Source of the DNA: Halogeometricum sp. S3BR5-2
GTDB taxonomy: Archaea > Halobacteriota > Halobacteria > Halobacteriales > Haloferacaceae
NCBI RefSeq assembly: GCF_031624635.1
Contig: NZ_JAMQOQ010000001.1
Location: forward strand, 558,001-622,000
Length of the DNA: 64,000 nt
Direction of reading: 5' to 3'
Part shown: positions 1 through 64,000 of the stretch, piece by piece
Numbering within the stretch: the first letter of the stretch is position 1
How the letters are laid out: the number at the start of each line of letters is the position of its first letter
Notes under the pieces: model-generated
What the model saw: only the letters and a program-made list of their open reading frames with translations
Database searches by the model: none
Told to the model about the DNA's origin: nothing
Program-made: the position numbers and the translations under genes

Positions 1-294
1 CACCAGCGCGGCGTCCGGTCGCTGCCCGGCGTGGACGACATCGTCTACGAGTGGCGGCGGACGCTGCCGTCCGACCCCCTCGCGGAGCGCCGCGATGAGG
101 CGTACTTTCTCGCCGTCGACCCGACGGTGTGGACGGAGTTCCTCGACGCACTAGACGCCACGGACGAGGAGGGCGACGCCCTGCGTGCGGTCCACCGCGA
201 GCAGTTCGCGGCGTCGCTGGGCGCGGACGCGGTCCCCGAGGACGGCGGAGACGAAGGCCGGCGCGCCGTCCCCCTCGTCCTGACTCGACCCTAA
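1..294 (+). CDS. C-terminal part of an unrecognised haloarchaeal protein (partial)
   Basis: The frame is open from base 1 to a TAA at 292-294, so the gene starts before the window and only its last 97 codons are visible. A GTG at 31 is possible as a start, but the in-frame residues before it look like coding sequence. The protein is acidic and soluble with Trp/Tyr-rich short motifs, and has no membrane segment or cofactor motif that I can name. It runs in the same direction as the gene at 433. The 138-bp gap holds a 7-bp inverted repeat (AACCGCC at 339-345, GGCGGTT at 364-370) that may be a terminator stem. No function is proposed. Confidence 0.6.
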   Translation, partial: HQRGVRSLPGVDDIVYEWRRTLPSDPLAERRDEAYFLAVDPTVWTEFLDALDATDEEGDALRAVHREQFAASLGADAVPEDGGDEGRRAVPLVLTRP

Positions 295-432
295 CCCCCG
301 TCGTCGGCGCTTTCAGATGTTCGCCGCGAACCGAGTTTAACCGCCCGATGAGCCGGCGAAAGCGGCGGTTACGGTCTCCCGGTCGCTCGTCACGTCGTCC
401 ATAACGATACCGGAGGGAGGACCACGAAAGGT

Positions 433-876
433 ATGGACGACAGCGAGCCCCTCACCCCGGAGGAACTGGACTTCCGCCGCGACCCGAGCGTAACCCCCCT
501 CGGCGACGGCCGGTACGTCGTCGCCACCGCCCGCGACGACCCGCCGACGCCGGGAGGCCGAACCTCGCGGACGCGACGCGAGGCGGGGCAGTCGGACAGC
601 GAGGAACGGTCCGACGGCGATTCGGCGGCGGGAATGAGCGCCGAAACGGAAACGGTCGACTCGGAGGACCCGGACTACTTCGTCCGCCTCGCCGCGCGCA
701 CGGACGAGGGGACGTTCGAGACGCGCGTCGCGGACGACGATATCGGCGCCGTCTGCGCCGCGATGCTGCGGTGGTACGCGCGCCGCGTCTCCCCCGAGGA
801 CGACCCGGCGGAGGTACTGTCGGTGCTGCTCTCTCGCTCGGAGTTCGCCTTCACAGCCCCAACTGCCGACCGATGA
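433..876 (+). CDS. Small acidic haloarchaeal protein (DUF7500-like)
   Basis: This 147-residue acidic protein has an N-terminal block, TPEELDFRRDPSVTPLGDG (residues 8-26), of a kind I associate with a haloarchaeal family of unknown function; the family number is from memory. A low-complexity linker (about residues 40-75) joins it to a second compact block, about residues 80-145, that contains MLRWYARR. There is no signal peptide or membrane helix. The last 26 bp overlap tail-to-tail with the acyl-CoA dehydrogenase gene on the other strand, so the two transcripts converge. The function is unknown. Confidence 0.65.
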   Translation: MDDSEPLTPEELDFRRDPSVTPLGDGRYVVATARDDPPTPGGRTSRTRREAGQSDSEERSDGDSAAGMSAETETVDSEDPDYFVRLAARTDEGTFETRVADDDIGAVCAAMLRWYARRVSPEDDPAEVLSVLLSRSEFAFTAPTADR

Positions 877-1993
877 CGAGGTGCTGAATCTCGCTGGTCC
901 CCTCGCCTATCTCCATCAGTTTCGCGTCGCGGTAGAACCGCTGGGGGGCGAAGTCCTCGGTGTAGCCGTAGCCGCCGAGCACCTGCACGGCGTCCTCGGC
1001 CACCTCGCGGGCCGCCTCGGAGGCGTCGAGTTTCGCCAGCGCCGACTCGGTGGTGACGCTCTCGCCGGCGTCGTAGCGCGTCGCCGCCTTGTGCGTCAGG
1101 AGGCGCGCGCGTTCGGTCTTTCTGTGCATGTCCACGAGTTTGTCGCGGATGGCGTCGAACTTCGAGATGGGTTTACCGAACTGCTCCCTGTCGCCGGCGT
1201 ACGTCTTCGCCGCTTCGTAGGCGCCCTGCGCGAGTCCGGTCGACAGCGCCGCGATGGAGATGCGCCCGCCCTCCAACGTCTTCATCGTCTGCGTCCAGCC
1301 CTCTCCTTCCTCGCCGAGCAGTCGGTCCTCGGGGATGCGGACGTCGTCGAAGGCGAGTTCGCACGTCGGCGAGGAGTTCAGCCCCATCTTCTCCCACACC
1401 GTCGTCACCTCGAAGCCGTCGTCGTTCCGCGGGTCGACGATGAAGGTGGAGATGCCGTCGTAGCCTTCGCCGGGGTCGGTGACGGCCTTCACGAGGACGG
1501 AGCCGGCGACGTTGGCGTTCGTGATGAACTGCTTCGTCCCGTTCAGCACCCACTCGTCGCCGTCCTTCTCGGCCGTCGTGTCCATGTCGCTGGCGTCGGA
1601 CCCCGACCCGGGTTCGGTCAGCGCCCACGCGCCGAGATGGTCGCCCTCGGCGAGGGGGCGGAGCCAGCGTTCCTTCTGCGCCTCGGTGCCGAACGCCTCG
1701 ATGGGTTTGGAGCCGAGGCTGACGTGCGCCGCGTAGGAGAGGCCGATGCCGCCGGAGACGCGCCCGAGTTCCTCGGTGACCAGGGCGTACATCAGTTGGT
1801 CGCCGCCGAGTCCGCCGTACTCTTCGGAGACGGGGACGCCGAGCATGTCGAGGCCGGCCAGTTCCTCGAACACCTCCTCCGGGAAGCGGTGCTCGTCCTC
1901 TATCTCCTGTGCGATGGGCGAAATCTCCTCCTCGCAGAACTCCCGGACGGTGTCCCGTATCATCCGGTGCTCGGAGGGCAACTCGAAGTCCAT
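851..1993 (-). CDS. Acyl-CoA dehydrogenase
   Basis: This 380-residue FAD flavoprotein would oxidise acyl-CoA to 2-enoyl-CoA in fatty-acid or branched-chain amino-acid breakdown. The start is the ATG at 1993, giving the family N-terminus MDFELPSEHRMIRDTVREF; the longer open frame upstream is antisense noise over the Usp gene. Visible family features are ALTEPGSGSDASDM in the middle domain, LNGTKQFITNA, GGRISIAALSTG, and the C-terminal block IGEGTSEIQHLVIGRQ with the candidate catalytic Glu. Length is typical. It is divergent from the universal stress gene, with a 114-bp shared promoter region. A second paralogue lies at 54355-55503. The acyl chain preference cannot be read from the sequence. 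Confidence 0.93.
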   Translation of the reverse strand: MDFELPSEHRMIRDTVREFCEEEISPIAQEIEDEHRFPEEVFEELAGLDMLGVPVSEEYGGLGGDQLMYALVTEELGRVSGGIGLSYAAHVSLGSKPIEAFGTEAQKERWLRPLAEGDHLGAWALTEPGSGSDASDMDTTAEKDGDEWVLNGTKQFITNANVAGSVLVKAVTDPGEGYDGISTFIVDPRNDDGFEVTTVWEKMGLNSSPTCELAFDDVRIPEDRLLGEEGEGWTQTMKTLEGGRISIAALSTGLAQGAYEAAKTYAGDREQFGKPISKFDAIRDKLVDMHRKTERARLLTHKAATRYDAGESVTTESALAKLDASEAAREVAEDAVQVLGGYGYTEDFAPQRFYRDAKLMEIGEGTSEIQHLVIGRQLGL

Positions 1994-2107
1994 GCGAACG
2001 AGTTCCCCCGTCGGCGCAATAAACCAATCGAACGACCGTGATGGATTCGTTCTCGCGGCGTGAGAACGGCCGCCGCGGCTATGAGACGCGAGCGAGAACG
2101 GTCGCAC

Positions 2108-2548
2108 ATGTACGAGCGCATCCTCGTTCCGACCGACGGAAGCGACCCCGCCGACGGGGCGGTCGAACACGCCGTGGACCTCGCGAGCACGTACGGCGCC
2201 GAGATTCACCTCCTCTTCGTCGTCGACATCCGGTCGGCCGGACAGGGCGAGTGGGCCTTGGACGCCGAGGCCGTCTTCGAGGCGGGGCGAAGCCACGGCG
2301 AGACCGTCGTCAACGAGGTGGCCGACTACGTGCGCTCGAAGGACGTGGCGGTGACGACGGCGGTGCGGACCGGCGTCCCGCCCGAGGAGATACACGACTA
2401 CGCCGACGAGGAGGCCTGCGACCTCGTCGTGATGGGGACGCACGGCCGGACCGGGCTGGACCGCTACCTTCTCGGGAGCGTGACGGAGAAAGTCGTCCGA
2501 CGGTCGGACGTGCCGGTGTTGACCGTCCGGACCGCGTCGTCTGATTGA
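2108..2548 (+). CDS. Universal stress protein, UspA family
   Basis: This is a single-domain Usp of 146 residues. The start ATG at 2108 gives MYERILVPTDGSDPADGAVEHA, the usual first strand and ATP-contacting Asp. The C-terminal ATP-binding signature GTHGRTGLDRYLLGS is complete and is followed by the typical end SDVPVLTVR, so ATP binding is likely. These proteins bind ATP/AMP in the cytoplasm and respond to stress, but the exact role is not readable here. The gene is divergent from the acyl-CoA dehydrogenase and lies 62 bp upstream of the kinase-like gene in the same direction. Confidence 0.92.
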   Translation: MYERILVPTDGSDPADGAVEHAVDLASTYGAEIHLLFVVDIRSAGQGEWALDAEAVFEAGRSHGETVVNEVADYVRSKDVAVTTAVRTGVPPEEIHDYADEEACDLVVMGTHGRTGLDRYLLGSVTEKVVRRSDVPVLTVRTASSD

Positions 2549-2610
2549 GAGCGGCGCCGGACGGGAATCGGACAGGACAGTTATACCCTCCGCGCTCTTT
2601 ATCCAGTCTC

Positions 2611-3408
2611 ATGGAACTCCGCCGCCTCGTCCGGGGGCGCGTGGATTGGCCCCGTCTGGAGGCTGTCGTCCGCGAACTCCGAGAACGGTACGGACGCGAG
2701 GAACTGCACGTGCGCTTCCTCGAAGCCGACAACTGGCTCTCCACCCCCATGGTCGTCGACGACGAGTGGTTCGTCAAAGTCGTCTCCAAGCAGAACTCGC
2801 TGGTCCACGCCCTGTTCACCACCGGGCGCAACCTCGGCGCGTTCTCGTCGGGCACCGAGGGCTTCTTCGAGCACTTCGGGACCCCCTTGGAGATGGCCGA
2901 ACACGAACTGGAAGCGACCCGCCGGATGCGCGAGATAGGACTGAACGCCCCCGAACCGGTCGAGGCGTTCGAAGTCGACGGACTCGGCGTCCTCGTCTTG
3001 GAGTATCTTCCACACTTCCAATCGCTGGACCGACTGGACCGCGAACGGGAGGAACAACTCGCGCCCGCCGTCTTCGAGGCGTTGCACACGATGCACGAAC
3101 ACGGACTCGCGCACGGCGACCTGCGGGCCGAGAACGTGCTCATCGTCGACGACGACGTCTACTTCATCGACGCGACGAGCGTGAGCGACGAGGGGGCCGA
3201 GGACTCCCGGTCGTACGACCTCGCGTGCGCCCTCGCCGCGATGGAACCGCTCATCGGCGCGAAGGCGACGGTCGACGCCGCGCTCGAATCGCACACCCCG
3301 GCGGACCTGCTCGCGGCGCTCGACTTCCTCGACTTCGTCAACATCCGCCCGGATCACGACTTCGACGCCGCGGCGCTGAAGGGCGTCATCGGACAGCGCG
3401 CGACGTAG
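2611..3408 (+). CDS. RIO/lipopolysaccharide-kinase-like protein kinase fold
   Basis: This 265-residue cytoplasmic protein has a minimal kinase fold. A likely ATP-binding Lys lies in FVKVVSK (K56), a hinge-like stretch is LVLEYLPHF (128-136), and the catalytic loop is HGDLRAENVLI (D170, N175), followed by YFIDATS with D187 where DFG would be. No glycine-rich loop is obvious at the N-terminus, as in RIO and Kdo-kinase-type families. The ATG at 2611 is chosen because the upstream frame lacks coding character and a TATA-like stretch (TTATACC, 2581-2587) lies about 27 bp ahead. The substrate is unknown. It follows the Usp gene and may share its transcript. Confidence 0.8.
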   Translation: MELRRLVRGRVDWPRLEAVVRELRERYGREELHVRFLEADNWLSTPMVVDDEWFVKVVSKQNSLVHALFTTGRNLGAFSSGTEGFFEHFGTPLEMAEHELEATRRMREIGLNAPEPVEAFEVDGLGVLVLEYLPHFQSLDRLDREREEQLAPAVFEALHTMHEHGLAHGDLRAENVLIVDDDVYFIDATSVSDEGAEDSRSYDLACALAAMEPLIGAKATVDAALESHTPADLLAALDFLDFVNIRPDHDFDAAALKGVIGQRAT

Positions 3409-3465
3409 CGTCTCCGAGTCGACTCGGAGGGTCCGAGGGCGGAACGAGAGAGACAGAGAACCGCG

Positions 3466-3825
3466 TTACTGGCCGGTGAGATGCTCTTCGAGGAGTTCGG
3501 CGTTCCGGACGTTCGACTTCCAGAAGACGTCGAAGATATCCCCGAGGATGGGGATGGAGCCCACGCCGAGGTCGACGGCGATGTTGAACAGCATCTTCCC
3601 GACGATATCCCGGTTCGCATCCGCCCGAATCGCTTCGCCGACGGTGTACAGCGAGACGGCGGCGGTCACGATGTCCCCCGAGACGGGGACGAGACCGATG
3701 AGCGAGTCGAGGCCGACGCTCTTGTCGGTGCCCGGAATCGTGACTGCGTCGTCCATGAGGTCCGCGAGGAGTCGAACGCGACGGAGCGCGCCCTCTTCCT
3801 GCGGAGAGAGTCTTGGTTCTGACAC
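3466..3825 (-). CDS. DUF4112 membrane-associated protein
   Basis: This is a 119-residue protein if it starts at the GTG at 3825, giving VSEPRLSPQEEGALRRVRLL. That start removes an Arg-rich upstream stretch that looks non-coding; an internal ATG at residue 26 (MDDAV) is less likely because it would cut a conserved helix. Motifs seen are VTIPGTDKSVGLDSLIGLVP, GDIVTAAVSLYTV and LGVGSIPILGDIFDVFWK. These match the DUF4112 pattern of hydrophobic, glycine-bearing segments with a terminal GDxFDxxWK block. The family is widespread but of unknown function. It converges on the kinase-like gene with 57 bp between stops. Confidence 0.8.
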   Translation of the reverse strand: MSEPRLSPQEEGALRRVRLLADLMDDAVTIPGTDKSVGLDSLIGLVPVSGDIVTAAVSLYTVGEAIRADANRDIVGKMLFNIAVDLGVGSIPILGDIFDVFWKSNVRNAELLEEHLTGQ

Positions 3826-3994
3826 GCTCCGAAATACCCCGCCGAGACGGGTGACTCTGGTGGCCGTATACTCATGCTCACGCGGTCCCGACCGTCGCTC
3901 GCCGTCGTTCGCGGGCCGGCGTCGCCCCGTCGGCCGGTCGGCGCATCGTTCCCGAACGACCATGCTTTTTGTGCGCGGGCGTCTGCGACGTGAT

Positions 3995-4309
3995 ATGGCT
4001 ACACACGCATCGAACGGCGACGGCGTCGCCCTTCCCGACGCGGTCCCCCTGGACGTCCGGTGTCTGACGCGTCTGAGCTGGGAGTTGGGGTCGCGCGTGG
4101 TCGACGACGAGGAGTCGACTCACGAGAGCGAGTGGACGCACGCGGACGCCCCCTGGCGGCTCTCCGTCTTCCGCGTGACGAACCACACGGACGTCCTGCG
4201 CGTCCGAACGCCGGTCGGTCGGGAGCGGTTCTACGGGGCCGTCGAGACGGACCTCCGCGAGGCGCTCCCCGGCCTCGAAGCCTCGGCCCACTGGCGGCGG
4301 TGCGAGTAG
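3995..4309 (+). CDS. Small haloarchaeal protein of unknown function
   Basis: This 104-residue acidic protein starts at the ATG at 3995 (MATHASNGDGVALPDAVPLD). It has an alternating polar/hydrophobic pattern in the second half (LSVFRVTNHTDVLRVRTPVG) suggesting a small alpha/beta fold, and ends HWRRCE. There is no signal peptide, helix-turn-helix or metal motif. It is divergent from the DUF4112 gene and 79 bp upstream of the proline dehydrogenase gene in the same direction. I do not recognise a characterised family. Confidence 0.65.
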   Translation: MATHASNGDGVALPDAVPLDVRCLTRLSWELGSRVVDDEESTHESEWTHADAPWRLSVFRVTNHTDVLRVRTPVGRERFYGAVETDLREALPGLEASAHWRRCE

Positions 4310-4388
4310 GCCCGCCGAGTCGGGGGACGCCGACGGCGTACATGGTCGGGTCGACCTCTAAGGGAGTACGTACCTCACCCACGAGGTA

Positions 4389-5219
4389 ATGCTACCGCCC
4401 GTCGCGGACAACTTCGTCGCCGGAGAGGACGCCGAGACGATGCTCGACTACGTCGCGGAGACGAACGGGGAGGGCATCGCCGGCATCGCGAACCTCCTCG
4501 GCGAGCACTACGACGAACGGTCCGACGCGGCCGCGGATACGGAGGCGTACCTCGAACTCGCGGAACGCATCGACGAACGTGGTCTCGACTGCTGCGTCTC
4601 GGTGAAGCCCTCGCAGGTCGGTCTCGACGTCGGGAGCGACGTGTTCCGGCGCAACCTCGGACGCATCGTCGAGCACGCGGCAGAGCGCGGCGTCTTCGTC
4701 TGGGTGGACATGGAGGACCACGAGACGACGGACGCGACGCTCGACGCCTTCGAGGAGAACGCCCGCGAGTACGGCGACGTGGGCGTCTGCGTGCAGGCGA
4801 ACCTGAAGCGCACCGGCGAGGACTTGGAGCGACTGGCGGACGTGCCCGGGAAGGTCCGCCTCGTCAAGGGCGCCTACGACGAACCGAAGACCGTGGCCTA
4901 CCGCGAGAAAGAGACGGTGGACGAGAAGTACCGCGAGTACATCGAGTACGCCTTCCGGGAGTTCGACGGCGGCGTCGCCGTCGGCAGCCACGACGTCGGG
5001 ATGATAAACCACGCCGTCGACTGCCACCGCGAGTACGGGACGCCGTTCGAGGTGCAGATGCTGATGGGCGTCCGCGAGAACGTCCAGCGACGGCTCGTCG
5101 GGTCGGTTCCGGTCTATCGATATATCCCCTACGGGCCGAAGTGGGTCTCGTACTTCGCGCGGCGGGTGCGCGAACGCAAGGAGAACGCCCTGTTCGCGTT
5201 GCGCGCCGTTCTCGGCTGA
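4389..5219 (+). CDS. Proline dehydrogenase
   Basis: This is a stand-alone FAD proline dehydrogenase of 276 residues, first step of proline breakdown: L-proline to 1-pyrroline-5-carboxylate, with electrons passed to the respiratory chain. The TIM-barrel strands are visible: CCVSVKPSQVGLDVG, GVFVWVDMEDHETTD, VGVCVQANLKRT, VRLVKGAYDEPK, and the C-terminal FEVQMLMGVR. VPVYRYIPYGPKWVSYFARRVRE is the RxxxYxPYGxxWxxYxxRR-type substrate-binding end. Length fits archaeal and Gram-positive monofunctional enzymes. The next two genes are an HTH-10 regulator and a P5C-dehydrogenase-type aldehyde dehydrogenase, which together make a catabolic module. Confidence 0.92.
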   Translation: MLPPVADNFVAGEDAETMLDYVAETNGEGIAGIANLLGEHYDERSDAAADTEAYLELAERIDERGLDCCVSVKPSQVGLDVGSDVFRRNLGRIVEHAAERGVFVWVDMEDHETTDATLDAFEENAREYGDVGVCVQANLKRTGEDLERLADVPGKVRLVKGAYDEPKTVAYREKETVDEKYREYIEYAFREFDGGVAVGSHDVGMINHAVDCHREYGTPFEVQMLMGVRENVQRRLVGSVPVYRYIPYGPKWVSYFARRVRERKENALFALRAVLG

Positions 5220-5220
5220 G

Positions 5221-5239
5221 TTCCTTTTCTTCTTCTTCT
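5221..5239 (+). terminator. Pyrimidine-rich terminator after proline dehydrogenase
   Basis: Directly after the TGA, the plus strand runs TTCCTTTTCTTCTTCTTCT, almost pure T/C. Archaeal polymerase stops at T-rich tracts without needing a hairpin. It separates this gene from the convergent regulator whose stop is at 5242. Confidence 0.6.
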
Positions 5240-5241
5240 GC

Positions 5242-5982
5242 TTAGGCGCCCTCGTCATCCGGGTCGAGGAGCTTCGACTCGGCCTTCCGCAGGTGTTCGA
5301 GCAGCGTCGTCTTCGAGACGCCCGCCTCCGCGGCGAGTTCGCGCGTCGAGACGCCGCGCGGCCACTGGTAGTACCCCGATTCCCGCGCGAGTTCGAACAC
5401 CTCCCGCTGCGTCGGCGTCAGCGTCCCGAGGCGGCGCGCCCGCTCCGAATCGACCGTCTCCGAGGAGGCGATGCGCTCGACGGTTATCTCCGCGCCGGAC
5501 GCCTCGCGGACCGCGTCCAGCGCCGTCCCCACCTCGCCGCGTTCGCCGGTGAAACAGACGTCCCAGTACTCCGTGCCGTCCTCGATCCGCGTCGGCGCGC
5601 TGTGGACGAACCCGTGTTCGAGCAGCGTCGGACAGATCATCTCCCGCGGGTCGTACTCCAAGAAGAACTCGCGGGCGACCTGACCGGGGGCCACCCGCGC
5701 CGCCGTCCGCCCGAACCGCTCCTGTAGCTCCCTGACCTCGCCGCCGTACTCGGAGGCCTGAATCTCGTCCAACAGCGCCTCCACCTCGGCCGCCGAGTCG
5801 CCGTAGGCAGTGAACAGCCCGTTCACCGTGCTGGTCTCCGCGCCCGTCTCGGGCGCGTGGTAGATGGCGTGGGCGAGGATGCCCCCCGGGCGTCGCTTGG
5901 TCGACTCTATCGCCCAACACCGCGGGTGCCAGAGGTCGAGCGTCAGACGCGTCCCCGTCTGCGTTGCTCCGCGTGCGCTCAT
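5242..5982 (-). CDS. HTH-10 (bacterio-opsin-activator-type) transcription regulator
   Basis: This 246-residue regulator starts at the ATG at 5982 (MSARGATQTGTRLTLDLWHP). The N-terminal half (residues 1-150) is the ligand-sensing type seen in haloarchaeal Bat-like proteins, with the typical opening LDLWHPRCW. The C-terminus carries the HTH-10 domain: LTPTQREVFELARESGYYQWP then STRELAAEAGVSKTTLLEHLRKAE. The gene lies between proline dehydrogenase and P5C dehydrogenase, convergent with the first and divergent from the second. I infer that it controls proline degradation, perhaps sensing proline or P5C. Activation or repression cannot be told from sequence. Confidence 0.9.
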   Translation of the reverse strand: MSARGATQTGTRLTLDLWHPRCWAIESTKRRPGGILAHAIYHAPETGAETSTVNGLFTAYGDSAAEVEALLDEIQASEYGGEVRELQERFGRTAARVAPGQVAREFFLEYDPREMICPTLLEHGFVHSAPTRIEDGTEYWDVCFTGERGEVGTALDAVREASGAEITVERIASSETVDSERARRLGTLTPTQREVFELARESGYYQWPRGVSTRELAAEAGVSKTTLLEHLRKAESKLLDPDDEGA

Positions 5983-6097
5983 ACACCACGCTCTCGCGCT
6001 ACCGAGTGATATATCGTTCGTTGTTCTCACACCGCTCGCGGCGGGCGGCGCCGCACCGTCGGGGCCGCACCGTTCCGCCGTCCATGGGAGGGAGGCC

Positions 6098-6107
6098 GAT
6101 TATTAAG
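6098..6107 (+). promoter_or_regulatory. TATA box of the P5C dehydrogenase gene
   Basis: GATTATTAAG is the only AT-rich block in the 148-bp gap after the divergent regulator. It is centred about 28 bp before the ATG at 6131, so transcription would begin at or next to the start codon and the message would be leaderless. Confidence 0.6.
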
Positions 6108-6130
6108 TGAGGTTCGAGAATACTTCCTGT

Positions 6131-7660
6131 ATGGCGAATCACGACGAAGTCTACCGACACTACATCGACGGCGAGTGGACCGACGGGATGGGCGAGGAGA
6201 CGTTCGAGTCGGAGAACCCGGCGACGGGGGAGTCGCTGGGCGAGTTCCGCCGGGGCACGCCGGACGACGTGGACGCGGCGCTGGCGGCCGCCACGGAGGC
6301 CGAAGAAGAGTGGCAGGCGCTCTCGCACATCGACCGCGCGGAGTACCTCTGGGACATTTACCACGAACTGAAAGAGCGTCACCAGGAACTGGGCGAGGTC
6401 GTCACGAAGGAGTGCGGCAAGGAGATTAGCGAGGGGAAGGCCGACGTCACCGAGGCGTGGCACATGGTCGAGTGGGCCGCCGGCGACGCCCGCCACCCGA
6501 AGGGCGACGTGGTCCCCTCCGAGATTCCCGCGAAGGACGCCTACATGCGCCGGAAGCCCCGCGGCGTCGTCGGCTGTGTCACCCCGTGGAACTTCCCGGT
6601 CGCCATCCCCTTCTGGCACATGGCAGTCAGCCTCGTCGAGGGCAACACCGTCGTCTGGAAACCCGCCGAGCAGACGCCGTGGTGCGGACAGATCATCGCG
6701 GAGATGTTCGAGGACGCGGGCATCCCCGACGGCGTGTTCAACATGGTGCAGGGCTTCGGCGACGCCGGAGAGGCCATCGTCGACGACGACCGCGTCGACA
6801 CCGTCCTCTTCACCGGGTCCGCGGAGGTCGGACAGGAGATCGCCTCGAAGGTCGGCGGTCAACCCGGCAAACTCGCCGCCTGCGAGATGGGCGGGAAGAA
6901 CAACATCGTCGTCACCGAGGAGGCCGACCTCGACGTCGCCGTCCACTCGGCGGTCATGTCGTCGTTCAAGACGACCGGGCAGCGCTGCGTCTCCTCGGAG
7001 CGACTCGTCGTCCACGAGGACGTCTACGACGAGTTCAAAGAGCGGTTCGTCGAGAACGCGAAGAACGTCTCCGTGGGTGACCCCCTCGACGAGGAGACGT
7101 TCATGGGACCGCTCATCGAGGAGGGTCACAAGGAGAAGGTGACCAAGTACAACGAACTCGCCGAACGCGAGGACGTGAACGTGCTGGTCGACCGCACGGA
7201 ACTCGACGCCGACGAGATTCCCGAGGGCCACGAGGACGGCCACTGGGTCGGTCCGTTCGTCTACGAGGCCGACGCGCACGAGAACCTCCGCTGCACGCAC
7301 GAGGAGGTGTTCGGCCCCCACGTCGCCCTCCTGAAGTACTCCGGCGACATCGAGGAGGCCGTCGACATCCACAACGACACCGACTACGGCCTCGCGGGGG
7401 CCATCATCTCCGAGAACTACCGGCAGATAAACTACTTCCGCGACAACGCCGAAATCGGCCTCGCCTACGGTAACCTCCCGTGTATCGGCGCGGAGGTGCA
7501 CCTGCCGTTCGGCGGCGTGAAGAAGTCGGGCAACGGCTACCCCAGCGCTCGCGAGGTCATCGAGGCCGTCACCGAGCGGACGGCGTGGACGCTGAACAAC
7601 TCGAAGGACATCCAAATGGCGCAGGGACTCTCGGCGGACATCAAGACCCGCGAGGACTGA
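6131..7660 (+). CDS. Aldehyde dehydrogenase, probable 1-pyrroline-5-carboxylate dehydrogenase
   Basis: This 509-residue NAD(P)-linked aldehyde dehydrogenase would oxidise glutamate semialdehyde (open form of P5C) to glutamate. The start ATG at 6131 gives MANHDEVYRHYIDGEW; a GTG at 6107 lies inside the TATA box and is rejected. Motifs: CVTPWNFPVAIPFWHMA, VWKPAEQTP, LFTGSAEVGQ, CEMGGKNNIVV (active-site Glu region), GQRCVSSERLVV with catalytic C286, and EEVFGPHVALL. The family alone would allow other aldehydes as substrate. The assignment to P5C rests on the adjacent proline dehydrogenase and regulator. Confidence 0.88.
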   Translation: MANHDEVYRHYIDGEWTDGMGEETFESENPATGESLGEFRRGTPDDVDAALAAATEAEEEWQALSHIDRAEYLWDIYHELKERHQELGEVVTKECGKEISEGKADVTEAWHMVEWAAGDARHPKGDVVPSEIPAKDAYMRRKPRGVVGCVTPWNFPVAIPFWHMAVSLVEGNTVVWKPAEQTPWCGQIIAEMFEDAGIPDGVFNMVQGFGDAGEAIVDDDRVDTVLFTGSAEVGQEIASKVGGQPGKLAACEMGGKNNIVVTEEADLDVAVHSAVMSSFKTTGQRCVSSERLVVHEDVYDEFKERFVENAKNVSVGDPLDEETFMGPLIEEGHKEKVTKYNELAEREDVNVLVDRTELDADEIPEGHEDGHWVGPFVYEADAHENLRCTHEEVFGPHVALLKYSGDIEEAVDIHNDTDYGLAGAIISENYRQINYFRDNAEIGLAYGNLPCIGAEVHLPFGGVKKSGNGYPSAREVIEAVTERTAWTLNNSKDIQMAQGLSADIKTRED

Positions 7661-7749
7661 GGCCGAGTCGACGGCCCGCGGCGCGGCCCGCTTCCGCTCT
7701 TCTCTTCGTCCCGTTCCGGACGGTCGCGTGGCTCGAGAGCGTGAAGTAC

Positions 7750-7950
7750 GAACCGCGTGCGGCGTTTCCTTGCGCCGCGTTGCGGTTCTGGGCGCGCGGT
7801 TGAGCGGCGCCGTGATGCGGTTGCCCCCGCCGGGTTCGAGGGCGTGACCGCGTGACGCCGCAGCGTCGATGCCGTAGCGGACCCCGTTCACTACGGCCGT
7901 GGTGCGGCGGGTCGTGCCGACTAGACGAGAAAAGCGTCTGTACGTCGGCA
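7750..7950 (-). ncRNA. Candidate structured RNA in a 475-bp gap
   Basis: The gap 7661-8135 holds no convincing gene on either strand. Within it are nested inverted repeats. TGCCGAC (7915-7921) pairs with GTCGGCA (7944-7950), enclosing AGACG (7923-7927) with CGTCT (7935-7939). GCCGTAG (7871-7877) pairs with CTACGGC (7891-7897), TGCGG (7816-7820) with CCGCA (7858-7862), and GAACCGC (7750-7756) with GCGGTTC (7782-7788). On the minus strand a TATA-like CTTTATCC (7973-7980) would start a transcript at about 7950, the outer edge of the first stem, which is why I favour that strand. I do not see RNase P or SRP RNA landmarks. The 3' end is arbitrary. The remaining bases (7661-7749, 7981-8135) show nothing else. 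Confidence 0.3.
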
Positions 7951-7972
7951 ATACCGGCTAAGTGTGGCAAGT

Positions 7973-7980
7973 GGATAAAG
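7973..7980 (-). promoter_or_regulatory. TATA-like box facing the candidate RNA
   Basis: Minus-strand CTTTATCC is centred about 27 bp before base 7950, where the long stem begins. It is the best AT-rich match to an archaeal TATA box in this GC-rich gap. It is inferred by spacing only. Confidence 0.35.
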
Positions 7981-8135
7981 CCTCCGGGTGATGCGAAGAC
8001 GCGGCACACCGTCGGGGCGCGCGGTCGGTCCCGCACGGACGAACGACGAAGAACGGAAGGAACGGAAGACGGGGAAGAACGGAGAACTCGGGCGTGGTCA
8101 GAGGGGTGAGAAGAGACGAGCGAGTACGGGGACGG

Positions 8136-8567
8136 TCAGGCCGTCGTCTCCAGTTCCTCGCGGAGCGCCGCCTCCAAGTTGTCGAGTTCGCGGTCGAGGT
8201 TGCGCTTGAAGAAGCTCTCGACGCCGGGGAGTTTGCCGTCGACGACGAACTCGTTGTGCAGTCGACTGCCCGTCTCCGTCTCCTCGATGGTGTGCTCGCC
8301 GGTGACGCGCATCACCTTCGAGGTGCCGACGAAGCGGACGAACCGGGGCGGGTCGCGTTCGACGTCTTCGGTCTCCACCGTCGCGGTCGACCGCACGAGG
8401 GGGATGGGAAGCGACACCTCCCACGTCGCCTCGTGCGTCTCCGGGTCGACCTCGTAGCTCTCGACGACGCTGATGGCCTCCGCGCGTCGCCCGGGGTCGG
8501 CGATGAACTCCCAGACTGCCTCCGGCGGGGCGTCGAACTCGAACGCTCTGCTGACGCGGACGGTCAT
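8136..8567 (-). CDS. SRPBCC (START/CoxG-like) ligand-binding protein
   Basis: This 143-residue single-domain protein has the SRPBCC helix-grip fold pattern. It opens with VRVSRAFEFDAPPEAVWEFIADP and the usual Ala-Pro-Pro-x-x-x-Trp-x-Phe-Ile-x-Asp block. A central strand series with RFVGTSKVMRV follows. It ends with the long C-terminal helix VESFFKRNLDRELDNLEAAL. The family binds lipids or other hydrophobic ligands in the cytoplasm and includes CoxG and polyketide cyclases. The ligand is unknown. It precedes the small HTH gene in opposite order on the same strand (that gene is upstream). Confidence 0.85.
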   Translation of the reverse strand: MTVRVSRAFEFDAPPEAVWEFIADPGRRAEAISVVESYEVDPETHEATWEVSLPIPLVRSTATVETEDVERDPPRFVRFVGTSKVMRVTGEHTIEETETGSRLHNEFVVDGKLPGVESFFKRNLDRELDNLEAALREELETTA

Positions 8568-8590
8568 GTAACTCGGCTACGGGAGGGGAG

Positions 8591-8598
8591 TAAAAAAG
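8591..8598 (-). promoter_or_regulatory. TATA box of the SRPBCC gene
   Basis: Minus-strand GCTTTTTTA ends about 24 bp before the ATG at 8567. It lies in the 40-bp gap after the next upstream gene's stop, so the SRPBCC gene likely has its own leaderless promoter. Confidence 0.5.
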
Positions 8599-8607
8599 CC
8601 ACCCGAC

Positions 8608-8832
8608 CTACCCGACGGTGACGCGCCACGTCGTCGATCGGGCGCGCCCCCACTTCTCTATCTCGACGTCCTCGGATTTCTCCGCGAGTCGAGGGAGGCG
8701 CGAACCGACCTGCTTGGCGGAGAGGCCGATGGCCTCGGCGATGTTCTTCGCCCGGAAGTATCGCTCGCCCGCGCCGACGCTCTCGCGCAGGTAGGCGATG
8801 ATCCGCTGTTCTTCGTCGGTGTACTCACTCAT
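8608..8832 (-). CDS. Small winged-helix-type DNA-binding protein (DUF7123-like)
   Basis: The protein is 74 residues from the ATG at 8832 (MSEYTDEEQRIIAYLRESV). A GTG two codons earlier is possible but adds only two residues. The layout is helix (residues 5-17), then RYFRAKNIAEAIGLSAKQVG (a helix-turn-helix core, AEAIGLSAKQVGSRL), then a wing ending VEIEKWGRARSTTWRV. This matches a compact winged helix common in haloarchaea. The DUF number is from memory. It is probably a DNA-binding regulator with unknown targets. A TATA-like TTAAGA sits about 27 bp upstream on the minus strand. Confidence 0.75.
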   Translation of the reverse strand: MSEYTDEEQRIIAYLRESVGAGERYFRAKNIAEAIGLSAKQVGSRLPRLAEKSEDVEIEKWGRARSTTWRVTVG

Positions 8833-8900
8833 TTTCACCGGTGGTAAGGGGGTTCGGCTCTTAACCGTTTTCGTCAGACATTAGTAAATTATCCGAGAGT

Positions 8901-9083
8901 TCACCAGAACGCCTGCGCGCCGACGACGGCGAGGCAGGCGGCGATGATGGCGACGGCGAACGAGAGCGCCGTCGTGAGTTGGTCGCCCGCGGCGACCATC
9001 CACGCGGCGGCCAGTATCGTAAGAACGGAGAACAGCACCGCGAAGCCGATTCCCTTGTCCGATTGGATGTCCTTCGTCTGCAT
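8901..9083 (-). CDS. Small two-helix membrane protein
   Basis: This is a 60-residue protein with a short cytoplasmic N-terminus (MQTKDIQSDKG). Two hydrophobic segments follow, GFAVLFSVLTILAAAWMVAAG and ALSFAVAIIAACLAVVGAQAF. There is almost no soluble part, so an integral membrane location is clear but no function follows. Similar short two-helix proteins are common and unannotated in haloarchaea. It lies 68 bp upstream of the winged-helix gene on the same strand. AACTAAGT, about 27 bp before the ATG, may be its TATA box. Confidence 0.65.
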   Translation of the reverse strand: MQTKDIQSDKGIGFAVLFSVLTILAAAWMVAAGDQLTTALSFAVAIIAACLAVVGAQAFW

Positions 9084-9182
9084 GTCTCGGAGTTCGGTGG
9101 CTCCGACTTAGTTCATTCGACAGTCGCTGACACGCCGGAGCGAGCGGTCCCGGCCTCCTCAGATTGGTTTCCTCCCAGAACA

Positions 9183-9192
9183 TTTTTTATAT
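9183..9192 (+). promoter_or_regulatory. TATA box of the LEA14 gene
   Basis: TTTTTTATAT is a strong archaeal TATA box centred about 26 bp before the ATG at 9214, so a leaderless transcript is expected. It stands out in a GC-rich background. Confidence 0.65.
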
Positions 9193-9213
9193 CGTGACTG
9201 TATTCTTCAGGAG

Positions 9214-10407
9214 ATGTTCGGACAGATCGCACCGCTGTTTCTCGGGAGTCGGGTCCGGGTCGTCGGTACCGCCCTCGCGGCGCTTCTCGTCCTGTGCGGC
9301 GGGGCGGTCGCCGCCGGCGTCGTCGGCGCGCCCGCGGTGTCGGACGTCGAGAACCGCTTCGGGACCGTGACCGAGGAGGCGACGGTGGTCGAGACGACCA
9401 TCGGGGTGTCGAACCCCAACCCCGTCGGGGTCGAACTCGGGGGCGTGACCGTCGGCTACGACGTGTGGATGAACGACGTGCGGATGGCGAGCGGAGAGAA
9501 ATCTGGCGTCGCCGTCGGCGCCGGGAACGCGACGGTGAACGCGACGACGGAGATGCGGAACGAACGCATCGCCCCGTGGTGGCGGTCGCACGTCAGCAAC
9601 GGCGAACGCACCGTCGTCAGCGTCGACCCGACGGTTCGCTCGGCGACGCTGGGCCGGACGTTCGACGCCCCGAACGTCACGCGCGAGGTGGAGACGGATA
9701 TGCTGTCGCAGTTCGACTCCGCGAAGACGCGGCCGGTGAACGCGAACGCTCCTCTCGTCTCCGATCCGATACTCTACGTGGAAGAGACGCGGGCGGCGTG
9801 GGGCGCGGTGAACGAGTCGACGACGGCGCTCGAACTGGCGTTCGTCGTCCGCAACCCGAAGCCGTACCCGATAACCGTCTCCCGCCTCGGCTACGATATC
9901 TCGATGAACGACGTGACGCTCGGAGAGGGGGCGAGCGACTCGGCGCACGTGATTCCGCCGGAGTCGACGCGGACGGTGCGGACGACGACGTACCTCCGCA
10001 ACGAGAACTTCGACGAGTGGTGGGTGAGCCACCTCGAACGGAACCAAGTGAGCGACCTGCGGATGACGTTCCACGCCCGCCTCGACGCGGCGGGGGAGAC
10101 GTTCCGCGTTCCGCTGGACGCCCTGACGTACGAACAGCGGGTGGAGACGGACCTCTTCGGGACGAAACCGACGGCGGGAGCGGGGAACGCGACGGCCGGC
10201 GGCGACCCGGCGGGGTCGGAGGAAGGAGCGACTCGGACGGAGGCGGAGACCGAAACGGGAACCGAGACCGGACCAGGGACGGCGACTCCCGGCGACGGCG
10301 ACGGAAGCGACGGCGGACTCCTCGGAGGGGAAACGTCGACCGGAGGGACGGCGACGGACGCCGCCGCGGGGGACGATGGTCTGTTCGCCGTCGACCCGAT
10401 AGAATAA
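9214..10407 (+). CDS. Exported protein with two LEA14 (WHy) domains
   Basis: This 397-residue protein has an N-terminal hydrophobic segment (about residues 16-37), giving a signal anchor or signal peptide. Two tandem LEA type-2 domains follow. The first has VVETTIGVSNPNPVGVELG (56-74) and YDVWMNDVRMASGE, the second has ELAFVVRNPKPYPITVSRLG and YDISMNDVTLGEG. They are a clear internal duplication with the hallmark NPNP/NPKP turn. WHy/LEA14 domains occur in desiccation-related proteins and archaea. The last 80 residues are a low-complexity Thr/Glu/Gly tail. It is likely at the cell surface; the partner and function are unknown. Confidence 0.85.
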   Translation: MFGQIAPLFLGSRVRVVGTALAALLVLCGGAVAAGVVGAPAVSDVENRFGTVTEEATVVETTIGVSNPNPVGVELGGVTVGYDVWMNDVRMASGEKSGVAVGAGNATVNATTEMRNERIAPWWRSHVSNGERTVVSVDPTVRSATLGRTFDAPNVTREVETDMLSQFDSAKTRPVNANAPLVSDPILYVEETRAAWGAVNESTTALELAFVVRNPKPYPITVSRLGYDISMNDVTLGEGASDSAHVIPPESTRTVRTTTYLRNENFDEWWVSHLERNQVSDLRMTFHARLDAAGETFRVPLDALTYEQRVETDLFGTKPTAGAGNATAGGDPAGSEEGATRTEAETETGTETGPGTATPGDGDGSDGGLLGGETSTGGTATDAAAGDDGLFAVDPIE

Positions 10408-10450
10408 GCGGCTCTCGTCTCCGCTCGCCGAAGAAGTGTTCTCGAATCGG

Positions 10451-11482
10451 TCAGCCGATGGTGACGTGGTCGGACTCCTCGTTCAGCGCGAGGTTCGCCG
10501 CTATCTCCGCGTTCCGCATGGCGTACTGGGCGGTCTGCTGGAGGCTGACGAGCACCTCGCGTATCTGGAGGAGTTGCTCGTTGTCCATCTCCGGCAGGTC
10601 GCCGAGGATGTCCTGTTCCTTGTCGCGGATGTCGCGGAACAGTTCGCGGCACTCGACGGTCAGGTCGTAGTCGCGTTCGACCACCGACTGCACCGCCTTC
10701 GTGGTTATCTCGTCGACCTGGTCGGTGAACTCCCGGATGCGGCGCATCGTCGTCGAGTCGATGTCGAGGGTGTGTCCCTCGGCGTCCATCACGATTTCGG
10801 CGATGTCCTCGGCGTTGTCCGCCGTGAGTTCGAGGTTCTTCGCCACCGAGCGGTAGCCGATGAGCGGGAAGCCGGATTCGAGGCCGACGGCGCGGCAGAG
10901 GTTCGGGTTCTGGTAGGCCGTGAAGATGAGTCGGAGCAGGAGGACGAATATCTTGTTCGCCTGCCGCTCGCGGTTGAGGGCTCGCTGAGCCAGGTCGGGG
11001 TTCCCGTGCGCGAGCGCCTTTATCGCCTCGCCGCGCATCGTGCTCCCCGTGTTCTCCAGGCGTTCGAGGAGGTTGTCGAGGGTGAAGTCCTCGGGGTCGA
11101 CCGAACAGCGGATGGCGATTCGCTCGGGCGTCTCCTCGATGACGCCGAGGCCCATCAGTTGCGTCTCCGCGCGGTAGACGGCGTTGATGTGCTCGGAGTC
11201 GAGGGCCCCCTCGCTCTTCTCGATGTGGATGACCCGCCGACCGAGCACGTACTGCGCGACGATGGCGCGTTCGAGGGCGTCCGCGTTGAGGGCGTCGGCG
11301 CGAATCGTCGCCAGCGCGTCCTCCTGACTCGCCGACTCCGGCAGGACGGTGAGCGTTCCCTTCCCACCCATCCGGAGGGACACCTCGTCGCCTTTGTTCA
11401 CGTTGTGCTCCTTCGCCCACTCCGCCGGTAACGTCATGGCCAGCGTCGACGGACCCAGCCGCTGGACCTTACGCGTCTCCAT
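10451..11482 (-). CDS. phoU: AbrB-PhoU fusion, phosphate uptake regulator
   Basis: This 343-residue protein starts at the ATG at 11482 (METRKVQRLGPSTLAMTLPA). Residues 1-50 form an AbrB/SpoVT-type swapped-hairpin DNA-binding domain (TLPAEWAKEHNVNKGDEVSLR). It is followed by two PhoU helical repeats containing IKALAHGNPDLAQRALNRER and CRELFRDIRDKEQDILGDLP. This AbrB-PhoU layout is the common haloarchaeal form. It probably senses phosphate transporter state and binds DNA. There is no pst operon in the window, so the phosphate link comes from the family only. Confidence 0.88.
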   Translation of the reverse strand: METRKVQRLGPSTLAMTLPAEWAKEHNVNKGDEVSLRMGGKGTLTVLPESASQEDALATIRADALNADALERAIVAQYVLGRRVIHIEKSEGALDSEHINAVYRAETQLMGLGVIEETPERIAIRCSVDPEDFTLDNLLERLENTGSTMRGEAIKALAHGNPDLAQRALNRERQANKIFVLLLRLIFTAYQNPNLCRAVGLESGFPLIGYRSVAKNLELTADNAEDIAEIVMDAEGHTLDIDSTTMRRIREFTDQVDEITTKAVQSVVERDYDLTVECRELFRDIRDKEQDILGDLPEMDNEQLLQIREVLVSLQQTAQYAMRNAEIAANLALNEESDHVTIG

Positions 11483-11613
11483 GTCACCCCCCTTGTTGGG
11501 GATGACCTTAATCCTCACTATATGGCGATTATACGTACACTCAGAATCGATGTCCGTATGATTGTCTACTGTTAACACTAAACGCGGAGAGAACGAGACC
11601 GATTTCCGGCGAT

Positions 11614-12684
11614 TCAGACGATTTCCATCATCCGGCGCTCGAACCGGCCGACGCGGACGCGCGTCCACCCGCGGAGTTCTGCGTCGAGTTCGGGGTCGTC
11701 GGTGTCGACGCGCAGCGTCCCGATTCCGTCGAGTTTCGACCGCGAGGCGACTATCTCCACGTCGCACCGGCGGATCACGTCGGGCGACAGTTGCGGGTTG
11801 CCGCGGCCGAAGACGAACCCCTGCCCGCCGATGGGCGAGACGACGACGACGTTCTCGCCGTCGGGCCCCAAGTTGTCCAGAATCTCGCGCTCGGAGGCGT
11901 CGCGGACGAGCACCTCCCCGTCGCGCCAGACGTCGACGCCGATGGGCGAACCCTCGAACCCGAGTTCGGCCTTCACCGCGCCGACGGTGCTGCCCGGCCC
12001 GAGGACGAACGTCTTCCCCGGCGCCGCCCGGACGTCGTCCGCGACGCCGGCGGCGAGGGCCTCGACCGTTCCCCCGCCGAGTTGCTTCGAGGACTGCACG
12101 TCGTCGGCGACGGGGACGGACGCGACGGCGCGGAGTTCGGGGTGCACCTCCCCCTCCCGATACTCGTCCTCGTCGATGTCCATCACCTCGCGGCGCTCGG
12201 TCCGGTCGAACGTCGTCGCCACGGCGGCGGCGTCCTCGGGCGAGACGGCGAACACCGACGAGTACACCTTCACCCCCGCGGGCGCGCCGAGCATCGGCAC
12301 GTCGGACCCCTCCACCGCTTCGGCCACGTCCGCGGCGGTGCCGTCCCCGCCCACGAACAGGACGAGGTCGACGCCCCTACCGAGAAACGCCTCGACGGCG
12401 CGTCGCGTGTCCCCGGCGGTGGTCTCGTCGCCCTCGGGGCCGCCCAACACCTCGGGGTCGAACCCAGCCTCGCGGGCGGCGGACTCGCCCATCTCGCCGC
12501 CCCACGCGAGGACGGTCACCTCGCGGTCGCTCTCCCGGAGGGCCTCGAACGTCCGGCGCGCCCGGTCGGGCGCCCGCGGGTCGGCGCCGCGGGCGCGCGC
12601 CTCCGCCACCTTCCCGTCGGTCCCCTTCAGTCCGACCCGACCGCCCATCCCCGCGATGGGGTTCACGACGACGCCGATTCGCAT
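11614..12684 (-). CDS. ATP-NAD kinase-like protein
   Basis: This 356-residue protein belongs to the NAD/diacylglycerol kinase superfamily. It starts MRIGVVVNPIAGMGGRVGLKG and carries the diagnostic GGDGT at residues 112-116, then VPMLGAPAGVKVYSSVFA. The C-terminal PIGGQGFVFGRGNPQLSPDVI block is typical of the long ATP-NAD kinase branch (AcoX/PpnK-like) in archaea. The likely reaction is phosphorylation of NAD to NADP, but this branch is poorly characterised. It lies 131 bp upstream of the PhoU gene on the same strand. Confidence 0.85.
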   Translation of the reverse strand: MRIGVVVNPIAGMGGRVGLKGTDGKVAEARARGADPRAPDRARRTFEALRESDREVTVLAWGGEMGESAAREAGFDPEVLGGPEGDETTAGDTRRAVEAFLGRGVDLVLFVGGDGTAADVAEAVEGSDVPMLGAPAGVKVYSSVFAVSPEDAAAVATTFDRTERREVMDIDEDEYREGEVHPELRAVASVPVADDVQSSKQLGGGTVEALAAGVADDVRAAPGKTFVLGPGSTVGAVKAELGFEGSPIGVDVWRDGEVLVRDASEREILDNLGPDGENVVVVSPIGGQGFVFGRGNPQLSPDVIRRCDVEIVASRSKLDGIGTLRVDTDDPELDAELRGWTRVRVGRFERRMMEIV

Positions 12685-12793
12685 ACGCGAGTGGAGCGGA
12701 GGCCGGAGGAAAAGCCCGCCGGTCGGCGCGTCGACGCGCGGGCGCGTCGGTTCGACAGAGGCGAGCGAGCGGCGTCGCCGTCGGAACTCGAAC

Positions 12794-12800
12794 GTTTAAG
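12794..12800 (+). promoter_or_regulatory. TATA box of a 38-residue membrane protein gene
   Basis: GTTTAAG is centred about 32 bp before ATG 12829 in an otherwise GC-rich stretch. It supports expression of the very small gene that follows. Confidence 0.5.
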
Positions 12801-12828
12801 AACGGGCCGCGGTAACAGTCGCGTAATA

Positions 12829-12945
12829 ATGATGCTGCTGCTTCAGGCGAGCGCCGAACCGTTCCCCATCATGGAGACGGGGGCGACGATTCTCATCGTG
12901 GGCATTCTGATGACCGTGGGTTGGCTCCTCTATCTGTACCGGTAG
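12829..12945 (+). CDS. 38-residue single-pass membrane protein
   Basis: ATG 12829 (a second ATG follows at 12832) opens a 38-codon frame ending TAG at 12945. The N-terminus MMLLLQASAEPFPIMETG is short, then a single membrane helix, ATILIVGILMTVGWLLYLY, ends in Arg. A TATA box sits at the leaderless distance, and the frame ends 6 bp before the convergent CinA gene's stop. Both support a real gene. The helix plus a terminal positive charge suggests a small accessory subunit or membrane peptide. The function is unknown. Confidence 0.6.
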   Translation: MMLLLQASAEPFPIMETGATILIVGILMTVGWLLYLYR

Positions 12946-12951
12946 CGGTCT

Positions 12952-13650
12952 CTACTCCTCCGCCGGGACGACGTCGACGCGTTCGCGGAGCCACGCCGCC
13001 GCCTCCTCCACCTCCGCCTCGTCGGTGCCGGAGAGTTTCAGCCGGACGTTCTCGCCGGGGTAGCTTCCCACCGTCACGTCGAACGCCGCCTGCACGTCGC
13101 GGAGGCGGTCCAAGAGGCCGCTCTCGGGTTCGCTCGTCACCACCGTCCGCGCGAACGTCTCCTCGCCGTCGAACTCGTCGGCGACCAACTCGAACATCGC
13201 CTTCATCTCGTCGGGAACGCCCGGGAGCACGTAGATGCCCTCGACGACGGCGCCGGGGGCGACGCCCTCCTCGTTCGGGAGCATCCGCGCCCGCGCGGGC
13301 AGGTGCGCCGTTCCCTCGGCCAGTTCGTCGGCGATGTAGCCGCCCTGTTCGGTCAGCCACGCCATCGCCTCCTCGTGTTCGACCAACTCGCGGCCGACGG
13401 CGGCGGCGACGCCGGCCATCGTCAGGTCGTCGTGCGTCGGGCCGAGGCCGCCGGTGACGACGACGGCGTCGTAGTCGGCGCGGTACTCGTTGACCACGCG
13501 GGCGATGTCGGAGACGCGGTCCGGCACCGTCGTCACGCGTTCGACGCGCGCGCCGCGGGCCGAGAGCCGTTCGCACAGCCACGAGGCGTTCGTGTTCACG
13601 GTGTCACCCGCGAGGAGTTCGTCCCCGACGGTGACGACTGCAACTCGCAT
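12952..13650 (-). CDS. CinA-type molybdopterin-binding-domain protein
   Basis: This 232-residue protein starts at the ATG at 13650 (MRVAVVTVGDELLAGDTVNT). The upstream frame is an Arg/Ala-rich non-coding stretch. It has the MoCF-biosynthesis fold: VGDELLAGDTVNTNASWL, DAVVVTGGLGPTHDDLTMAGV and IYVLPGVPDEMKAMFE. It corresponds to the N-terminal CinA/COG1058 domain without the C-terminal nicotinamide-nucleotide amidase domain. COG1058 proteins hydrolyse ADP-ribose or FAD-type pyrophosphates in some bacteria; the substrate here is open. Confidence 0.87.
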   Translation of the reverse strand: MRVAVVTVGDELLAGDTVNTNASWLCERLSARGARVERVTTVPDRVSDIARVVNEYRADYDAVVVTGGLGPTHDDLTMAGVAAAVGRELVEHEEAMAWLTEQGGYIADELAEGTAHLPARARMLPNEEGVAPGAVVEGIYVLPGVPDEMKAMFELVADEFDGEETFARTVVTSEPESGLLDRLRDVQAAFDVTVGSYPGENVRLKLSGTDEAEVEEAAAWLRERVDVVPAEE

Positions 13651-13794
13651 GACCGCCCGTAGGCGCAGGCCGGGTAAAAGGGCGCGGCCCGCGGCGAGGG
13701 CTACCCGTTCGACGGCGCCGCGTCGCTCCCTGGCGGTACCCGACGCTCCGGAGCCCTCCGGTTCGGTCATTCCGACCAATCGGGAAAATACACA

Positions 13795-13813
13795 TACATA
13801 ATATTCATATAAA
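13795..13813 (+). promoter_or_regulatory. AT-rich promoter of the glycerophosphodiesterase gene
   Basis: ATACATAATATTCATATAA is an AT-rich block about 25 bp before the ATG at 13828. The spacing favours that ATG over the in-frame ATG at 13846. Confidence 0.55.
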
Positions 13814-13827
13814 CACTTTCGTCCTCG

Positions 13828-15030
13828 ATGGGCGAAGCGGAAGTGATGTCACGAGACACACACGAGTTCGGTCGGCGGTCGTTCGTGGCGGGAACCGGTG
13901 CGCTCTTGGGCGCGGCGTCGCTCGGCGGCGTTGGGAGTGCGACTACGATGAACGGGACGAACGCGGCGAGGGAGGGCCACCGCGAGTGGAAGGGCGAAGA
14001 CGACGACCCGACGATCATCGCACACCGCGGGTTCGCCGGCGTCTACCCCGAGAACACGCTGGGCGCGGTCGGACGCGCGACGTGGGGCGACGGCGCCGAC
14101 ATGATCGAAATCGACGTCATCCCCTCGAAGGACGGCGAGGTGATGGTCCTCCACGACCCCGACCTCAGCAGCCGCGACGACGGGACGCGGGGGCTGACGG
14201 ACCTCGACGGCTACGTCTGGGAGTACACCGCCGAGGAACTACAGGAGGCGAACGTGCTCCAGAGCGGCGAGACGGTTCCGACGCTCGCGGAGGTGCTCGA
14301 CCTCGTGCCCGACTCCGTCGGCGTCAACATCGAGTTCAAGAACCCCGACACGACCGACATCGTCACGTCCGGCCGCCTTTCTGACGAGGAACTGACAGAG
14401 CGGATGGAGACGTGGCGGCCGCTGGCCGAAGAGGCGCTGCACGTCGCCTCGCAGTACGACAACGAGATTCTCGTCTCCTCGTTCGCCGAGGCGGCCATCG
14501 CCGTCGTCCGCGACATCGACCACAGCGTCCCGGTGGCGTACCTGTTCTTCGGCTCCATCGAGACGGGGCTGGAGATAACCCGCGACTACGGCTGCGAGGC
14601 GATGCACCCGCCGTACGACATGATCAAGGGAACGCCCTTCTTCGGCGACGTCTACGGCTCCTACGAGGATATCGACCTCGTGGAAATCGCCCGCGAGGAG
14701 GACCGCACGCTGAACGTCTGGACCGTCGGCACGTGGTACCAGGCCGAGCAACTCGCCGCCGCCGGCGTCGACGGCCTCATCGCCGACTACCCGAACCTGC
14801 TGTGGTCCGGCAACGACGAGATGGAGTGGAAGCGGGGCGACTCCGAGGACCACGAGGACGAGAGCGAGACCGGCACGGAGGAAACGAAGACGGAAACAGA
14901 AACGGAATCCGATGCGGATGCGGAGACGGCGACGGAAGCGGCGAACGAGACGACGGCCGCCGAGACCGGGACCGGGACCGGAACCGAAACAGCGGTGCCG
15001 ACCGAGACGGAGACCGACGACGGGAACTGA
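13828..15030 (+). CDS. Tat-exported glycerophosphodiester phosphodiesterase
   Basis: This 400-residue protein has a twin-arginine signal (GRRSFVAGTGALLGAASLGG, residues 15-34), so it is exported folded. The GDPD TIM-barrel follows: IIAHRGFAGVYPENTLGA (H66, R67), MIEIDVIPSKDGEVMVLHDP (E94, D96, H109) and a C-terminal NVWTVGTWYQAEQLAAAGVDGLIADYP. It would split glycerophosphodiesters into glycerol phosphate and an alcohol. The last 70 residues are a Glu/Thr-rich low-complexity tail. Archaeal membrane lipids are ethers of the opposite glycerol stereochemistry, so it may scavenge external bacterial lipid headgroups. That role is inference. Confidence 0.9.
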   Translation: MGEAEVMSRDTHEFGRRSFVAGTGALLGAASLGGVGSATTMNGTNAAREGHREWKGEDDDPTIIAHRGFAGVYPENTLGAVGRATWGDGADMIEIDVIPSKDGEVMVLHDPDLSSRDDGTRGLTDLDGYVWEYTAEELQEANVLQSGETVPTLAEVLDLVPDSVGVNIEFKNPDTTDIVTSGRLSDEELTERMETWRPLAEEALHVASQYDNEILVSSFAEAAIAVVRDIDHSVPVAYLFFGSIETGLEITRDYGCEAMHPPYDMIKGTPFFGDVYGSYEDIDLVEIAREEDRTLNVWTVGTWYQAEQLAAAGVDGLIADYPNLLWSGNDEMEWKRGDSEDHEDESETGTEETKTETETESDADAETATEAANETTAAETGTGTGTETAVPTETETDDGN

Positions 15031-15036
15031 CGCCCG

Positions 15037-15840
15037 TCAGCCCATTCCCGGCGGCGGGTCGTCGTCGAACTCGTCGCCGTCGGTGTCGACGCCCAGCCCC
15101 ATCTCCTCGCGCTGTTCCCGCAGCGCCTCTATCTTCTGGCGATAGTACAGCAGGCCGCCGACGCCGATGAGGGCGAACAGGGCGAACACGGCGCCGAACA
15201 CGTACAGGTCCCGTTCGAGGAAGAACTGCACCGAGACGGTGTCGGCGTTCTCGATGTTCTGCCAGCGGATGAGCGACCGCCCGTCGTCGGTGGTTAGCCG
15301 CTCGTAGCCGCCCGGGTTCGCCTGTCCGAGGATGGGAGCGTCGATGCTGCGGTCCGGCGGGAGCACGATTTCGTAGGAGCCCTGCACGTACGTCGGCAGC
15401 GAGAAGCGCTTGGGCGACCCGCCGCTGGTGAACGCGAGGTGGCCGCCGCTCGTCCCGTTCGGCAGGACGACGGTGGTTTCGTCGCGGTTCTGCTGTACCG
15501 CGCCGCCGCGGTTCCGAATCTCGGAGCCGTTGATGACGGTGCCGTTCGGGTAGCGGTAGCGCACCGCCTCGACGGACAGGGGGTTCCGGCCGCCGACGCC
15601 GTCCCGGCGGTAGAGTTCGATCTCCGATTGGTTCAGTTCGTACACCGCGGCGAACTGCGTGCTCTCCTGAATCTCGATGTGAACCGTCGCGTTGGCGTCC
15701 CACGCGTAGCCTCCTTCGACGGGCGGGTCCGAGTCGATTCGCTCGGCCGGCACGTCGTTCGAGCCGAACAGGCCGAGACAGCCGGACGTGGCGGCGAGAG
15801 CGATGAGCGCGGCGAACGCGAGGAGCAGTCGTCGGTTCAT
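15037..15840 (-). CDS. DUF5803 surface lipoprotein
   Basis: The 267-residue protein begins MNRRLLLAFAALIALAATSGCLGLFG, a Sec signal with a lipobox ending in Cys20, so it is probably lipid-anchored outside the cell. The ectodomain (about 30-215) is beta-rich with many Asn-x-Thr/Ser sites, a common N-glycosylation sequon in haloarchaea. A C-terminal membrane helix (YVFGAVFALFALIGVGGLLYY) and a short acidic cytoplasmic tail follow. The layout matches haloarchaeal DUF5803 proteins as I recall them. It lies 10 bp downstream of the DUF2110 gene and could be the last gene of a TFE-DUF2110-DUF5803 operon. Confidence 0.8.
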   Translation of the reverse strand: MNRRLLLAFAALIALAATSGCLGLFGSNDVPAERIDSDPPVEGGYAWDANATVHIEIQESTQFAAVYELNQSEIELYRRDGVGGRNPLSVEAVRYRYPNGTVINGSEIRNRGGAVQQNRDETTVVLPNGTSGGHLAFTSGGSPKRFSLPTYVQGSYEIVLPPDRSIDAPILGQANPGGYERLTTDDGRSLIRWQNIENADTVSVQFFLERDLYVFGAVFALFALIGVGGLLYYRQKIEALREQREEMGLGVDTDGDEFDDDPPPGMG

Positions 15841-15850
15841 TCGTTCGGGC

Positions 15851-16534
15851 TCAGGTGAGGACGCACTTGAGTTCGGAGGGGAGGTACTTGCCGATGCTGG
15901 CGAGGAGGCCCGGCGGGTCGGTGCCCTCCGGACAGACGATGCTCTGTTCGAGGAGGCCGAGGCGCTCGACGGTGACGATGTCCTCGGCGTGCCCCGCGCG
16001 GTTGACCGTCGCGCGGACCTCCCCGCGGGTGGCGCTGTTGACGTTCACGCGGCCGCTCCGCCCCTCCTCGCGGGTCCACCCGTACAGGCGGTCCCGCGTC
16101 TCGTCGGCGAGGCTGGAGCCGTCCTCGTCGTAGACGAACGCCAGCGGCGTGTGCTGGACGATGCCGAAGCGGTCGCGAATCTGCGTCGGCGACCCGGTGC
16201 CGAGGCCGAGTCCCTCCGTCGAGATGCGGACGTGGTTGTGGAAGCCGACGTCGAGGACGAAGCCGTCCTCGTCCCACGAGTCGAGGGTGCCGACGTACGT
16301 CTCGCCCTCGGTCAGGTGCGGGGTCACCTCGCCCCACTCCTCCCCGAGGAGGTTCCGCGCGGCCGTGGCGTCGTCGCCCGTCACGGTGACGGAGACGAAG
16401 CCGTCGTCGCGGACGCCGATATCCCACGTCACGTCCAGTTCGCCCACGTCGTTGCGGATGAGCGAGTCGAGGCTGTCGAGGGCGCGTTCCCGCGCGTCGC
16501 CTTCGACGTAGCACTTCGTGGCGAGGACGACCAT
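15851..16534 (-). CDS. DUF2110 family protein
   Basis: This is a 227-residue soluble protein from ATG 16534 (MVVLATKCYVEGDARERALD). It contains TPHLTEGETYVGTLDSWDEDGFVLDVG, a stretch resembling an S1-like or OB-type small barrel (my reading), and ends SELKCVLT. The family is archaeal and often sits next to tfe, as here: the start codon overlaps the tfe stop by one base (TGATG), so translation is coupled. That linkage suggests a role in transcription or RNA handling, but no activity is known to me. Confidence 0.85.
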   Translation of the reverse strand: MVVLATKCYVEGDARERALDSLDSLIRNDVGELDVTWDIGVRDDGFVSVTVTGDDATAARNLLGEEWGEVTPHLTEGETYVGTLDSWDEDGFVLDVGFHNHVRISTEGLGLGTGSPTQIRDRFGIVQHTPLAFVYDEDGSSLADETRDRLYGWTREEGRSGRVNVNSATRGEVRATVNRAGHAEDIVTVERLGLLEQSIVCPEGTDPPGLLASIGKYLPSELKCVLT

Positions 16535-17061
16535 CAGTGCGGCGTCGCCTCGACGTTCAGTTCGTCGCGCAGCTCCTCGATGCGTCGCTCCATCCCCTCG
16601 ACCATGTCGTCGTTCTCCATCGGTTCCAGCGGCGCGCCCGTCTCGGGGCACTGGAAGCCGAGTTCCATCGCCTCGGAGAACTCGAAGCGGATGCCCGCGG
16701 GTTCCGAGAGGTAGAACTCGTGGGTCCGCTCGTACTCCAGTCGGTCCTCGAGCGCTTCGAGGAGGCGGTACATCTCCTCTTCGAGGTTCTCCGGGATGTT
16801 CTCGTAGTGGAACGTCCACAGGTAGGTGAGCCATCCGGAGTCCTCGTCGCGCACCCGGCGGTAGGACGCGAGGTCGTTCTCGTACAGGATGAAGAGCGCT
16901 CGGCGAACGTCGTTCAGTTCGAGGCCCAACTCCTCGGCCAACTCCTCGTCGGTGACCTCGCCGTCCGGCGGCGCGGCCGCGACCGGCATCCCCGTCGGTC
17001 CTACCAACTCGTGGAGGTACTTCTGGATGACAGGGTCGTTCAGCAGCCCTTCAAAAGCCAT
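16534..17061 (-). CDS. tfe: Transcription initiation factor TFE, alpha subunit
   Basis: This 175-residue general transcription factor helps open promoter DNA together with TBP, TFB and RNA polymerase. The start is ATG 17061 (MAFEGLLNDPVIQKYLHELVG), with the winged helix (residues 1-95) including DEELAEELGLELNDVRRALFILYENDLASYRR. A long helical linker (ENLEEEMYRLLEALEDRLEYE) follows. In the zinc-ribbon region (residues 117-150) only one Cys remains (C138), so the classical four-Cys metal site is absent. It is the first gene of a coupled operon with DUF2110. Confidence 0.93.
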   Translation of the reverse strand: MAFEGLLNDPVIQKYLHELVGPTGMPVAAAPPDGEVTDEELAEELGLELNDVRRALFILYENDLASYRRVRDEDSGWLTYLWTFHYENIPENLEEEMYRLLEALEDRLEYERTHEFYLSEPAGIRFEFSEAMELGFQCPETGAPLEPMENDDMVEGMERRIEELRDELNVEATPH

Positions 17062-17086
17062 TGCGTATCTTTCCGTCGCTAAGCAG

Positions 17087-17093
17087 TTTAAAA
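17087..17093 (-). promoter_or_regulatory. TATA box of tfe
   Basis: Minus-strand TTTTAAA is centred 29 bp before the ATG at 17061. It fits a leaderless transcript and helps fix that start over an upstream in-frame ATG at 17097. Confidence 0.6.
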
Positions 17094-17152
17094 GCACCGA
17101 ATACGGGGAGGTGCGGGCGAATCTTCATACTGGTTCGGCCCCCGAAACCGGT

Positions 17153-17518
17153 ATGGCCGAACTGGTCGACGTGCTCCGGTTCTCCCGCGCCGGCGGCCCC
17201 GACCGATACGTGGCGGTGCCGGCCGGCGAGGGGGAACGCGTCGTCGCGGCCCGCGAGCGTCAGCGACGCAGGCGCGTGCGGGTCCTGCGGGCGCTGAAGT
17301 GGTTCGTCGTCCTCGTCTCGGCCGGGTACGCGGCCGTCGTCGCCGAGCAGGTGGTGCTCGGCCTCCTCGGCGCCGGACTCGTCCACGTCCTCGTCGGCGT
17401 CGACATCCTCCGGGCCGAACGGGAGGTGCCCGACGTCGTCGCCGCCGGCGTCCGGCGCGGGGCGGCGCGGGAGCGCTACGGCGACGACGGCGAGGACGAG
17501 AGAGACGGCGCGGAGTGA
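17153..17518 (+). CDS. Small two-helix membrane protein
   Basis: The protein is 121 residues from ATG 17153 (MAELVDVLRFSRAGGPDRYV). A basic stretch (ARERQRRRRVRVLRALK, about residues 33-49) leads into two membrane helices, WFVVLVSAGYAAVVAEQVVL and GLLGAGLVHVLVGVDIL. A charged cytoplasmic tail ends the protein. It is divergent from tfe and convergent with Trm56. I do not recognise the family, and nothing suggests transport or catalysis. Confidence 0.65.
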   Translation: MAELVDVLRFSRAGGPDRYVAVPAGEGERVVAARERQRRRRVRVLRALKWFVVLVSAGYAAVVAEQVVLGLLGAGLVHVLVGVDILRAEREVPDVVAAGVRRGAARERYGDDGEDERDGAE

Positions 17519-17530
17519 CGGGGCGGGCGC

Positions 17531-18139
17531 TCAGGCGTCGTCGGCGTTCTCGCCGCCGTCCACGCTCGCGTTCGCCTCCGCGTCCGCCTCGACGGACTCG
17601 ACCTCGCTCGGGTCGACCACGCGCTTTCCCGTCTCCATCGGGAGCACCGTCCGGTCGGCGTCGGCCCACTCTCGTTCGAGTTCGCGGCCGTCGAACAGGC
17701 GGTCTAAGAACACCGCGAGGCCGGCCACCTCCGAGTGGGGTTGGTTCGTCACGCCGACGTTGAACTCCGCCTCCTCGTACACCTCGAACGGCACCTTCTC
17801 GCCGCCGACGACGACGAGCAGCGGTTCCTCGCGGTGGACCGCTCGGATCTCCTCTTGAACGTCCTGCACGCGTTCGCCGTACATCGTCAGGTGGACGACG
17901 CTCCCCTCCCAGTTCCGGACGAACGCCTTCTGCGCGTCCGTGGTCTCGACGGCGAACGGACCGCCGAACCGGTCGGTGATGTCCTCGACCGTCTCCTTCG
18001 ACTGCCCGGCGTTGTCCGGGAAGACGACGCGGTCCGCGCCGAGGGCGCGGGCCGTGAGGCCGACGTGCGTCGTCATCCGGTCGTCGCGCCCCGGTCTGTG
18101 GCCGTACCGGAGGACGGCGACCTCGGGTTCTGCGTGCAT
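17531..18139 (-). CDS. trm56: tRNA (cytidine(56)-2'-O)-methyltransferase
   Basis: This 202-residue SPOUT-fold enzyme would methylate the ribose of C56 in the T-loop of archaeal tRNAs using SAM. The sequence has EVAVLRYGHRPGRDDRMTTH at the start. The knot-side blocks VVHLTMYGERVQDV, PLLVVVGGEKVPFEVYE and NVGVTNQPHSEVAGLAVFLD follow, with the last typical of the SAM-binding trefoil knot. Residues 175-202 are an acidic, non-conserved tail. Length fits archaeal Trm56. Confidence 0.9.
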   Translation of the reverse strand: MHAEPEVAVLRYGHRPGRDDRMTTHVGLTARALGADRVVFPDNAGQSKETVEDITDRFGGPFAVETTDAQKAFVRNWEGSVVHLTMYGERVQDVQEEIRAVHREEPLLVVVGGEKVPFEVYEEAEFNVGVTNQPHSEVAGLAVFLDRLFDGRELEREWADADRTVLPMETGKRVVDPSEVESVEADAEANASVDGGENADDA

Positions 18140-18243
18140 ACGCCGAGCGAGTCGGTCCGCGCGCTAAGGCGCTTCGCTTCGGGGCCACTGACCTCGCCGG
18201 GACGTGCGCGAGGGTTAACCGGGTCGCGGCCCTGCTAGGGAGT

Positions 18244-19269
18244 ATGTCCTCCACGGGCGCCGAGGCGCCGCGACTCGACGGGCGGACGGCCGTCGTCACC
18301 GGCGGGACCGACGGCATCGGGTTCGAGACGGCCCGCCGACTCGCCGCCCGCGGCGCGCGCGTGGTCGTCACCGGCCGCGACCCGGCGAAGGGCGGCCGGG
18401 CCGCCGTCGCCCTGCGCGAGGCGGCCACCGGTGACGGCGACGCCGCCTTCCTCGCGGCCGATTTCGCCTCGCAGGCCGAGGTCAGGGACCTCGCCGCGCG
18501 ACTCGACGAGGAGGTGGACCGACTCGACATCTTCGTGAGCAACGCGGGCGCGTGGTTCGCCGACCCGGAACTGACCGACGACGGCGTCGAGGAGACGTTC
18601 GCGGTGAACCACCTCGCGCCGTTCCTCCTCGTGAACCTCCTCTCCGAGCGCCTGCGCGAGACGGCCGCCGAGGCGGGCGAGGCGCGGGTCGTCGTCGTCT
18701 CCTCGGAACTGCACCGGAACGCCCGCATGGCGTTCCGAAAGCTCCGTTCGGTCCACGACGTCACCGGCCGCGGCGCGTACGCCCGGTCGAAACTGGCGAA
18801 CGTGCTGTTCACCGTCGAGGCCGCCGAGCGCCTGCGCGGGACGGGCGTGACGGCCAACTGCCTCCACCCCGGCGCGGTGCTCGGCACGTCGCTCTCGCGG
18901 GAGTACGGCGGGGCCGTCCGGGCGGCCGTCTCCGTGCTCGGAAGCCTGCCCGACTCGGTCACCTCGCGGTTCGCTAAGAGCGTCGCCGAGGGCGCCGAGA
19001 CCCCCGTCTACCTTGCCGCCTCGCCCGAAGTCGAGGGCGTCACGGGCGAGTACTTCGTCGACCGCGCGGTCGAACGGCCGTCGGCGACGGCGCGGGACGA
19101 GCGCACCCGGCGGCGACTGTGGACGGTCAGCGCCGACCTGACGGACCTCTCGCCCGACGAACAGATACCGCCGCGGTCCGCCGACGGCGCGGAGTGGGCG
19201 GCGGGGGCGGGAACGGAGACCGGGGCGGGGACGGGGACGGGGACGCCGAGCGGGAATCGCTCGCAGTAG
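18244..19269 (+). CDS. Short-chain dehydrogenase/reductase
   Basis: This 341-residue NAD(P) oxidoreductase carries the SDR Rossmann motif TGGTDGIG (19-26), the coenzyme-binding VSNAGAWF, a catalytic Ser region near 153 (VVVSSELHR) and Y179-x3-K183 (YARSK). The order and the retinol-dehydrogenase/WW-oxidoreductase-like NHLAPFLLVNLL suggest the branch that uses lipophilic alcohols, but substrate is open. The last 30 residues are a Gly/Thr repeat tail with no family match. It is 46 bp upstream of the epimerase gene in the same direction. Confidence 0.88.
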   Translation: MSSTGAEAPRLDGRTAVVTGGTDGIGFETARRLAARGARVVVTGRDPAKGGRAAVALREAATGDGDAAFLAADFASQAEVRDLAARLDEEVDRLDIFVSNAGAWFADPELTDDGVEETFAVNHLAPFLLVNLLSERLRETAAEAGEARVVVVSSELHRNARMAFRKLRSVHDVTGRGAYARSKLANVLFTVEAAERLRGTGVTANCLHPGAVLGTSLSREYGGAVRAAVSVLGSLPDSVTSRFAKSVAEGAETPVYLAASPEVEGVTGEYFVDRAVERPSATARDERTRRRLWTVSADLTDLSPDEQIPPRSADGAEWAAGAGTETGAGTGTGTPSGNRSQ

Positions 19270-19315
19270 GTGCGCGGACCAGAACGAACTTACTCGCCCG
19301 CGAGAGAGCCACCGC

Positions 19316-20269
19316 ATGAACCTCTCAGGGAAGCGAGTCGTCGTCACCGGCGGCGCGGGACTCGTCGGTTCGCACCTCGCAGCGCACCTCCGCGACGACA
19401 ACGACGTGGTCGTCGTCGACGACCTCTCGAAGGGCACGCGCGAACGCGTCCCCGACGGCGTCGAATTCGTGCGGGCCGACCTGACCGACGCCGACGAGGT
19501 GGCCGAGGCCATCACCGCGGACGTCGACGTCGTCTTCCACTTCGCCGCCTACACGGACACGAACTACGCCCAGCCCCGACAGATGTTCGAGGAGAACACC
19601 GAGATGACGTACAACGTCCTCGAACGCATGGACGAGGTCGGCGTCTCGAACCTCGCCTTTACCTCCTCCTCTACGGTCTACGGCGAGGCGCCGCGGCCGA
19701 CGCCCGAGGACTATGCCCCCCTCGAACCAATCAGCGTCTACGGCGCCTCGAAACTCGCCGACGAGGGCCTGCTCTCCACGTACGCCCACTCGAAGGACTT
19801 CACCGTCTGGCTGTTCCGCTTCGCCAACATCGTCGGTCCGAAGCAACGGGGGAACGTCATCCCCGATTTCATCGAGAAACTGCTCGAAAGCCCCGACAGC
19901 CTCACCATCCTCGGCGACGGCCGCCAGGAGAAGTCCTACCTCCACGTCGAGGACTGCGTGCGCGCCATCTCCCACGTCGTCGAGAACGCCGAGCAGTCGA
20001 TGAACACGTACAACCTCGGCACGCGGACGACCACCTCCGTGACCACCATCGCCGACATCGTCGCGGACGTGATGGACCTCGACCCCGAGTACGAGTACAC
20101 CGGCGGCGACAGGGGCTGGGAGGGCGACGTGCCGCGGATGCGCCTCTCCGTCGAGAAACTGTCCGCCCTCGGCTGGGAGGCCGACGGCTCCAGCGACGAG
20201 GCGGTGCGGCGGGCGGCGCGCGAACTGACCGAGGAACTCCGCGCCGAGTACGCCGCCGCGGACGACTGA
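19316..20269 (+). CDS. NAD-dependent sugar-nucleotide epimerase/dehydratase
   Basis: This 317-residue extended SDR starts MNLSGKRVVVTGGAGLVGSH, with the GxxGxxG NAD site at 12-18. Motifs: VFHFAAYTDTNYAQP, the active-site TSSSTVYGE and Y142-x3-K146 (YGASK), RFANIVGPKQRGNVI, and YLHVEDCVRAI. It resembles UDP-glucose 4-epimerases (GalE-like), which make sugar nucleotides for S-layer or pilin glycosylation. Two glycosyltransferases lie about 2-4 kb away on the other strand. The sugar specificity is not readable. Confidence 0.88.
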   Translation: MNLSGKRVVVTGGAGLVGSHLAAHLRDDNDVVVVDDLSKGTRERVPDGVEFVRADLTDADEVAEAITADVDVVFHFAAYTDTNYAQPRQMFEENTEMTYNVLERMDEVGVSNLAFTSSSTVYGEAPRPTPEDYAPLEPISVYGASKLADEGLLSTYAHSKDFTVWLFRFANIVGPKQRGNVIPDFIEKLLESPDSLTILGDGRQEKSYLHVEDCVRAISHVVENAEQSMNTYNLGTRTTTSVTTIADIVADVMDLDPEYEYTGGDRGWEGDVPRMRLSVEKLSALGWEADGSSDEAVRRAARELTEELRAEYAAADD

Positions 20270-20377
20270 GCGGCCGCGCGCCGCGAGCCGCGCGCCTCCC
20301 GGCGCGACACCGCCCCCGAGACGCCTGCACAACACTGAAAAGCCGCCGGTCCACAACGCCCGGGTAGGTGAGGACAG

Positions 20378-20554
20378 ATGGGAGTGCTCACGGCGGTCGT
20401 GGACACGTTCTCGACCGGCGAGGACGGGGCGACCGACGACTCGTTCGCGTATCGCTGCGCCGACTGCGAGGCGGCGTTCGAGCGTCCGAAGCGCCAGATG
20501 ACCCGCGTCCGGTGTCCGGACTGTCGCTCCTCGGACGTGCGGAGCGTCGACTGA
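20378..20554 (+). CDS. 58-residue zinc-ribbon protein
   Basis: ATG 20378 opens a 58-codon frame ending TGA at 20554. Residues 26-49 hold two Cys pairs, CADC (27-30) and CPDC (46-49), separated by a basic stretch (ERPKRQMTRVR). That is a zinc-ribbon finger of the FmdB/rubredoxin-like type. A TATA-like stretch is not obvious, but the codon pattern and spacing (108 bp after the epimerase stop) fit a real gene. It is probably a small nucleic-acid or protein-binding factor; the target is unknown. Confidence 0.65.
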   Translation: MGVLTAVVDTFSTGEDGATDDSFAYRCADCEAAFERPKRQMTRVRCPDCRSSDVRSVD

Positions 20555-20623
20555 CGAGGTCTGGGCGAACCTCTCTCGCCGGCGGTCGCGCCGCCGACCG
20601 CGGGGCGCCCCGAGCGACACGGC

Positions 20624-20628
20624 TTTTA
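20624..20628 (+). promoter_or_regulatory. TATA-like box before the DUF2797 gene
   Basis: TTTTA lies about 27 bp before the GTG at 20653. It supports that GTG as the start over upstream in-frame GTGs. Confidence 0.4.
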
Positions 20629-20652
20629 CCCGGCCGGCCCCTACCTCGCGGC

Positions 20653-21399
20653 GTGCAGTTCGTCGGCTACGACACCTCCGGACCGGGCCTGTTTCTCGCC
20701 AGCGACGGCGACGTGGAGTACGTCTCGCTGGACCCCGGAACCGACCTCGCCTACACGCTCGGCGACCGCCACTGCGCGGGTCTGACGACCGACGACGGAC
20801 ACGATTTCTGTGAAAACGACGGCGCTCCCTACTGCCGCGACCACCGGTCGACGTGGGTGTGCGCGAAGTGCACCGGCACCTGCCTCAAAGACGAGATGGA
20901 CTGCCACGACCCTCACGCCGTCTACCTCGCGGCGTTCGCGCCCGACGTGTTCAAGGTGGGCGTGACGAAGGAGTGGCGACTGGAGACGCGCCTGCGCGAA
21001 CAGGGCGCCGACCGCGGGGCGCACGTCCGGACCGTCGCCGACGGTCGCGTCGCCCGCGAGATAGAGGCCGGACTCGCCGAGGAGATTCCCGACCGAGTTC
21101 GGGTGCCGACGAAACGCGACGGCCTCCACCTCGCCGTCGACGACGGCGCGTGGGAGTCGCTGCTCTCGGAGTTCGACGTGCTCTCGGAGTTCGAGTTCGA
21201 CTACGGCCTCGCTCTCGACGCCCGACCGGTCGCCGAGACGGTCGCCACCGGCACCGTTCGCGGCGTCAAGGGTCGCCTGCTCGTCCTCGACCGCGGAGGC
21301 AGCACCTACGCCGTCGACCTCCGGGACCTCGTGGGCCACGAGGTGACCGCCGGAGCGACGACGCGCGACCTGCAGTCGAGTCTCGGTGCGTGGGGCTGA
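20653..21399 (+). CDS. DUF2797 protein, possibly GIY-YIG-like
   Basis: This is a 248-residue protein starting at GTG 20653 (VQFVGYDTSGPGLFLASDG). A Cys/His-rich zinc-binding region spans about residues 41-95 (HCAGL, DFCEND, YCRDH, VCAKCTGTCL). It leads to YLAAFAPDVFKVGVTKEWRLETRLREQG, which resembles the YIG-strand and Arg of GIY-YIG nucleases. That resemblance is my inference. The C-terminal half has RVRVPTKRDGLHLAV. The family is archaeal/bacterial with unknown function. Confidence 0.8.
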   Translation: MQFVGYDTSGPGLFLASDGDVEYVSLDPGTDLAYTLGDRHCAGLTTDDGHDFCENDGAPYCRDHRSTWVCAKCTGTCLKDEMDCHDPHAVYLAAFAPDVFKVGVTKEWRLETRLREQGADRGAHVRTVADGRVAREIEAGLAEEIPDRVRVPTKRDGLHLAVDDGAWESLLSEFDVLSEFEFDYGLALDARPVAETVATGTVRGVKGRLLVLDRGGSTYAVDLRDLVGHEVTAGATTRDLQSSLGAWG

Positions 21400-21446
21400 C
21401 CGTCCCGACCAACAATCCTTTCCAGTCGGACCGAGTACGGAGTCTC

Positions 21447-21926
21447 ATGTCCGACAACCCAGACGAACCCGCCGACGACCCGGCCGAGAACGTCGACGAA
21501 CCGACGGACGCCGGCGAGAGCGGAGCCGACGCTGAGGACGACGAGGAGATGTCCTTCCGGGAGCGAGTCGAGGAGATCCGAAAGCGCCGCGAGGAGGAAC
21601 GCGAGGAGGGCGAGCGACCGGCCCCCGACGACATGATGGGCGGCGGCGAGGGCGGCCCCGGCGGCATGGGCGGCGGCGGCAACCCCTTCGCGCAGATGAT
21701 GAGCGGCATGATGGGCGGCGGCGGTGGCGGCCCCGGCGGTATGGGCGGCGGCGGCGGTCCGGGCGGCATGGGCGGCGGCCCGCCGGGCGCCGGCGGCCGC
21801 GGCGAGTCCGAGTCGGCCGGCAACGAGGAACTCGTCCGCGAGGTACGCCAACTCCGCGACGAGGTGCGCGACGCGACCCGTCAGCTTCAGCGCATCGCGC
21901 AGGCCGTCGAAGACCTGGACGACTGA
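21447..21926 (+). CDS. Gly/Met-rich protein with terminal coiled coil
   Basis: The 159-residue protein has an acidic N-terminus (MSDNPDEPADDPAENVDEPT) and a charged helix (FRERVEEIRKRREEEREE, about residues 36-55). About 50 residues of Gly/Met/Pro repeats follow (MMGGGEGGPGGMGGGG and close variants, ending near residue 114). Next comes a helical block (ELVREVRQLRDEVRDATRQLQRI) that looks coiled-coil. The GGM repeats resemble chaperonin C-terminal tails. There is no signal peptide. The function is unknown; a chaperone-associated or condensate-forming role is speculation. Confidence 0.7.
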   Translation: MSDNPDEPADDPAENVDEPTDAGESGADAEDDEEMSFRERVEEIRKRREEEREEGERPAPDDMMGGGEGGPGGMGGGGNPFAQMMSGMMGGGGGGPGGMGGGGGPGGMGGGPPGAGGRGESESAGNEELVREVRQLRDEVRDATRQLQRIAQAVEDLDD

Positions 21927-21955
21927 GGCCGACGCCTCGGCCGTTCCGAGAAGAG

Positions 21956-23080
21956 TTAGGTTCCTTTTTCGTCGACGACCCGGTCGTACAGCGACGCGAG
22001 TTCGTCGACGGCGCGGTCGACGCCGAGTTCCTCGCGGCGGTCCAGACAGGAGTCCGACAGCGCCTCGCGTTCGTCGAGCACGCGGCGTATCGCCTTCCGG
22101 CAGGCCTCGACGTCGCCGAGCGGGTAGTGATACCCCGTCACGCCGTCGACGACGGTGTCCGAGAGCGCCCCCGCGTCGGCGCCGACGACGGGCGTCCCGC
22201 AGGCGTTGGCCTCCAGGGCGACGAGCCCCTGCGTCTCGACGGGGCTCGGGAACACGAACGCGTCCAGCGCCGAGTAGAACGCCGGCAGGTCCTCGCGCGG
22301 GAGGAATCCGAGGAAGCGCGCGTCGAGACCCACGTCCGTCGCCAGCGACTCCAACTCCCCGCGGGCGGGGCCGTCACCGCCGAAGACTACCGTCGCGTCG
22401 ATGCCGGCGGCGGCGCGGACGAACTCGTCGAGGTTCTTCTCGAAGCCGTGCCGGCCCGTGTAGCCGACGAGGGGACCGTCCGGCAGGTCGTGTCGCTCGC
22501 GGAAATCGGCGACCGCGGCGTCGCCGACGGGGGCGAACCGCTCGGTGTCGACGCCGTTCGAGAGGACGGTCAGCCCCTCGTCGACGCCCACCTCGTCGCG
22601 GAGGTGGTCGCGGGCGTCCGTGCTGGGGCAGAGGACGGCGTCGGCGCGGCCGAAGAACCAGCGCTCGTAGCGCTCCGAGAGCGACTCGATGCGGCGCTCG
22701 AACGGCTCCCGCGAGGTGAGGTAGTCGGCGTACTCACCGGTCGGCGTGTGGTAGGAGGCGACGAACGGCCGGTTCTCGCGCCGGGCGAGGCGGAGCCCCG
22801 AGAGGCCGAGCGCGAACGGGGTGTGCGCGTGGACCACGTCCACGTCCTCGACGCGACTCGGGACGCGCGGGACGCCGAGTCGGAACCCGTCGTAGAAGGG
22901 AAACGAGACGCTGCGGACGGGGTACTCGCCGGTCTCGGGGGCGTAGTCGTCGGTGCCGGGGAACACCACGTCCATCCGGCCGCCGCGCTCCCGCCAGCGG
23001 TCCCGCCACGTCTGCACGGTGTAGGAGACGCCGTTGACGGTGGGGAGGTACGTGTCCGTGAACGCTGCGACCGACTGCAT
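21956..23080 (-). CDS. Glycosyltransferase family 4 protein
   Basis: This 374-residue GT4 enzyme starts at ATG 23080 (MQSVAAFTDTYLPTVNGVSY), a very typical N-terminus for this family. The acceptor-domain motif VDVVHAHTPFALGLSGL, the hinge VLSNGVDTERFAPVGD and the donor-site FPSPVETQGLVALEANACGTPVVG with the EX7E Glu pair are all present. It would transfer a sugar from a nucleotide donor to a lipid or glycan. It is 77 bp downstream of a second GT4 gene on the same strand, perhaps for lipid or surface glycan synthesis. Confidence 0.92.
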   Translation of the reverse strand: MQSVAAFTDTYLPTVNGVSYTVQTWRDRWRERGGRMDVVFPGTDDYAPETGEYPVRSVSFPFYDGFRLGVPRVPSRVEDVDVVHAHTPFALGLSGLRLARRENRPFVASYHTPTGEYADYLTSREPFERRIESLSERYERWFFGRADAVLCPSTDARDHLRDEVGVDEGLTVLSNGVDTERFAPVGDAAVADFRERHDLPDGPLVGYTGRHGFEKNLDEFVRAAAGIDATVVFGGDGPARGELESLATDVGLDARFLGFLPREDLPAFYSALDAFVFPSPVETQGLVALEANACGTPVVGADAGALSDTVVDGVTGYHYPLGDVEACRKAIRRVLDEREALSDSCLDRREELGVDRAVDELASLYDRVVDEKGT

Positions 23081-23157
23081 TCGTTTGTCGTGTGCGGGCG
23101 GACCTGTAAACGGTTGTGACTTCCGCCGGCGCGGACTCCCCCGCCGTCGGCGTCGCC

Positions 23158-24228
23158 TCACGCCGGCAGCCGACCCTCCGCGAGCGCCTCGTACGTCGCT
23201 TCGAGTCGCTCGCCGACGCGGTCCAGACCGTGCTCGGCCGCCGTCTCTCGGGCGTTCTCGCCCAGTCGCCGCCGCAGGTCCGGGTCGCGTTCGAGCAGTT
23301 CCAAGGCGCGGCGGAACTCCGCGCGCGTCGAGCACTTCAGGCAGTCCTCGCCGTGCGTGTAGAACTCGTCGAAGACGGGGATGTCGCGGAGGACGACGGC
23401 CTTCCCGCAGGCCATCGCCTCGAGGACGACGATGCCCTGATTCTCGACTTTCGCGGGGAAGCAGAACACGTCGCCGGCGCCGAAGGCTCCCCGGATGTCG
23501 TCGACCCAGCCGGTGAACGTGACGTTCTCGGGGGGATTCCGCGTCCAGCGCTTCACGGTCTCGCTGGCGTGGGGGCCGTCGTCGACGGTGCCGAACCACG
23601 CGAAGTCGTACTCCGTCTCCTCGGCGAGTTCGCAGAACGCCGTCAGCCCCTTCCGCTCGAAGACGTTGCCGACGGCGAAGACGACCATCCCCTCCAAGTC
23701 GTAGCGCTCGCGGTACTCCGCGCGCAGGTCCTCGAACCCGGCCAGCGCGTCGACGTCGACGCCGTTCGTTATCGGGCGAATCGGCGCGTCGACGGGGTAG
23801 GATTCCAGCACCGACTTCGTGTACTCGGAGGGGCAGAGCACGAGGTCCGCCTGCGAGTAGAACCACTTCAGGTAGCGGCCGAGCGCGGGCGCTATCGCGC
23901 CGGACCCGCGGAACGACTCCGCGAAATCCTCGCGCGTGACGTGCGTGTGGAGGACCAACGGAATCCCCTCGCTCTTGGCGTGGCGGGCGACGGCGACGGT
24001 TCCGGGGCCGATGAGGTTGCAGTGAGCGACGTCGAAGTCGGCGAACGCGCCGCGGCCCGTCGCCGCCGACAGCGCGGCCCGCGGGAGGCTCCCGCCGCGC
24101 CACGGGCTGGTGATGACCTCCACGTCGGTGCGCGAGAGGGCGGCGCGCTGCTGTCTCGCCGCGGTGCCGATGCCGCTGCGCTCCAGTTGCGATTCGAGTT
24201 CGAGGTAGTTCAGCGCGCGGAGGCTCAC
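23158..24228 (-). CDS. Glycosyltransferase family 4 protein
   Basis: This 356-residue GT4 enzyme probably starts at GTG 24228 (VSLRALNYLELESQLERSGI). The longer upstream frame is rejected because it reads antisense through the RNase P subunit gene. Motifs: FADFDVAHCNLIGPGTVAV, LCPSEYTKSVLE, RPITNGVDVDAL, and the donor-binding FCFPAKVENQGIVVLEAMAC with the EX7E Glu residues. It pairs with the gene downstream, giving two different glycosyltransferases in one likely operon. Donor and acceptor are unknown. Confidence 0.9.
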   Translation of the reverse strand: MSLRALNYLELESQLERSGIGTAARQQRAALSRTDVEVITSPWRGGSLPRAALSAATGRGAFADFDVAHCNLIGPGTVAVARHAKSEGIPLVLHTHVTREDFAESFRGSGAIAPALGRYLKWFYSQADLVLCPSEYTKSVLESYPVDAPIRPITNGVDVDALAGFEDLRAEYRERYDLEGMVVFAVGNVFERKGLTAFCELAEETEYDFAWFGTVDDGPHASETVKRWTRNPPENVTFTGWVDDIRGAFGAGDVFCFPAKVENQGIVVLEAMACGKAVVLRDIPVFDEFYTHGEDCLKCSTRAEFRRALELLERDPDLRRRLGENARETAAEHGLDRVGERLEATYEALAEGRLPA

Positions 24229-24363
24229 GGTGGCACTCGGGTTTCGCCGCGGGCGGTTTGACGCTACCGACTCGGAGGCGCCCCCGGCGCCTCGCCGCTC
24301 CGCCGCACCTCCGCTCCGCCCCGGAGCGGAACGTCTTTCCGGACCCGCCCCGCCCCTCCGGAT

Positions 24364-24642
24364 ATGAGCATCGCGGAGGAGCGCATCGAGCGCCTGCACG
24401 GACTCGCCCGCGAGGCCGCGGCCGACGGCGAGTTCGACCGCTCGCGGGAGTACGTCCGCCTCGCGCGCCGCCTCGCCGAGCGGAACCGCTGCGGGGTCCC
24501 GAAGGGGCTCCAGCGGTCGTCGTGCGACGCCTGCGACGTCTACCTTCGCCCCGGCCGAAACGCGCGCGTCCGGGTCCACCGCGGGCGCGTCGTCGTCCGC
24601 TGTCTCGACTGCGGCGCGACGAAGCGCCATCCCATCGAGTGA
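24364..24642 (+). CDS. rnp4: Ribonuclease P protein component 4 (Rpp21)
   Basis: This 92-residue protein starts MSIAEERIERLHGLAREAAA. It has an N-terminal helical part and a zinc ribbon formed by C54, C57, C80 and C83 (CDAC and CLDC), with VPKGLQRSSCDAC matching archaeal Rpp21. It binds the archaeal RNase P RNA together with Rpp29 to help mature tRNA 5' ends. It is 108 bp upstream of the CRM-domain gene, and a shared RNA theme for this stretch is plausible. Confidence 0.9.
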   Translation: MSIAEERIERLHGLAREAAADGEFDRSREYVRLARRLAERNRCGVPKGLQRSSCDACDVYLRPGRNARVRVHRGRVVVRCLDCGATKRHPIE

Positions 24643-24750
24643 GCGGGCGAACGCGCCTCGTCCGGCCGGTTCGTTCCGCTCGTCCCGTCCGTCCCGCCTC
24701 GCCGGTCCGGACCATCAACGTTCAAATCATTCGACCCGATACAGTGTCGT

Positions 24751-24999
24751 ATGGGTAATCAGGACCTCCGCAAGGAGGCGCACGACCTCGACGTGACCGT
24801 CTGGGTCGGCAAGAGCGGCATCGGCGCCGTCGAGGAGGAGCTATCGGACCAACTGCGGGAACGGGACCTCGTGAAGGTGAAGTTCCTCCGGTCGGCGCGT
24901 GCCGGGTCGACGGTGGAGGAACTGACCGAGGAACTCGCAGAGCGCGTGGACGCGGACGTCGTCGAGACGCGCGGCAACACCGGCGTCGTTCACAGATGA
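24751..24999 (+). CDS. CRM-domain (YhbY-like) RNA-binding protein
   Basis: The 82-residue protein has one CRM domain: VTVWVGKSGIGAVEEELSDQ (the GxxG-type RNA-binding loop) then ERDLVKVKFLRSARAG and the closing VVETRGNTGVVHR. Bacterial YhbY binds pre-50S ribosomes, and the archaeal proteins are likely ribosome-assembly or RNase P-related factors. Its stop overlaps the MscS gene start by 4 bp (ATGA), so the two are translated in tandem. Confidence 0.9.
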   Translation: MGNQDLRKEAHDLDVTVWVGKSGIGAVEEELSDQLRERDLVKVKFLRSARAGSTVEELTEELAERVDADVVETRGNTGVVHR

Positions 25000-25922
25000 G
25001 CGTCGGGGCGGTCGGCGTCCTGCAGACCGGCGAGATGGGGCTGTACGAACTCATCGGGACGGTCCTCCGGAGTATCGGCGTTCCGAACGGGGTGGCCGAA
25101 CCGCTCACGCGCGCAATCGCGTTTCTCGTCGCTTTCGTCGTCGTCTACCTCCTCGGTCGTATCTTCCTCTTTCCCATCGTCGACCGGGTGATGGACTCGC
25201 GGGGGCTCGAAGCGCACGCGCAGAAGCCGCTGCGACGACTGCTCGGCGTGGTCGTCGTCTTCGTCGCCGTCACCGTCGCGTTCGGCGCCGCGAGGCTCCC
25301 GAACTTCCTGCAGTCGCTCGCGACCATCGCCGCGGCCGCGACGCTCGCCATCGGCCTCGCGATGCAGGACGTGCTCCAGAACTTCGTCGCCGGCGTGTTC
25401 ATCTACACGGACCGGCCGTTCCGCATCGGCGACTGGATCGAGTGGGAGGGCAACTCCGGCATCGTCGAGGACATCAGCTTCCGCGTCACGCGCGTCCGCA
25501 CGTTCGACAACGAACTGCTCACCGTGCCGAACTCCCAACTCACCGACGGCGTCATCAAGAACCCCGTCGCCAAGGACACATTGCGCCTACAGGTGCCGTT
25601 CGGCATCGGCTACGACGACGACATCGACGCCGCGACGGAGGTCATCGTCGGGGAGGCGGAGTCGCATCCGGACATCCTCGACGACCCCGCCCCGTCGGTC
25701 CGCCTGACCGAACTGGGCGACTCCTCGGTCGTTCTCACCTCGCGCATCTGGATACCGAACCCCTCGCGCGCCGACTTCGTGAAGACGAAAGCGGAGTACG
25801 TCAAGCGGGTCAAAGACGGATTCGACGAACGAGATATCGACATCCCGTACCCGAACCGCACGCTCGGCGGCGACCTCACGGTGTCCGGTCTGCGAGAAGT
25901 GGGAAGTTCGTCCGACGACTGA
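24996..25922 (+). CDS. MscS-family mechanosensitive channel
   Basis: This 308-residue channel has membrane helices at about 29-53 (LTRAIAFLVAFVVVYLLGR), 78-95 and 101-124. The pore-lining helix ATLAIGLAMQDVLQNFVAGVF leads straight into FIYTDRPFRIGDWIEWEGNSG. The beta domain then has VTRVRTFDNELLTVPNSQL and a C-terminal region ending in acidic residues. It would release solutes on hypo-osmotic shock, which is relevant to a halophile. It is coupled to the CRM gene by an ATGA overlap. Confidence 0.92.
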   Translation: MSVGAVGVLQTGEMGLYELIGTVLRSIGVPNGVAEPLTRAIAFLVAFVVVYLLGRIFLFPIVDRVMDSRGLEAHAQKPLRRLLGVVVVFVAVTVAFGAARLPNFLQSLATIAAAATLAIGLAMQDVLQNFVAGVFIYTDRPFRIGDWIEWEGNSGIVEDISFRVTRVRTFDNELLTVPNSQLTDGVIKNPVAKDTLRLQVPFGIGYDDDIDAATEVIVGEAESHPDILDDPAPSVRLTELGDSSVVLTSRIWIPNPSRADFVKTKAEYVKRVKDGFDERDIDIPYPNRTLGGDLTVSGLREVGSSSDD

Positions 25923-26019
25923 GGCCACGCGTCGAGGCGTTGGCGTTCTCGCGGCGTTCGCCTGTCGGCTCTCGATCACCGACTCTCGGCCGGTATCGCC
26001 GGTCGGTCTCCGGCCCGGA

Positions 26020-26826
26020 TTAGAGTTCGATGCGCTCGACGAGTTGGTCCTCGGCCTTCGTGTTGACGGCGACGATGCGGATGTAGTCTTCGAGCAGCGA
26101 CTTGTGGAGCTTCGCCTTCAGGAGGTTGTCGACCTGATAGACGCCCGCGGCGTTCACCATCTCTATCTCCACGAGGACGGGCTTGTCGTCGCCCGATTTC
26201 AGCGTCACGCTGTCTATCGCCTGACTCGACAGCGTGTTGATGCCGCGGCCGCCCTTCTCGTAGGGGATGCGCGACCGACCGCGCTCCATGTCCAAGGCGT
26301 CGGAGACGCGGATGACGCCCGCCTCGGTCGTGAGGGGGTCCTCCTCGGTGTGGTGACAGAGGATGGCGTGGAGCACCTCCGCCTTCACCCGGACGACCTC
26401 GGAGGTGTCGTAGAACTGCGGGAGGAAGCGGTCCAGCAGGTCCGCCGCGAGCGGAATCGAGTAGTAGGCGTGCTCGTCGCGGTGGACGACGTGGCCGATG
26501 TCGTGGAGCGTCGCCGCGAGGGCGACGATGACGGCCTCGTCCTCCTCTTCGAGTCCCTGCTGGGAGGCGCCGTTGAACTCGACGCCGCCGCTCTTCAGCA
26601 GGTCGTACAGTCGGAGCGCGCGGTTGCGAACGATTTCGATGTGCTTCTCGCCGTGGTCGTTGTACCCTTTTCGGGTGACCGCGTTGACGTTCTGGGCCTT
26701 CAGGTACGTCTTCACCTCGGGGTCGTCGAGGAGCGTCGGGAGGACTTCGTTGAGCTTCTCGTCCGGAAAACTGTGGTCCGCGTCGGGGTCGTACTCCCGA
26801 CCGATGTCGTCGGTTACGTGAGCCAT
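26020..26826 (-). CDS. HD-domain phosphohydrolase
   Basis: This is a 268-residue cytoplasmic protein with an HD-type metal site: H58 (NDHGEKHIEIV), H108-D109 (LHDIGHVVH) and DALDMERGRSRI with a further Asp. It is a one-domain HD protein with a helical C-terminal part (AKLHKSLLEDYIRIVAVN). HD enzymes hydrolyse nucleotides or phosphoesters with divalent metal; the substrate is unknown. It is 98 bp downstream of the MscS gene tail-to-tail and 91 bp ahead of the next gene. Confidence 0.88.
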   Translation of the reverse strand: MAHVTDDIGREYDPDADHSFPDEKLNEVLPTLLDDPEVKTYLKAQNVNAVTRKGYNDHGEKHIEIVRNRALRLYDLLKSGGVEFNGASQQGLEEEDEAVIVALAATLHDIGHVVHRDEHAYYSIPLAADLLDRFLPQFYDTSEVVRVKAEVLHAILCHHTEEDPLTTEAGVIRVSDALDMERGRSRIPYEKGGRGINTLSSQAIDSVTLKSGDDKPVLVEIEMVNAAGVYQVDNLLKAKLHKSLLEDYIRIVAVNTKAEDQLVERIEL

Positions 26827-26917
26827 TTCACCCCGTGGTACGTCCGGGAGGAGAAAGTATCTGCGGTCGTGACACGTGCACGCGCCTCGCGGCCGCGGCC
26901 TCCGACCGCCCGCCGCC

Positions 26918-27397
26918 TCAGGCGCGGGCGGAGTCGGCGGCCGCCGCGACTTCCTCGTAGTCGGGTTCGGCGCCCAAGTCGTCGCTGACCCACTTGTACG
27001 TCACCTCGCCGTCGCCGTCGACGACGAACACCGCGCGCTTGGCGACGTCGCGGACGCCCGCGGAGGTGAAGTCCGTCGCCACGTCGTACGCGTGGACGAG
27101 TTCGCGGTTCGAGTCGCTCAGGAGGGAAAAGTCGAGGTCGTTCTGCCGCCGGAACTCGTTGAGGGTGAACGGGGTGTCGATGCTGACGCCGTACACCGTC
27201 GCGTCCACCGCCTCGAACTCGTCCATGCGGTCGCGGAACGTGCACATCTCGGTCGTACACGTACTCGTGAACGCGGCCGGGAAGAAGGCGAGCACGAGCG
27301 GTGCCTCGTCGAGGTTCTCGGAGAGGGTGAACGTCCCGACGTCGCCGTCCGCGAGAGGAACGGTGAAATCGGGGGCCTCGTCGCCGATATCGACCAT
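26918..27397 (-). CDS. PrxQ/Bcp-type peroxiredoxin
   Basis: The 159-residue thiol peroxidase starts MVDIGDEAPDFTVPLADGDV. The active site is AAFTSTCTTEMCTFRD with C47 as peroxidatic and C52 (five residues on) as the likely resolving Cys, the PrxQ layout. The rest keeps the thioredoxin-like fold (VYGVSIDTPFTLNEFR, KRAVFVVDGDGEVTYKWV). It would reduce hydrogen or organic peroxides using thioredoxin-type donors. The gene is 91 bp upstream of the HD gene on the same strand. Confidence 0.9.
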   Translation of the reverse strand: MVDIGDEAPDFTVPLADGDVGTFTLSENLDEAPLVLAFFPAAFTSTCTTEMCTFRDRMDEFEAVDATVYGVSIDTPFTLNEFRRQNDLDFSLLSDSNRELVHAYDVATDFTSAGVRDVAKRAVFVVDGDGEVTYKWVSDDLGAEPDYEEVAAAADSARA

Positions 27398-27447
27398 GTC
27401 GAAGAGTACCGCCGGCGCGTCAGTTCAAAGTTGTCGTTCGGTTCGAT

Positions 27448-27837
27448 TCAGTTCAGGTTCGCCTTGCGCTCGCGCATCGCGACGGCGAAGGCGACGGCGG
27501 CGCCGAGGAAGGAGGCGTTGCGGAGGAACGCGTCGAGTTCCTCGTCTCGCTGGTCACCTTCCATGTTCCAGAAGTCGTGCATCTGCGGCGTCACGCCGAG
27601 GAGGAAGGTGGCGATGGCCACGACGCCCAGGAGCGGCGCGAGTCCGAGTGCGAGGAGGATGCCGCCGGCGAACAGCAGGAAACTCGCGACCGGAACGAGG
27701 ACGCTCGCGAACGGAACGCCGACGCTGTCGGCGTAGGCGACCATGTCGTCGGTACTCGCGAGGTTGTCGTAGCCGTCGCGGGCGAACTTCGCCCCGAAGG
27801 CGATCCGTGCGAAGATGAACAGAAGGCGGTTGAGCAT
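27448..27837 (-). CDS. DoxX-family membrane protein
   Basis: This 129-residue protein starts at ATG 27837 (MLNRLLFIFARIAFGAKFAR). It has four hydrophobic segments including FASVLVPVASFLLFAGGILLALG and LGVVAIATFLLGVTP, in the usual DoxX/SURF4-like layout. The DoxX/DoxD family includes a quinol-linked oxidoreductase subunit, but most members are of unknown function. It is 50 bp upstream of the peroxiredoxin gene in the same direction, so an oxidative-stress link is possible but inferred. Confidence 0.8.
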   Translation of the reverse strand: MLNRLLFIFARIAFGAKFARDGYDNLASTDDMVAYADSVGVPFASVLVPVASFLLFAGGILLALGLAPLLGVVAIATFLLGVTPQMHDFWNMEGDQRDEELDAFLRNASFLGAAVAFAVAMRERKANLN

Positions 27838-28106
27838 GCGCCCGTATACAGGCTCGCCGGAAGATAAACTCTGGCGGCCCCGGCGAGACGGAACCGATTC
27901 CGAAATCCAAGCTTCGGGCCGGGAGCGGCGGCGTCCCGAGTCGTGTTTCCTCCGCGACGCGTACGACGGCGACTGATGCGACGAACGCGGCTCACGAGGG
28001 ACGAGAACCGCGATAGCGACCGTTCGGAGGTTTCGTCGGGCGCCTCGAAGGACACCCCTAAGATGCAAAAAGCCTATAGTCGCGAGTAGGTTAAGCCCAG
28101 ATAGCG

Positions 28107-28421
28107 ATGTACCAGATTGTCCCCCTGTTCCCGGGGATTCCAGGTGGGCCGGAGCTCCTCATCGTCCTGCTCGTCCTCGTGCTGCTGTTCGGGGCGAACA
28201 AGATTCCGAAGCTCGCTCGGTCCACGGGTCAGGCCATGGGCGAGTTCCAGCGCGGACGCAACGAAATCGAAGAAGAGCTCAAGCAGATGGAGAGCACGAA
28301 CGACGACGAGGAAGACGACGAGACGGCGGCGTCCGCGTCGACGGAGACGGCGTCGACCTCGACCGCCACGGAGACGACGTCGACTTCGACGTCCTCGGAC
28401 TCGAACTCCAACTCCAACTGA
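28107..28421 (+). CDS. tatA: Twin-arginine translocase subunit TatA/E
   Basis: This 104-residue protein has the standard TatA layout: an N-terminal membrane helix (GPELLIVLLVLVLLFGANKI, with Pro/Glu before it), the hinge FGANKIPKLARS, then an amphipathic helix (TGQAMGEFQRGRNEIEEELK). A low-complexity acidic and Ser/Thr tail follows. It forms the export pore of the Tat pathway, which haloarchaea use heavily. The window encodes Tat substrates (GDPD 13828, beta-helix 41691, cupredoxin 52706). No tatC is in the window. Confidence 0.92.
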   Translation: MYQIVPLFPGIPGGPELLIVLLVLVLLFGANKIPKLARSTGQAMGEFQRGRNEIEEELKQMESTNDDEEDDETAASASTETASTSTATETTSTSTSSDSNSNSN

Positions 28422-28492
28422 ACGCGTCTTCGCGCTCCGGCTTTTCTCGGCGAAACATATCACCTTTAGTGGTCGCTCTCGTAGCCCCGGCG

Positions 28493-28566
28493 GGGCGCGT
28501 GGCCTAGCGGATCAGGGCGAGGGGTTCCTAACCCCTCGATCGCGGGTTCGAATCCCGCCGCGCCCG
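28493..28566 (+). tRNA. tRNA-Arg (anticodon CCT)
   Basis: A full 74-nt cloverleaf is visible. The acceptor stem is GGGCGCG/CGCGCCC with discriminator G. The anticodon stem AGGGG/CCCCT encloses loop TTCCTAA, anticodon CCT (reads AGG). T-stem GCGGG/CCCGC carries loop TTCGAAT. CCA is not encoded. No intron is seen. A 6-bp stem with a 5-nt loop (28579-28595) follows closely and may terminate transcription. Confidence 0.93.
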
Positions 28567-29006
28567 TCTCCTTCGCTGCGCTCGGTCGACGAGCGCGGCG
28601 TACTCCCACTCGCTTCGCTCGCGGGAGTCCCGCCGCGCCTGCCCGGACTCGAATTGGAGAGCGACGAGTCTCGTGCACGCGGAGTTCCGCTGTTCCCCTC
28701 GCGACACTCGGCCGACAGTTGAGGCGCCGGACCGATTGCGAGGGAGACTCGCGGCGAAAGCCGTCGTTAACCCCGATTCATCACACCCTAGAGCGACCGA
28801 AACGGCTTCGTCTACCGACGACAATTCTCATATACGAGATTGTTCAGTTAGAGATACTTAGAGGAGATATAACTAGATCACGCGAATCGTTTCACCAGCT
28901 TAGATGTAATATTAACTTATTTACTCTGCAATTTTGTCGAAATATAGTTAAATGTGCGCTTAAATCTCCAGAAGCCTTTTTGACCGGGGAGAGCGACGGG
29001 AGAACA
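28567..29006. other. 440-bp gap, GC-rich hairpins then a strongly AT-rich stretch
   Basis: No supportable gene. The first part (28567-28740) holds a CGCTCG/CGAGCG hairpin (28579-28595) and an ACTCCC/GGGAGT arm pair (28602-28628), with the Cys/Gly-poor, Arg-rich short frames that GC-rich non-coding DNA gives. From about 28810 to 28985 the bases turn strongly AT-rich, unlike the flanks. This part probably holds the promoter of the secretion ATPase, and several TATA-like words are present. No integrase gene, target-site copy of the tRNA or inverted terminal repeat was found. Confidence 0.6.
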
Positions 29007-32000
29007 ATGGCTACCGACGACGACGCGTCCCCGCCGGTCCGACGGGAGTCGGGCGGCGACGACGAGGACGCGTTGGAGGGGGCGGTCGGCGGCGACCGGG
29101 TGGCTCTCGACGGCGACGTCGCACCGGGAGGTGCGGCGGACCGGGAGTCGAAGGACGCATCGACTGGCGAGTCCGGGGACGGAGCGAACGCGACCGTCGG
29201 CGAGTACACGTGGGCGCACTTCCTCGACGAGTTCGGCACTGACGGCGACGTAGAGGCGCTCTACGGCGGTCTCGACCCGCGGACACCGCGCGCCGACTCG
29301 CGCTGGGACGACGGCGACGAACCGGCCGCCCCGCCGCGACCGACCCGCGAGGACTGGCGGAACGTCGAGTTGGACCCGACCGAGGAGCGCTACCTCGGAC
29401 ACCACCCCGTCGACACCGAGGACGAGGTTCGCGCGGCGGCGGGCGAGGCCGCCCGGATTCAGCGCGAGTTCGAGGCGTTCTGCGACCCCGAGACGACGCC
29501 CGTGGTCAAGGACGTCTGGATGTGGGAGCACTACAAGCGCGAGTACTACTACGAGGACGACGGCTCCCGACCCCGCGACGAGGAGGGGGAGATAGAACGC
29601 TTCGACGCCGAGGACGCCCTCGGGTTCGACCCCGACGTCGTCGAGAACGCCCTCGCGCGCGGCGCCCGACGCGCCGAGGAACTGGACGAGGTGGTCGACG
29701 AACGAACCGTCGACGTGAACGAGGAGTTGGACGAGGACGCCTTCTTCTCGGACGACCGCGGTCTGACGACGGCGGCGAACCGCTACGACCTGGAGAAGGC
29801 GGTGCCGATGGAGAAGAAGACGCACTTCCGCGAGGTGGAGCGCTACTGGGTGAACAAACCCCACTCGTTCGTCGTCATCTTCCGCTCGACGAAGGAGAAC
29901 GAGACGAAGTACTACGTCGTCGAACCCTACCAGAACGAGATCGAGGCCGACCTCACGGAGTTCCTCACCGGGAAACTCCGCACCGCCATCAAGTACGACG
30001 ACGAGAGCACCATCGGGACGGAGGACGGCACCCGGCGCCGCGTCATCGAACGGCAGTCGCTCGAACTGCTCGAACGCTACGACCTGTACGACCCCGGTCC
30101 GGACGGCTACTCCGACTCGCTGTCGCTGCTCCCCGAAGCGGGCGAGGCCGACGCCGCCGACGGCGGCGAAGCGGAGGGGCCGGGAACGATAGAGACGCTC
30201 CTCGGACGCCTCGGACTCGGCGGGAGCGACGGCGATGGCGACGGCGGGGTCGACGACGAGTCAGACTGTGGGACGGAAACGGCGGCCGCGGACGGCGGGG
30301 CGGTCGTCGACGGGCCGCGGGACGGAACGGTCGGAGCGCTCGCCCGCCGACTCGGACTGGACGAGTCGTCGCTCGGCGGCCGACTCGACGGTCTCTTCGC
30401 TAAGCCGCCGCGTGGGCGGGCGGGCCTCGACGGCATCGCCGCGCGTCCCGAACCCGCGGTGCTCGCGGAGGACGCCGCGACGCTGACCGAGTACCAAGTC
30501 GAGAAGTTGCTGTACTACCTCCGGCGGGACTTCATCGGCTACGAGCGAATCGACGGCGTCAAACACGACATCAACGTCGAGGACATCTCCTGCGACGGGT
30601 ACAACTCGCCGGTGTTCGTCTACCACTCCGACTACGAGCAGATCATCTCGAACGTCTTCCACGGGAAGACGGAGTTGGACGACTTCGTCGTGAAACTCGC
30701 CCAGCGCTCCGGGAAGGGCATCTCGAAGCGCCGCCCGCAGGTGGACGCGACGCTGCCCGACGGCTCCCGGGCGCAACTCACGCTCGGCCGCGAAGTCTCG
30801 GACCACGGCACGAACTACACCATCCGGCAGTTCAAGGACGTGCCGTTCACCCCTATCGACCTCGTCAACTGGAACACGTTCTCCCTGGAGGAGATGGCGT
30901 TCCTGTGGCTCTGCATCGAGAACCACAAGTCGCTCATCTTCGCCGGCGGGACCGCATCCGGAAAGACCACCTCGCTGAACGCGGTGTCGCTGTTCATCCC
31001 ATCGAACACGAAAATCGTCTCCATCGAGGACACCCGCGAGGTCGAACTCCCCCAGCGGAACTGGATCGCCTCCGTGACGCGCCCGTCGTTCTCCGACGAC
31101 GACAAGGGCGACGTGGACGAGTTCGACCTGCTGGAGGCCGCCCTCCGCCAGCGTCCCGACTACATCGTCATGGGCGAGATACGCGGCGAGGAGGGACGGA
31201 CGCTCTTTCAGGTGATGTCGACCGGACACACCACGTACACGACGTTCCACGCCGACAGCGTCGGCGAGGTGCTGAAGCGCTTCACGACCGAACCCATCAA
31301 CGTCTCGAAGACGATGTTCACCGCCCTCGATTTGGTGTCCATCCAGATGTCGACGCGCGTGCAGGGCAACAAGGTCCGGCGGAACAAGTCGCTGACCGAG
31401 ATAAACCACTACGACGCCGAGAACGACGAGATCAACGTCCAGGACGTCTACCAGTGGCAGGCCGAGAACGACGAGTACCTCCAGATGGGCTCTTCGAACA
31501 CCTTAGAGGAGATACGCTTCGACCGCGGGTGGACCGAGGACACCCTGGACCACGAACTGTTCCTCCGGCGGGTCGTTCTCGCCTATCTCATCGACCGCGG
31601 CCTCAACACGTACACGCAGGTGGCCGCCACGCTCCAGGCGTTCATCAACGACCCCGACACCATCCTGACGCTGATGGCCGAGGACGAACTCGAACGGAGT
31701 CTGGAGGACCTCCGCGAGATGGAGTCGGTCCACATCAACGTCGACCCCGAGAAGGAGGAGATGGTCCCCCGGCCGGACCCGCCCGAGGAGGTGCGGGAAC
31801 TCTGCCGGGCCATCCTCGACCGGGCCGAAGCGGAACTGTTCGGCGACTACCGCGGCCGGGAGACCGGCGAGGTGGCCGACGCCCTTCGGGAGATGGGGGA
31901 CGAACCGGACGTGAGCGCGCGCTACGAGGACCACTCGGCGCTGGACGCCCTGGACGAGGCGACCCGACCCGACCCGGAACTGACCGAGGGTGACGAGGCG

Positions 32001-32444
32001 CCGCCGGAACTGGCGGAGGGCGACGGGGACGCCGGGCCGAGCGAACTCGAAGACGAGGGGACGCCCGCACTCGACGCCGGCGACGCGGCGCCCGACGGCG
32101 CGGACACCGCGGAGGCCGCGGACGACGCCGCCGCACCCGCCCCCGAAACAGACGACGGTGCGGTCGACGCCGGAGACGGGACGGCCGTCGACGGTGCGTC
32201 TCCCGACGACGAGACGACCGACGGCGGAGCGCCGTCGGTCGAGGAGTTCGGCATCGAGGACCTCTTCGGCGCGGACGCCGGGAGCGAACTGGACGACGTC
32301 TCCGCCGAATTGGAGGAGGACGGCTGGGGCTTCGGGGAGTTCGAGGACGCCGACCCGAAGGACGTCGCGGACGGCCGGAACGACGGAAGCGACGGCGGAG
32401 GCGGCAGCGCCGACGGCGGTGGAGACGGGGAGTCGAGTAGATGA
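29007..32444 (+). CDS. Type II/IV secretion ATPase, PilB-like
   Basis: This 1145-residue motor ATPase starts at ATG 29007, because the frame upstream lies in the AT-rich gap and has unlike residue usage. The Walker A motif GGTASGKTT has K653. Downstream are RNWIASVTRPSFS, a Walker B region RPDYIVMGEIRGEEGRTLFQ (Asp/Glu box) and GHTTYTTFHADS. Low-complexity Gly/Asp insertions occur at about 375-470, and an acidic disordered tail follows residue 950. The family drives pilus or archaellum assembly by ATP hydrolysis. It is the first gene of a tightly coupled operon (ATGA overlap with the next). Confidence 0.9.
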   Translation: MATDDDASPPVRRESGGDDEDALEGAVGGDRVALDGDVAPGGAADRESKDASTGESGDGANATVGEYTWAHFLDEFGTDGDVEALYGGLDPRTPRADSRWDDGDEPAAPPRPTREDWRNVELDPTEERYLGHHPVDTEDEVRAAAGEAARIQREFEAFCDPETTPVVKDVWMWEHYKREYYYEDDGSRPRDEEGEIERFDAEDALGFDPDVVENALARGARRAEELDEVVDERTVDVNEELDEDAFFSDDRGLTTAANRYDLEKAVPMEKKTHFREVERYWVNKPHSFVVIFRSTKENETKYYVVEPYQNEIEADLTEFLTGKLRTAIKYDDESTIGTEDGTRRRVIERQSLELLERYDLYDPGPDGYSDSLSLLPEAGEADAADGGEAEGPGTIETLLGRLGLGGSDGDGDGGVDDESDCGTETAAADGGAVVDGPRDGTVGALARRLGLDESSLGGRLDGLFAKPPRGRAGLDGIAARPEPAVLAEDAATLTEYQVEKLLYYLRRDFIGYERIDGVKHDINVEDISCDGYNSPVFVYHSDYEQIISNVFHGKTELDDFVVKLAQRSGKGISKRRPQVDATLPDGSRAQLTLGREVSDHGTNYTIRQFKDVPFTPIDLVNWNTFSLEEMAFLWLCIENHKSLIFAGGTASGKTTSLNAVSLFIPSNTKIVSIEDTREVELPQRNWIASVTRPSFSDDDKGDVDEFDLLEAALRQRPDYIVMGEIRGEEGRTLFQVMSTGHTTYTTFHADSVGEVLKRFTTEPINVSKTMFTALDLVSIQMSTRVQGNKVRRNKSLTEINHYDAENDEINVQDVYQWQAENDEYLQMGSSNTLEEIRFDRGWTEDTLDHELFLRRVVLAYLIDRGLNTYTQVAATLQAFINDPDTILTLMAEDELERSLEDLREMESVHINVDPEKEEMVPRPDPPEEVRELCRAILDRAEAELFGDYRGRETGEVADALREMGDEPDVSARYEDHSALDALDEATRPDPELTEGDEAPPELAEGDGDAGPSELEDEGTPALDAGDAAPDGADTAEAADDAAAPAPETDDGAVDAGDGTAVDGASPDDETTDGGAPSVEEFGIEDLFGADAGSELDDVSAELEEDGWGFGEFEDADPKDVADGRNDGSDGGGGSADGGGDGESSR

Positions 32445-34492
32445 GCCTCGACTCGCCCGCCTCCGGACCGGGGGGACTCGACCGGAGCACCGACGCCCTC
32501 GGCGACGCGTTCTACCCGCTGTTCCGCCTGCTGTTCGACGAGGAGGGCGACTTCGTGAACGACATCGGACGGAAACTCGAACAGGCGCGGATGCCGGCGA
32601 CGGTGGAACTGTACCTCTCGCACGCCCTCGCCGTCGGCGTCCTCGTCGGCGGGGTGCTGTGGCTCCTCGGGTCGCTGCTCTGCTACGCGCTGTTCGCGTT
32701 CGGCGTCGTCTCGCCGGCGACGCTCAGCATCGGCCTCCCGGCTCCCGACCCGGGGACGGCGGCGTTCCTGGAGTCGCTGAAGACGCCGTTCGCGGTGCTC
32801 GTCTCCGGCGTCGTCTTCGGGAGCCTCGGATTCGGCGCGGGGTTCGGAACGCTCGTGGCGATGCCGTACTCGAAGGCCTCCACCCGGAAGCGCGAGATAA
32901 ACATGCTGCTGCCCGACGCCGTCTCCTTCATGTACGCCCTCTCGGTGGGCGGGCTGAACCAACTGGAGATTCTGGAGGCGATGGGTCGGGCGGAGGACAC
33001 CTACGGCGAAGTCGCCCGCGAGTTCCAGAGCATCGTCCAGGAGACGGAGTACTTCGGCACGGACTACCGCACCGCCATCCGCGAGCAGGCGCTGGTGTCG
33101 CCGTCGAGCGAACTCTCGCAGTTCCTCACCGACATGCTCTCCATCGTCAACTCCGGGGGCAACATGGAGCGGTTCCTCGACGACAAGAAGGACAAGCACA
33201 TGCGGACGGCCAAGCAGGAGCAGGAGATGACGCTGGAGACGCTGGAACTGTTCGGGGAGATGTACATGACGCTCTCGCTGTTCCCGCTTCTCCTCATCAT
33301 CATTCTCGTCATCATGAGCATGCTCGGGCAGGCCCAGGAGTCGCTCCTGTACGCGACGGTGTACGGGCTCATCCCGCTGACCGGCGTCGGTTTCCTCGTC
33401 CTCGTCTCGACGGTGAAGCAGGACGAGCCCGGCGACGGCTACCTCGACCCCTCGGGCGCCTCCGACCGCCTCCGGCAGGGACACAAGGAGGGGCTGTTCC
33501 ACATGGGTCTCGTCGAGAGCTTCGTCGGCGAGCACACCCTCTTCGACCGCGTCCGCTCGCGCGAGGGGACGTACAAGACGAAGCAACTGCTCGAACGACC
33601 GCACCTGTTCTTCCGCGACAACCCCCTGTACACGCTGTTTCTCACCGTCCCCGCCGCCCTGGCTCTGCTGGGGACGGCCGTCCTCGGCGGGGCGGCGCCG
33701 CTGTCGTGGGACGCGATGTTAGAGCGGCCCATCTGGGGCACGTTCGTCTGGTGGTACGTCCCCGCCTACACCGTGGGCATCCCGCTGGCGTTCTTCCACG
33801 GGTGGAACACCCGCTCGCGACAGGCCGTCGTCGGAAAGCTCTCGGAGAACCTCCGGAAACTCTCCAGCGCGAACGACACCGGCCAGACGCTCCTCGAATC
33901 GGTCAAGACCGTCTCCGACACCTCCTCCGGAAAGCTCGCCGACGAGTTCGAGGTGCTGTACGCGAAGGTGAACTACGGGATGAGCCTCCGGTCGGCGCTC
34001 GTCGAGTTCAACAACAAGTACCACATACCGCGCCTCGCCCGGACGGTGAAGCTCATCACGAAGGCGCAGGAGGCCTCCAGTCAGATCACGGACGTGCTGA
34101 CGACGGCGGCGCAGGCCTCCGAGAACCAGGACGACATCGAACGCGAGCGGAAGTCGCGGACGATGATGCAGGTGGCCATCATCCTCATGACGTACGTCAC
34201 GCTCCTGGCCGTGATGGCCATCCTGAAGACGCAGTTCCTCGACGTGATGGCGGGGCTGACCGCGCAGGCGAGTTCGAGCGGCGGGTCGCAGGCGGTGCAG
34301 GGCGGCCCGGACTTCGGCGGCGGCGTCGACACCGCCCTGCTCTCGCTCCTGTTCCTCCACGCGGTGACGCTGCAGGCGACGCTGTCGGGTCTCATCAGCG
34401 GCTACATCCGGAACGCGGACATCGTCTCGGGCGTCAAGTTCGTCGTGATACTGCAGACCGTCGCGCTCGCGGTGTGGGCGGTGGTCGGATGA
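32441..34492 (+). CDS. TadC/PilC-like pilus assembly membrane protein (T2SF)
   Basis: This 683-residue platform protein has two T2SF-type helical domains. The first (about 150-300) has LLPDAVSFMYALSVGGLNQLEILE and a membrane hairpin near residues 275-320. The second (about 470-620) has SANDTGQTLLESVKTVSDTS and terminal helices. Membrane segments cluster at 55-140, 280-330, 390-450 and 580-683. It would anchor the ATPase at the membrane and hold pilin subunits. Its start overlaps the ATPase stop (ATGA), and its stop overlaps the next gene's start the same way. Confidence 0.9.
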   Translation: MSLDSPASGPGGLDRSTDALGDAFYPLFRLLFDEEGDFVNDIGRKLEQARMPATVELYLSHALAVGVLVGGVLWLLGSLLCYALFAFGVVSPATLSIGLPAPDPGTAAFLESLKTPFAVLVSGVVFGSLGFGAGFGTLVAMPYSKASTRKREINMLLPDAVSFMYALSVGGLNQLEILEAMGRAEDTYGEVAREFQSIVQETEYFGTDYRTAIREQALVSPSSELSQFLTDMLSIVNSGGNMERFLDDKKDKHMRTAKQEQEMTLETLELFGEMYMTLSLFPLLLIIILVIMSMLGQAQESLLYATVYGLIPLTGVGFLVLVSTVKQDEPGDGYLDPSGASDRLRQGHKEGLFHMGLVESFVGEHTLFDRVRSREGTYKTKQLLERPHLFFRDNPLYTLFLTVPAALALLGTAVLGGAAPLSWDAMLERPIWGTFVWWYVPAYTVGIPLAFFHGWNTRSRQAVVGKLSENLRKLSSANDTGQTLLESVKTVSDTSSGKLADEFEVLYAKVNYGMSLRSALVEFNNKYHIPRLARTVKLITKAQEASSQITDVLTTAAQASENQDDIERERKSRTMMQVAIILMTYVTLLAVMAILKTQFLDVMAGLTAQASSSGGSQAVQGGPDFGGGVDTALLSLLFLHAVTLQATLSGLISGYIRNADIVSGVKFVVILQTVALAVWAVVG

Positions 34493-34929
34493 CCTCGCTC
34501 GCGGCCGACGACCGGGCGCAGACGGTGCAGGACTTCACGCTTGGAATCAGCGTCTTCCTCCTCGCGGCGGCGACGACGTTCGCGTTCGTCCCCGCGGTGT
34601 ACGCGCCGTTCGACACGCCGGTCGAGAGCGGCGACGCCGCCCGCGCGGAGCGAATCGCCATCGACGTGCGAGAGCGCATCACCGACGAGTCGGGGGTGAG
34701 AGTGGACGCCGACGCGAGCGACGCCTTCTTCGACGCGGAGACGGCGGCGTCGCTCCGGGCGACGTACGGACTCGCCCCACGGAAGCGCGTGAGCGTCGAG
34801 TTGGTCGGCGCGGGCGCGCGGGCGGGCGACGACTACGCCGGAGAGCCGACGGCGTCGGTGACGCGCGTCGTTACCGGCCCCGGTGCCGAGTGCGACCCCT
34901 CGTGTTCGCTCGTCGTGAGGGTGTGGTGA
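34489..34929 (+). CDS. Pilin-like protein 1 of the secretion operon
   Basis: This 146-residue protein carries a class III (pilin-type) signal region: Asp-Arg-Ala-Gln (residues 8-11) just before a hydrophobic segment TLGISVFLLAAATTFAFV. A small acidic ectodomain follows with two Cys near the end (ECDPSCSL). The Asp-Arg-[Gly/Ala]-[Gln/Val/Leu] junction is shared by the next four genes and suggests cleavage by the archaeal prepilin peptidase. It starts on the TadC gene's stop (ATGA). The family number (DUF7287-type) is from memory. Confidence 0.75.
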   Translation: MTSLAADDRAQTVQDFTLGISVFLLAAATTFAFVPAVYAPFDTPVESGDAARAERIAIDVRERITDESGVRVDADASDAFFDAETAASLRATYGLAPRKRVSVELVGAGARAGDDYAGEPTASVTRVVTGPGAECDPSCSLVVRVW

Positions 34930-35621
34930 TGGCCGACGGAAACGGCGACCGCGGACAGGCGTTCACGCTGGAGGGCGTCGCCGCCGCCATCGTCCTCCTC
35001 TCGGGCGTCCTCCTCGCCTATCAGGCCATCGTGCTCACGCCGACGACGGCGGGCACCGTCGACCGGGACGTGAAGTCCCACCTGCGGACCGAGGCGCAAG
35101 ACGTCCTCGACATCGGACACGAGGAGGGCGAACTGCGGGCCGTCGCCCTCCTGTGGGACGCCTCCGCCAACGGGAGCGTCGGCGCGTTTCCGGAGTCGAA
35201 CTCCTCCACCTCGGACTCGTGGTCGTACACGAACGCGTCCGGCTACGTCGAGTTCGGCCCGAGCGGCGAGATAAACGGGTACGGTCCCCCTGGTCGGATG
35301 CACGAACTGCTGAACGACTCGTTCACCGAGCAGGGGTACGTCTACAACGTCTACTTCGACTACCGCGACGCCGCCGACCCGACGACGACGCGCACCGTCG
35401 CCGTCGTCGACCGGGGGACGCCGACGGACAACGCCGTCACCGCGAGCGTGACGGTCACGTTGTACGACCACATGCGCCTCCACCGAATCGACGACGCCGG
35501 CGGGACGGCGCGGCCGGTCCCGACGGCGACGACGCTCGCCGACGCCGACGGCCGGTTCTACGCCGGCGACCTGTCCGGTCCGGTGTACAACGTCGTCACG
35601 GTGCGGGTGGTGGTGTGGTGA
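34929..35621 (+). CDS. Pilin-like protein 2 of the secretion operon
   Basis: The 230-residue protein starts MADGNGDRGQAFTLEGVAAA. The Arg8-Gly9 junction is followed by Gln and a hydrophobic helix (VAAAIVLLSGVLLAYQAIVL) with a Glu at the position typical of pilins. The ectodomain has many Asn-x-Ser/Thr sites and beta-strand character, ending VVTVRVVVW. The start codon shares one base with the previous stop (TGATG), so translation is coupled. It is likely a minor pilin or pilus-associated surface protein. Confidence 0.75.
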   Translation: MADGNGDRGQAFTLEGVAAAIVLLSGVLLAYQAIVLTPTTAGTVDRDVKSHLRTEAQDVLDIGHEEGELRAVALLWDASANGSVGAFPESNSSTSDSWSYTNASGYVEFGPSGEINGYGPPGRMHELLNDSFTEQGYVYNVYFDYRDAADPTTTRTVAVVDRGTPTDNAVTASVTVTLYDHMRLHRIDDAGGTARPVPTATTLADADGRFYAGDLSGPVYNVVTVRVVVW

Positions 35622-37501
35622 CGCGGTTCCGACGCGAGGGCGCGCCGCGCCGCGACAGGGGGCAACTCCTCCTCGCCGGTTCAGTCGCCGTCGCCGTCGT
35701 GTTCATCGGCCTCGTCGTGGTCCTCAACGCGGGCCTGTACACGGCGAACGTCTCGCCGCGCGCGGGCGTCGACTCCGCCGGTGACGCCGGGACGGCTATC
35801 GATTCGGCGCGCCGCGACGTCGGAACGCTCGTGGTGGCCTCCTCGTACCGCGTGGTCGACGGGCGGACGTACCTCCACCCCTCGCGCCTCGCGGACAACC
35901 TCACCGCCTACGAGGAGTACTACGGCGCGGCGGTGGCCTCGACGGGGAACGGCGCCGTCACCGTCTCCCTGAACGGGACGACAACCGGGTCGCACTCGCT
36001 GGTGGCGCAGACGGACCGGTCGCGGGCGTTCACGAGTCCGGGCGGCGCGGAGAACTGGACCGTCGTCTCGGACGCGGGGGAACTCACCGAGTTCAACGTC
36101 ACCGTTCTGCGCTTCCCCGTCCACCGGGCGCAGAACGCGACGGCGCGCGTCGTCGTCGACGACGGGACCGACCGCTGGCGCCTGTCGACGTACTGGGACA
36201 ACCCGCGGAACGAGGCGCGCGTCCTCGTCGAGGAACCGGACGGCACCGTCACTGACTGCGTGTTCCCCCAGTCCGGCCGGCGGAACGACACCGGCGTCCG
36301 CGTCGACATCAGCGGAGGAGAGATTCACGCCCCCTGCGCCGACGGCGACGACTCGTTCCGCCCGCCGGACGAGACGCTGAGCGGCGACTACGACGTACGG
36401 TTCGTCCACGACGGACCCGGGGCGACCGACCGGATGACGGGCACGTACGGGTTCGTGACCGACGGCGACCCGCACGCCGGGTTCGCCGGCGACGTCGGAC
36501 CCGCGCCGTTCGTCGTCCCCGAACTCGAATCGGCGACGGCGGACGTGGCGTTCTACTCGGCGAGCGTCGACGCCGAGACGACGGTGACGGTCACGCCCAA
36601 CGACGGCCTCCCGTTCGCCCTCGCCTCGCCGCCGACGGAAGGCTTCGACACCGTCCCGGGGACGGCGCCCGATTCCGGCGGCCTCGCCGGCGGCACCGGC
36701 CTCGTCGCCGGCGGGATGACGTTCGCGACGGGCGCGGGCGACCGCGTGGCGACGCTCGCGGAGAACGGACAGGCCGCGGCGACGTACAACGCGACGGGCG
36801 TCGTCGCGGTGGGCTCTCAGCGGGCCGACTTCGACGGCGACGGCTACCCCGACGCGGCGTTCGTCGACGGCGCCGGGCGCCTCTCGGTCGTCGACGGCAA
36901 CGACGCCGGGCCGCGGACGCTCGCCTCCGGCGCCGCCGACCGGCGCTTCGTCGTCACCGACTGGGGCGGCAGCCTCTCGGTGTACTACACCACCTCGTCG
37001 GGGCAACTCCGCCGCGCGGCGCCCGGCGAACCGTCGACGGTCGTCCCGGGCGTCGACGCCTCGGCGGTGGCCGGCGCGGGCGACGTGGACGGCGACGGCG
37101 CAGAGGAGTTGGTGTACGTCGACGACTCCGCGGGCGCGGTGCGGTATCTCGAACTCGACGGGTCGGTGAGCGACGGCGGTCCGTCGGTCGCCGGTCCCGA
37201 CGCCGTCGGACGGCCGTTCGACGCGGACGGCGACGGCGACGAGGAGGTGCCGTTCTTCGACGGGAGCGAGATCGCGCTGTACGACGAGGACGGCGTCGAC
37301 TCCCTGGGGAGTACGGCGGGCGAGGCGACGGCGACGAGCCTCGGCGTCCTCGACCTCGACCTCGACAGCGACGAGGAGGTCGTGTACGTCGACGCCGACG
37401 GCGAGTTGCGGGCGGTCGACGTCGCCGACGACGCCGCGAGCGCCGTGGTCGACGACGACGGCGACCCCGTCGCGGCCGACGGGGGGGCGGGGGTGGCCTG
37501 A
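35618..37501 (+). CDS. Pilin-like protein 3 with four calcium-loop repeats
   Basis: This is a 627-residue protein starting at GTG 35618, which overlaps the previous stop (GTGA). Arg14-Gly15-Gln16 precede one membrane helix (AGSVAVAVVFIGLVVVLNAG). A beta-rich region follows with many Asn-x-Thr sites and four Cys. From about residue 400, four Asp-rich loops recur: DFDGDGYPD (404), DVDGDGAEE (489), DADGDGDEE (535) and DLDLDSDEE (579), each followed by a Val/Tyr/Phe-Asp strand. Such DxDxDG loops bind calcium in FG-GAP/VCBS propellers and integrin-like proteins. It may be a surface adhesin carried by the pilus. Confidence 0.72.
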   Translation: MTRFRREGAPRRDRGQLLLAGSVAVAVVFIGLVVVLNAGLYTANVSPRAGVDSAGDAGTAIDSARRDVGTLVVASSYRVVDGRTYLHPSRLADNLTAYEEYYGAAVASTGNGAVTVSLNGTTTGSHSLVAQTDRSRAFTSPGGAENWTVVSDAGELTEFNVTVLRFPVHRAQNATARVVVDDGTDRWRLSTYWDNPRNEARVLVEEPDGTVTDCVFPQSGRRNDTGVRVDISGGEIHAPCADGDDSFRPPDETLSGDYDVRFVHDGPGATDRMTGTYGFVTDGDPHAGFAGDVGPAPFVVPELESATADVAFYSASVDAETTVTVTPNDGLPFALASPPTEGFDTVPGTAPDSGGLAGGTGLVAGGMTFATGAGDRVATLAENGQAAATYNATGVVAVGSQRADFDGDGYPDAAFVDGAGRLSVVDGNDAGPRTLASGAADRRFVVTDWGGSLSVYYTTSSGQLRRAAPGEPSTVVPGVDASAVAGAGDVDGDGAEELVYVDDSAGAVRYLELDGSVSDGGPSVAGPDAVGRPFDADGDGDEEVPFFDGSEIALYDEDGVDSLGSTAGEATATSLGVLDLDLDSDEEVVYVDADGELRAVDVADDAASAVVDDDGDPVAADGGAGVA

Positions 37502-37502
37502 C

Positions 37503-37958
37503 GTGGACGACCGCGCGCTCTCCTCGCCGATGACGCACGTGCTGACCATCGCCATCGTCACCGTCCTCGTCAGCGGCCTCCTCGTCGCCGCGGGGTCGAC
37601 GCTCGCCGACCAGCGGGAACACGCCGCCGAGGAGCAGTTGGAGACCATCGGTCACCGACTCTCGCTGGAACTCGCCACGGCGGAGCGACTCGCCGCGCGC
37701 GGGACCGGCGGGACGGCGACGCTGCGCGCCGACCACGTCGACCGGGTGACCGGCCGGTTCTACACCGTGCGGCTGACCGACGACCCGGACGCCTGCGGCG
37801 GCGTCGAACCCTGCCTCGTCCTGCAGTCTTCGGACCCGGACGCCCGCGTCGCGGTGCCCGTCCGCGTGGACGCGGCGGTGACGGAGTCCACCGTTCCGGG
37901 CGGCCGCGTCGTCGTCGTCCACGACGGCGGCGCCGTCAGGCTGGAGGCGAGCGCATGA
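37503..37958 (+). CDS. Pilin-like protein 4 of the secretion operon
   Basis: This 151-residue protein starts at GTG 37503, one base after the previous TGA. It has Asp3-Arg4-Ala5-Leu6, the same junction class, then a membrane helix (MTHVLTIAIVTVLVSGLLVAAG). A short helical stalk (EQLETIGHRLSLELATAERL) and a beta-rich head with two Cys (ACGGVEPCLV) follow. Size and layout fit a minor pilin. Its stop overlaps the next start (ATGA). Confidence 0.72.
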   Translation: MDDRALSSPMTHVLTIAIVTVLVSGLLVAAGSTLADQREHAAEEQLETIGHRLSLELATAERLAARGTGGTATLRADHVDRVTGRFYTVRLTDDPDACGGVEPCLVLQSSDPDARVAVPVRVDAAVTESTVPGGRVVVVHDGGAVRLEASA

Positions 37959-38713
37959 GCGGACGGCTCGACGACCGGGCGGTGAGCGAGACGCTGGGGT
38001 TCATCCTGACGTTCTCCGTCGTCGTCGCCTCCGTCGGCGTCGTCTACACCGTCGGCTTCGGCGCCGTCACGGACCTGCAGGACGCCGAGCAGGACGCGAA
38101 CGCCGAGCGAGCCATCGGCGCCCTCGCGGAGAGCTTCGGCGACGTCGAGCGCGGCGCCGCCCCCGCGCAGGCGGGCGAGGTCAGACTCGGCGGGTCGCGC
38201 CTCCGCCTGGCCGACGGCGAGGAGATGACCGTCTCCGTCGGCGGCGGCGGCGCGCCGTACGTCCACGCGACGACGCCCGGCGCCCTCGTCTTCTCCGACG
38301 AGGACGTCGCCGTCGCCTACGTCTCGGGGATGGTCGTCCGGACCGACCGAACGGAGGACGGAGACGTGCTCGGCCGGTCGCTGGTCGAGCGGCCGTCGTT
38401 CGCCTGCCGGCCCGAACAGGCGACGGTGTCGCTGGTCGTCCTCAGGGCGGCGGGGGGCGCGGAGAACCCGGACGTGCGGACCGACGGCTCGGTGCTCGTG
38501 ACCGGGAGCGCGGAGTCGCGGAGCCTGCTGTACCCGGCGACGGGGACGTCGCCGAACGCCTCAACGGTGACGATAGACGCCGGCGCCTACGCCGACGCGA
38601 TGGCGCCGTCGATGGCGGAGTCGGGGTGGACCCGGAGCGGCGACGAGTTCACCTGTTCGACCGAGCGCGTCTACGTGACGCGGACGCTCCTGCGCGTCTC
38701 GTTCGTGTCGTAG
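37955..38713 (+). CDS. Pilin-like protein 5, archaeal type IV pilin N-terminus
   Basis: This 252-residue protein carries the clearest archaeal type IV pilin N-terminus: Asp-Arg-Ala-Val-Ser-Glu-Thr (7-13) followed by LGFILTFSVVVASVGVVYTV. The Arg8-Ala9 bond is the expected prepilin-peptidase cut. A helical stalk and a beta-rich head follow, with two Cys (FACRPE, FTCSTE). It is the last gene of the operon, ending 42 bp before the convergent sixth pilin-like gene. Confidence 0.78.
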   Translation: MSGRLDDRAVSETLGFILTFSVVVASVGVVYTVGFGAVTDLQDAEQDANAERAIGALAESFGDVERGAAPAQAGEVRLGGSRLRLADGEEMTVSVGGGGAPYVHATTPGALVFSDEDVAVAYVSGMVVRTDRTEDGDVLGRSLVERPSFACRPEQATVSLVVLRAAGGAENPDVRTDGSVLVTGSAESRSLLYPATGTSPNASTVTIDAGAYADAMAPSMAESGWTRSGDEFTCSTERVYVTRTLLRVSFVS

Positions 38714-38755
38714 CCGACCGGGAAGCGAGAGAGAGAGAGAACGAGAGCGGGGTCG

Positions 38756-40219
38756 TCAACCGCTGACGACTCGGACCTGGTTGGCCGCGATGTGGACGTG
38801 GAAGTCGGTCCCGGCCGACTGCGCCCGTTCGAGTTCGAACAGCACGACGGCATCGTTGTAGTCGGGGTCGCCCGACCCCGCGGCCGCCTCGGGCGTCGCG
38901 TCGGGGTCGGAGAGTTCGTAGAGGAAGACGGCTTGGTTCTCGTCCAGTCGGAGGCGGCCGTCCTCGTCTATCTTGTCGCCTAAAATCTCCTCGAGACCGA
39001 GTTGGTACGGCGCCGCCTCCTCGAACGACGGCACCCTGTCGCCGTCGCCGAGGACGACGAGGTTCGGATCGTCCGTCGTCGAATCGATGCTGATGCGCTC
39101 GCCGTCGTTCGGGTAGCGGCCGTCGGTGTCGCGCGGGCGGACCTGGTAGTAGGTGTCGCCGTTCCGCTCGACGGTGCGGTTGTCGGCCCACTCGTTGTCG
39201 GCGGCGTACCACGACGTCGCCTCGACGCTCACCGTCGACCCCGCCTCGCCGTCGAACGAGTAGGACCACTGCTCGGGTTTATCCGGGTCGTTCAGGTCCT
39301 TCGCGATTATCTCGTCGGCGTACGGGTCGGGGTTCGCCGGCCACGGCTCAACCGCCTCGCCGTCGATTCGGACGCTGAAGTTGATGGGCGCGTAGTAGAT
39401 GCGGCCCCAACTCGACCCCGACAGCTCCGTCGCGAGAACGTCGACGCGCGCGGAGAAGTTGCGCTGGATGGTGACGTTGCTCGACCCGCTCTGCCACACT
39501 TCACCGAGGCCGGTGAGATGCGTCGAGACGGTTCGCTCGTCGTCGTCGTACGTCATCTCTCCGCCGACGCGCTTCTCGAAGAACTCCCCCCACGCCCGGT
39601 AGTAGGCGCTCTGCTCGACGGTCACCGTCATGTTCTGCGGCTGCGCGCAGGCCGGTTTCGAGAGCTCCTCGCGGACCTGTCGGGCGAGTTCGCGCGAGGC
39701 GGCGACGTCTTTCGTCGCCGTCAGCCGGTTCGTCTGGCCGTCAAGGGGACCCGAGAGGCTCACCATCGGGAAGTTCACCGTCCCGTCGCGGTACTGGAGG
39801 TCCGGCGGCGACACCATCTCGGCCCCCTCGGCGGTGGTGCGCCAGACGCCGCCGCCCTCGTAGGCGACGGTCCGCCCGTCGTCCAGTTCGCGGACGATGC
39901 TCCCCATCGTCACGTTGACCCGACAGGCCGGGTCATCGTTCATCGTCACCACGAACCGGGAGTCGTCGCGAACGGTGACGCTCTCGTCGGCGCCGCCGAA
40001 CAGGACGACCTGTCCGCTCTCCTCTTTGTACGCGACGCGGCTCAACCGGGAGTCCGCCTGACGCATCGACTGGACGGCGTTCTCCCCGTCCGTCTCCACC
40101 GACACGTCCCGGAGGGCCAGCGACCCGATGTAGACGGTGATGGTCGCGGTGGTGGCGACGAGTCCGACGAGGAGGACGACGCCGAGAACCTCCGATTGCG
40201 CGCGCGCGTTCGATGCCAT
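38756..40219 (-). CDS. Convergent pilin-like protein (DUF7289-type)
   Basis: The 487-residue protein begins MASNARAQSEVLGVVLLVGL, an archaeal pilin N-terminus (Arg6-Ala7-Gln8). It has a conserved Glu in the hydrophobic helix, a stalk, and a large beta-rich ectodomain with two Cys regions (DPACRVNV, KPACAQ), many Asn-x-Ser/Thr sites and little Lys. It is on the opposite strand, stops 42 bp from the operon's last gene, and has its own promoter region facing 40220-40325. It is likely a larger pilin or pilus-associated surface protein that joins the same machine. The DUF number is from memory. Confidence 0.75.
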   Translation of the reverse strand: MASNARAQSEVLGVVLLVGLVATTATITVYIGSLALRDVSVETDGENAVQSMRQADSRLSRVAYKEESGQVVLFGGADESVTVRDDSRFVVTMNDDPACRVNVTMGSIVRELDDGRTVAYEGGGVWRTTAEGAEMVSPPDLQYRDGTVNFPMVSLSGPLDGQTNRLTATKDVAASRELARQVREELSKPACAQPQNMTVTVEQSAYYRAWGEFFEKRVGGEMTYDDDERTVSTHLTGLGEVWQSGSSNVTIQRNFSARVDVLATELSGSSWGRIYYAPINFSVRIDGEAVEPWPANPDPYADEIIAKDLNDPDKPEQWSYSFDGEAGSTVSVEATSWYAADNEWADNRTVERNGDTYYQVRPRDTDGRYPNDGERISIDSTTDDPNLVVLGDGDRVPSFEEAAPYQLGLEEILGDKIDEDGRLRLDENQAVFLYELSDPDATPEAAAGSGDPDYNDAVVLFELERAQSAGTDFHVHIAANQVRVVSG

Positions 40220-40325
40220 GGTCGCCTATGGGGTGCCGAGAACATTATTCTGTTGCAAAAGTTAACTGACAAGGATAGTAGAATGTCTCGAAGAAGTGAT
40301 AACACGGGCGGCCGCAAAGAGGCGC

Positions 40326-40685
40326 ATGGCTGATGCGTCCCCTCGACCCGGTCGGCTCTCGACGCGCACCCGAATCGCCCTCGCCGCGTTCTGCGCGCTC
40401 GTGATGTTGTATAGCTTCGTCATCGCCGGGCAGATACTGCTCGGCGTCCTCGCCTGCGCGTTCGTCGTCACCGCCGTCGTCGCGTACAAACTCGTCGGCG
40501 CGTTCTACCGCTTCGTCGACGCCACCGAACGCATCGCCGCGGCGTTGGAGTCGAGAGAGGGGACGGGTCGGACGACCGGCGGCGACTCACGCGGCGGGAA
40601 TCGGGCGGCCCGGTCCGATGACCCGGGAGAACGGACGGAAACGGCCGACGGCCGGTCCCGCGACCACCTCGAAGACCGGTGGTGA
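40326..40685 (+). CDS. Two-helix membrane protein
   Basis: The protein is 119 residues from ATG 40326 (MADASPRPGRLSTRTRIALA). An in-frame start at 40296 would add ten residues. Two helices (IALAAFCALVMLYSFVIAGQ and LLGVLACAFVVTAVVAYKL) precede a cytoplasmic amphipathic stretch (FYRFVDATERIAAALE) and a polar tail. It is divergent from the sixth pilin-like gene and convergent with the FNT transporter. The role is unknown. Confidence 0.65.
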   Translation: MADASPRPGRLSTRTRIALAAFCALVMLYSFVIAGQILLGVLACAFVVTAVVAYKLVGAFYRFVDATERIAAALESREGTGRTTGGDSRGGNRAARSDDPGERTETADGRSRDHLEDRW

Positions 40686-40719
40686 GGCGGCCCGAGTCCG
40701 TCGGCGGCCCCACCGTCGG

Positions 40720-41544
40720 TCACTCCAACTCGACGTGTTGCTCCTCGCCCGGGCGCGAGGCGTGGCCGTAGTTGAGGAGGCCGACGAAGACGGACCCGCC
40801 GACGACGTTGCCGAGCGTGGTCCAGACGAGGAAGTGGGCGAGTCCGGCGGGGCCGACGCCCTGACCCAGGAGGAGCGCCGTCAGCACCTCCGTCGTGCCG
40901 AGGATGCTGTGGTGGAACGGGCCGAACCCGATGAGCGCGGTGACGAGGAGGACGAACAGGATGCGCCCGACGGTGTCGCGGCTGGCGGCCGACAGCCACG
41001 TGACGAGTCCCATCAGCCACCCGGCGACGACGCCGCTGAGGAGGACGACCCACCACGGGTGGGGGACGAGTGCGCCCGCGAGCGCCCCGAACGACGATGA
41101 GTCGACGACGCCCATCGCCGGCCCGAGCGTCGCCGCGAGCGCCGAGAAGGCGACGCAGCCGAGCAGGTTGCCGACGTAGGTGACCCCCCAGACGCGTCCG
41201 AGTTCGCCGAGGGACGCCCGGCCGTCGACCACCGGGAGGATGGCCATCGTCGAGTGCGCGGTGAACAGTTCGGTCTGGCCGACGACGACGAACAGGAACG
41301 CGATGGAGGAGATACCCGCCAGCACCGTCTGCTGGACGAGCGTCGACTCGAACCCGCCGGAGAACGTCAGCGCCATCGCCATGAACAGCGCGCCGAAACT
41401 CAGGTTGAGGCCCGCGGCGAACGCCGAGAGGAACACCCCTCCGACGGGCCGGTGAATCTCCTGTAGCGCGTTCTCCATCTCGCGTTCGAGGATGTGCCGA
41501 TACGACAGCGTCGCGCCGGAGTACTCCGACTCGTCCGAACTCAT
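40720..41544 (-). CDS. Formate/nitrite transporter family channel
   Basis: This 274-residue FNT channel has six membrane helices. They include GGVFLSAFAAGLNLSFGALF (the FNT first helix with a conserved Gly/Asn pattern), FVVVGQTELFTAHSTMAIL (the FNT signature region), and GVVAGWLMGLVTWL. FNT proteins form pentameric channels for formate, nitrite or hydrosulfide. The substrate is not readable. It starts MSSDESEYSGATLSYRHILE, a charged cytoplasmic N-terminus. It is divergent from the beta-helix gene. Confidence 0.88.
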   Translation of the reverse strand: MSSDESEYSGATLSYRHILEREMENALQEIHRPVGGVFLSAFAAGLNLSFGALFMAMALTFSGGFESTLVQQTVLAGISSIAFLFVVVGQTELFTAHSTMAILPVVDGRASLGELGRVWGVTYVGNLLGCVAFSALAATLGPAMGVVDSSSFGALAGALVPHPWWVVLLSGVVAGWLMGLVTWLSAASRDTVGRILFVLLVTALIGFGPFHHSILGTTEVLTALLLGQGVGPAGLAHFLVWTTLGNVVGGSVFVGLLNYGHASRPGEEQHVELE

Positions 41545-41656
41545 CTGATTCTCCGATGTTTCTCGCGGCCGGTGTAACGGTCTTTCGGCGGGTGGATCTG
41601 TCTCGAGGGGGATAGATTAACCGCCGCGGGACGGGCTCGCTTTCGGATATCGTGCC

Positions 41657-41664
41657 AATTACTA
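41657..41664 (+). promoter_or_regulatory. TATA-like box of the beta-helix gene
   Basis: AATTACTA is centred about 30 bp before the ATG at 41691 and is the only AT-rich word in the immediate upstream region. Confidence 0.45.
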
Positions 41665-41690
41665 ACACTTGACCAGACTATCTGCTCCAG

Positions 41691-43163
41691 ATGGAACCCG
41701 AGGGCGTGCCATCGAGACGAGACGTGCTGAAGGCCGGGGCGGCGGCCGCCGGACTCGCGGCCTGGGGGTCGTTCCCGGCCGCCGCCGCGGGCGCGACGGG
41801 GATATCCGGTCCGACGACCATCACCGAACCCGGCGACTACGTTCTCACCGCCGACGTCGACGCCGAACGCGGTCCCGCCGCCCTCGACGTCGCGGCGAGC
41901 GACGTCACCGTCGACGGGCAGGGTCACACCGTCGGCAACGCGAGCGGAGAGTGCATCAGCGTCTACCGCGGCGCGAACGACGTGACCGTGAAGAACGTGC
42001 GCGTCTCCGGCGAACGGAACGGAGTACACGTAGCGGGCGACGACGCCACCCTGTTCAACGTCCTCGCGGAGGGCAACGGCGAGTCCGGCGTCCACCTCTC
42101 CGGCGGGAAGCGGGCGCGAACCGAGTCGTGTCTCCTCCGCGAGAACGGGCGGTACGGCCTCACCGGGGCCGACAGCCGGGAGTACGGGAGCGCCGACGAC
42201 GCGCTGGTTCGCGCGTGTCTCGTCGCCGACAACGGCTACGCCGGCCTCGCGTTCCGGCGCACGACGGGCGTCGCCGTCGAACGCTGTCTCGTCGCCGACA
42301 ACGGCGTCGCGGTTCCGAACCGGGGACACGGCGTCGAATTGATCGGGGACACCGACGACCTGCGGGTGGCGGACAACCAACTGCTCTCGAACGCCGCGGA
42401 CGGCGTCGGGGGGCCCGCCGGCGACGTAAGGGGTCTCAACGCCGTCGGCAACGTCGTCGCGGACAACGAGCGTGTCGGATTCAGGTTCGACGACCTCTCC
42501 AACGCGGACGTGAAGCGGAACACGTTCGCGCGCAACGAGGTCGGACTCGAAGCGTACGCGACCGACTCGCGCGTCCTGCACAACCAGTTCGTCGACGACG
42601 ATTTCGGGGGAAGCTACACCGACTCGACCGTGCGCGGCAACCGAATCGTCGGGGGCAGCGTGAGCGTCGGCGACTTCATACGAAGCGTGGTCGTCGAGAA
42701 CCTCGTCGTCGGGGCCGACGACGACGGGGTCTCCCTCGTGTCGATGATAGACAGCGAGTTCGGGTCGAACACCGTCGTCGGATGCGGCGGGGACGGCGTC
42801 GCGACGGCGCAGTGTTACGGGTGCGACGTGCAGTGGAACACCTTCTCGAACAACGCCGAAGAGGGGTTCTCGATAACGTGGGGTTCCGACTCGACGTTCA
42901 AGTTCAACACCGTGTTCGGCAACGGCGGTGACGGACTCAAACTGACCGCGTCCGAGGACGAACCCGGCGCGTTCGTCGTCCGCAAGAACACCGTGAGCGC
43001 GAACGGCGGGGTGGGCGTCCTCCTGCGCGACGCCGCGGGCAGTCGGGTCACCCGCAACGTCGTCTGCGCGAACGACCGCGGCATCGACGTCTCCGCGCCG
43101 ATGGACGACGTCGACCCCGCCGAACTCGAAGAGAACGTGGTCGAGAACAACTACGTGTGCTGA
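41691..43163 (+). CDS. Tat-exported right-handed beta-helix protein (NosD-like)
   Basis: This 490-residue exported protein has a twin-arginine signal (SRRDVLKAGAAAAGLAAWG, residues 8-26). After a short linker it is almost entirely a parallel beta-helix with tandem 22-26-residue rungs, such as NDVTVKNVRVSGERNGVHV, SGVHLSGGKRARTESCLLRE and NGGVGVLLRDAAGSRVTRN. Repeated Asn/Gly turns and short Val/Leu strands mark each rung. Pectate-lyase/NosD-type folds bind or cut polysaccharides, or deliver cofactors, but no catalytic site is recognisable. It probably acts in the exterior or at the surface. Confidence 0.85.
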   Translation: MEPEGVPSRRDVLKAGAAAAGLAAWGSFPAAAAGATGISGPTTITEPGDYVLTADVDAERGPAALDVAASDVTVDGQGHTVGNASGECISVYRGANDVTVKNVRVSGERNGVHVAGDDATLFNVLAEGNGESGVHLSGGKRARTESCLLRENGRYGLTGADSREYGSADDALVRACLVADNGYAGLAFRRTTGVAVERCLVADNGVAVPNRGHGVELIGDTDDLRVADNQLLSNAADGVGGPAGDVRGLNAVGNVVADNERVGFRFDDLSNADVKRNTFARNEVGLEAYATDSRVLHNQFVDDDFGGSYTDSTVRGNRIVGGSVSVGDFIRSVVVENLVVGADDDGVSLVSMIDSEFGSNTVVGCGGDGVATAQCYGCDVQWNTFSNNAEEGFSITWGSDSTFKFNTVFGNGGDGLKLTASEDEPGAFVVRKNTVSANGGVGVLLRDAAGSRVTRNVVCANDRGIDVSAPMDDVDPAELEENVVENNYVC

Positions 43164-43245
43164 GCGGACGGTCGCGGTCCGAACGTCCCGTCGACCGTTC
43201 GCCGCCGTCCCAACAGCCAAGGGGTCCCCCGACGCAGCGTAACCG

Positions 43246-44424
43246 ATGACCGACCCGACCGTCTCGAACCGGGTGGCCGAGATAGAACCGCAGCAGATTC
43301 GGACGCTGTTCGACCTCGCGAACGCGCACGACGGCGAGGACGTCGTCCACCTCGAAGTCGGCGAACCCGACTTCCCGACGCCCGACCACGTCGTCGACGC
43401 GGCGGTGCGGGCGGCGCGGGACGGCGAGACGAACTACACGCCGAACGCGGGTATCGACCCGCTCAGGGAGGCCGTCGCGGAGACGCTCCGGGAACGCGGC
43501 GCCGACGCCGACGCCGACCGAGTGGTCGTGACCACCGGCGGCGTGGAGGCGCTCTACCTCACGCTCCTGACCGCCACCGACCCCGGCGACGAGGTGGTCG
43601 TCCCGACGCCCGCGTGGCCGAACCCGCTCTCGCAGACGGAGTTGGCCGGCGCCGACCCCGTCGAGGTGCCCCTGCCCGCGGCCGAGGACTTCGCGTTCGA
43701 CGCCGACCGCGTGATAGACGCGATGTCGGACCGGACGGGGGCCGTCGTGCTCACCTCGCCGTCGAACCCGACCGGCCGGGTGTTCGACGCCGGGGAGATG
43801 GAACGGGTCGTCGAGGCCGCCGCCGAACGCGACGCCTACGTCGTCGCCGACGAGGTGTACCACGAACTCACGTACGACCGCCCCCAGCCGAGTCTGGCGT
43901 CCGTCACCGACCACCCGGACCGCGTCGTCACCGTCGGCTCCTGCTCGAAGACGTACGCGATGACCGGGTGGCGCGTGGGGTGGCTGGCCGGCCCGGAACC
44001 GGTGACGGCGGCCGCGACGAAGATACACGAGAGCACCACCTCCTGCGTGAACACGCCCGCACAGTACGCCGCTCTCGCGGCGCTCACCGGCCCAACGGCG
44101 CCCGTACAGGAGATGAAGGCGGCGTTCGAACGGCGGCGGGACCGCTTCGTCGAACGGGTGGCGGCGATTCCCGGCGTCTCGATGGGGACCCCCGAGGGGG
44201 CGTTCTACGCGTTCGTCGACGTGACCGACCTCCCCGGGTCGAGCATGGACGTCGCGAAGCGACTGCTGTACGAGTACGACGTCGTCGCCGCCCCCGGAAG
44301 CGCGTTCGGCCGCGGCGGCGAGGGCTACCTCCGGTTCAGTTTCGCCAACGACGTCGAACGCATCGACCTCGGGATGGACCGCTTCGAGCGCATGGTCCGA
44401 AACGAGCGCGGCGACGCGGCGTGA
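43246..44424 (+). CDS. PLP-dependent aminotransferase, class I/II
   Basis: The 392-residue fold-type I aminotransferase starts MTDPTVSNRVAEIEPQQIRT. Pyridoxal phosphate would attach to K235 in GSCSKTYAMTGWRVGW. Other cofactor contacts are TTGGVEALYLTLL, the SPSNPTGRVFD loop, and DEVYHELTYD. It resembles aspartate aminotransferases of archaea in the order and spacing of these motifs, but the exact amino acid/oxo-acid pair is not fixed. It is 82 bp downstream of the beta-helix gene in the same direction. Confidence 0.92.
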   Translation: MTDPTVSNRVAEIEPQQIRTLFDLANAHDGEDVVHLEVGEPDFPTPDHVVDAAVRAARDGETNYTPNAGIDPLREAVAETLRERGADADADRVVVTTGGVEALYLTLLTATDPGDEVVVPTPAWPNPLSQTELAGADPVEVPLPAAEDFAFDADRVIDAMSDRTGAVVLTSPSNPTGRVFDAGEMERVVEAAAERDAYVVADEVYHELTYDRPQPSLASVTDHPDRVVTVGSCSKTYAMTGWRVGWLAGPEPVTAAATKIHESTTSCVNTPAQYAALAALTGPTAPVQEMKAAFERRRDRFVERVAAIPGVSMGTPEGAFYAFVDVTDLPGSSMDVAKRLLYEYDVVAAPGSAFGRGGEGYLRFSFANDVERIDLGMDRFERMVRNERGDAA

Positions 44425-44553
44425 GTAGGACGGTCCGTTACGGATGACGAGGCGAGAGCGGCATCTTATTTCGTATTCATCACTAATTTCGCGCTCGGAT
44501 TTCGGATTCGACCGGGAGCTTTGTTAGGCTGGACGCCGGTAGTCCACTCGAAC

Positions 44554-45255
44554 ATGTCCGCACAGACGATACTCGTCCCCGTTCAGTTCCCCGACCCCGA
44601 ACCGTTCCCCTCCACGTTCGTCGACGCCTTCTCCTCCTGTCGAGTCGTGCTCCTCGGCCTCGACGAGGAGGCCGACAGCCTCGACGAGGACGAACGCCAC
44701 CGCCGGGAGATAGAGGCGTACCACACGCTGTACAACCTCGCCGCCCAGTTCGTCCGCCGCGGCGAGACGGCCGACGTGGAGTACGTTATCGGCGAGGACG
44801 CCCACGACGCGTGGACGCGCGTCGCGGAGGAACGCGACGTGGACGCCCTCCTCGTCCCGAAGCCGCTGACGACGCTGGCGCGCATCCTCGTGCCGGTCCG
44901 CGACGAGAAGTTCGCCGGACCCATCGCGGACTTCCTGAGCGGTCTCAACCAGGACGTGCTCGTCCACACCACGCTGTTCTACGCCGCCGAGTCCGAGGAG
45001 GACGTCGAGGCGGGCGAGGAACTGCTCGACGGCGTGCGCGAGCAACTCGTCGAGGCGGGCTACCCCGAACTGCGTACGGACACGGAGGTAGTCGTCGGCG
45101 ACGACGCGCCGTTCGAAATCGGGAAGGCCGCGTCGGGCTACGACCTCCTCGTGATGGGCGAGACGCAGGACCCCTCCTTCGAGCGCGTCTTCGGGAAGAC
45201 CTACGACTCCATCGCCGAGGAGACGGACCACCCCATCGTGGTCGTGCGGGAGTAG
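44554..45255 (+). CDS. Two-domain universal stress protein
   Basis: This 233-residue protein starts at ATG 44554 (MSAQTILVPVQFPDPEPFPS). It has two Usp-like alpha/beta halves: the first with TILVPVQ and VDALLVPKPL, the second with RILVPVRDEKFAG and YDLLVMGETQDPSFERVFG, ending DHPIVVVRE. The glycine-rich ATP signature is replaced by GETQDPSFERVFGKT, so ATP binding is uncertain. It lies 136 bp upstream of trkA in the same direction. Coupling of Usp proteins to cation transporters is common, so a regulatory link is inferred. Confidence 0.82.
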   Translation: MSAQTILVPVQFPDPEPFPSTFVDAFSSCRVVLLGLDEEADSLDEDERHRREIEAYHTLYNLAAQFVRRGETADVEYVIGEDAHDAWTRVAEERDVDALLVPKPLTTLARILVPVRDEKFAGPIADFLSGLNQDVLVHTTLFYAAESEEDVEAGEELLDGVREQLVEAGYPELRTDTEVVVGDDAPFEIGKAASGYDLLVMGETQDPSFERVFGKTYDSIAEETDHPIVVVRE

Positions 45256-45390
45256 AACAACCGTCTCTGGTCTCCGTCCCGCGGACGAACCGGAGTAGCG
45301 GTCGCGGCGAGTCCTCCGAGTCGAAGGCGATAAGGCTCATACCGATCCGCCGTAATCCTCGTCCATGAACGACACGGGAGGCGGCCCCCG

Positions 45391-46728
45391 ATGCGGATAA
45401 TCATCGTCGGGGCCGGCGAAGTCGGATCGAACATCGCGTCCAGCCTCGCGTCGGCGCACGAGGTAGTCGTGGTCGACCGTGACCCCGAACGCGTGGAGGA
45501 ACTCACGTACTCGCTGGACGTGCTCGCGAAGGAGGGCGACGGAACGTCCCTCGAGACGCTGGAGGACGCCGGACTCGACCGGGCCGACCTGATCATCGCC
45601 AGCACGGACGTCGACGAGAGCAACCTCGCGATCTGCGGCACGGCGAAGACCGTCGCCGACCCGTTCACGATCGCGCGCGTCAAGAACGTGAGCCTCTTCG
45701 ACACTTGGAAACGGTCGCAGAACGCGTTCAGCGTGAACTTCATGGTGTGTTCGACGTCCCTCACCGCCGAGGAGGTCGCGCAGGTCGTCGAACTGCCGCT
45801 CTCGCTCGACGTCGACCGGTTCGCCCACGAACTCGTTCAGATGACGGAGTTCCGCATCGTCGAGGGGAGCCCGCTGGTCGGGCAGACGATTCGAGAGGCC
45901 GACCGGACCGACGCGCTCACGTTCGCGGCCGTCCTCCGGGACGACGATATCATCATCCCGCACGGCGAGACGACGTTCGCCGCCGGGGACAAGGTGGTCG
46001 TCATCGGGAGCCCCGACGGGGTGTCCGAGTTCGCGCTGCTAGCCGTGCCCGACGAGATGCCGAAAGACGTGAGCAACGTGTTCGTCATCGGCGGAAGCGA
46101 GGTCGGCGTTCACGTCGCTCGGCGGCTCCACGACCGGGGTATCGACGTCCGCCTCATCGAGCAGGACGAACGGCGCGCGGCGGAGGTGGCCGAAGAGCTT
46201 CCGGAGGTCGTCGTCCTGAACAACGACGCGACCGACACCGAGTTCCTCGAACGGGAGAACTTCGGGAAGTCGAGCACCGTCGTCACCGCGCTCGAAAACG
46301 ATCAGAAGAACCTCATGGTCTCGCTCCTCGCCAAGCGGTTGGGCGTACAGCGGACCATCTCGGTGATCGAATCCGAGGAGTACCGGGACCTGTTCGAGGA
46401 GGTCGGCGTGGACGTGCCGATAAACCCCCAGATACTGACCGGCGAGGAGATCGCCCGGTTCACCCGCGAGCAGATCGCCGAGAAACTCTCGTTCATCGGG
46501 GACGACCGCGCGGAGGTCGTCGAGATAGAAGTCGACGAGGAGAGCGCGCTCGCGAACCGCACCGTCGAGGAGTCGATAGCCGAACTCCCGGACCACGTCG
46601 TCATCGGTGCGATCGCGCGCGACGACGAGATGGTGACGCCGCGAGGACAGACGCGGATTCGGGTCGGCGATCACGTCATCATGTTCATCGAGGCCGACGT
46701 CAGAGAACGGGTCCTCGCCGCCGTGTAG
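45391..46728 (+). CDS. trkA: Trk potassium transport subunit TrkA
   Basis: This 445-residue protein is made of two RCK units. The first opens MRIIIVGAGEVGSNIASSLA (NAD-binding GxGxxG) followed by a TrkA-C part (TEFRIVEGSPLVGQTIREA). The second opens VFVIGGSEVGVHVARRL and ends with its own TrkA-C (VEIEVDEESALANRTVEES). It binds NAD(H) and gates TrkH on the inner membrane face. Length and double layout are typical. TrkH is the next gene, converging from the other strand with 24 bp between stops. Confidence 0.95.
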   Translation: MRIIIVGAGEVGSNIASSLASAHEVVVVDRDPERVEELTYSLDVLAKEGDGTSLETLEDAGLDRADLIIASTDVDESNLAICGTAKTVADPFTIARVKNVSLFDTWKRSQNAFSVNFMVCSTSLTAEEVAQVVELPLSLDVDRFAHELVQMTEFRIVEGSPLVGQTIREADRTDALTFAAVLRDDDIIIPHGETTFAAGDKVVVIGSPDGVSEFALLAVPDEMPKDVSNVFVIGGSEVGVHVARRLHDRGIDVRLIEQDERRAAEVAEELPEVVVLNNDATDTEFLERENFGKSSTVVTALENDQKNLMVSLLAKRLGVQRTISVIESEEYRDLFEEVGVDVPINPQILTGEEIARFTREQIAEKLSFIGDDRAEVVEIEVDEESALANRTVEESIAELPDHVVIGAIARDDEMVTPRGQTRIRVGDHVIMFIEADVRERVLAAV

Positions 46729-46752
46729 GTCGAAGAGCGGGTCGGCGAGACC

Positions 46753-48327
46753 TCACCGGCGCCAGTAGGACGGGGTGAGCACGATGAGCACGGACAGGAC
46801 CTCCAGCCGTCCGATCCACATCAGAAATACCATGTACAGCTTCGCCGCCGGAGAGAACGGAAGGAAGTTGTTCATCGGACCGACGATTCCGACTCCGGGG
46901 CCGACGTTGCCCAGCGTCGCGATGGAGGCGCTCACCGCCTCGATGGCCGAGAGGTCGAGACCGACCCGAAGGCCGTCGAGGTAGAGCAACACCGAGGAGA
47001 CGGCGAAGATGACGAGGAAGGTGACCACGAACACCAAGACGCTCCTGAGCGTGTCGTCGTCGACTGCTCCGTCGGAGAGGTTGAGGGGGCGGACCGCCTC
47101 GGGGTGGACCGACTGGAACAGTTCGCGCGACAGCGACTTCCGGATCAGATACCACCGGACGATCTTTATCGACCCCGCCGCGGACCCGGCCGACCCGCCG
47201 AGGAACATCGCGAAGAGGAGCGCTAGCTGTGCCGACTGGTCCCACGTGTTGAAGTCCATGCTCGCGTATCCGGTCGTCGTCACGATGGCGACCGTCTGGA
47301 ACACGGCCTGCCGAAGGGCGTTCTCGAAGTCACCCGCGACCGGCGCGATCCGCGGCACCTCCGCGAGTCCGACGCCGGTGAACAGTAGTCCGGTGAAGAG
47401 AGCGCTGACGGCCGCCATCGCCACGAGATACGACCGGAACTCCACGTTCTTCACGAGACGCCGGGGTTCGCCTCTGAGGACGTACCAAAAGAGCGCGAAG
47501 TTGGTCCCGGCGACGATCATGAACGCGGTGACCGCCCACTGGACGGCCGGCGAGAACGCTTCGACGCTCCGGGCTTCGGGGGAGAATCCGCCGGTCGGAA
47601 GCGTCGTCAGCGCGTGAGAGACGGCGTTGTAGAAGTCCATGTTGGGCGCGACCCCGAGCAGGTGAAGCCCGTAGTAGACGACGACGGCGAGGACGGTGAA
47701 CCCGGCGTAGATACCCCACAGCGCGCGGGCGGTGTCCTGAATGCGGGGTGTGAGCTTCTCGACCGTCAGGCCCGGCGACTCCTCTCTGATGACTTGGGCG
47801 CCCCCGACCGACAGTTCGGGGAGAATCGCGATCATGAGAACGAGAATCCCCATGCCGCCGAGCCACTGTGTCAGCTGACGCCACATGAGTATCGACCGCG
47901 AGTGGCGCTCGAACGAGATTTCTCCGAGGAGCGTCGACCCCGTCGTCGTGAACCCGCTCATGCTCTCGAACAGCGCGTTCACGGGCTGTGCGACGGTCCC
48001 GTTGCCGGCGATGAGGTACGGGAGCATACCGACGACGGGGACGACGAGCCACGTGAGACTCACGAACAGGAACCCCTCTCTGTGACCGAGGTCGGGGTCG
48101 GGGCGGAGTCGTTCGAGGGAGAACCCGACGCCGACCATCACGGCCGACGTGACGACGAACGGGAGGATACTCTCGCCGTAGTAGAGGGCGACGACGATGG
48201 GAAGCAGCGGCGTGATAGCCAGATACTGGAGTACTTTCCCGATGAAGCTCAGGCTCGAACGATAGTCTACATATTTGTCGAGAGCGGACCCCGGAATGCT
48301 CCTCGACCCGGGAAGGCTAGGACTCAT
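46753..48327 (-). CDS. trkH: Trk potassium transporter TrkH
   Basis: This 524-residue transporter starts at ATG 48327 (MSPSLPGSRSIPGSALDKYV), set by the TATA box at 48351. It has the eight-helix TrkH/KtrB fold with four pore loops, including ESMSGFTTTGSTLL, ALTTLPTGGFSP, QTVAIVTTTGYASMDF and SIATLGNVGPGVG. Each carries the conserved filter Gly. With TrkA it imports potassium, the main compatible ion in haloarchaea. The two genes converge rather than form an operon. Confidence 0.94.
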   Translation of the reverse strand: MSPSLPGSRSIPGSALDKYVDYRSSLSFIGKVLQYLAITPLLPIVVALYYGESILPFVVTSAVMVGVGFSLERLRPDPDLGHREGFLFVSLTWLVVPVVGMLPYLIAGNGTVAQPVNALFESMSGFTTTGSTLLGEISFERHSRSILMWRQLTQWLGGMGILVLMIAILPELSVGGAQVIREESPGLTVEKLTPRIQDTARALWGIYAGFTVLAVVVYYGLHLLGVAPNMDFYNAVSHALTTLPTGGFSPEARSVEAFSPAVQWAVTAFMIVAGTNFALFWYVLRGEPRRLVKNVEFRSYLVAMAAVSALFTGLLFTGVGLAEVPRIAPVAGDFENALRQAVFQTVAIVTTTGYASMDFNTWDQSAQLALLFAMFLGGSAGSAAGSIKIVRWYLIRKSLSRELFQSVHPEAVRPLNLSDGAVDDDTLRSVLVFVVTFLVIFAVSSVLLYLDGLRVGLDLSAIEAVSASIATLGNVGPGVGIVGPMNNFLPFSPAAKLYMVFLMWIGRLEVLSVLIVLTPSYWRR

Positions 48328-48350
48328 TGATTTCGTACTTAAATAGCGAG

Positions 48351-48358
48351 GTAATAAG
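48351..48358 (-). promoter_or_regulatory. TATA box of trkH
   Basis: Minus-strand CTTATTAC is centred 27 bp before ATG 48327. It fixes that start against two longer in-frame ATGs, which would place the box inside the message. Confidence 0.6.
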
Positions 48359-48625
48359 GCATTTGGCATATCGGGAGCGACGGTGTTCCGACGAGAGAGT
48401 GCGTCCACGGCATCGGAACGGCGGCGGGACCCGCTCCGTGTCTTCGACTACGGCCGATAACCTCCGTTCTCTCACAGAATCGCAAGCAGGCGGCGACCCG
48501 CGCTTGAAATTCTGTTGAACTCCCTTCTGTGAAGGAGTAATCTCTAAGCCAGAAATGGCGAATCCGTCCGTCTCAGAGCCCGTACCTTGCGGTCGTGAAC
48601 CCTTGTTATGACGGAGGTATAGTAG

Positions 48626-48697
48626 TGGACTCGCCGGGATTTGAACCCGGGGCCTCTCCCATGCCAAGGGAGTGATCTACCACTGATCTACGAGCCC
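48626..48697 (-). tRNA. tRNA-Ala (anticodon GGC)
   Basis: On the minus strand a 72-nt cloverleaf is complete: acceptor GGGCTCG/CGAGTCC (one G-T wobble) with discriminator A, anticodon stem CTCCC/GGGAG around loop TTGGCAT (anticodon GGC, reads GCC), T-stem CCGGG/CCCGG with TTCAAAT. There is no intron and no encoded CCA. The 298-bp space between it and trkH holds the trkH promoter and a stem (CTCCC/GGGAG-type, 48519-48537), otherwise nothing clear. Confidence 0.93.
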
Positions 48698-48926
48698 TCG
48701 AACGCATCAAATCGTTTCCCGGTGTCGGTATTAAGGCCTTCGACTCGGAGCGCTCGACCCCGTGTCGCAACGCTTTTCCCTCGGTCGGGGCAGGGTACAG
48801 ACGGGAACAGCACGGCCGCAAATCTGACTCGCCGCGCCTCGCGCGGCTCGGGATTGCGGAAGTGCGCGACCGTTCGCGGTCGCCAGTCACGCCTTTCTGC
48901 GGTCTGTGCCGTTCCAACCTATACCA

Positions 48927-49391
48927 ATGGCACGAATGCACACCCGCCGCCGCGGTCAGTCCGGTTCGGACAAGCCCGTGGCAGACGACCCCCCGGAGTG
49001 GAGCGACGTCGACGCCGAGGACATCGAGTCCCGCGTCGTCGAACTCGCGGAGCAGGGCGACGAGCCCAGTCAGATCGGTCTGAAGCTTCGCGACGAGGGC
49101 GTCAAGGGGACGCCCGTCCCGGACGTGAAACTCGCGACCGGGAAGAAGATAACCACCATCCTCGAGGAGAACGACGCCGCGCCCGAACTTCCGGAGGACC
49201 TCCGGAACCTGATGGAGCGCGCCATCCGACTCCGCGAGCACATGGAGGAGAACTCGCAGGACATGCAGAACAAGCGAGCGCTCCAGAACACCGAGTCGAA
49301 GATTCGCCGCCTCGTCAACTACTACCGCGGCGACGAACTCGACGAGGACTTCACGTACAGCTACGACGTCGCCGTCGAACTCCTCGAATAA
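48927..49391 (+). CDS. rps15: 30S ribosomal protein S15
   Basis: This 154-residue archaeal S15 starts at ATG 48927 (MARMHTRRRGQSGSDKPVAD). The archaeal N-terminal extension carries PPEWSDVDAEDIESRVVELA. The conserved S15 helical part holds MERAIRLREHMEENSQDMQNK then KIRRLVNYYRGDELDEDFTY. It binds the central 16S rRNA region early in 30S assembly. It heads a likely operon with the RecJ-like, Pcc1 and S3Ae genes: short gap, then overlapping starts and stops. Confidence 0.94.
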   Translation: MARMHTRRRGQSGSDKPVADDPPEWSDVDAEDIESRVVELAEQGDEPSQIGLKLRDEGVKGTPVPDVKLATGKKITTILEENDAAPELPEDLRNLMERAIRLREHMEENSQDMQNKRALQNTESKIRRLVNYYRGDELDEDFTYSYDVAVELLE

Positions 49392-49411
49392 CGCGATAGC
49401 CGCTCTCTCGA

Positions 49412-50614
49412 ATGTCCGCACGACCCGACCACACCCGCGCGCCGGACGCCCCCGCCGAGAGCGTCGCGTCCGCGCTGGCCGACGCCTCGTTCGTTCGGGT
49501 CGTCTGCCGAGCGGAGGGCGACGCCCTCGCGGCCGGCGGACTGCTCGCCCGCGCCCTTCGGCGCGCCGGCGTGCCGTTCCACGTTCGGACCGGCGCGTTC
49601 GCCCCGCGGGCGGCGCCGCCGGACGGCGACGGGATGCTGGTCGCCGTCGGACTCGACGCGCCGGGGGCTGACCAGACGGTCGCACCCGGCGACGGGACGA
49701 CGAGCCTCCGCGCGCACGAAATCGCGTCGGCGCTGACCCCCGAGGGCGAACCGGGACCGAACCCGGTGCTCGCCCTCGCGGGCGTCGTCGCCGCCGGCGA
49801 ACACCCGGGCGCCGCGGACGGAAGCCTGCTCTCCGTCGCCGAGGAGACGGGCGCCGTCGCGCGACGCCCCGGCGTCGCCGCGCCCGTCGCGGACCTCGCG
49901 GACGGACTCGCGCACACGACGCTGGCGCACGCGTCGTTCTCCGGGAACCGGGAGGCGGCCGGCGCCGCCCTCGCGGAACTCGATCTGCCGGCCGACCTCG
50001 ACGAGGCGTCCCACCGGCGACTCGCGTCGCTGGTCGCCCTCGACGTGGCCGGCGACGAGAACGCCACCGAACGCGCCGCCGAGGCGGTCGAACGCGCGCT
50101 GCATCCGTACGCGACGCCGGACGCGCCGTTCGCCACGCTCGGCGGCTACGCCGACGTGCTGGACGCCGTCGCCCGGGAGCGACCCGGAACCGGCGTCGCC
50201 GTGGCGCTCGGACACGACGCGCGCGTGCCCGCCCTCGACGCGTGGCGGGACCACGCCGCGGCGGCCCACCGCGCCCTTCGCGGGGCGCACGTCGGGCGCT
50301 ACGAGGGCGTTCAGGTCGTCCGCGCGCCCGAGGAAGTGGCCGGACGCGTCGGCCGTCTCGCCACCGTCGCCCGACTCTGCCGCGACTTCCGCTCGCCCGA
50401 ACCGACGGCCTTGGTCCTCGGCGACGGCGTGGCGGCGCTCGCGGCGGTCGACGGCGGCGCGGCGGACGCGGCGTCGGCCCTCGCCGAGGAGTTCGGCAGT
50501 GGCGACGAAGACGGCGGCGCGTGGGCGGGCGACGCCCGTCGCGCGGTCGTCAGATTCGGCGCGGACGCGCCGGAGGCCGAGGTCATCGCGGCCGTCAGGG
50601 AGGCCCTGACGTGA
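49412..50614 (+). CDS. RecJ-like (DHH-superfamily) protein lacking catalytic motifs
   Basis: This 400-residue protein sits 20 bp after S15. Its N-terminus (SFVRVVCRAEGDALAAGGLL) aligns by position with the HxDxDG motif of DHH phosphoesterases, but the His and both metal Asp are not kept. The DHH triplet itself is absent where the LDAPGADQTVAPG segment stands. The C-terminal half has the long Ala-rich helices usual for RecJ relatives. I infer a catalytically inactive RecJ-family protein, similar in concept to Cdc45 or archaeal RecJ-type partners of the replisome. The stop overlaps the Pcc1 start by four bases. Confidence 0.7.
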   Translation: MSARPDHTRAPDAPAESVASALADASFVRVVCRAEGDALAAGGLLARALRRAGVPFHVRTGAFAPRAAPPDGDGMLVAVGLDAPGADQTVAPGDGTTSLRAHEIASALTPEGEPGPNPVLALAGVVAAGEHPGAADGSLLSVAEETGAVARRPGVAAPVADLADGLAHTTLAHASFSGNREAAGAALAELDLPADLDEASHRRLASLVALDVAGDENATERAAEAVERALHPYATPDAPFATLGGYADVLDAVARERPGTGVAVALGHDARVPALDAWRDHAAAAHRALRGAHVGRYEGVQVVRAPEEVAGRVGRLATVARLCRDFRSPEPTALVLGDGVAALAAVDGGAADAASALAEEFGSGDEDGGAWAGDARRAVVRFGADAPEAEVIAAVREALT

Positions 50615-50973
50615 CCGACGAACCGGAGCGCGAGCGAGAACAGGAACGAGAGCGAGGACGAGAACGACCGACGAGCGAACGAGCGAGCGAGCGGACGGCG
50701 GACGGCCCGGACTCGGAGGACCGAGTTTCGGCCGACGACCCGTCGACCGCTCGCACCGCCCGCCTGCGGACGACGCACGCCGACGCCGAGAGGGTGGCGG
50801 CGTCGCTCCGCCCGGACAACACCGACTCCATGTCGATGGTCGTCGAGGGGGACGCCCTCGTGACGACCGTCGAACGGGAGACGACCGGCGGGCTTCAGTC
50901 CACGGTGGACGACACCGTGGTCAACCTGACGGTGGCAGACGCCGTCATCGACACAGCAACCAACAACCTATGA
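50611..50973 (+). CDS. pcc1: KEOPS complex subunit Pcc1
   Basis: The KEOPS subunit Pcc1 is about 80-90 residues; here 120 residues follow GTG 50611 because of a Glu/Arg-rich repeat (EREREQERERGRERPTSERA) at the front. The conserved part is ARTARLRTTHADAERVAASL, DSMSMVVEGDALVTTVERE and VNLTVADAVIDTA, with the typical dimer strands. KEOPS installs t6A37 on ANN-decoding tRNAs together with Kae1, Bud32 and Cgi121, none of which is in the window. It overlaps both neighbours. Confidence 0.85.
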   Translation: MTDEPEREREQERERGRERPTSERASERTADGPDSEDRVSADDPSTARTARLRTTHADAERVAASLRPDNTDSMSMVVEGDALVTTVERETTGGLQSTVDDTVVNLTVADAVIDTATNNL

Positions 50974-51617
50974 GCGAACGATCAGTCTCAAAGCAGAAGC
51001 GCGGAAAGCGATGGTACACCCTCGTCGCGCCCGAGCAGTTCGACCGCGAAGAACTGGGCAAGACGATGGCCGACGAACCCGAGAAGGTGGACGGCCGGAC
51101 CATCGAGGTCACGCTGGGTGACCTCACCGGCGACCAGGGTGCGAACAACACGAAGCTCACCTTCAAGGTGAACGACGTGTCCAGCGACTCGGCGTACACC
51201 GAGTTCATCAAGCACGAACTCGCGCGGGACTACCTCCGTAGTCTCGTCCGCCGCGGCGCCTCGAAGATTTCGGCCAGCATCACGGTGCTGACGAAGGACG
51301 ACTACCGCGTCCAACTCCAGCCCGTGGCGTTCACGACGAAGAAGGCCGACCGAAGCCAAGAGCAGGCCATCCGACGGGTCATGATAGACTACGTCGAGGA
51401 GGCCGCCGAGGACCGCACGTTCGAGGAACTCGTCGACAGCGCCGTCGTCGCCGGGAACCTCTCCTCGGCCATCTACGGCGAGGCGAAGACCATCTACCCG
51501 CTCCGCCGGGTGGAGGTCCAGAAACTCACCCTCGAAGCGCGCCCCGAAGAGGTCGCCGCCGAGGAGGAGGCCGCCGTCGACGTCGACGAGGAAGACGTCG
51601 CAGTCGAAGAGGCGTAA
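50970..51617 (+). CDS. rps3ae: 30S ribosomal protein S3Ae (eS1)
   Basis: This 215-residue eS1/S3Ae starts MSERSVSKQKRGKRWYTLVA. It has LGKTMADEPEKVDGRTIEVT, the domain LTFKVNDVSSDSAYTEFIKH, and IYPLRRVEVQKLTLEARPEE. The last 25 residues are an acidic tail. It is a universal archaeal/eukaryotic small-subunit protein near the mRNA exit. Its ATG overlaps the Pcc1 stop (ATGA), supporting one operon from S15 to S3Ae. Confidence 0.94.
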   Translation: MSERSVSKQKRGKRWYTLVAPEQFDREELGKTMADEPEKVDGRTIEVTLGDLTGDQGANNTKLTFKVNDVSSDSAYTEFIKHELARDYLRSLVRRGASKISASITVLTKDDYRVQLQPVAFTTKKADRSQEQAIRRVMIDYVEEAAEDRTFEELVDSAVVAGNLSSAIYGEAKTIYPLRRVEVQKLTLEARPEEVAAEEEAAVDVDEEDVAVEEA

Positions 51618-51657
51618 GCCTCGCCTCTCAGCGGTCCGGACGACTCCGATTCTCGAC

Positions 51658-51663
51658 TTTTCT
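51658..51663 (+). terminator. Possible T-rich terminator after S3Ae
   Basis: A short TTTTCT tract about 40 bp after the S3Ae stop would suit archaeal termination for the ribosomal operon. It is short, so the call is weak. Confidence 0.35.
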
Positions 51664-51754
51664 CGCGCCCCCGAGCGGCGGCGCTCCGCCGAATCGAGGG
51701 GCGACCGTACGCCGGTCCCCGGCGCGCGTGCGGCCGTCTTCGGTCCGCCTCTCG

Positions 51755-51807
51755 AATATGCAGTTAATATAGAAAGTTATATCTAATATTATTATCACTA
51801 AATCAAT
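51755..51807 (+). promoter_or_regulatory. AT-rich promoter region of the STAS-like gene
   Basis: About 50 bases before ATG 51808 are mostly A/T, with TTATATCTAATATT near 51778-51791 at the leaderless TATA distance. This is unusual in a chromosome of this GC content and suggests a strong or regulated promoter. Confidence 0.55.
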
Positions 51808-52215
51808 ATGTCTGCCAAGACTATCGAACGGACGGCCGAACACACGATAGAACTCGACGACGAACTGGGCGTGCCCGTCTTCACGTGGAACAAGTACGTC
51901 TCGGGCGAGCGGTTCCGCACCGTCGCTCGGGAGTGGGAGTCGTTCATCGAGGAGACGGGGGCCGAGCACTACGTCGTGAACACGCAGAACGTCACCGCCC
52001 ACGACGCGGACGACAAGCAGTGGTTGGCCGAGACGTGGATTCCGTCTCTCATCGGGCACGGCGTCACGTGTGGCGCAGGAGTGTACGCCGACTCCGCCAT
52101 CGCCAGCATGGACATGGGCAGAATCGAGTCCCAGTTGAGCGCCATTGACCCCGGCTTCGAGTTCCGCGTGTTCGCCACCGACTCGGAGGCGAAAAACTGG
52201 CTCGCGGGACAGTAG
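51808..52215 (+). CDS. SpoIIAA/STAS-like small protein
   Basis: The 135-residue protein starts MSAKTIERTAEHTIELDDEL. The core suggests a small alpha/beta fold: FTWNKYVSGERFRTVAREWE, HYVVNTQNVTAHDADDKQWL, YADSAIASMDMGRIESQLSA and FRVFATDSEAKNWLAGQ. The pattern recalls SpoIIAA-like haloarchaeal proteins. It has no signal peptide. A regulatory or lipid-binding role is possible, as for SpoIIAA-like domains, but no phosphorylated Ser is evident. The gene stands alone with an AT-rich promoter. Confidence 0.6.
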   Translation: MSAKTIERTAEHTIELDDELGVPVFTWNKYVSGERFRTVAREWESFIEETGAEHYVVNTQNVTAHDADDKQWLAETWIPSLIGHGVTCGAGVYADSAIASMDMGRIESQLSAIDPGFEFRVFATDSEAKNWLAGQ

Positions 52216-52220
52216 CGCGG

Positions 52221-52706
52221 TTACGACTCGGTTCCGGTTTCGGCTCCCGTCTCGGACCCGCCCTCCTCGACGACGACGGTGCCGACCATCCCCTGGGACT
52301 CGTGCGGGATGCAGAGATACCGGTACTCGCCGGGTACCTCGAAGGTGTGCGAGTAGTTCTGCCCGCTGTCGATGAGGCCGCCGACGTTCTGGTTGTAGGC
52401 CTCTCGCGCGGCTTGTTCGCTCTCGAACCCGCCGCTGGCGAAGAACTCGGCGTCGTCGGGGATTTCGTTCTCGTAGGCGGTGACGGTGTGTCCGCGAGAA
52501 CTCGTGTTCCGCCAGACGACTTCCTCGCCGACCGAGACCGTGACCGAGGGGGGAGTGAACGCGACGGCGGTCATGCCGACGTCGTAGTCGCCCTCGGCGG
52601 CCGACGAACACCCGGCGAGACCCGCGGCCGCGACGGACCCGACTCCCGCGAGGACGCGACGCCGGGAGAGAGTGTCCGCGGCGCGGTTCCGTTCGGCTTC
52701 GTCCAT
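52221..52706 (-). CDS. Tat-exported cupredoxin (halocyanin-like) lipoprotein
   Basis: The 161-residue protein starts at ATG 52706 (MDEAERNRAADTLSRRRVLA). It has a Tat signal (SRRRVLAGVGSVAAAGLAG) with a lipobox ending C33, so it is anchored outside. The cupredoxin domain binds one type-1 copper through H73, C132, H135 and M140 (SRGHTVTAYEN, YLCIPHESQGM). It is probably an electron carrier between membrane complexes. It converges on the STAS-like gene and ends in a Gly/Glu/Thr tail. Confidence 0.88.
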   Translation of the reverse strand: MDEAERNRAADTLSRRRVLAGVGSVAAAGLAGCSSAAEGDYDVGMTAVAFTPPSVTVSVGEEVVWRNTSSRGHTVTAYENEIPDDAEFFASGGFESEQAAREAYNQNVGGLIDSGQNYSHTFEVPGEYRYLCIPHESQGMVGTVVVEEGGSETGAETGTES

Positions 52707-52850
52707 ACGAACACTCGGACGTCGAGCGGTAAATGCGGCGCGGTCGGCGTCTCGCTGTCGACGCGCGCACCCGGAGTCGGGAATCCGGCGACGGCGCCCC
52801 GCGGTCCCGGAATGTAAAAACGTAAAGCGCCGGTCGTCCACGCCGACTGT

Positions 52851-53552
52851 ATGAAGCCCCGGTTCGTCGGTAAGATGGGCCTCGCCGACGCGGTGACGGT
52901 CGGCAACGCTGCGCTCGGCTTCCTCGCCGCCGTCGCGGCGACGGCGAGCGTCGCCCTCGCGGCGCGTCTCATCCTGCTGGCGGCCATCGCGGACGCCCTC
53001 GACGGCGTCATCGCCCGCCGCCGCGGCGGCACCGCCGTCGGCCAGTACCTCGACTCGCTGGCCGACGTCGCCTCCTTCGGCGTCGCCCCCGCGTTCCTGG
53101 TCGCCGTCGTCGCCCGACGGGCGTGGCCGTTCGACCGCCTCCGCCTCGCCGTCGCCCTCGCCGGCGCCGCCCTGTTCGTCGCCGCCGCGGTCACCCGACT
53201 CGGCCTCTACACCGCCTACGACAGCGACCACGCCCAGACGGAGGGCGTCCAGACGACGCTCGCGGCGACCATCCTCGCGGCGGGCGTCCTCGCCGGGTTC
53301 GCCGACCCCGTCGTCTTGGTCCCCCTCGTCTACCTCCTCGCGGCGCTGATGGTGACGACGGTGACGTACCCCGACTTACACGCCCAAGACGCCCTCGTCA
53401 TGGGCGTCGTGCAGGCGCTTGCGGTGCTGCTCTCGGGGCCGTACGGCCGCCGCCTCGCCGGCCACCTAGGGAAGGGGTTCGCGTTCGGACTGCTGTTTCT
53501 CGCGCTGTCGTACCTGTTCTTGGGACCCCTGTTCTACTGGCGGCGCGACTGA
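52851..53552 (+). CDS. pssA: CDP-alcohol phosphatidyltransferase, archaetidylserine synthase-like (PssA)
   Basis: The 233-residue membrane enzyme has the CDP-alcohol phosphatidyltransferase signature D48-x2-D51-G52-x2-A55-R56 with G64, D68 and D72 (LDGVIARRRGGTAVGQYLDS). Hydrophobic helices cover most of the rest. It would join a CDP-archaeol to an alcohol such as serine, making archaetidylserine, the lipid used in archaeosortase-linked surface proteins. The exact alcohol is inference. It is divergent from the cupredoxin gene. Confidence 0.82.
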   Translation: MKPRFVGKMGLADAVTVGNAALGFLAAVAATASVALAARLILLAAIADALDGVIARRRGGTAVGQYLDSLADVASFGVAPAFLVAVVARRAWPFDRLRLAVALAGAALFVAAAVTRLGLYTAYDSDHAQTEGVQTTLAATILAAGVLAGFADPVVLVPLVYLLAALMVTTVTYPDLHAQDALVMGVVQALAVLLSGPYGRRLAGHLGKGFAFGLLFLALSYLFLGPLFYWRRD

Positions 53553-53573
53553 GCGGGCGGCGAGGAGGAGACG

Positions 53574-53876
53574 TTACATCCCCATGTCGGCGGCGTCCTC
53601 GGGGACCGGCAGGTCGTTCGGCGAGACGCCGAGGAGTTCGGCGGCGTGGTCCAGGGCCATGTCGAAACCGTAGTAGCGCTCAAGTTCGTCGCCGTCGGCG
53701 GTCGGTCGCACCTTCAGCATCGCGTACCCCTCGCGGTTCTGCGCGACGGCCGCGGTGGCGCCGCCCGCCTCGAACGCCAGCACTCGTTCGGACTCCGTCT
53801 CGTAGTAGCGCGCGGTGATTCCGTTGGCCGTCGCCTCGTCGTCGGCCGTCTCGTCGTCGGCGTCGCCGTCGGTCAT
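53574..53876 (-). CDS. Small acidic haloarchaeal protein
   Basis: This is a 100-residue soluble protein. An acidic leader (MTDGDADDETADDEATANGI) precedes a compact beta-rich core (TARYYETESERVLAFEAGG, AVAQNREGYAMLKVRPTA) and a helical C-terminus (LDHAAELLGVSPNDLPVP). No cofactor motif is visible. It converges on the archaetidylserine synthase gene with 21 bp between stops. The family is conserved in haloarchaea in my recollection, but unnamed. Confidence 0.65.
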   Translation of the reverse strand: MTDGDADDETADDEATANGITARYYETESERVLAFEAGGATAAVAQNREGYAMLKVRPTADGDELERYYGFDMALDHAAELLGVSPNDLPVPEDAADMGM

Positions 53877-54012
53877 AGGGGTCCTAGGGAGAGGCGGTAG
53901 TCGAAGCTACCGGTTCGATTCGGGTCGGTCGGGTCGGTCCGAATCGGGGGTCGGCCGCGCCCGCGCGGGCCGGGAACGAAAGCCTCCTGTGCCCGTCGGA
54001 GAATGAACGGGT

Positions 54013-54348
54013 ATGCCGTGGTTCCAGAGCGGTCGCCGCCGCGACCTCTGCGCCATCCTCTACGACGCCGGCGAACTCCGGGGACAGAAGCTGAAGACCC
54101 GACTGGAGGCGCACTACGGGACGCGCATCGACCCGCAGTCGTTCTACGGGACGCTCGACGCCCTCGTCTCGAAGGGCCACCTCGTCCGGCGGACCGAGGA
54201 GATATACGACGTGTACGAACTCACCGAACTCGGCGCCGACGGGGTAGAGTCCCAGCAGTCGTGGCTGGCAGAGCGAGTCGAGAACGGACGGGGTCGAGAG
54301 CGAGACGCGCAGTCGGATCCGGACCCGGCCTCCGAGACGGACGGCTGA
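54013..54348 (+). CDS. PadR-family transcription regulator
   Basis: The 111-residue protein is a PadR-type winged helix. LCAILYDAGELRGQKLKTRLE and SFYGTLDALVSKGHLVRRTE form helix-turn-helix and recognition parts, and the wing EIYDVYELTELG follows. The start is at ATG 54013. PadR proteins regulate phenolic-acid or multidrug genes in bacteria; here the target is unknown. It converges on acyl-CoA dehydrogenase 2, whose stop is seven bases on. Confidence 0.82.
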   Translation: MPWFQSGRRRDLCAILYDAGELRGQKLKTRLEAHYGTRIDPQSFYGTLDALVSKGHLVRRTEEIYDVYELTELGADGVESQQSWLAERVENGRGRERDAQSDPDPASETDG

Positions 54349-54354
54349 TTCCGA

Positions 54355-55503
54355 TTACCGCTCCGAGCGCAGTCGGTCGCCGATGGTATTTCTGAGAACC
54401 TCGCTGGTGCCCTCGTATATCTCGTTGAGTTTCGCGTCGCGGTAGTAGCGCTCCGCGGGGAAGTCCTTCGTGTAACCGTAGCCGCCGTGGATCTGGATGC
54501 CCTCGTTGGCGACTTCGCGGCTTATCTCCGAGGCGTACAGTTTCGCCTGCGCGGCCTCCTTGATATAGGGTTCCCCCCGAATCTTCAGGTCGGCCGCCTT
54601 GTGCATCAGCATCTTCGCCGCCTGCACCTTCGTGTCCATGTCCGCCAGTTTGTGCTTTATCGCCTGGAACTCCGCGATGGGCTGGCCGAACTGCTCCCTG
54701 TCGTCGGCGTAGTCGAGGGCGTCGTCGAGGGCGGCGCGGGCGATGCCCACCGACCGCGCGGCGATGGTGATTCGCCCGCCGTTGAGCGTCTTCAGCGCCT
54801 GCACGAACCCCTCGCCCTCCTCGCCGATGCGGCGGTCCGCGGGGATGCGCATGTCGTCGAAGCGGAGTTCGGCGGTCGGACAGCCCTTGTCGCCGAGTTT
54901 GTGTTCGGTGCCCTCGACGACGAAGCCGTCGTCCTCCTCGGGGCGCACGACGAACGCGGAGATGCCCTTCCGCCCGGCGTCGGGGTCCGTCTTCGCGAAC
55001 AGCGTCACCGTGTCGGCGACGGAGCCGTTCGATATCCAGAGTTTTCCGCCGTCGACGACGTACTCCTCGCCCTCCCGCCTCGCCGTCGTCGACATCGCGG
55101 GCACGTCGCTGCCCGCGCCCGCCTCCGAGAGGGCGAACGCGCCGATATCCGTCCCCTCGTTCAGCGGCGTCAGGTACTCCTCCTTCTGCGCCTCGCTCCC
55201 GAACTCGTACAGCATGTTGCCGGCCAGCGAGGTGTGCGCGGCGACGACGGTGCCGAGGCCGCCCGACCCCCGCGATATCTCCTCTAAACCGATGGCGTAG
55301 GAGTGGTAGTCGAGTCCGGCGCCGCCGTACTCCTCCGGGAACGGCATCCCCATGAGGCCGAGGTCGGCCATCTCCGAAACGAGGTCGGCGGGGAACTCGT
55401 CCGTCTCGTCTATCTCCGCCGCTCGCGGCCGTATCTCCCCGTCGACGAAGTCGGCCACCATGTCGCGTATCTGTCGCTGTTCCGCGGAGAGCGCGAAGTC
55501 CAT
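54355..55503 (-). CDS. Acyl-CoA dehydrogenase (second paralogue)
   Basis: This is a 382-residue FAD acyl-CoA dehydrogenase from ATG 55503 (MDFALSAEQRQIRDMVADFV); an in-frame ATG at 55518 adds five residues. Domains follow family order: N-terminal helices to about 120, the beta domain with ALSEAGAGSDVPAMS and LWISNGSVAD, and the C-terminal helical domain ending IYEGTSEVLRNTIGDRL with a candidate catalytic Glu. A 13-bp direct repeat lies just upstream in its promoter region. Substrate is unknown. Confidence 0.93.
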   Translation of the reverse strand: MDFALSAEQRQIRDMVADFVDGEIRPRAAEIDETDEFPADLVSEMADLGLMGMPFPEEYGGAGLDYHSYAIGLEEISRGSGGLGTVVAAHTSLAGNMLYEFGSEAQKEEYLTPLNEGTDIGAFALSEAGAGSDVPAMSTTARREGEEYVVDGGKLWISNGSVADTVTLFAKTDPDAGRKGISAFVVRPEEDDGFVVEGTEHKLGDKGCPTAELRFDDMRIPADRRIGEEGEGFVQALKTLNGGRITIAARSVGIARAALDDALDYADDREQFGQPIAEFQAIKHKLADMDTKVQAAKMLMHKAADLKIRGEPYIKEAAQAKLYASEISREVANEGIQIHGGYGYTKDFPAERYYRDAKLNEIYEGTSEVLRNTIGDRLRSER

Positions 55504-55534
55504 ATGGTGGTCTTTCATCGTCGTTACTTTACGT

Positions 55535-55565
55535 TATCTCTCGGTCTCGTGGTATCTCTCGGTCT
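55535..55565. repeat. 13-bp perfect direct repeat, likely operator
   Basis: TATCTCTCGGTCT occurs at 55535-55547 and again at 55553-55565, with five bases between (period 18). It lies between the divergent acyl-CoA dehydrogenase and squalene synthase genes, 32 bp from the first start and about 68 bp from the second. That position and spacing fit an operator for a dimeric regulator. Confidence 0.55.
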
Positions 55566-55632
55566 GGCGATAGTGTGCGCGAAGCCTCCACGAAACTTTT
55601 TAGTCCCCATTCCGTAGGGAATTACACTTCGA

Positions 55633-56703
55633 ATGTCTCAGCAGGATGAACGTCCCCACGTCGACCGAACCGACCTCGAATGGTGCCACGAGGCGGTTGA
55701 GGGGGTCTCTCGCACTTTCGCACTGACAGTCGACGTGCTCGACGAGCCCATGTCGTCCTACATCTGCGTCGGCTACCTACTCTGCCGCATCGCCGACACC
55801 GTCGAGGACGCCTCGCACGTCCCGCCGTCGGTGCAGGCGGAGATCCTCCGAACGTACGACGCGGTCCTCGACCCGGACGACGACACGTCCGTCGAGGAGT
55901 TCGTCGCCGCCGTCGAACCGCACGTCCCCGAGGAGCAAAGCGAGGACTGGCGCGTCGTCCGCGACGCCCCGCGAGTGGTCCGAACCTTCGGGAGCCTCCC
56001 CGAGGACGTCCGCGAGGCGGTGACGCCGCCCGTGCGGGAGATGGTGCAGGGGATGGTGCTGTTCGTCGAGCGCTACGACGACACCGGCGGCCTCCGCATC
56101 CAGTCCCGCGAGGAACTCGAGGAGTACTGCTACTACGCCGCCGGCACCGTCGGCAACCTCATCACGAACCTCGTCACCCGCGGCGACGTCTCCCCCGAGC
56201 GTCGCCGCCGCCTCTACGACACCGCCGAGGAGTTCGGCCTCCTCCTGCAACTGGTGAACATCTCGAAGGACGTCTACGACGACTACACCGCCGAGAACAA
56301 CGTCTACCTGCCCGCCGAGTGGCTCGAAGCCGAGGGCGTGCCGCAGGAGGAGGTAATCGACCCCGAACACGAGACGGAGGCGGCGTCGGTCGTCCGCCAG
56401 ACGGCCGAGCACGCCTCCTCGTTCCTCGACGACGCGCAGACGTACCTCGAGACGGTGCCGCTGACGGACGGCAACACCCTCGCCGCGTGGGCCGTGCCGT
56501 TCCTCCTGTCGGTGGGGACGCTTCGCGAACTCCTCTCGCGACCCGAGGACGCCCTCTCGAACTCGGGCGTGAAGGTGTCCCGACAGGAGGTGTTCGCGGT
56601 CGTCTCGCGGATGTCCGACGGCGCCGACCCCGACTCGCTCGACGACATCCGCCGGGAGATAGCCGCGCGGCCGTACCACCGCGCGCCGTCCAGCGCGGAC
56701 TGA
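55633..56703 (+). CDS. Squalene/phytoene synthase family enzyme, probable squalene synthase
   Basis: This 356-residue prenyl synthase starts at ATG 55633 (MSQQDERPHVDRTDLEWCHE). The two Mg-binding Asp motifs are present: ADTVEDA (D55, D59) and SKDVYDDYTAE (D213, D217). The helix between them has YCYYAAGTVGNLITNLV. It would join two farnesyl diphosphates head to head to give squalene. Phytoene synthases share the fold, so squalene is inferred from length and from the eukaryote-like segment with VYLPAEWLE. Cytochrome oxidase III follows. Confidence 0.86.
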   Translation: MSQQDERPHVDRTDLEWCHEAVEGVSRTFALTVDVLDEPMSSYICVGYLLCRIADTVEDASHVPPSVQAEILRTYDAVLDPDDDTSVEEFVAAVEPHVPEEQSEDWRVVRDAPRVVRTFGSLPEDVREAVTPPVREMVQGMVLFVERYDDTGGLRIQSREELEEYCYYAAGTVGNLITNLVTRGDVSPERRRRLYDTAEEFGLLLQLVNISKDVYDDYTAENNVYLPAEWLEAEGVPQEEVIDPEHETEAASVVRQTAEHASSFLDDAQTYLETVPLTDGNTLAAWAVPFLLSVGTLRELLSRPEDALSNSGVKVSRQEVFAVVSRMSDGADPDSLDDIRREIAARPYHRAPSSAD

Positions 56704-56796
56704 GGGACCGACGCGGCGCCGTCCGGACGGCGCCGGCGGCCTGACGCCGGCCGCGACTTGGGAGGATTTTTAGTAGTCCGACGGCTACGTCCGGGT

Positions 56797-57672
56797 ATGG
56801 GTACCGAAGAAGCACACGAGGACCACGGACACCACCTGCCGGCGGTGGAGGACTGGCCTCGCGGATTCGGCGAGGCGAGTTGGTGGCCGTTCGTCACCGC
56901 GGTCGGCTCCGCCGGCATCTACGCCGGCGCGGGTCTCTACATCCTCGGACGCGGTGAGGACGCCATCGTCGGGTCGATGGTCGGTCCCGTCGCGTTCGTG
57001 GCGTCGATCGGCATCTTCCTCGCCGGACTGTACGGTTGGGTCTACCACGCGTTCGTGAGTCACTTCTGGACGCGCGACGCCGACGAGAAGGGCGCGAACA
57101 AGCTCCGCTGGGGGATGCTCGCGTTCCTCGGCTCCGAACTCGGTACGTTCGGCGCGCTGTTCGGCTACTACTTCTACATCAGGGCCGGCAACTGGGAGGA
57201 GATACTGGTCGGCGTCCCCGAACTCACGGGGTCGCTCGTCCTCATCAACACCGCGCTGCTGATCGCCTCCTCGGCCACGCTCCACTGGGCGCACGTCGCC
57301 ATCCGCAAGGACGACCGCAAGAAGTTCCTCGGCGGCCTCGCGCTCACGCTACTGCTCGGCGTGGTGTTCATCGGCGGGCAGGTGTACGAGTACTACGAGT
57401 TCATCATCCACTCGGACTTCACTCTCACCTCCGGGCTGTTCGGGTCGGCGTTCTTCGGACTGACCGGCCTGCACGGCCTGCACGTCAGCCTCGGCGCGGT
57501 GCTCCTTGGCATCGTGTTCATCCGCGCGCTGATGGGACAGTACTCCGCCGACCGCCACGTCTCGGTCAGCACGGCGTCGATGTACTGGCACTTCGTGGAC
57601 GTCGTCTGGATCTTCCTCGTCGTCGTGCTCTACGTCGGCGCGGAACTCGGCACCAGTTCGGGCGTCCTGTAG
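56797..57672 (+). CDS. Heme-copper oxidase subunit III
   Basis: This 291-residue subunit starts at ATG 56797 (MGTEEAHEDHGHHLPAVEDW). It is an all-helical membrane protein of about seven segments with the family pattern WGMLAFLGSELGTFGALFGY, HWAHVAIRKDDRKK and a C-terminal GLHGLHVSLGAVLLGIVFIR, ending in YWHFVDVVWIFLVVVLY. Subunit III supports subunit I in the terminal oxidase. Subunits I and II are not in the window. A TTTTTAG box lies about 27 bp ahead. Confidence 0.9.
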   Translation: MGTEEAHEDHGHHLPAVEDWPRGFGEASWWPFVTAVGSAGIYAGAGLYILGRGEDAIVGSMVGPVAFVASIGIFLAGLYGWVYHAFVSHFWTRDADEKGANKLRWGMLAFLGSELGTFGALFGYYFYIRAGNWEEILVGVPELTGSLVLINTALLIASSATLHWAHVAIRKDDRKKFLGGLALTLLLGVVFIGGQVYEYYEFIIHSDFTLTSGLFGSAFFGLTGLHGLHVSLGAVLLGIVFIRALMGQYSADRHVSVSTASMYWHFVDVVWIFLVVVLYVGAELGTSSGVL

Positions 57673-57742
57673 TCGGACGCGACCGAACGGACCGAATCGC
57701 CGCGACGACTCTTCTTTCGACCGCGGACCGTAGCTACGCCCC

Positions 57743-58384
57743 GTGACTGACCAGACCGACTCCGAACGGGACCCGGCCGACTCCCGCTCGCCCGCTCGGC
57801 GCGCTCACGTTCGAATCCGAACCCTCGCTCGACTCGCCGGTCCGCTCGGCGCCGCCATCGCCCTCGCGGGCGTCTTCCTCGCCGTCGCGCTCTCTCCCAC
57901 GTTCTCCTGGACCGCGAGCGCGCTCTCGGACCTCGGGGTCGGCCCCCGAACCGCCCTCCTCTTCAACGGCGGTCTGTTCGTCGGCGGCTGCCTCGCGCTC
58001 GGGTACGCCCCCCTCCTGAGTGAAGACTCCCGCGCCGTCGCGGCGGCGTACGCGCTCTGCGCCGTCTCGATGGCGGGCGTCGGCGCGTTCCCGTTCGACG
58101 ACCCGCTGCACTACCCGGCGGCTGTCGCCTTCTTCGCCCTCCTCGCGGCGACGCTCGCCCTCGACGGCGTCCGCCGGCGGGGAACGACGACCGGACGGGT
58201 CTCGCTGCTCCTTGCCGTCGCCTCCGCGGCGGCGTGGCCGCTCTGGTTCGCGGCCGGTCTCGGCCCCGGCATCGCCGTCCCCGAACTCGTCGGCGCGCTC
58301 TCGTTGGCGGCGTGGGTTCTCGCCCTCGCGCCGCCGGCGCCGTTGTCGCCGTTGCTGTCGCCGCCGCTTCGGCCCTCGTTCTGA
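57743..58384 (+). CDS. DUF998 family membrane protein
   Basis: This 213-residue protein starts at GTG 57743. A polar leader precedes six hydrophobic segments, including PLGAAIALAGVFLAVALSPT with FSWTASALSDLGV, a conserved DUF998-type motif after the first helix. Other pieces are LFNGGLFVGGCLALGYAPLL and GRVSLLLAVASAAAWPLWFA. The family is widespread in archaea and bacteria with unknown function. It lies 70 bp downstream of the oxidase gene in the same direction. Confidence 0.78.
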   Translation: MTDQTDSERDPADSRSPARRAHVRIRTLARLAGPLGAAIALAGVFLAVALSPTFSWTASALSDLGVGPRTALLFNGGLFVGGCLALGYAPLLSEDSRAVAAAYALCAVSMAGVGAFPFDDPLHYPAAVAFFALLAATLALDGVRRRGTTTGRVSLLLAVASAAAWPLWFAAGLGPGIAVPELVGALSLAAWVLALAPPAPLSPLLSPPLRPSF

Positions 58385-58396
58385 GGGGAGTCGACC

Positions 58397-60049
58397 TCAA
58401 CCGCAGACGACGTTGAAGCGGTTGATGTCCTCGTCCGTGCCGGCGACGACGAGGACGTCCGCGGAGCGGACGACGAACTCCGGCCCGACTTCGGTGAGCA
58501 GTTCGCCGTCGCGTTCGACGGCGATGACCGTGCAGTTCGTCCGGGCGCGGACGTCCGCCTCCGCGAGCGTCTGCCCCGCTATCTGCGGCGCGGCGGTGCG
58601 GACGATTTCGACCTGCGACTGCGGCGCGATGACCTCCTCTTCCGTCAGGTTCGACGCGAGGATGCGCCCGCTGACCGTCGAGAGCGCGAGGACGTACTCC
58701 GCGCCCGCGCGGTAGAGTTTGGCGATGCTCTCGGCGTCGTTCGCGCGGGCGATGACCTCCGTCTCCGGCGCCACCTGCTTGATGACGAGGGTGGCGAAGA
58801 TGGCCGTCGTGTCGCTGTCGAGGGCGAGGATGATACTCTGCGCCTCGTCGATGTCCGCCGAGAGGAGCGCCTGTCTGTTCGTCGCGTCGCCGACCACGTC
58901 GACGCCGGGGGCGTCTCGCTCGTCGAGGACGACGCTCGGGACGTTCTCCGCGGCGAGGGCGTCGGCGGCCGTCGCCCCCACCTCGCCGTAGCCGGCGACG
59001 ACGACCTTCCCGCGGCGGAAACGCCGCGTCTCCGAGCGCGTGAGGTCCTTCAGGCGCTCCAGTTGGCTCTCGCGGCCGGTGACGAGCAGGATGGTGTGCT
59101 CGTCGACGACGGCGTCGGGGTCCGGCGGCGTGACGAACTCGCCGCGGAACCACGCGCCGATGATGTTTACTCCCGTGCGCCGCCCGATGGCGCTCTCGGC
59201 GATGGTGTCGCCCTCGAGGGCGGAGCCGCGTTGGACGAGCACCTCGGCCACCTCGAAGTCGTCGCCGATTTCGACGGCGTCGTCGATGTCGGTGGCGATG
59301 GGCGAGGCGGCCTTGCGCGCGAGGCTCTCCCCGAGGATGCGGCGGGGGGAGACAACCTCGTCGGCGCCGGCGTAGCGGTGGTAGTCCGACAGCGTGGCGT
59401 CCTCGATGAGGCTGATGACGCGCAGGTCCGGCGCCGCCTGCTTCGCCGAGAGGATGATGGAGGCGTTCGTCTCGTCGTCGTCGTCGGCCACGAGCGCCAT
59501 CGCCTCGTCGGCGTTGGCCGCCTCCAGCGTCTCGACGGACTCGGGATTGCCGTGGACGACGTCGTCCCCGTCGGCGAACAGGCGCTCGGCCGTCTCGCTG
59601 TCGGACTCGACGACGACGTACGGTACGTCGCGCGAGGCCAACTCCTCGACGAGGGTGCCGCCGCGCGAGGTGAACGAGCAGATGATGACGTGGTCGGTCA
59701 GGTCCGTCTCCGTCGGCGGCGCGGTGCGGAGGGCCTCCTCGACCAACGGGACGAGAAACAGCGGCAGGGTGAGGAAGATGACGGTGACGCCCGAGAGCAT
59801 CATCGGGATGGTGATGAGTTTCATCCCGGTGGAGGTCCACTGGCCGGCGTCCTCGCCGTACCCCGTCGTCGTGAACGTCTCGACGACGACGTGCAGGGCG
59901 TCGATGAAGGGGACCGAGATGCCCTCGAACGTCGCCATCCCCCACTGGTAGACGAGGGCGTAGCCGACCATCAGGACGGCCACGCCGGAGAGAAACAGCA
60001 CGAGTCGGCGCTTCGCGCGCGAGAGGGTCTCGGCGGGCCCATCGACCAT
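58397..60049 (-). CDS. Potassium channel with two RCK domains
   Basis: The 550-residue protein starts at ATG 60049 (MVDGPAETLSRAKRRLVLFL). It has two membrane helices around a pore loop with selectivity filter TTGYG (61-65, VETFTTTGYGEDAG). RCK1 (about 110-325) starts HVIICSFTSRGGTLVEELAS and holds a TrkA-C part; RCK2 (about 330-550) starts KVVVAGYGEVGATAADALAA with its own TrkA-C. RCK1 lacks the usual glycine motif, while RCK2 keeps GxGxxG. It conducts potassium and is gated by nucleotide or ions on the RCK ring. It converges on the DUF998 gene with 12 bp between stops. Confidence 0.9.
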   Translation of the reverse strand: MVDGPAETLSRAKRRLVLFLSGVAVLMVGYALVYQWGMATFEGISVPFIDALHVVVETFTTTGYGEDAGQWTSTGMKLITIPMMLSGVTVIFLTLPLFLVPLVEEALRTAPPTETDLTDHVIICSFTSRGGTLVEELASRDVPYVVVESDSETAERLFADGDDVVHGNPESVETLEAANADEAMALVADDDDETNASIILSAKQAAPDLRVISLIEDATLSDYHRYAGADEVVSPRRILGESLARKAASPIATDIDDAVEIGDDFEVAEVLVQRGSALEGDTIAESAIGRRTGVNIIGAWFRGEFVTPPDPDAVVDEHTILLVTGRESQLERLKDLTRSETRRFRRGKVVVAGYGEVGATAADALAAENVPSVVLDERDAPGVDVVGDATNRQALLSADIDEAQSIILALDSDTTAIFATLVIKQVAPETEVIARANDAESIAKLYRAGAEYVLALSTVSGRILASNLTEEEVIAPQSQVEIVRTAAPQIAGQTLAEADVRARTNCTVIAVERDGELLTEVGPEFVVRSADVLVVAGTDEDINRFNVVCG

Positions 60050-60104
60050 ATACCCACTCTCAACACCCCCGAGGGCTAAAAGGGCGCCGTCCCTCGGTCG
60101 GGTC

Positions 60105-60491
60105 ATGGGACGCCGCCGCGACGCTCTCCTCGCCCTCGTCGTTCTCGTCCCCGTCGCCGCGGCTATCGTCGCCCTCGACGCGCCCGTGACGCCCCTCCCC
60201 GTCGCCGTCGGCGCCGGGGGGTCCCTCGCGCTCGAAGCGCTCCTGTCGCTCCGTGCGGCCCGCGTGCGCGCCGTCTGGGAGCGTCCGGCGGTGCAGGCGG
60301 CGGCCCTCGTTCTCGGCGGCGGCCTCTCGGTGTTGGCCGTCCTCCGCTTCGGTCCCGCCGCGGCGACGGCGCTGGCCGCCGGTCTCTGCGCGTACCTCCT
60401 CGTGCTCGCAGTCGCGACGCTCCGCGACGCCCTCGGCGGTCCGGGTTCGGAGTCGCCGCCGTCGGACGGGCGTCGGCCGCCGCGGGAGTAG
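60105..60491 (+). CDS. Small membrane protein
   Basis: The 128-residue protein has three hydrophobic stretches (LLALVVLVPVAAAIVALD, LPVAVGAGGSLALEALLSL, ATALAAGLCAYLLVLAVATL) and a short polar C-tail. It starts at ATG 60105 next to the K-channel promoter. It is divergent from that channel gene. No function is visible. Confidence 0.62.
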   Translation: MGRRRDALLALVVLVPVAAAIVALDAPVTPLPVAVGAGGSLALEALLSLRAARVRAVWERPAVQAAALVLGGGLSVLAVLRFGPAAATALAAGLCAYLLVLAVATLRDALGGPGSESPPSDGRRPPRE

Positions 60492-60575
60492 TGTCAGTCG
60501 ACAGCAAGAAACCGCCCGGACGCCGGGTCGTTTCTCCGGAAAGTATATGTCTCGGATTCTGTGATATAGCGGCAA

Positions 60576-63002
60576 ATGGATGGACAGACAATCGACACGG
60601 TAACCGAGTGGGAGACGGTCCCCGTCGAGGCGGGGTACGAGGGGCTGCACCGACTCGCCGACGCGGGGTTCTCCGGGGCCGTCTCGTCGGGGGAGACGTG
60701 GGCGTTCGCGCTCAACGGGCGCTTCATCGGCGTCTTCGGGGGGAGTCTCGAATCGTTCGACGGGGCGGAGCTGACGGCGCACCGCGCGCCGGACCCCGCG
60801 CTCTCGCTCCTGTTCGCGATGCGCGAGACGGGGGGCGAGACGCGAGCGAGCTACTACACGAACGACACGCCGCTCTCGGAGGCCGACGAGACGTTGTCCG
60901 CGGGCGGATTCACGGGCTACGTCGAACTGGCGGAGAACGTGCTCTCCGGGGACTACTACGTCGCCTACTACGGCGGCAAGTCGATGAGCGTGGCGTTCGT
61001 CGGCACCAACGACAGACTCGTCACCGGCGACGAGGCGTTCGAGCGGGCCGACGACGAAGTCGGCATCTACCAGGTGAAAGAGGTCGACCTCCGGATTCTC
61101 GACCTGCCGGAGCGCCCGGACGACGGGGCGGACGACCCCGAAGCGGTCGAAGCGAGCGAGGACGCGGCCGCGCCGCCGGACGACCCGCGCCCGGACGCGC
61201 AGGCTCCCGAGGCGGCCGCCGCCGACGAACCCGAGACGGTCGACCCCGCCGAGGAGGCGCACGCGCCCCACTCCGCCGCGGACGGAACCGAGCCAGAACC
61301 ACCGGCCGAGGGGGGCGACCCCGCGAGCGCGGACGTCGCGCCGGTCGAGGGCGACGCGGCGAACGCGGACGACGCCGACCCGGCCCCGACCGCCGAAGTC
61401 CCGGAGTCGGAGGCGCCGCGGCCGACGGAGCCCCGCGCGTCGGCACCGACGGACGACGGCGGCGTCCGCGCGGCCGACGGGGAGCGCCGCGACCGAGAGG
61501 CGGGCGACGCGAGCGACGACGGGGCGGACGACTCCGAGGCGGTCGGAGCGCGTGAGGAACCCGCTTCGCCGCCGGACGACCCGCGTCCGGACGTGCAGGC
61601 GCCCGAGGCGGCCGCCGCCGACGCGCCCGAGGCGGTCGACCCCGCCGAGGAGGAACGCGCCCCCCGGTCCGCCGGGGAAGAGTCTCCGGACGGAAGCGAA
61701 CCGAACGCCCTCGCGGACTCGGTCGGACACGCCGCCGTCGACGCCGACCGGACGGACGCCTCGGGCGAAGGGGAGACGAGGAGCGGCGACGACCCCTTCT
61801 CGGCCGAGGAGAAGTGGCGCGAGGCGGGGTCGATACCGTCGCTGGACCCCGGCGAGTCGAGCACGCAGAACGGCGAGGCGGGGAGCGGCGCGGAGGCGGC
61901 CCAGCGACGACGGCAGACGTCGCCCTCGCCTTCTACCCGACGCCGACGGGAGCAGCGGAAACAGCGCCGCGAGGACCAACAGCGGCGACACCGCGAGGAA
62001 CAGCAGGCGAAGCGCCGCCGCGAGGAGGCCGCCGCGGCCGCCGCCGAGTCGGCGAAGGCGGAGGCGAGCGAGTCGGCCGAAGCGGTCGCCGAACTGCGCG
62101 GGCAACTCGAGGCGGCCGAGGCCCGCCGGGACGAACTCGCCGCGGAGCGCGACGAACTGGAGTCCGAACGCGACGAGCACCGCGACCGGGCCGAGGAACT
62201 CGAAGCGCGCGTCGAGACGCTGGAGGCGGAGGTCGAACGCCTCGAAGCGCAACTGGCGTCGGCCGACGGCGAGTTCGTCGCCGAGGAGTCGATGTCGCCC
62301 GAGGCGGCGCTCTCGGGGACGAACCTGTTCGTCCGCTACCGGCGGAAGGGGCGGGCGACGCTCGAAGACGCCCACGACGGACGGGCGTCCAGGGAGGAGG
62401 TCGTCGAGAACCTCCGCCTCGAACACCACACGACGTTCGACACGGCGGGACTGGCCGTCGACGGCGTCCCGTACGAGGAGTTCCTCCGCGAGAGCACGGA
62501 GTACGCCTTCGCGGAGTGGGTCGTCACCGACCTCCTGTACGAAATCGGCGAGACGGGCAACCGGAACACGCTCGCGGACCTGTTCGACTCGCTACCGCGC
62601 GTCGACCGCATCGAACTCCGCGGCGTCGTCGGCTTCGAGACGGAGGAGGGAGCGGAGAACCGCGAGTTCGACGTCGTCTTCCGCGACCAGATGGGCGACG
62701 CCCTGTTCGTCGCCGACATGAACACCGCCCGCACCGCAGCCTCGGAGGCGATGGTGGCGTCGCTGGTCGAGAACGCGCGCGCCGTCGCCGAGAGCAGCGA
62801 CGCGATGGCGACGGCGTTCTACGTCACCGAGTCGTTCTTCGACCCCGAGGCGCTGGAGTCCGTCTCCGAGGCGACGGGCGGGGGATTCCTCTCGCGGTCC
62901 AAGCGGATGTCGTTCGTGAGGCTCTCGCGCAAGCAGGGCTACCACGTCTGTCTCGTCGAGGCGCGGAACAACGAGTTCCACGTGAACGTCCCCGACCTCT
63001 GA
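60576..63002 (+). CDS. Large coiled-coil protein of haloarchaea (DUF7527-like)
   Basis: This 808-residue protein has three parts. Residues 1-175 form a folded head (MDGQTIDTVTEWETVPVEAG to YQVKEVDLRILDLPERP). Residues 180-430 are an acidic Pro/Ala/Asp linker with a tandem duplication. Residues 440-560 are a coiled coil with EQRKQRREDQQRRHREEQQA and LEARVETLEAEVERLEAQLA. A C-terminal globular domain (about 575-808) follows with TNLFVRYRRKGRATLEDAHD. There are no membrane segments. The head/coiled-coil/globular layout suggests a scaffold or nucleoid-type protein, but that is inference. Confidence 0.75.
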   Translation: MDGQTIDTVTEWETVPVEAGYEGLHRLADAGFSGAVSSGETWAFALNGRFIGVFGGSLESFDGAELTAHRAPDPALSLLFAMRETGGETRASYYTNDTPLSEADETLSAGGFTGYVELAENVLSGDYYVAYYGGKSMSVAFVGTNDRLVTGDEAFERADDEVGIYQVKEVDLRILDLPERPDDGADDPEAVEASEDAAAPPDDPRPDAQAPEAAAADEPETVDPAEEAHAPHSAADGTEPEPPAEGGDPASADVAPVEGDAANADDADPAPTAEVPESEAPRPTEPRASAPTDDGGVRAADGERRDREAGDASDDGADDSEAVGAREEPASPPDDPRPDVQAPEAAAADAPEAVDPAEEERAPRSAGEESPDGSEPNALADSVGHAAVDADRTDASGEGETRSGDDPFSAEEKWREAGSIPSLDPGESSTQNGEAGSGAEAAQRRRQTSPSPSTRRRREQRKQRREDQQRRHREEQQAKRRREEAAAAAAESAKAEASESAEAVAELRGQLEAAEARRDELAAERDELESERDEHRDRAEELEARVETLEAEVERLEAQLASADGEFVAEESMSPEAALSGTNLFVRYRRKGRATLEDAHDGRASREEVVENLRLEHHTTFDTAGLAVDGVPYEEFLRESTEYAFAEWVVTDLLYEIGETGNRNTLADLFDSLPRVDRIELRGVVGFETEEGAENREFDVVFRDQMGDALFVADMNTARTAASEAMVASLVENARAVAESSDAMATAFYVTESFFDPEALESVSEATGGGFLSRSKRMSFVRLSRKQGYHVCLVEARNNEFHVNVPDL
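61119..61277 (+). repeat. First copy of an in-frame duplication (linker of the coiled-coil gene)
   Basis: This 159-bp stretch is repeated at 61515-61673, offset 396 bp (132 codons), so the frame is kept. Shared peptides include PPDDPRPD, QAPEAAAAD and VDPAEE. The copies differ at scattered codons, indicating an older event. Confidence 0.7.
61515..61673 (+). repeat. Second copy of the in-frame duplication
   Basis: It matches the copy at 61119-61277. Both copies lie in the acidic linker, where low-complexity DNA favours slippage or unequal recombination, so structural function need not be conserved. Confidence 0.7.
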
Positions 63003-63189
63003 GCGGGCGGAGAACGACGGCGACGCCGCTCTGCGGGCGCGTCGAGAGTAGTAAGAGGAGGGTCGCCGCGTGGTCAGTCCGGGGGCCGCGTTCCGCGGCC
63101 GGCGTCCGCGCACCCGGTGTCGCCGGAGGCGACGCGGACCGTCACCTCAGCCGCGAGACGCCGGCGGCGGCGTGGGACCGTCGGGCGAC

Positions 63190-64000
<811 letters not shown>

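Follow-up and report, generated by a model that had tools for sequence, protein, structure and literature searches.

The window, i.e., the whole stretch of 64,000 nucleotides of Halogeometricum DNA analyzed here, contains an intergenic gap of 475 bp (7661–8135) without a gene. The gap is bounded by an open reading frame for an aldehyde dehydrogenase of the P5CDH type and one for an SRPBCC protein, in agreement with the preliminary description, which had proposed a possible uncharacterized structured RNA on the minus strand at this place. The aldehyde dehydrogenase belongs to a proline catabolism cluster (4389–7660; Pfam), together with PRODH (Pro_dh) and an HTH_10 regulator on the minus strand. 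The inverted repeats noticed earlier in the gap are real and, read on the minus strand, correspond to a two-stem hairpin (P1), to P2, P2b and P3, and to a further hairpin closer to the aldehyde dehydrogenase (Table 1).

Table 1. Predicted RNA gene, its parts and its flanking genes, in window positions.
Feature	Positions	Strand	Description and basis
Aldehyde dehydrogenase, P5CDH type	6107–7660	+	convergent neighbor; Pfam
Further hairpin	7750–7788	−	strong; between the RNA and the P5CDH end; recognizable within the genus only
Predicted non-coding RNA	7820–7949	−	5′ end G7949; 3′ end undetermined, not before the end of P3
P3	7823–7843	−	GCCCUCG/CGGGGGC, loop AACCCGG
P2b	7854–7867	−	GACGC/GCGUC; possible small hairpin, lineage-specific, uncertain
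P2	7871–7897	−	arms GCCGUAGUG/CGCUACGGC, loop AACGGGGUC; covariation
C-rich linker	7902–7911	−	CCCGCCGCAC; P1–P2 spacer, mostly conserved in the close family
P1	7916–7949	−	outer stem GCCGAC/GUCGGC, inner stem AGACG/CGUCU; covariation
P1 loop	7928–7934	−	CUUUUCU; CUUUUCU or CUUUUCA across 49 loci
TATA-like word	7975–7979	−	TTTAT; −30 to −26 relative to the predicted start
BRE-like stretch	7980–7988	−	CCCGGAGGC; abuts the TATA word upstream; sequence
SRPBCC (Polyketide_cyc2) gene	8136–8567	−	upstream neighbor, conserved; Pfam

Taken as a single sequence, the gap offers little. The minus-strand fold is mildly better than shuffled sequences (z −1.90, with 6/200 shuffles as good), and the opposite strand gives z −1.59 with 17/200 shuffles as good. 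Of the hairpins, P1, P2 and P3 form in the fold of minimum energy; P2b does not, and its 3′ side pairs with the linker instead. The list of inverted-repeat pairs for the gap region has 15 entries. Since such repeats are common in GC-rich DNA and the fold only mildly beats shuffles, the evidence first put forward for this RNA is weak when taken alone. The same weakness would suit a conserved DNA element, or a set of chance GC-rich palindromes, from which no RNA is made. That reading is virtually untenable in the face of compensatory changes in relatives and of a promoter spacing that is fixed and has strand polarity.

The compensatory changes come from two alignments. Model R1, which is structure-aware and runs from P1 to P2 without the promoter, was built from 27 close-relative sequences, i.e., 29 sequences minus two with long inserts (L007 and L052, the latter also with a doubtful P2); L009 and L016 were unused. 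In its alignment 99.1% of 540 cells are paired and 9/20 pairs show double changes among the 27 relatives. None of 500 shuffles was as good on four of the five measures; on the fifth (further pair types) 63/500 were. When the pairing partners are slid, pairing falls to 20–55%. The P2 helix has 100% of its cells paired in the 27 sequences, with double changes in 4/9 pairs. Model R2 covers promoter and P1 and was built from 96 diverse sequences, picked because they match an exact pattern of loop and TATA word. Its P1 alignment has 94.7% of 1041 cells paired and double changes in 6/11 pairs over these 96 sequences; again, on four of the five measures no shuffle among 500 did as well, and on the fifth 3/500 did. 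Covariation is strong in the outer stem, where one pair is AU in 48 sequences, GC in 38, GU in 4 and something else in 6. A lack of covariation in relatives had been named in advance as a refutation, alongside the lack of a transcript; covariation is present for both P1 and P2. Judged from this covariation and from the fixed promoter spacing, the predicted helices P1 and P2 are well beyond chance.

P3 is supported in another way. A stem of 5–10 pairs around CCCGG is found in 27/27 close relatives, with at least 7 pairs in 24, and the arms come in 26 different pairs among the 27. In control windows from the same loci, 120/2415 reach 5 pairs and 24/2415 reach 7. Outside the close family the 3′ part drifts: judged by eye, P2 and P3 are placed differently in other families and may even be absent, and some genera have P2 without the CCCGG hairpin. 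At the place of P2b, the Haloferax locus (L221) has a different and longer hairpin by eye, and no counterpart of the 7750–7788 hairpin was seen in that locus; this last hairpin may be part of the tail of the RNA or a terminator for the convergent genes. The part after P1 is rich in C. The 90 nt following P1 have frequencies of 0.436 for C and 0.284 for G (11970 bases from 134 partly redundant copies), and in the linker CCGCC plus one later C are invariant (27 sequences, alignment A1). A kissing interaction between the P2 loop (CGGGG) and the P3 loop (CCCG) is possible in the close family. It cannot be tested by covariation because both motifs hardly vary, and we leave it as an idea.

The preliminary description had pointed to a TATA-like word at the right distance from the outer stem on the minus strand, and comparison bears this out: the word stands 30–26 nt before P1, and its spacing is conserved. 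We examined 49 loci with an R1 hit, namely 40 places picked for spread from the R1 hits listed plus 9 others (at least 5 of the 49 are R1 seeds). A TATA-like word lies between −34 and −22 in 48/49 of them, and at exactly −30 in 40; six control windows gave 0–1 of 49. The only locus without the word (L132) is an extra copy in an assembly with 11% contamination (G070). Because R1 does not include the promoter, this spacing is independent evidence that transcription starts at P1. Upstream of the TATA-like word, CCGG(A/T)GG is kept in many close relatives at the position of the BRE-like stretch. The predicted start falls on a TG or CG step in 47/49 loci. The exact ends of the RNA remain inferred: the 5′ end at G7949 follows from the TATA spacing and the pyrimidine–purine step T7950/G7949, without transcript data. 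A scan for sigma-70 promoters and T-run terminators found none.

The loop of P1 hardly varies. Among the 49 loci it reads CGCTTTTCTC in 41 and CGCTTTTCAC in 8, and the corresponding motif forms are CGCUUUUCUC (41/49) and CGCUUUUCAC (8/49). The seeds of R2 and of alignment A3 were chosen by the loop motif and provide no independent evidence on this point, so loop invariance was judged from the loci found by R1; it must be kept in mind that R1 itself rewards the loop.

BLAST with the core matched 43/170 genomes of the family, at least three of them (G134, G150 and G172) off target, i.e., elsewhere than the model hit. R1 matched 153/170 family genomes and 196/391 genomes of the class, many of the latter weakly. 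R2 matched 376/391 haloarchaeal class genomes (E ≤ 0.01), representing 82/86 genera, most of them at 1e-8 or better; among good genomes the count is 365/377. Some genomes have two or three R2 matches, the second ones being weak among the scores listed (best 4e-5). At least three matches, those in G270, G279 and G031 (E 0.001–0.008), are probably due to chance; one hit in G270 (L273) and one in G279 (L272) were inspected. When 10 of the 15 genomes missed by R2 were rescanned at E ≤ 1, nine gave a hit, and no best hit looked like the RNA by eye. One genus, g36, has no convincing copy in its 8 genomes (G039, G270, G279, G287, G289, G354, G416 and G425), reflecting either loss or strong divergence. 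The RNA is thus not indispensable everywhere. In a draw of 246 genomes from the phylum, R2 matched 41 of about 43 genomes of the same order and, weakly, 4 of about 203 outside it, a division taken from a kinship-ordered list in which the last 181 genomes, all non-matching, are not itemized. Of the four matches outside the order, the best one (L253), which is the one inspected, is a bare P1-like stretch. Viral contigs scanned with the promoter and P1 pattern gave no match.

A class-wide distribution, with one strong match per genome and a conserved promoter, is also what a diverged housekeeping RNA of known type would display, be it RNase P RNA, SRP RNA or an H/ACA or C/D guide. The preliminary description could not match the gap to RNase P or SRP RNA by eye and suggested a search of Rfam. 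With Rfam 15 the gap has no match, either at the gathering score or at E up to 10, the three matches of the window all lying elsewhere; the loci of six relatives have no match either. Archaeal RNase P RNA (RF00373) and archaeal SRP RNA (RF01857), which resemble the gap RNA in being structured and widely conserved, do not match the gap; each was found in one copy elsewhere in this genome, at G000:C2 100800–101334 and G000:C1 715977–716287, respectively. C/D box guide RNAs have the consensus boxes UGAUGA (C) and CUGA (D), both absent by eye from the minus strand of 7949–7820. H/ACA guides have a long hairpin with a k-turn, an ACA box and complementarity to rRNA; P1 has only 34 nt and no evident k-turn, and an ACA follows P1 in some relatives only (no guide search was carried out). 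We consider a known housekeeping type highly improbable. Among other RNA features of the window are an S15-Halobacteria ribosomal protein leader (RF03143; 48801–48865, plus strand, 82.1 bits), a tRNA-Arg (CCT) at 28493–28566 on the plus strand and a tRNA-Ala (GGC) at 48625–48697 on the minus strand.

Gene order was compared by a pattern scan of named genomes, which returned 87 loci. Of these, 86 belong to Halobacteria or to uncultured archaea; the remaining one, in Loktanella (L212), is a chance pattern match and was dropped. L204, in which the end of the locus cuts the RNA, was left out of one of the counts. At least 2 kb of upstream sequence was available for 55/86 loci, and at least 3 kb of downstream sequence for 55/86. 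Within 2.5 kb upstream, 48/55 loci have an SRPBCC gene on the same strand; DUF7123 is an upstream neighbor in 48/55 and a carbon–nitrogen hydrolase in 34/55. On the downstream side, a convergent P5CDH gene within 2.6 kb is found in only 21/55. With the upstream genes kept and P5CDH so often absent from the 2.6 kb downstream, the locus looks orthologous throughout the class and untied from proline catabolism. This bears on the possibility that the element acts in cis, either on proline catabolism, by regulating P5CDH as its 3′ UTR or as an antisense RNA, or as a leader for a gene downstream. P5CDH is convergent and close in several genera, among them Halogeometricum, Haloferax and Halobacterium, which suits such a role; the RNA nevertheless persists in the many loci without P5CDH within 2.6 kb. 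The Haloferax locus has the order DUF7123, SRPBCC, RNA, DUF7526, P5CDH (convergent), HTH and PRODH. Its genome (G064, genus g37) is taken by us to be Haloferax from a PCNA near-identical to PDB 3hi8, the H. volcanii protein. There, a DUF7526 ORF (L221:9373–9690, minus strand) lies downstream of the RNA on the same strand, and read-through into this gene is therefore possible. It is the one same-strand follower examined; not all loci have their downstream genes annotated. In our window the next gene is convergent, which leaves nothing to lead, and a leader or riboswitch was rejected on the loci examined. Overall, a role in cis is very improbable.

From the comparison of genomes, which supports the gene, its strand, the P1–P3 fold, the promoter and the spread, we consider it very likely that minus-strand positions 7949 to about 7820 form a stand-alone gene for a structured RNA, with its own archaeal promoter and orthologous across almost all sampled Halobacteria.

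The transcript of one member may have been detected before. A small RNA of H. volcanii, sRNA500 (HVO_1187s; CHR 1080188–1080342/F; 155 nt), was identified by RNomics, prediction and sequencing, according to the accessible part of the source (PMC3956466). In the same organism HVO_1191 is proline dehydrogenase and HVO_1189 a P5CDH homolog, as far as the available text goes (PMC6801745). The order of the Haloferax locus fits this HVO numbering, and the H. volcanii copy is very probably sRNA500; gene order and numbering are the whole basis, since the sequence of sRNA500 was not seen. By inference, HVO_1187 would encode the SRPBCC protein and HVO_1188 the DUF7526 protein. Going by the HVO numbers, both RNAs would occupy the same place in the gene order, adjoining HVO_1189/HVO_1191, and the size of 155 nt is consistent with the gap RNA. 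The length is weak support because, in what is accessible of its description, the library was cut to 130–460 nt (PMC3432209). The two differ in that sRNA500 was found by BLAST in 0 other haloarchaea and was listed as not conserved in 2014, and the accessible part of that report describes neither a structure nor a family for it (PMC3956466). If sRNA500 is the gap RNA, the result of zero genomes conflicts with the breadth of the family observed here. The idea of an uncharacterized structured RNA on the minus strand therefore stands in its structure, supported by covariation, its strand, its conserved promoter and its lack of an Rfam match; what may not stand is that it was uncharacterized as a transcript. 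We conclude that the transcript is probably already known from H. volcanii and that the family is, as far as we searched, new, as are its structure and breadth. No description of any of these three was found in the titles and opening lines of abstracts that were searched, supplementary files and most subscription papers being outside the search. In the available text of the earlier survey, haloarchaeal sRNAs are extremely poorly conserved, with 22/27 confined to H. volcanii (PMC3956466). One haloarchaeal sRNA, probably from that very set, would now belong to a nearly class-wide family. Such a family may serve as an evolutionary anchor for archaeal sRNA function and as a model for annotating hundreds of genomes.

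Regarding function, both partner and mode of action are inferred. The 5′-terminal P1 combines a CUUUUC(U/A) loop that hardly varies with a stem that co-varies, and is followed by a C-rich linker and drifting GC hairpins. As the most likely mechanism, we hypothesize that P1 would dock a conserved RNA-binding protein, and that the variable C-rich part may act in trans on RNAs or scaffold a particle. This protein-docking mechanism is a tentative proposal, which may well be wrong, and neither a partner nor a target was found. An Sm-like protein (Lsm) would be the first candidate because the loop is U-rich, which is a guess. In 3 of 24 genomes (G002, G009 and G010), the exact complement of the P1 loop region, 11 bases long, is confined to the RNA gene itself, so no rRNA, tRNA or mRNA of these genomes has a full match. 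Taken together, a near-invariant loop across the class and the absence of a universal complement point to recognition by a protein.

Alternatively, the RNA could be an sRNA that works by antisense pairing in trans: with either the P1 loop or the C-rich linker as the pairing region, it would repress or stabilize a set of mRNAs without a protein dedicated to it. The 11-mer CGAGAAAAGCG, complementary to the loop, has 76 matches in the 24 genomes, a count that takes in the RNA genes, and the reversed control has 25; this excess of about threefold is only partly due to the RNA genes and leaves room for antisense targets. The C-rich sequence after P1 would also suit base pairing with mRNAs. A loop nearly invariant throughout the class is difficult to reconcile with mRNA targets that diverge, and no exact 11-base complement is common to all genomes, although a shorter seed is not excluded. 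The deletion strain of sRNA500 is viable, with swarming at 29% and a yield of 129% with paraquat, as given in the part of the study available (PMC3956466). If sRNA500 is the gap RNA, these effects on swarming and stress suit a regulator, and viability favors regulation over an indispensable housekeeping task. The existing strain would also make the hypothesis testable in a tractable organism. On balance, we regard the antisense reading as possible and rather unlikely.

Returning to a protein bound by P1, two further conjectures can be made. In the first, haloarchaea would share a lineage-defining RNA–protein particle in which the near-invariant 5′ hairpin of the RNA binds a protein dedicated to it; the particle would regulate globally throughout the class, with a reach like that of 6S or Y RNA in bacteria. 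We hold this to be doubtful and nonetheless worth stating. In the second, P1, with its 5-bp stem and 7-nt CUUUUC(U/A) loop, would resemble the anticodon arm of a tRNA in its geometry and serve to decoy a factor that binds or modifies tRNAs, which we find very improbable.

Finally, other non-coding RNAs of haloarchaea were compared with the gap RNA. The H. volcanii rancRNA_s194 is likewise small and intergenic, with 97 nt by 3′-RACE in the accessible part of its description (PMC6104027). Unlike the gap RNA, it lies at HVO_2011s2 and is reported, in the available text, as not conserved (PMC3956466); it was ruled out because its locus is another. The H. volcanii sRNAs reported as conserved in the portions of the literature available (H225.2R, hts10, htsf359 and htsf242) also belong to other loci by their HVO numbers. 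Beyond Haloferax, the RNA locus is carried by Halobacterium salinarum DSM 3754 (L219). A halite metatranscriptome yielded 22 ncRNAs common to several species of Halobacteria, without an assigned function in the accessible part of the report (PMC7002113), and the gap RNA may be among them.
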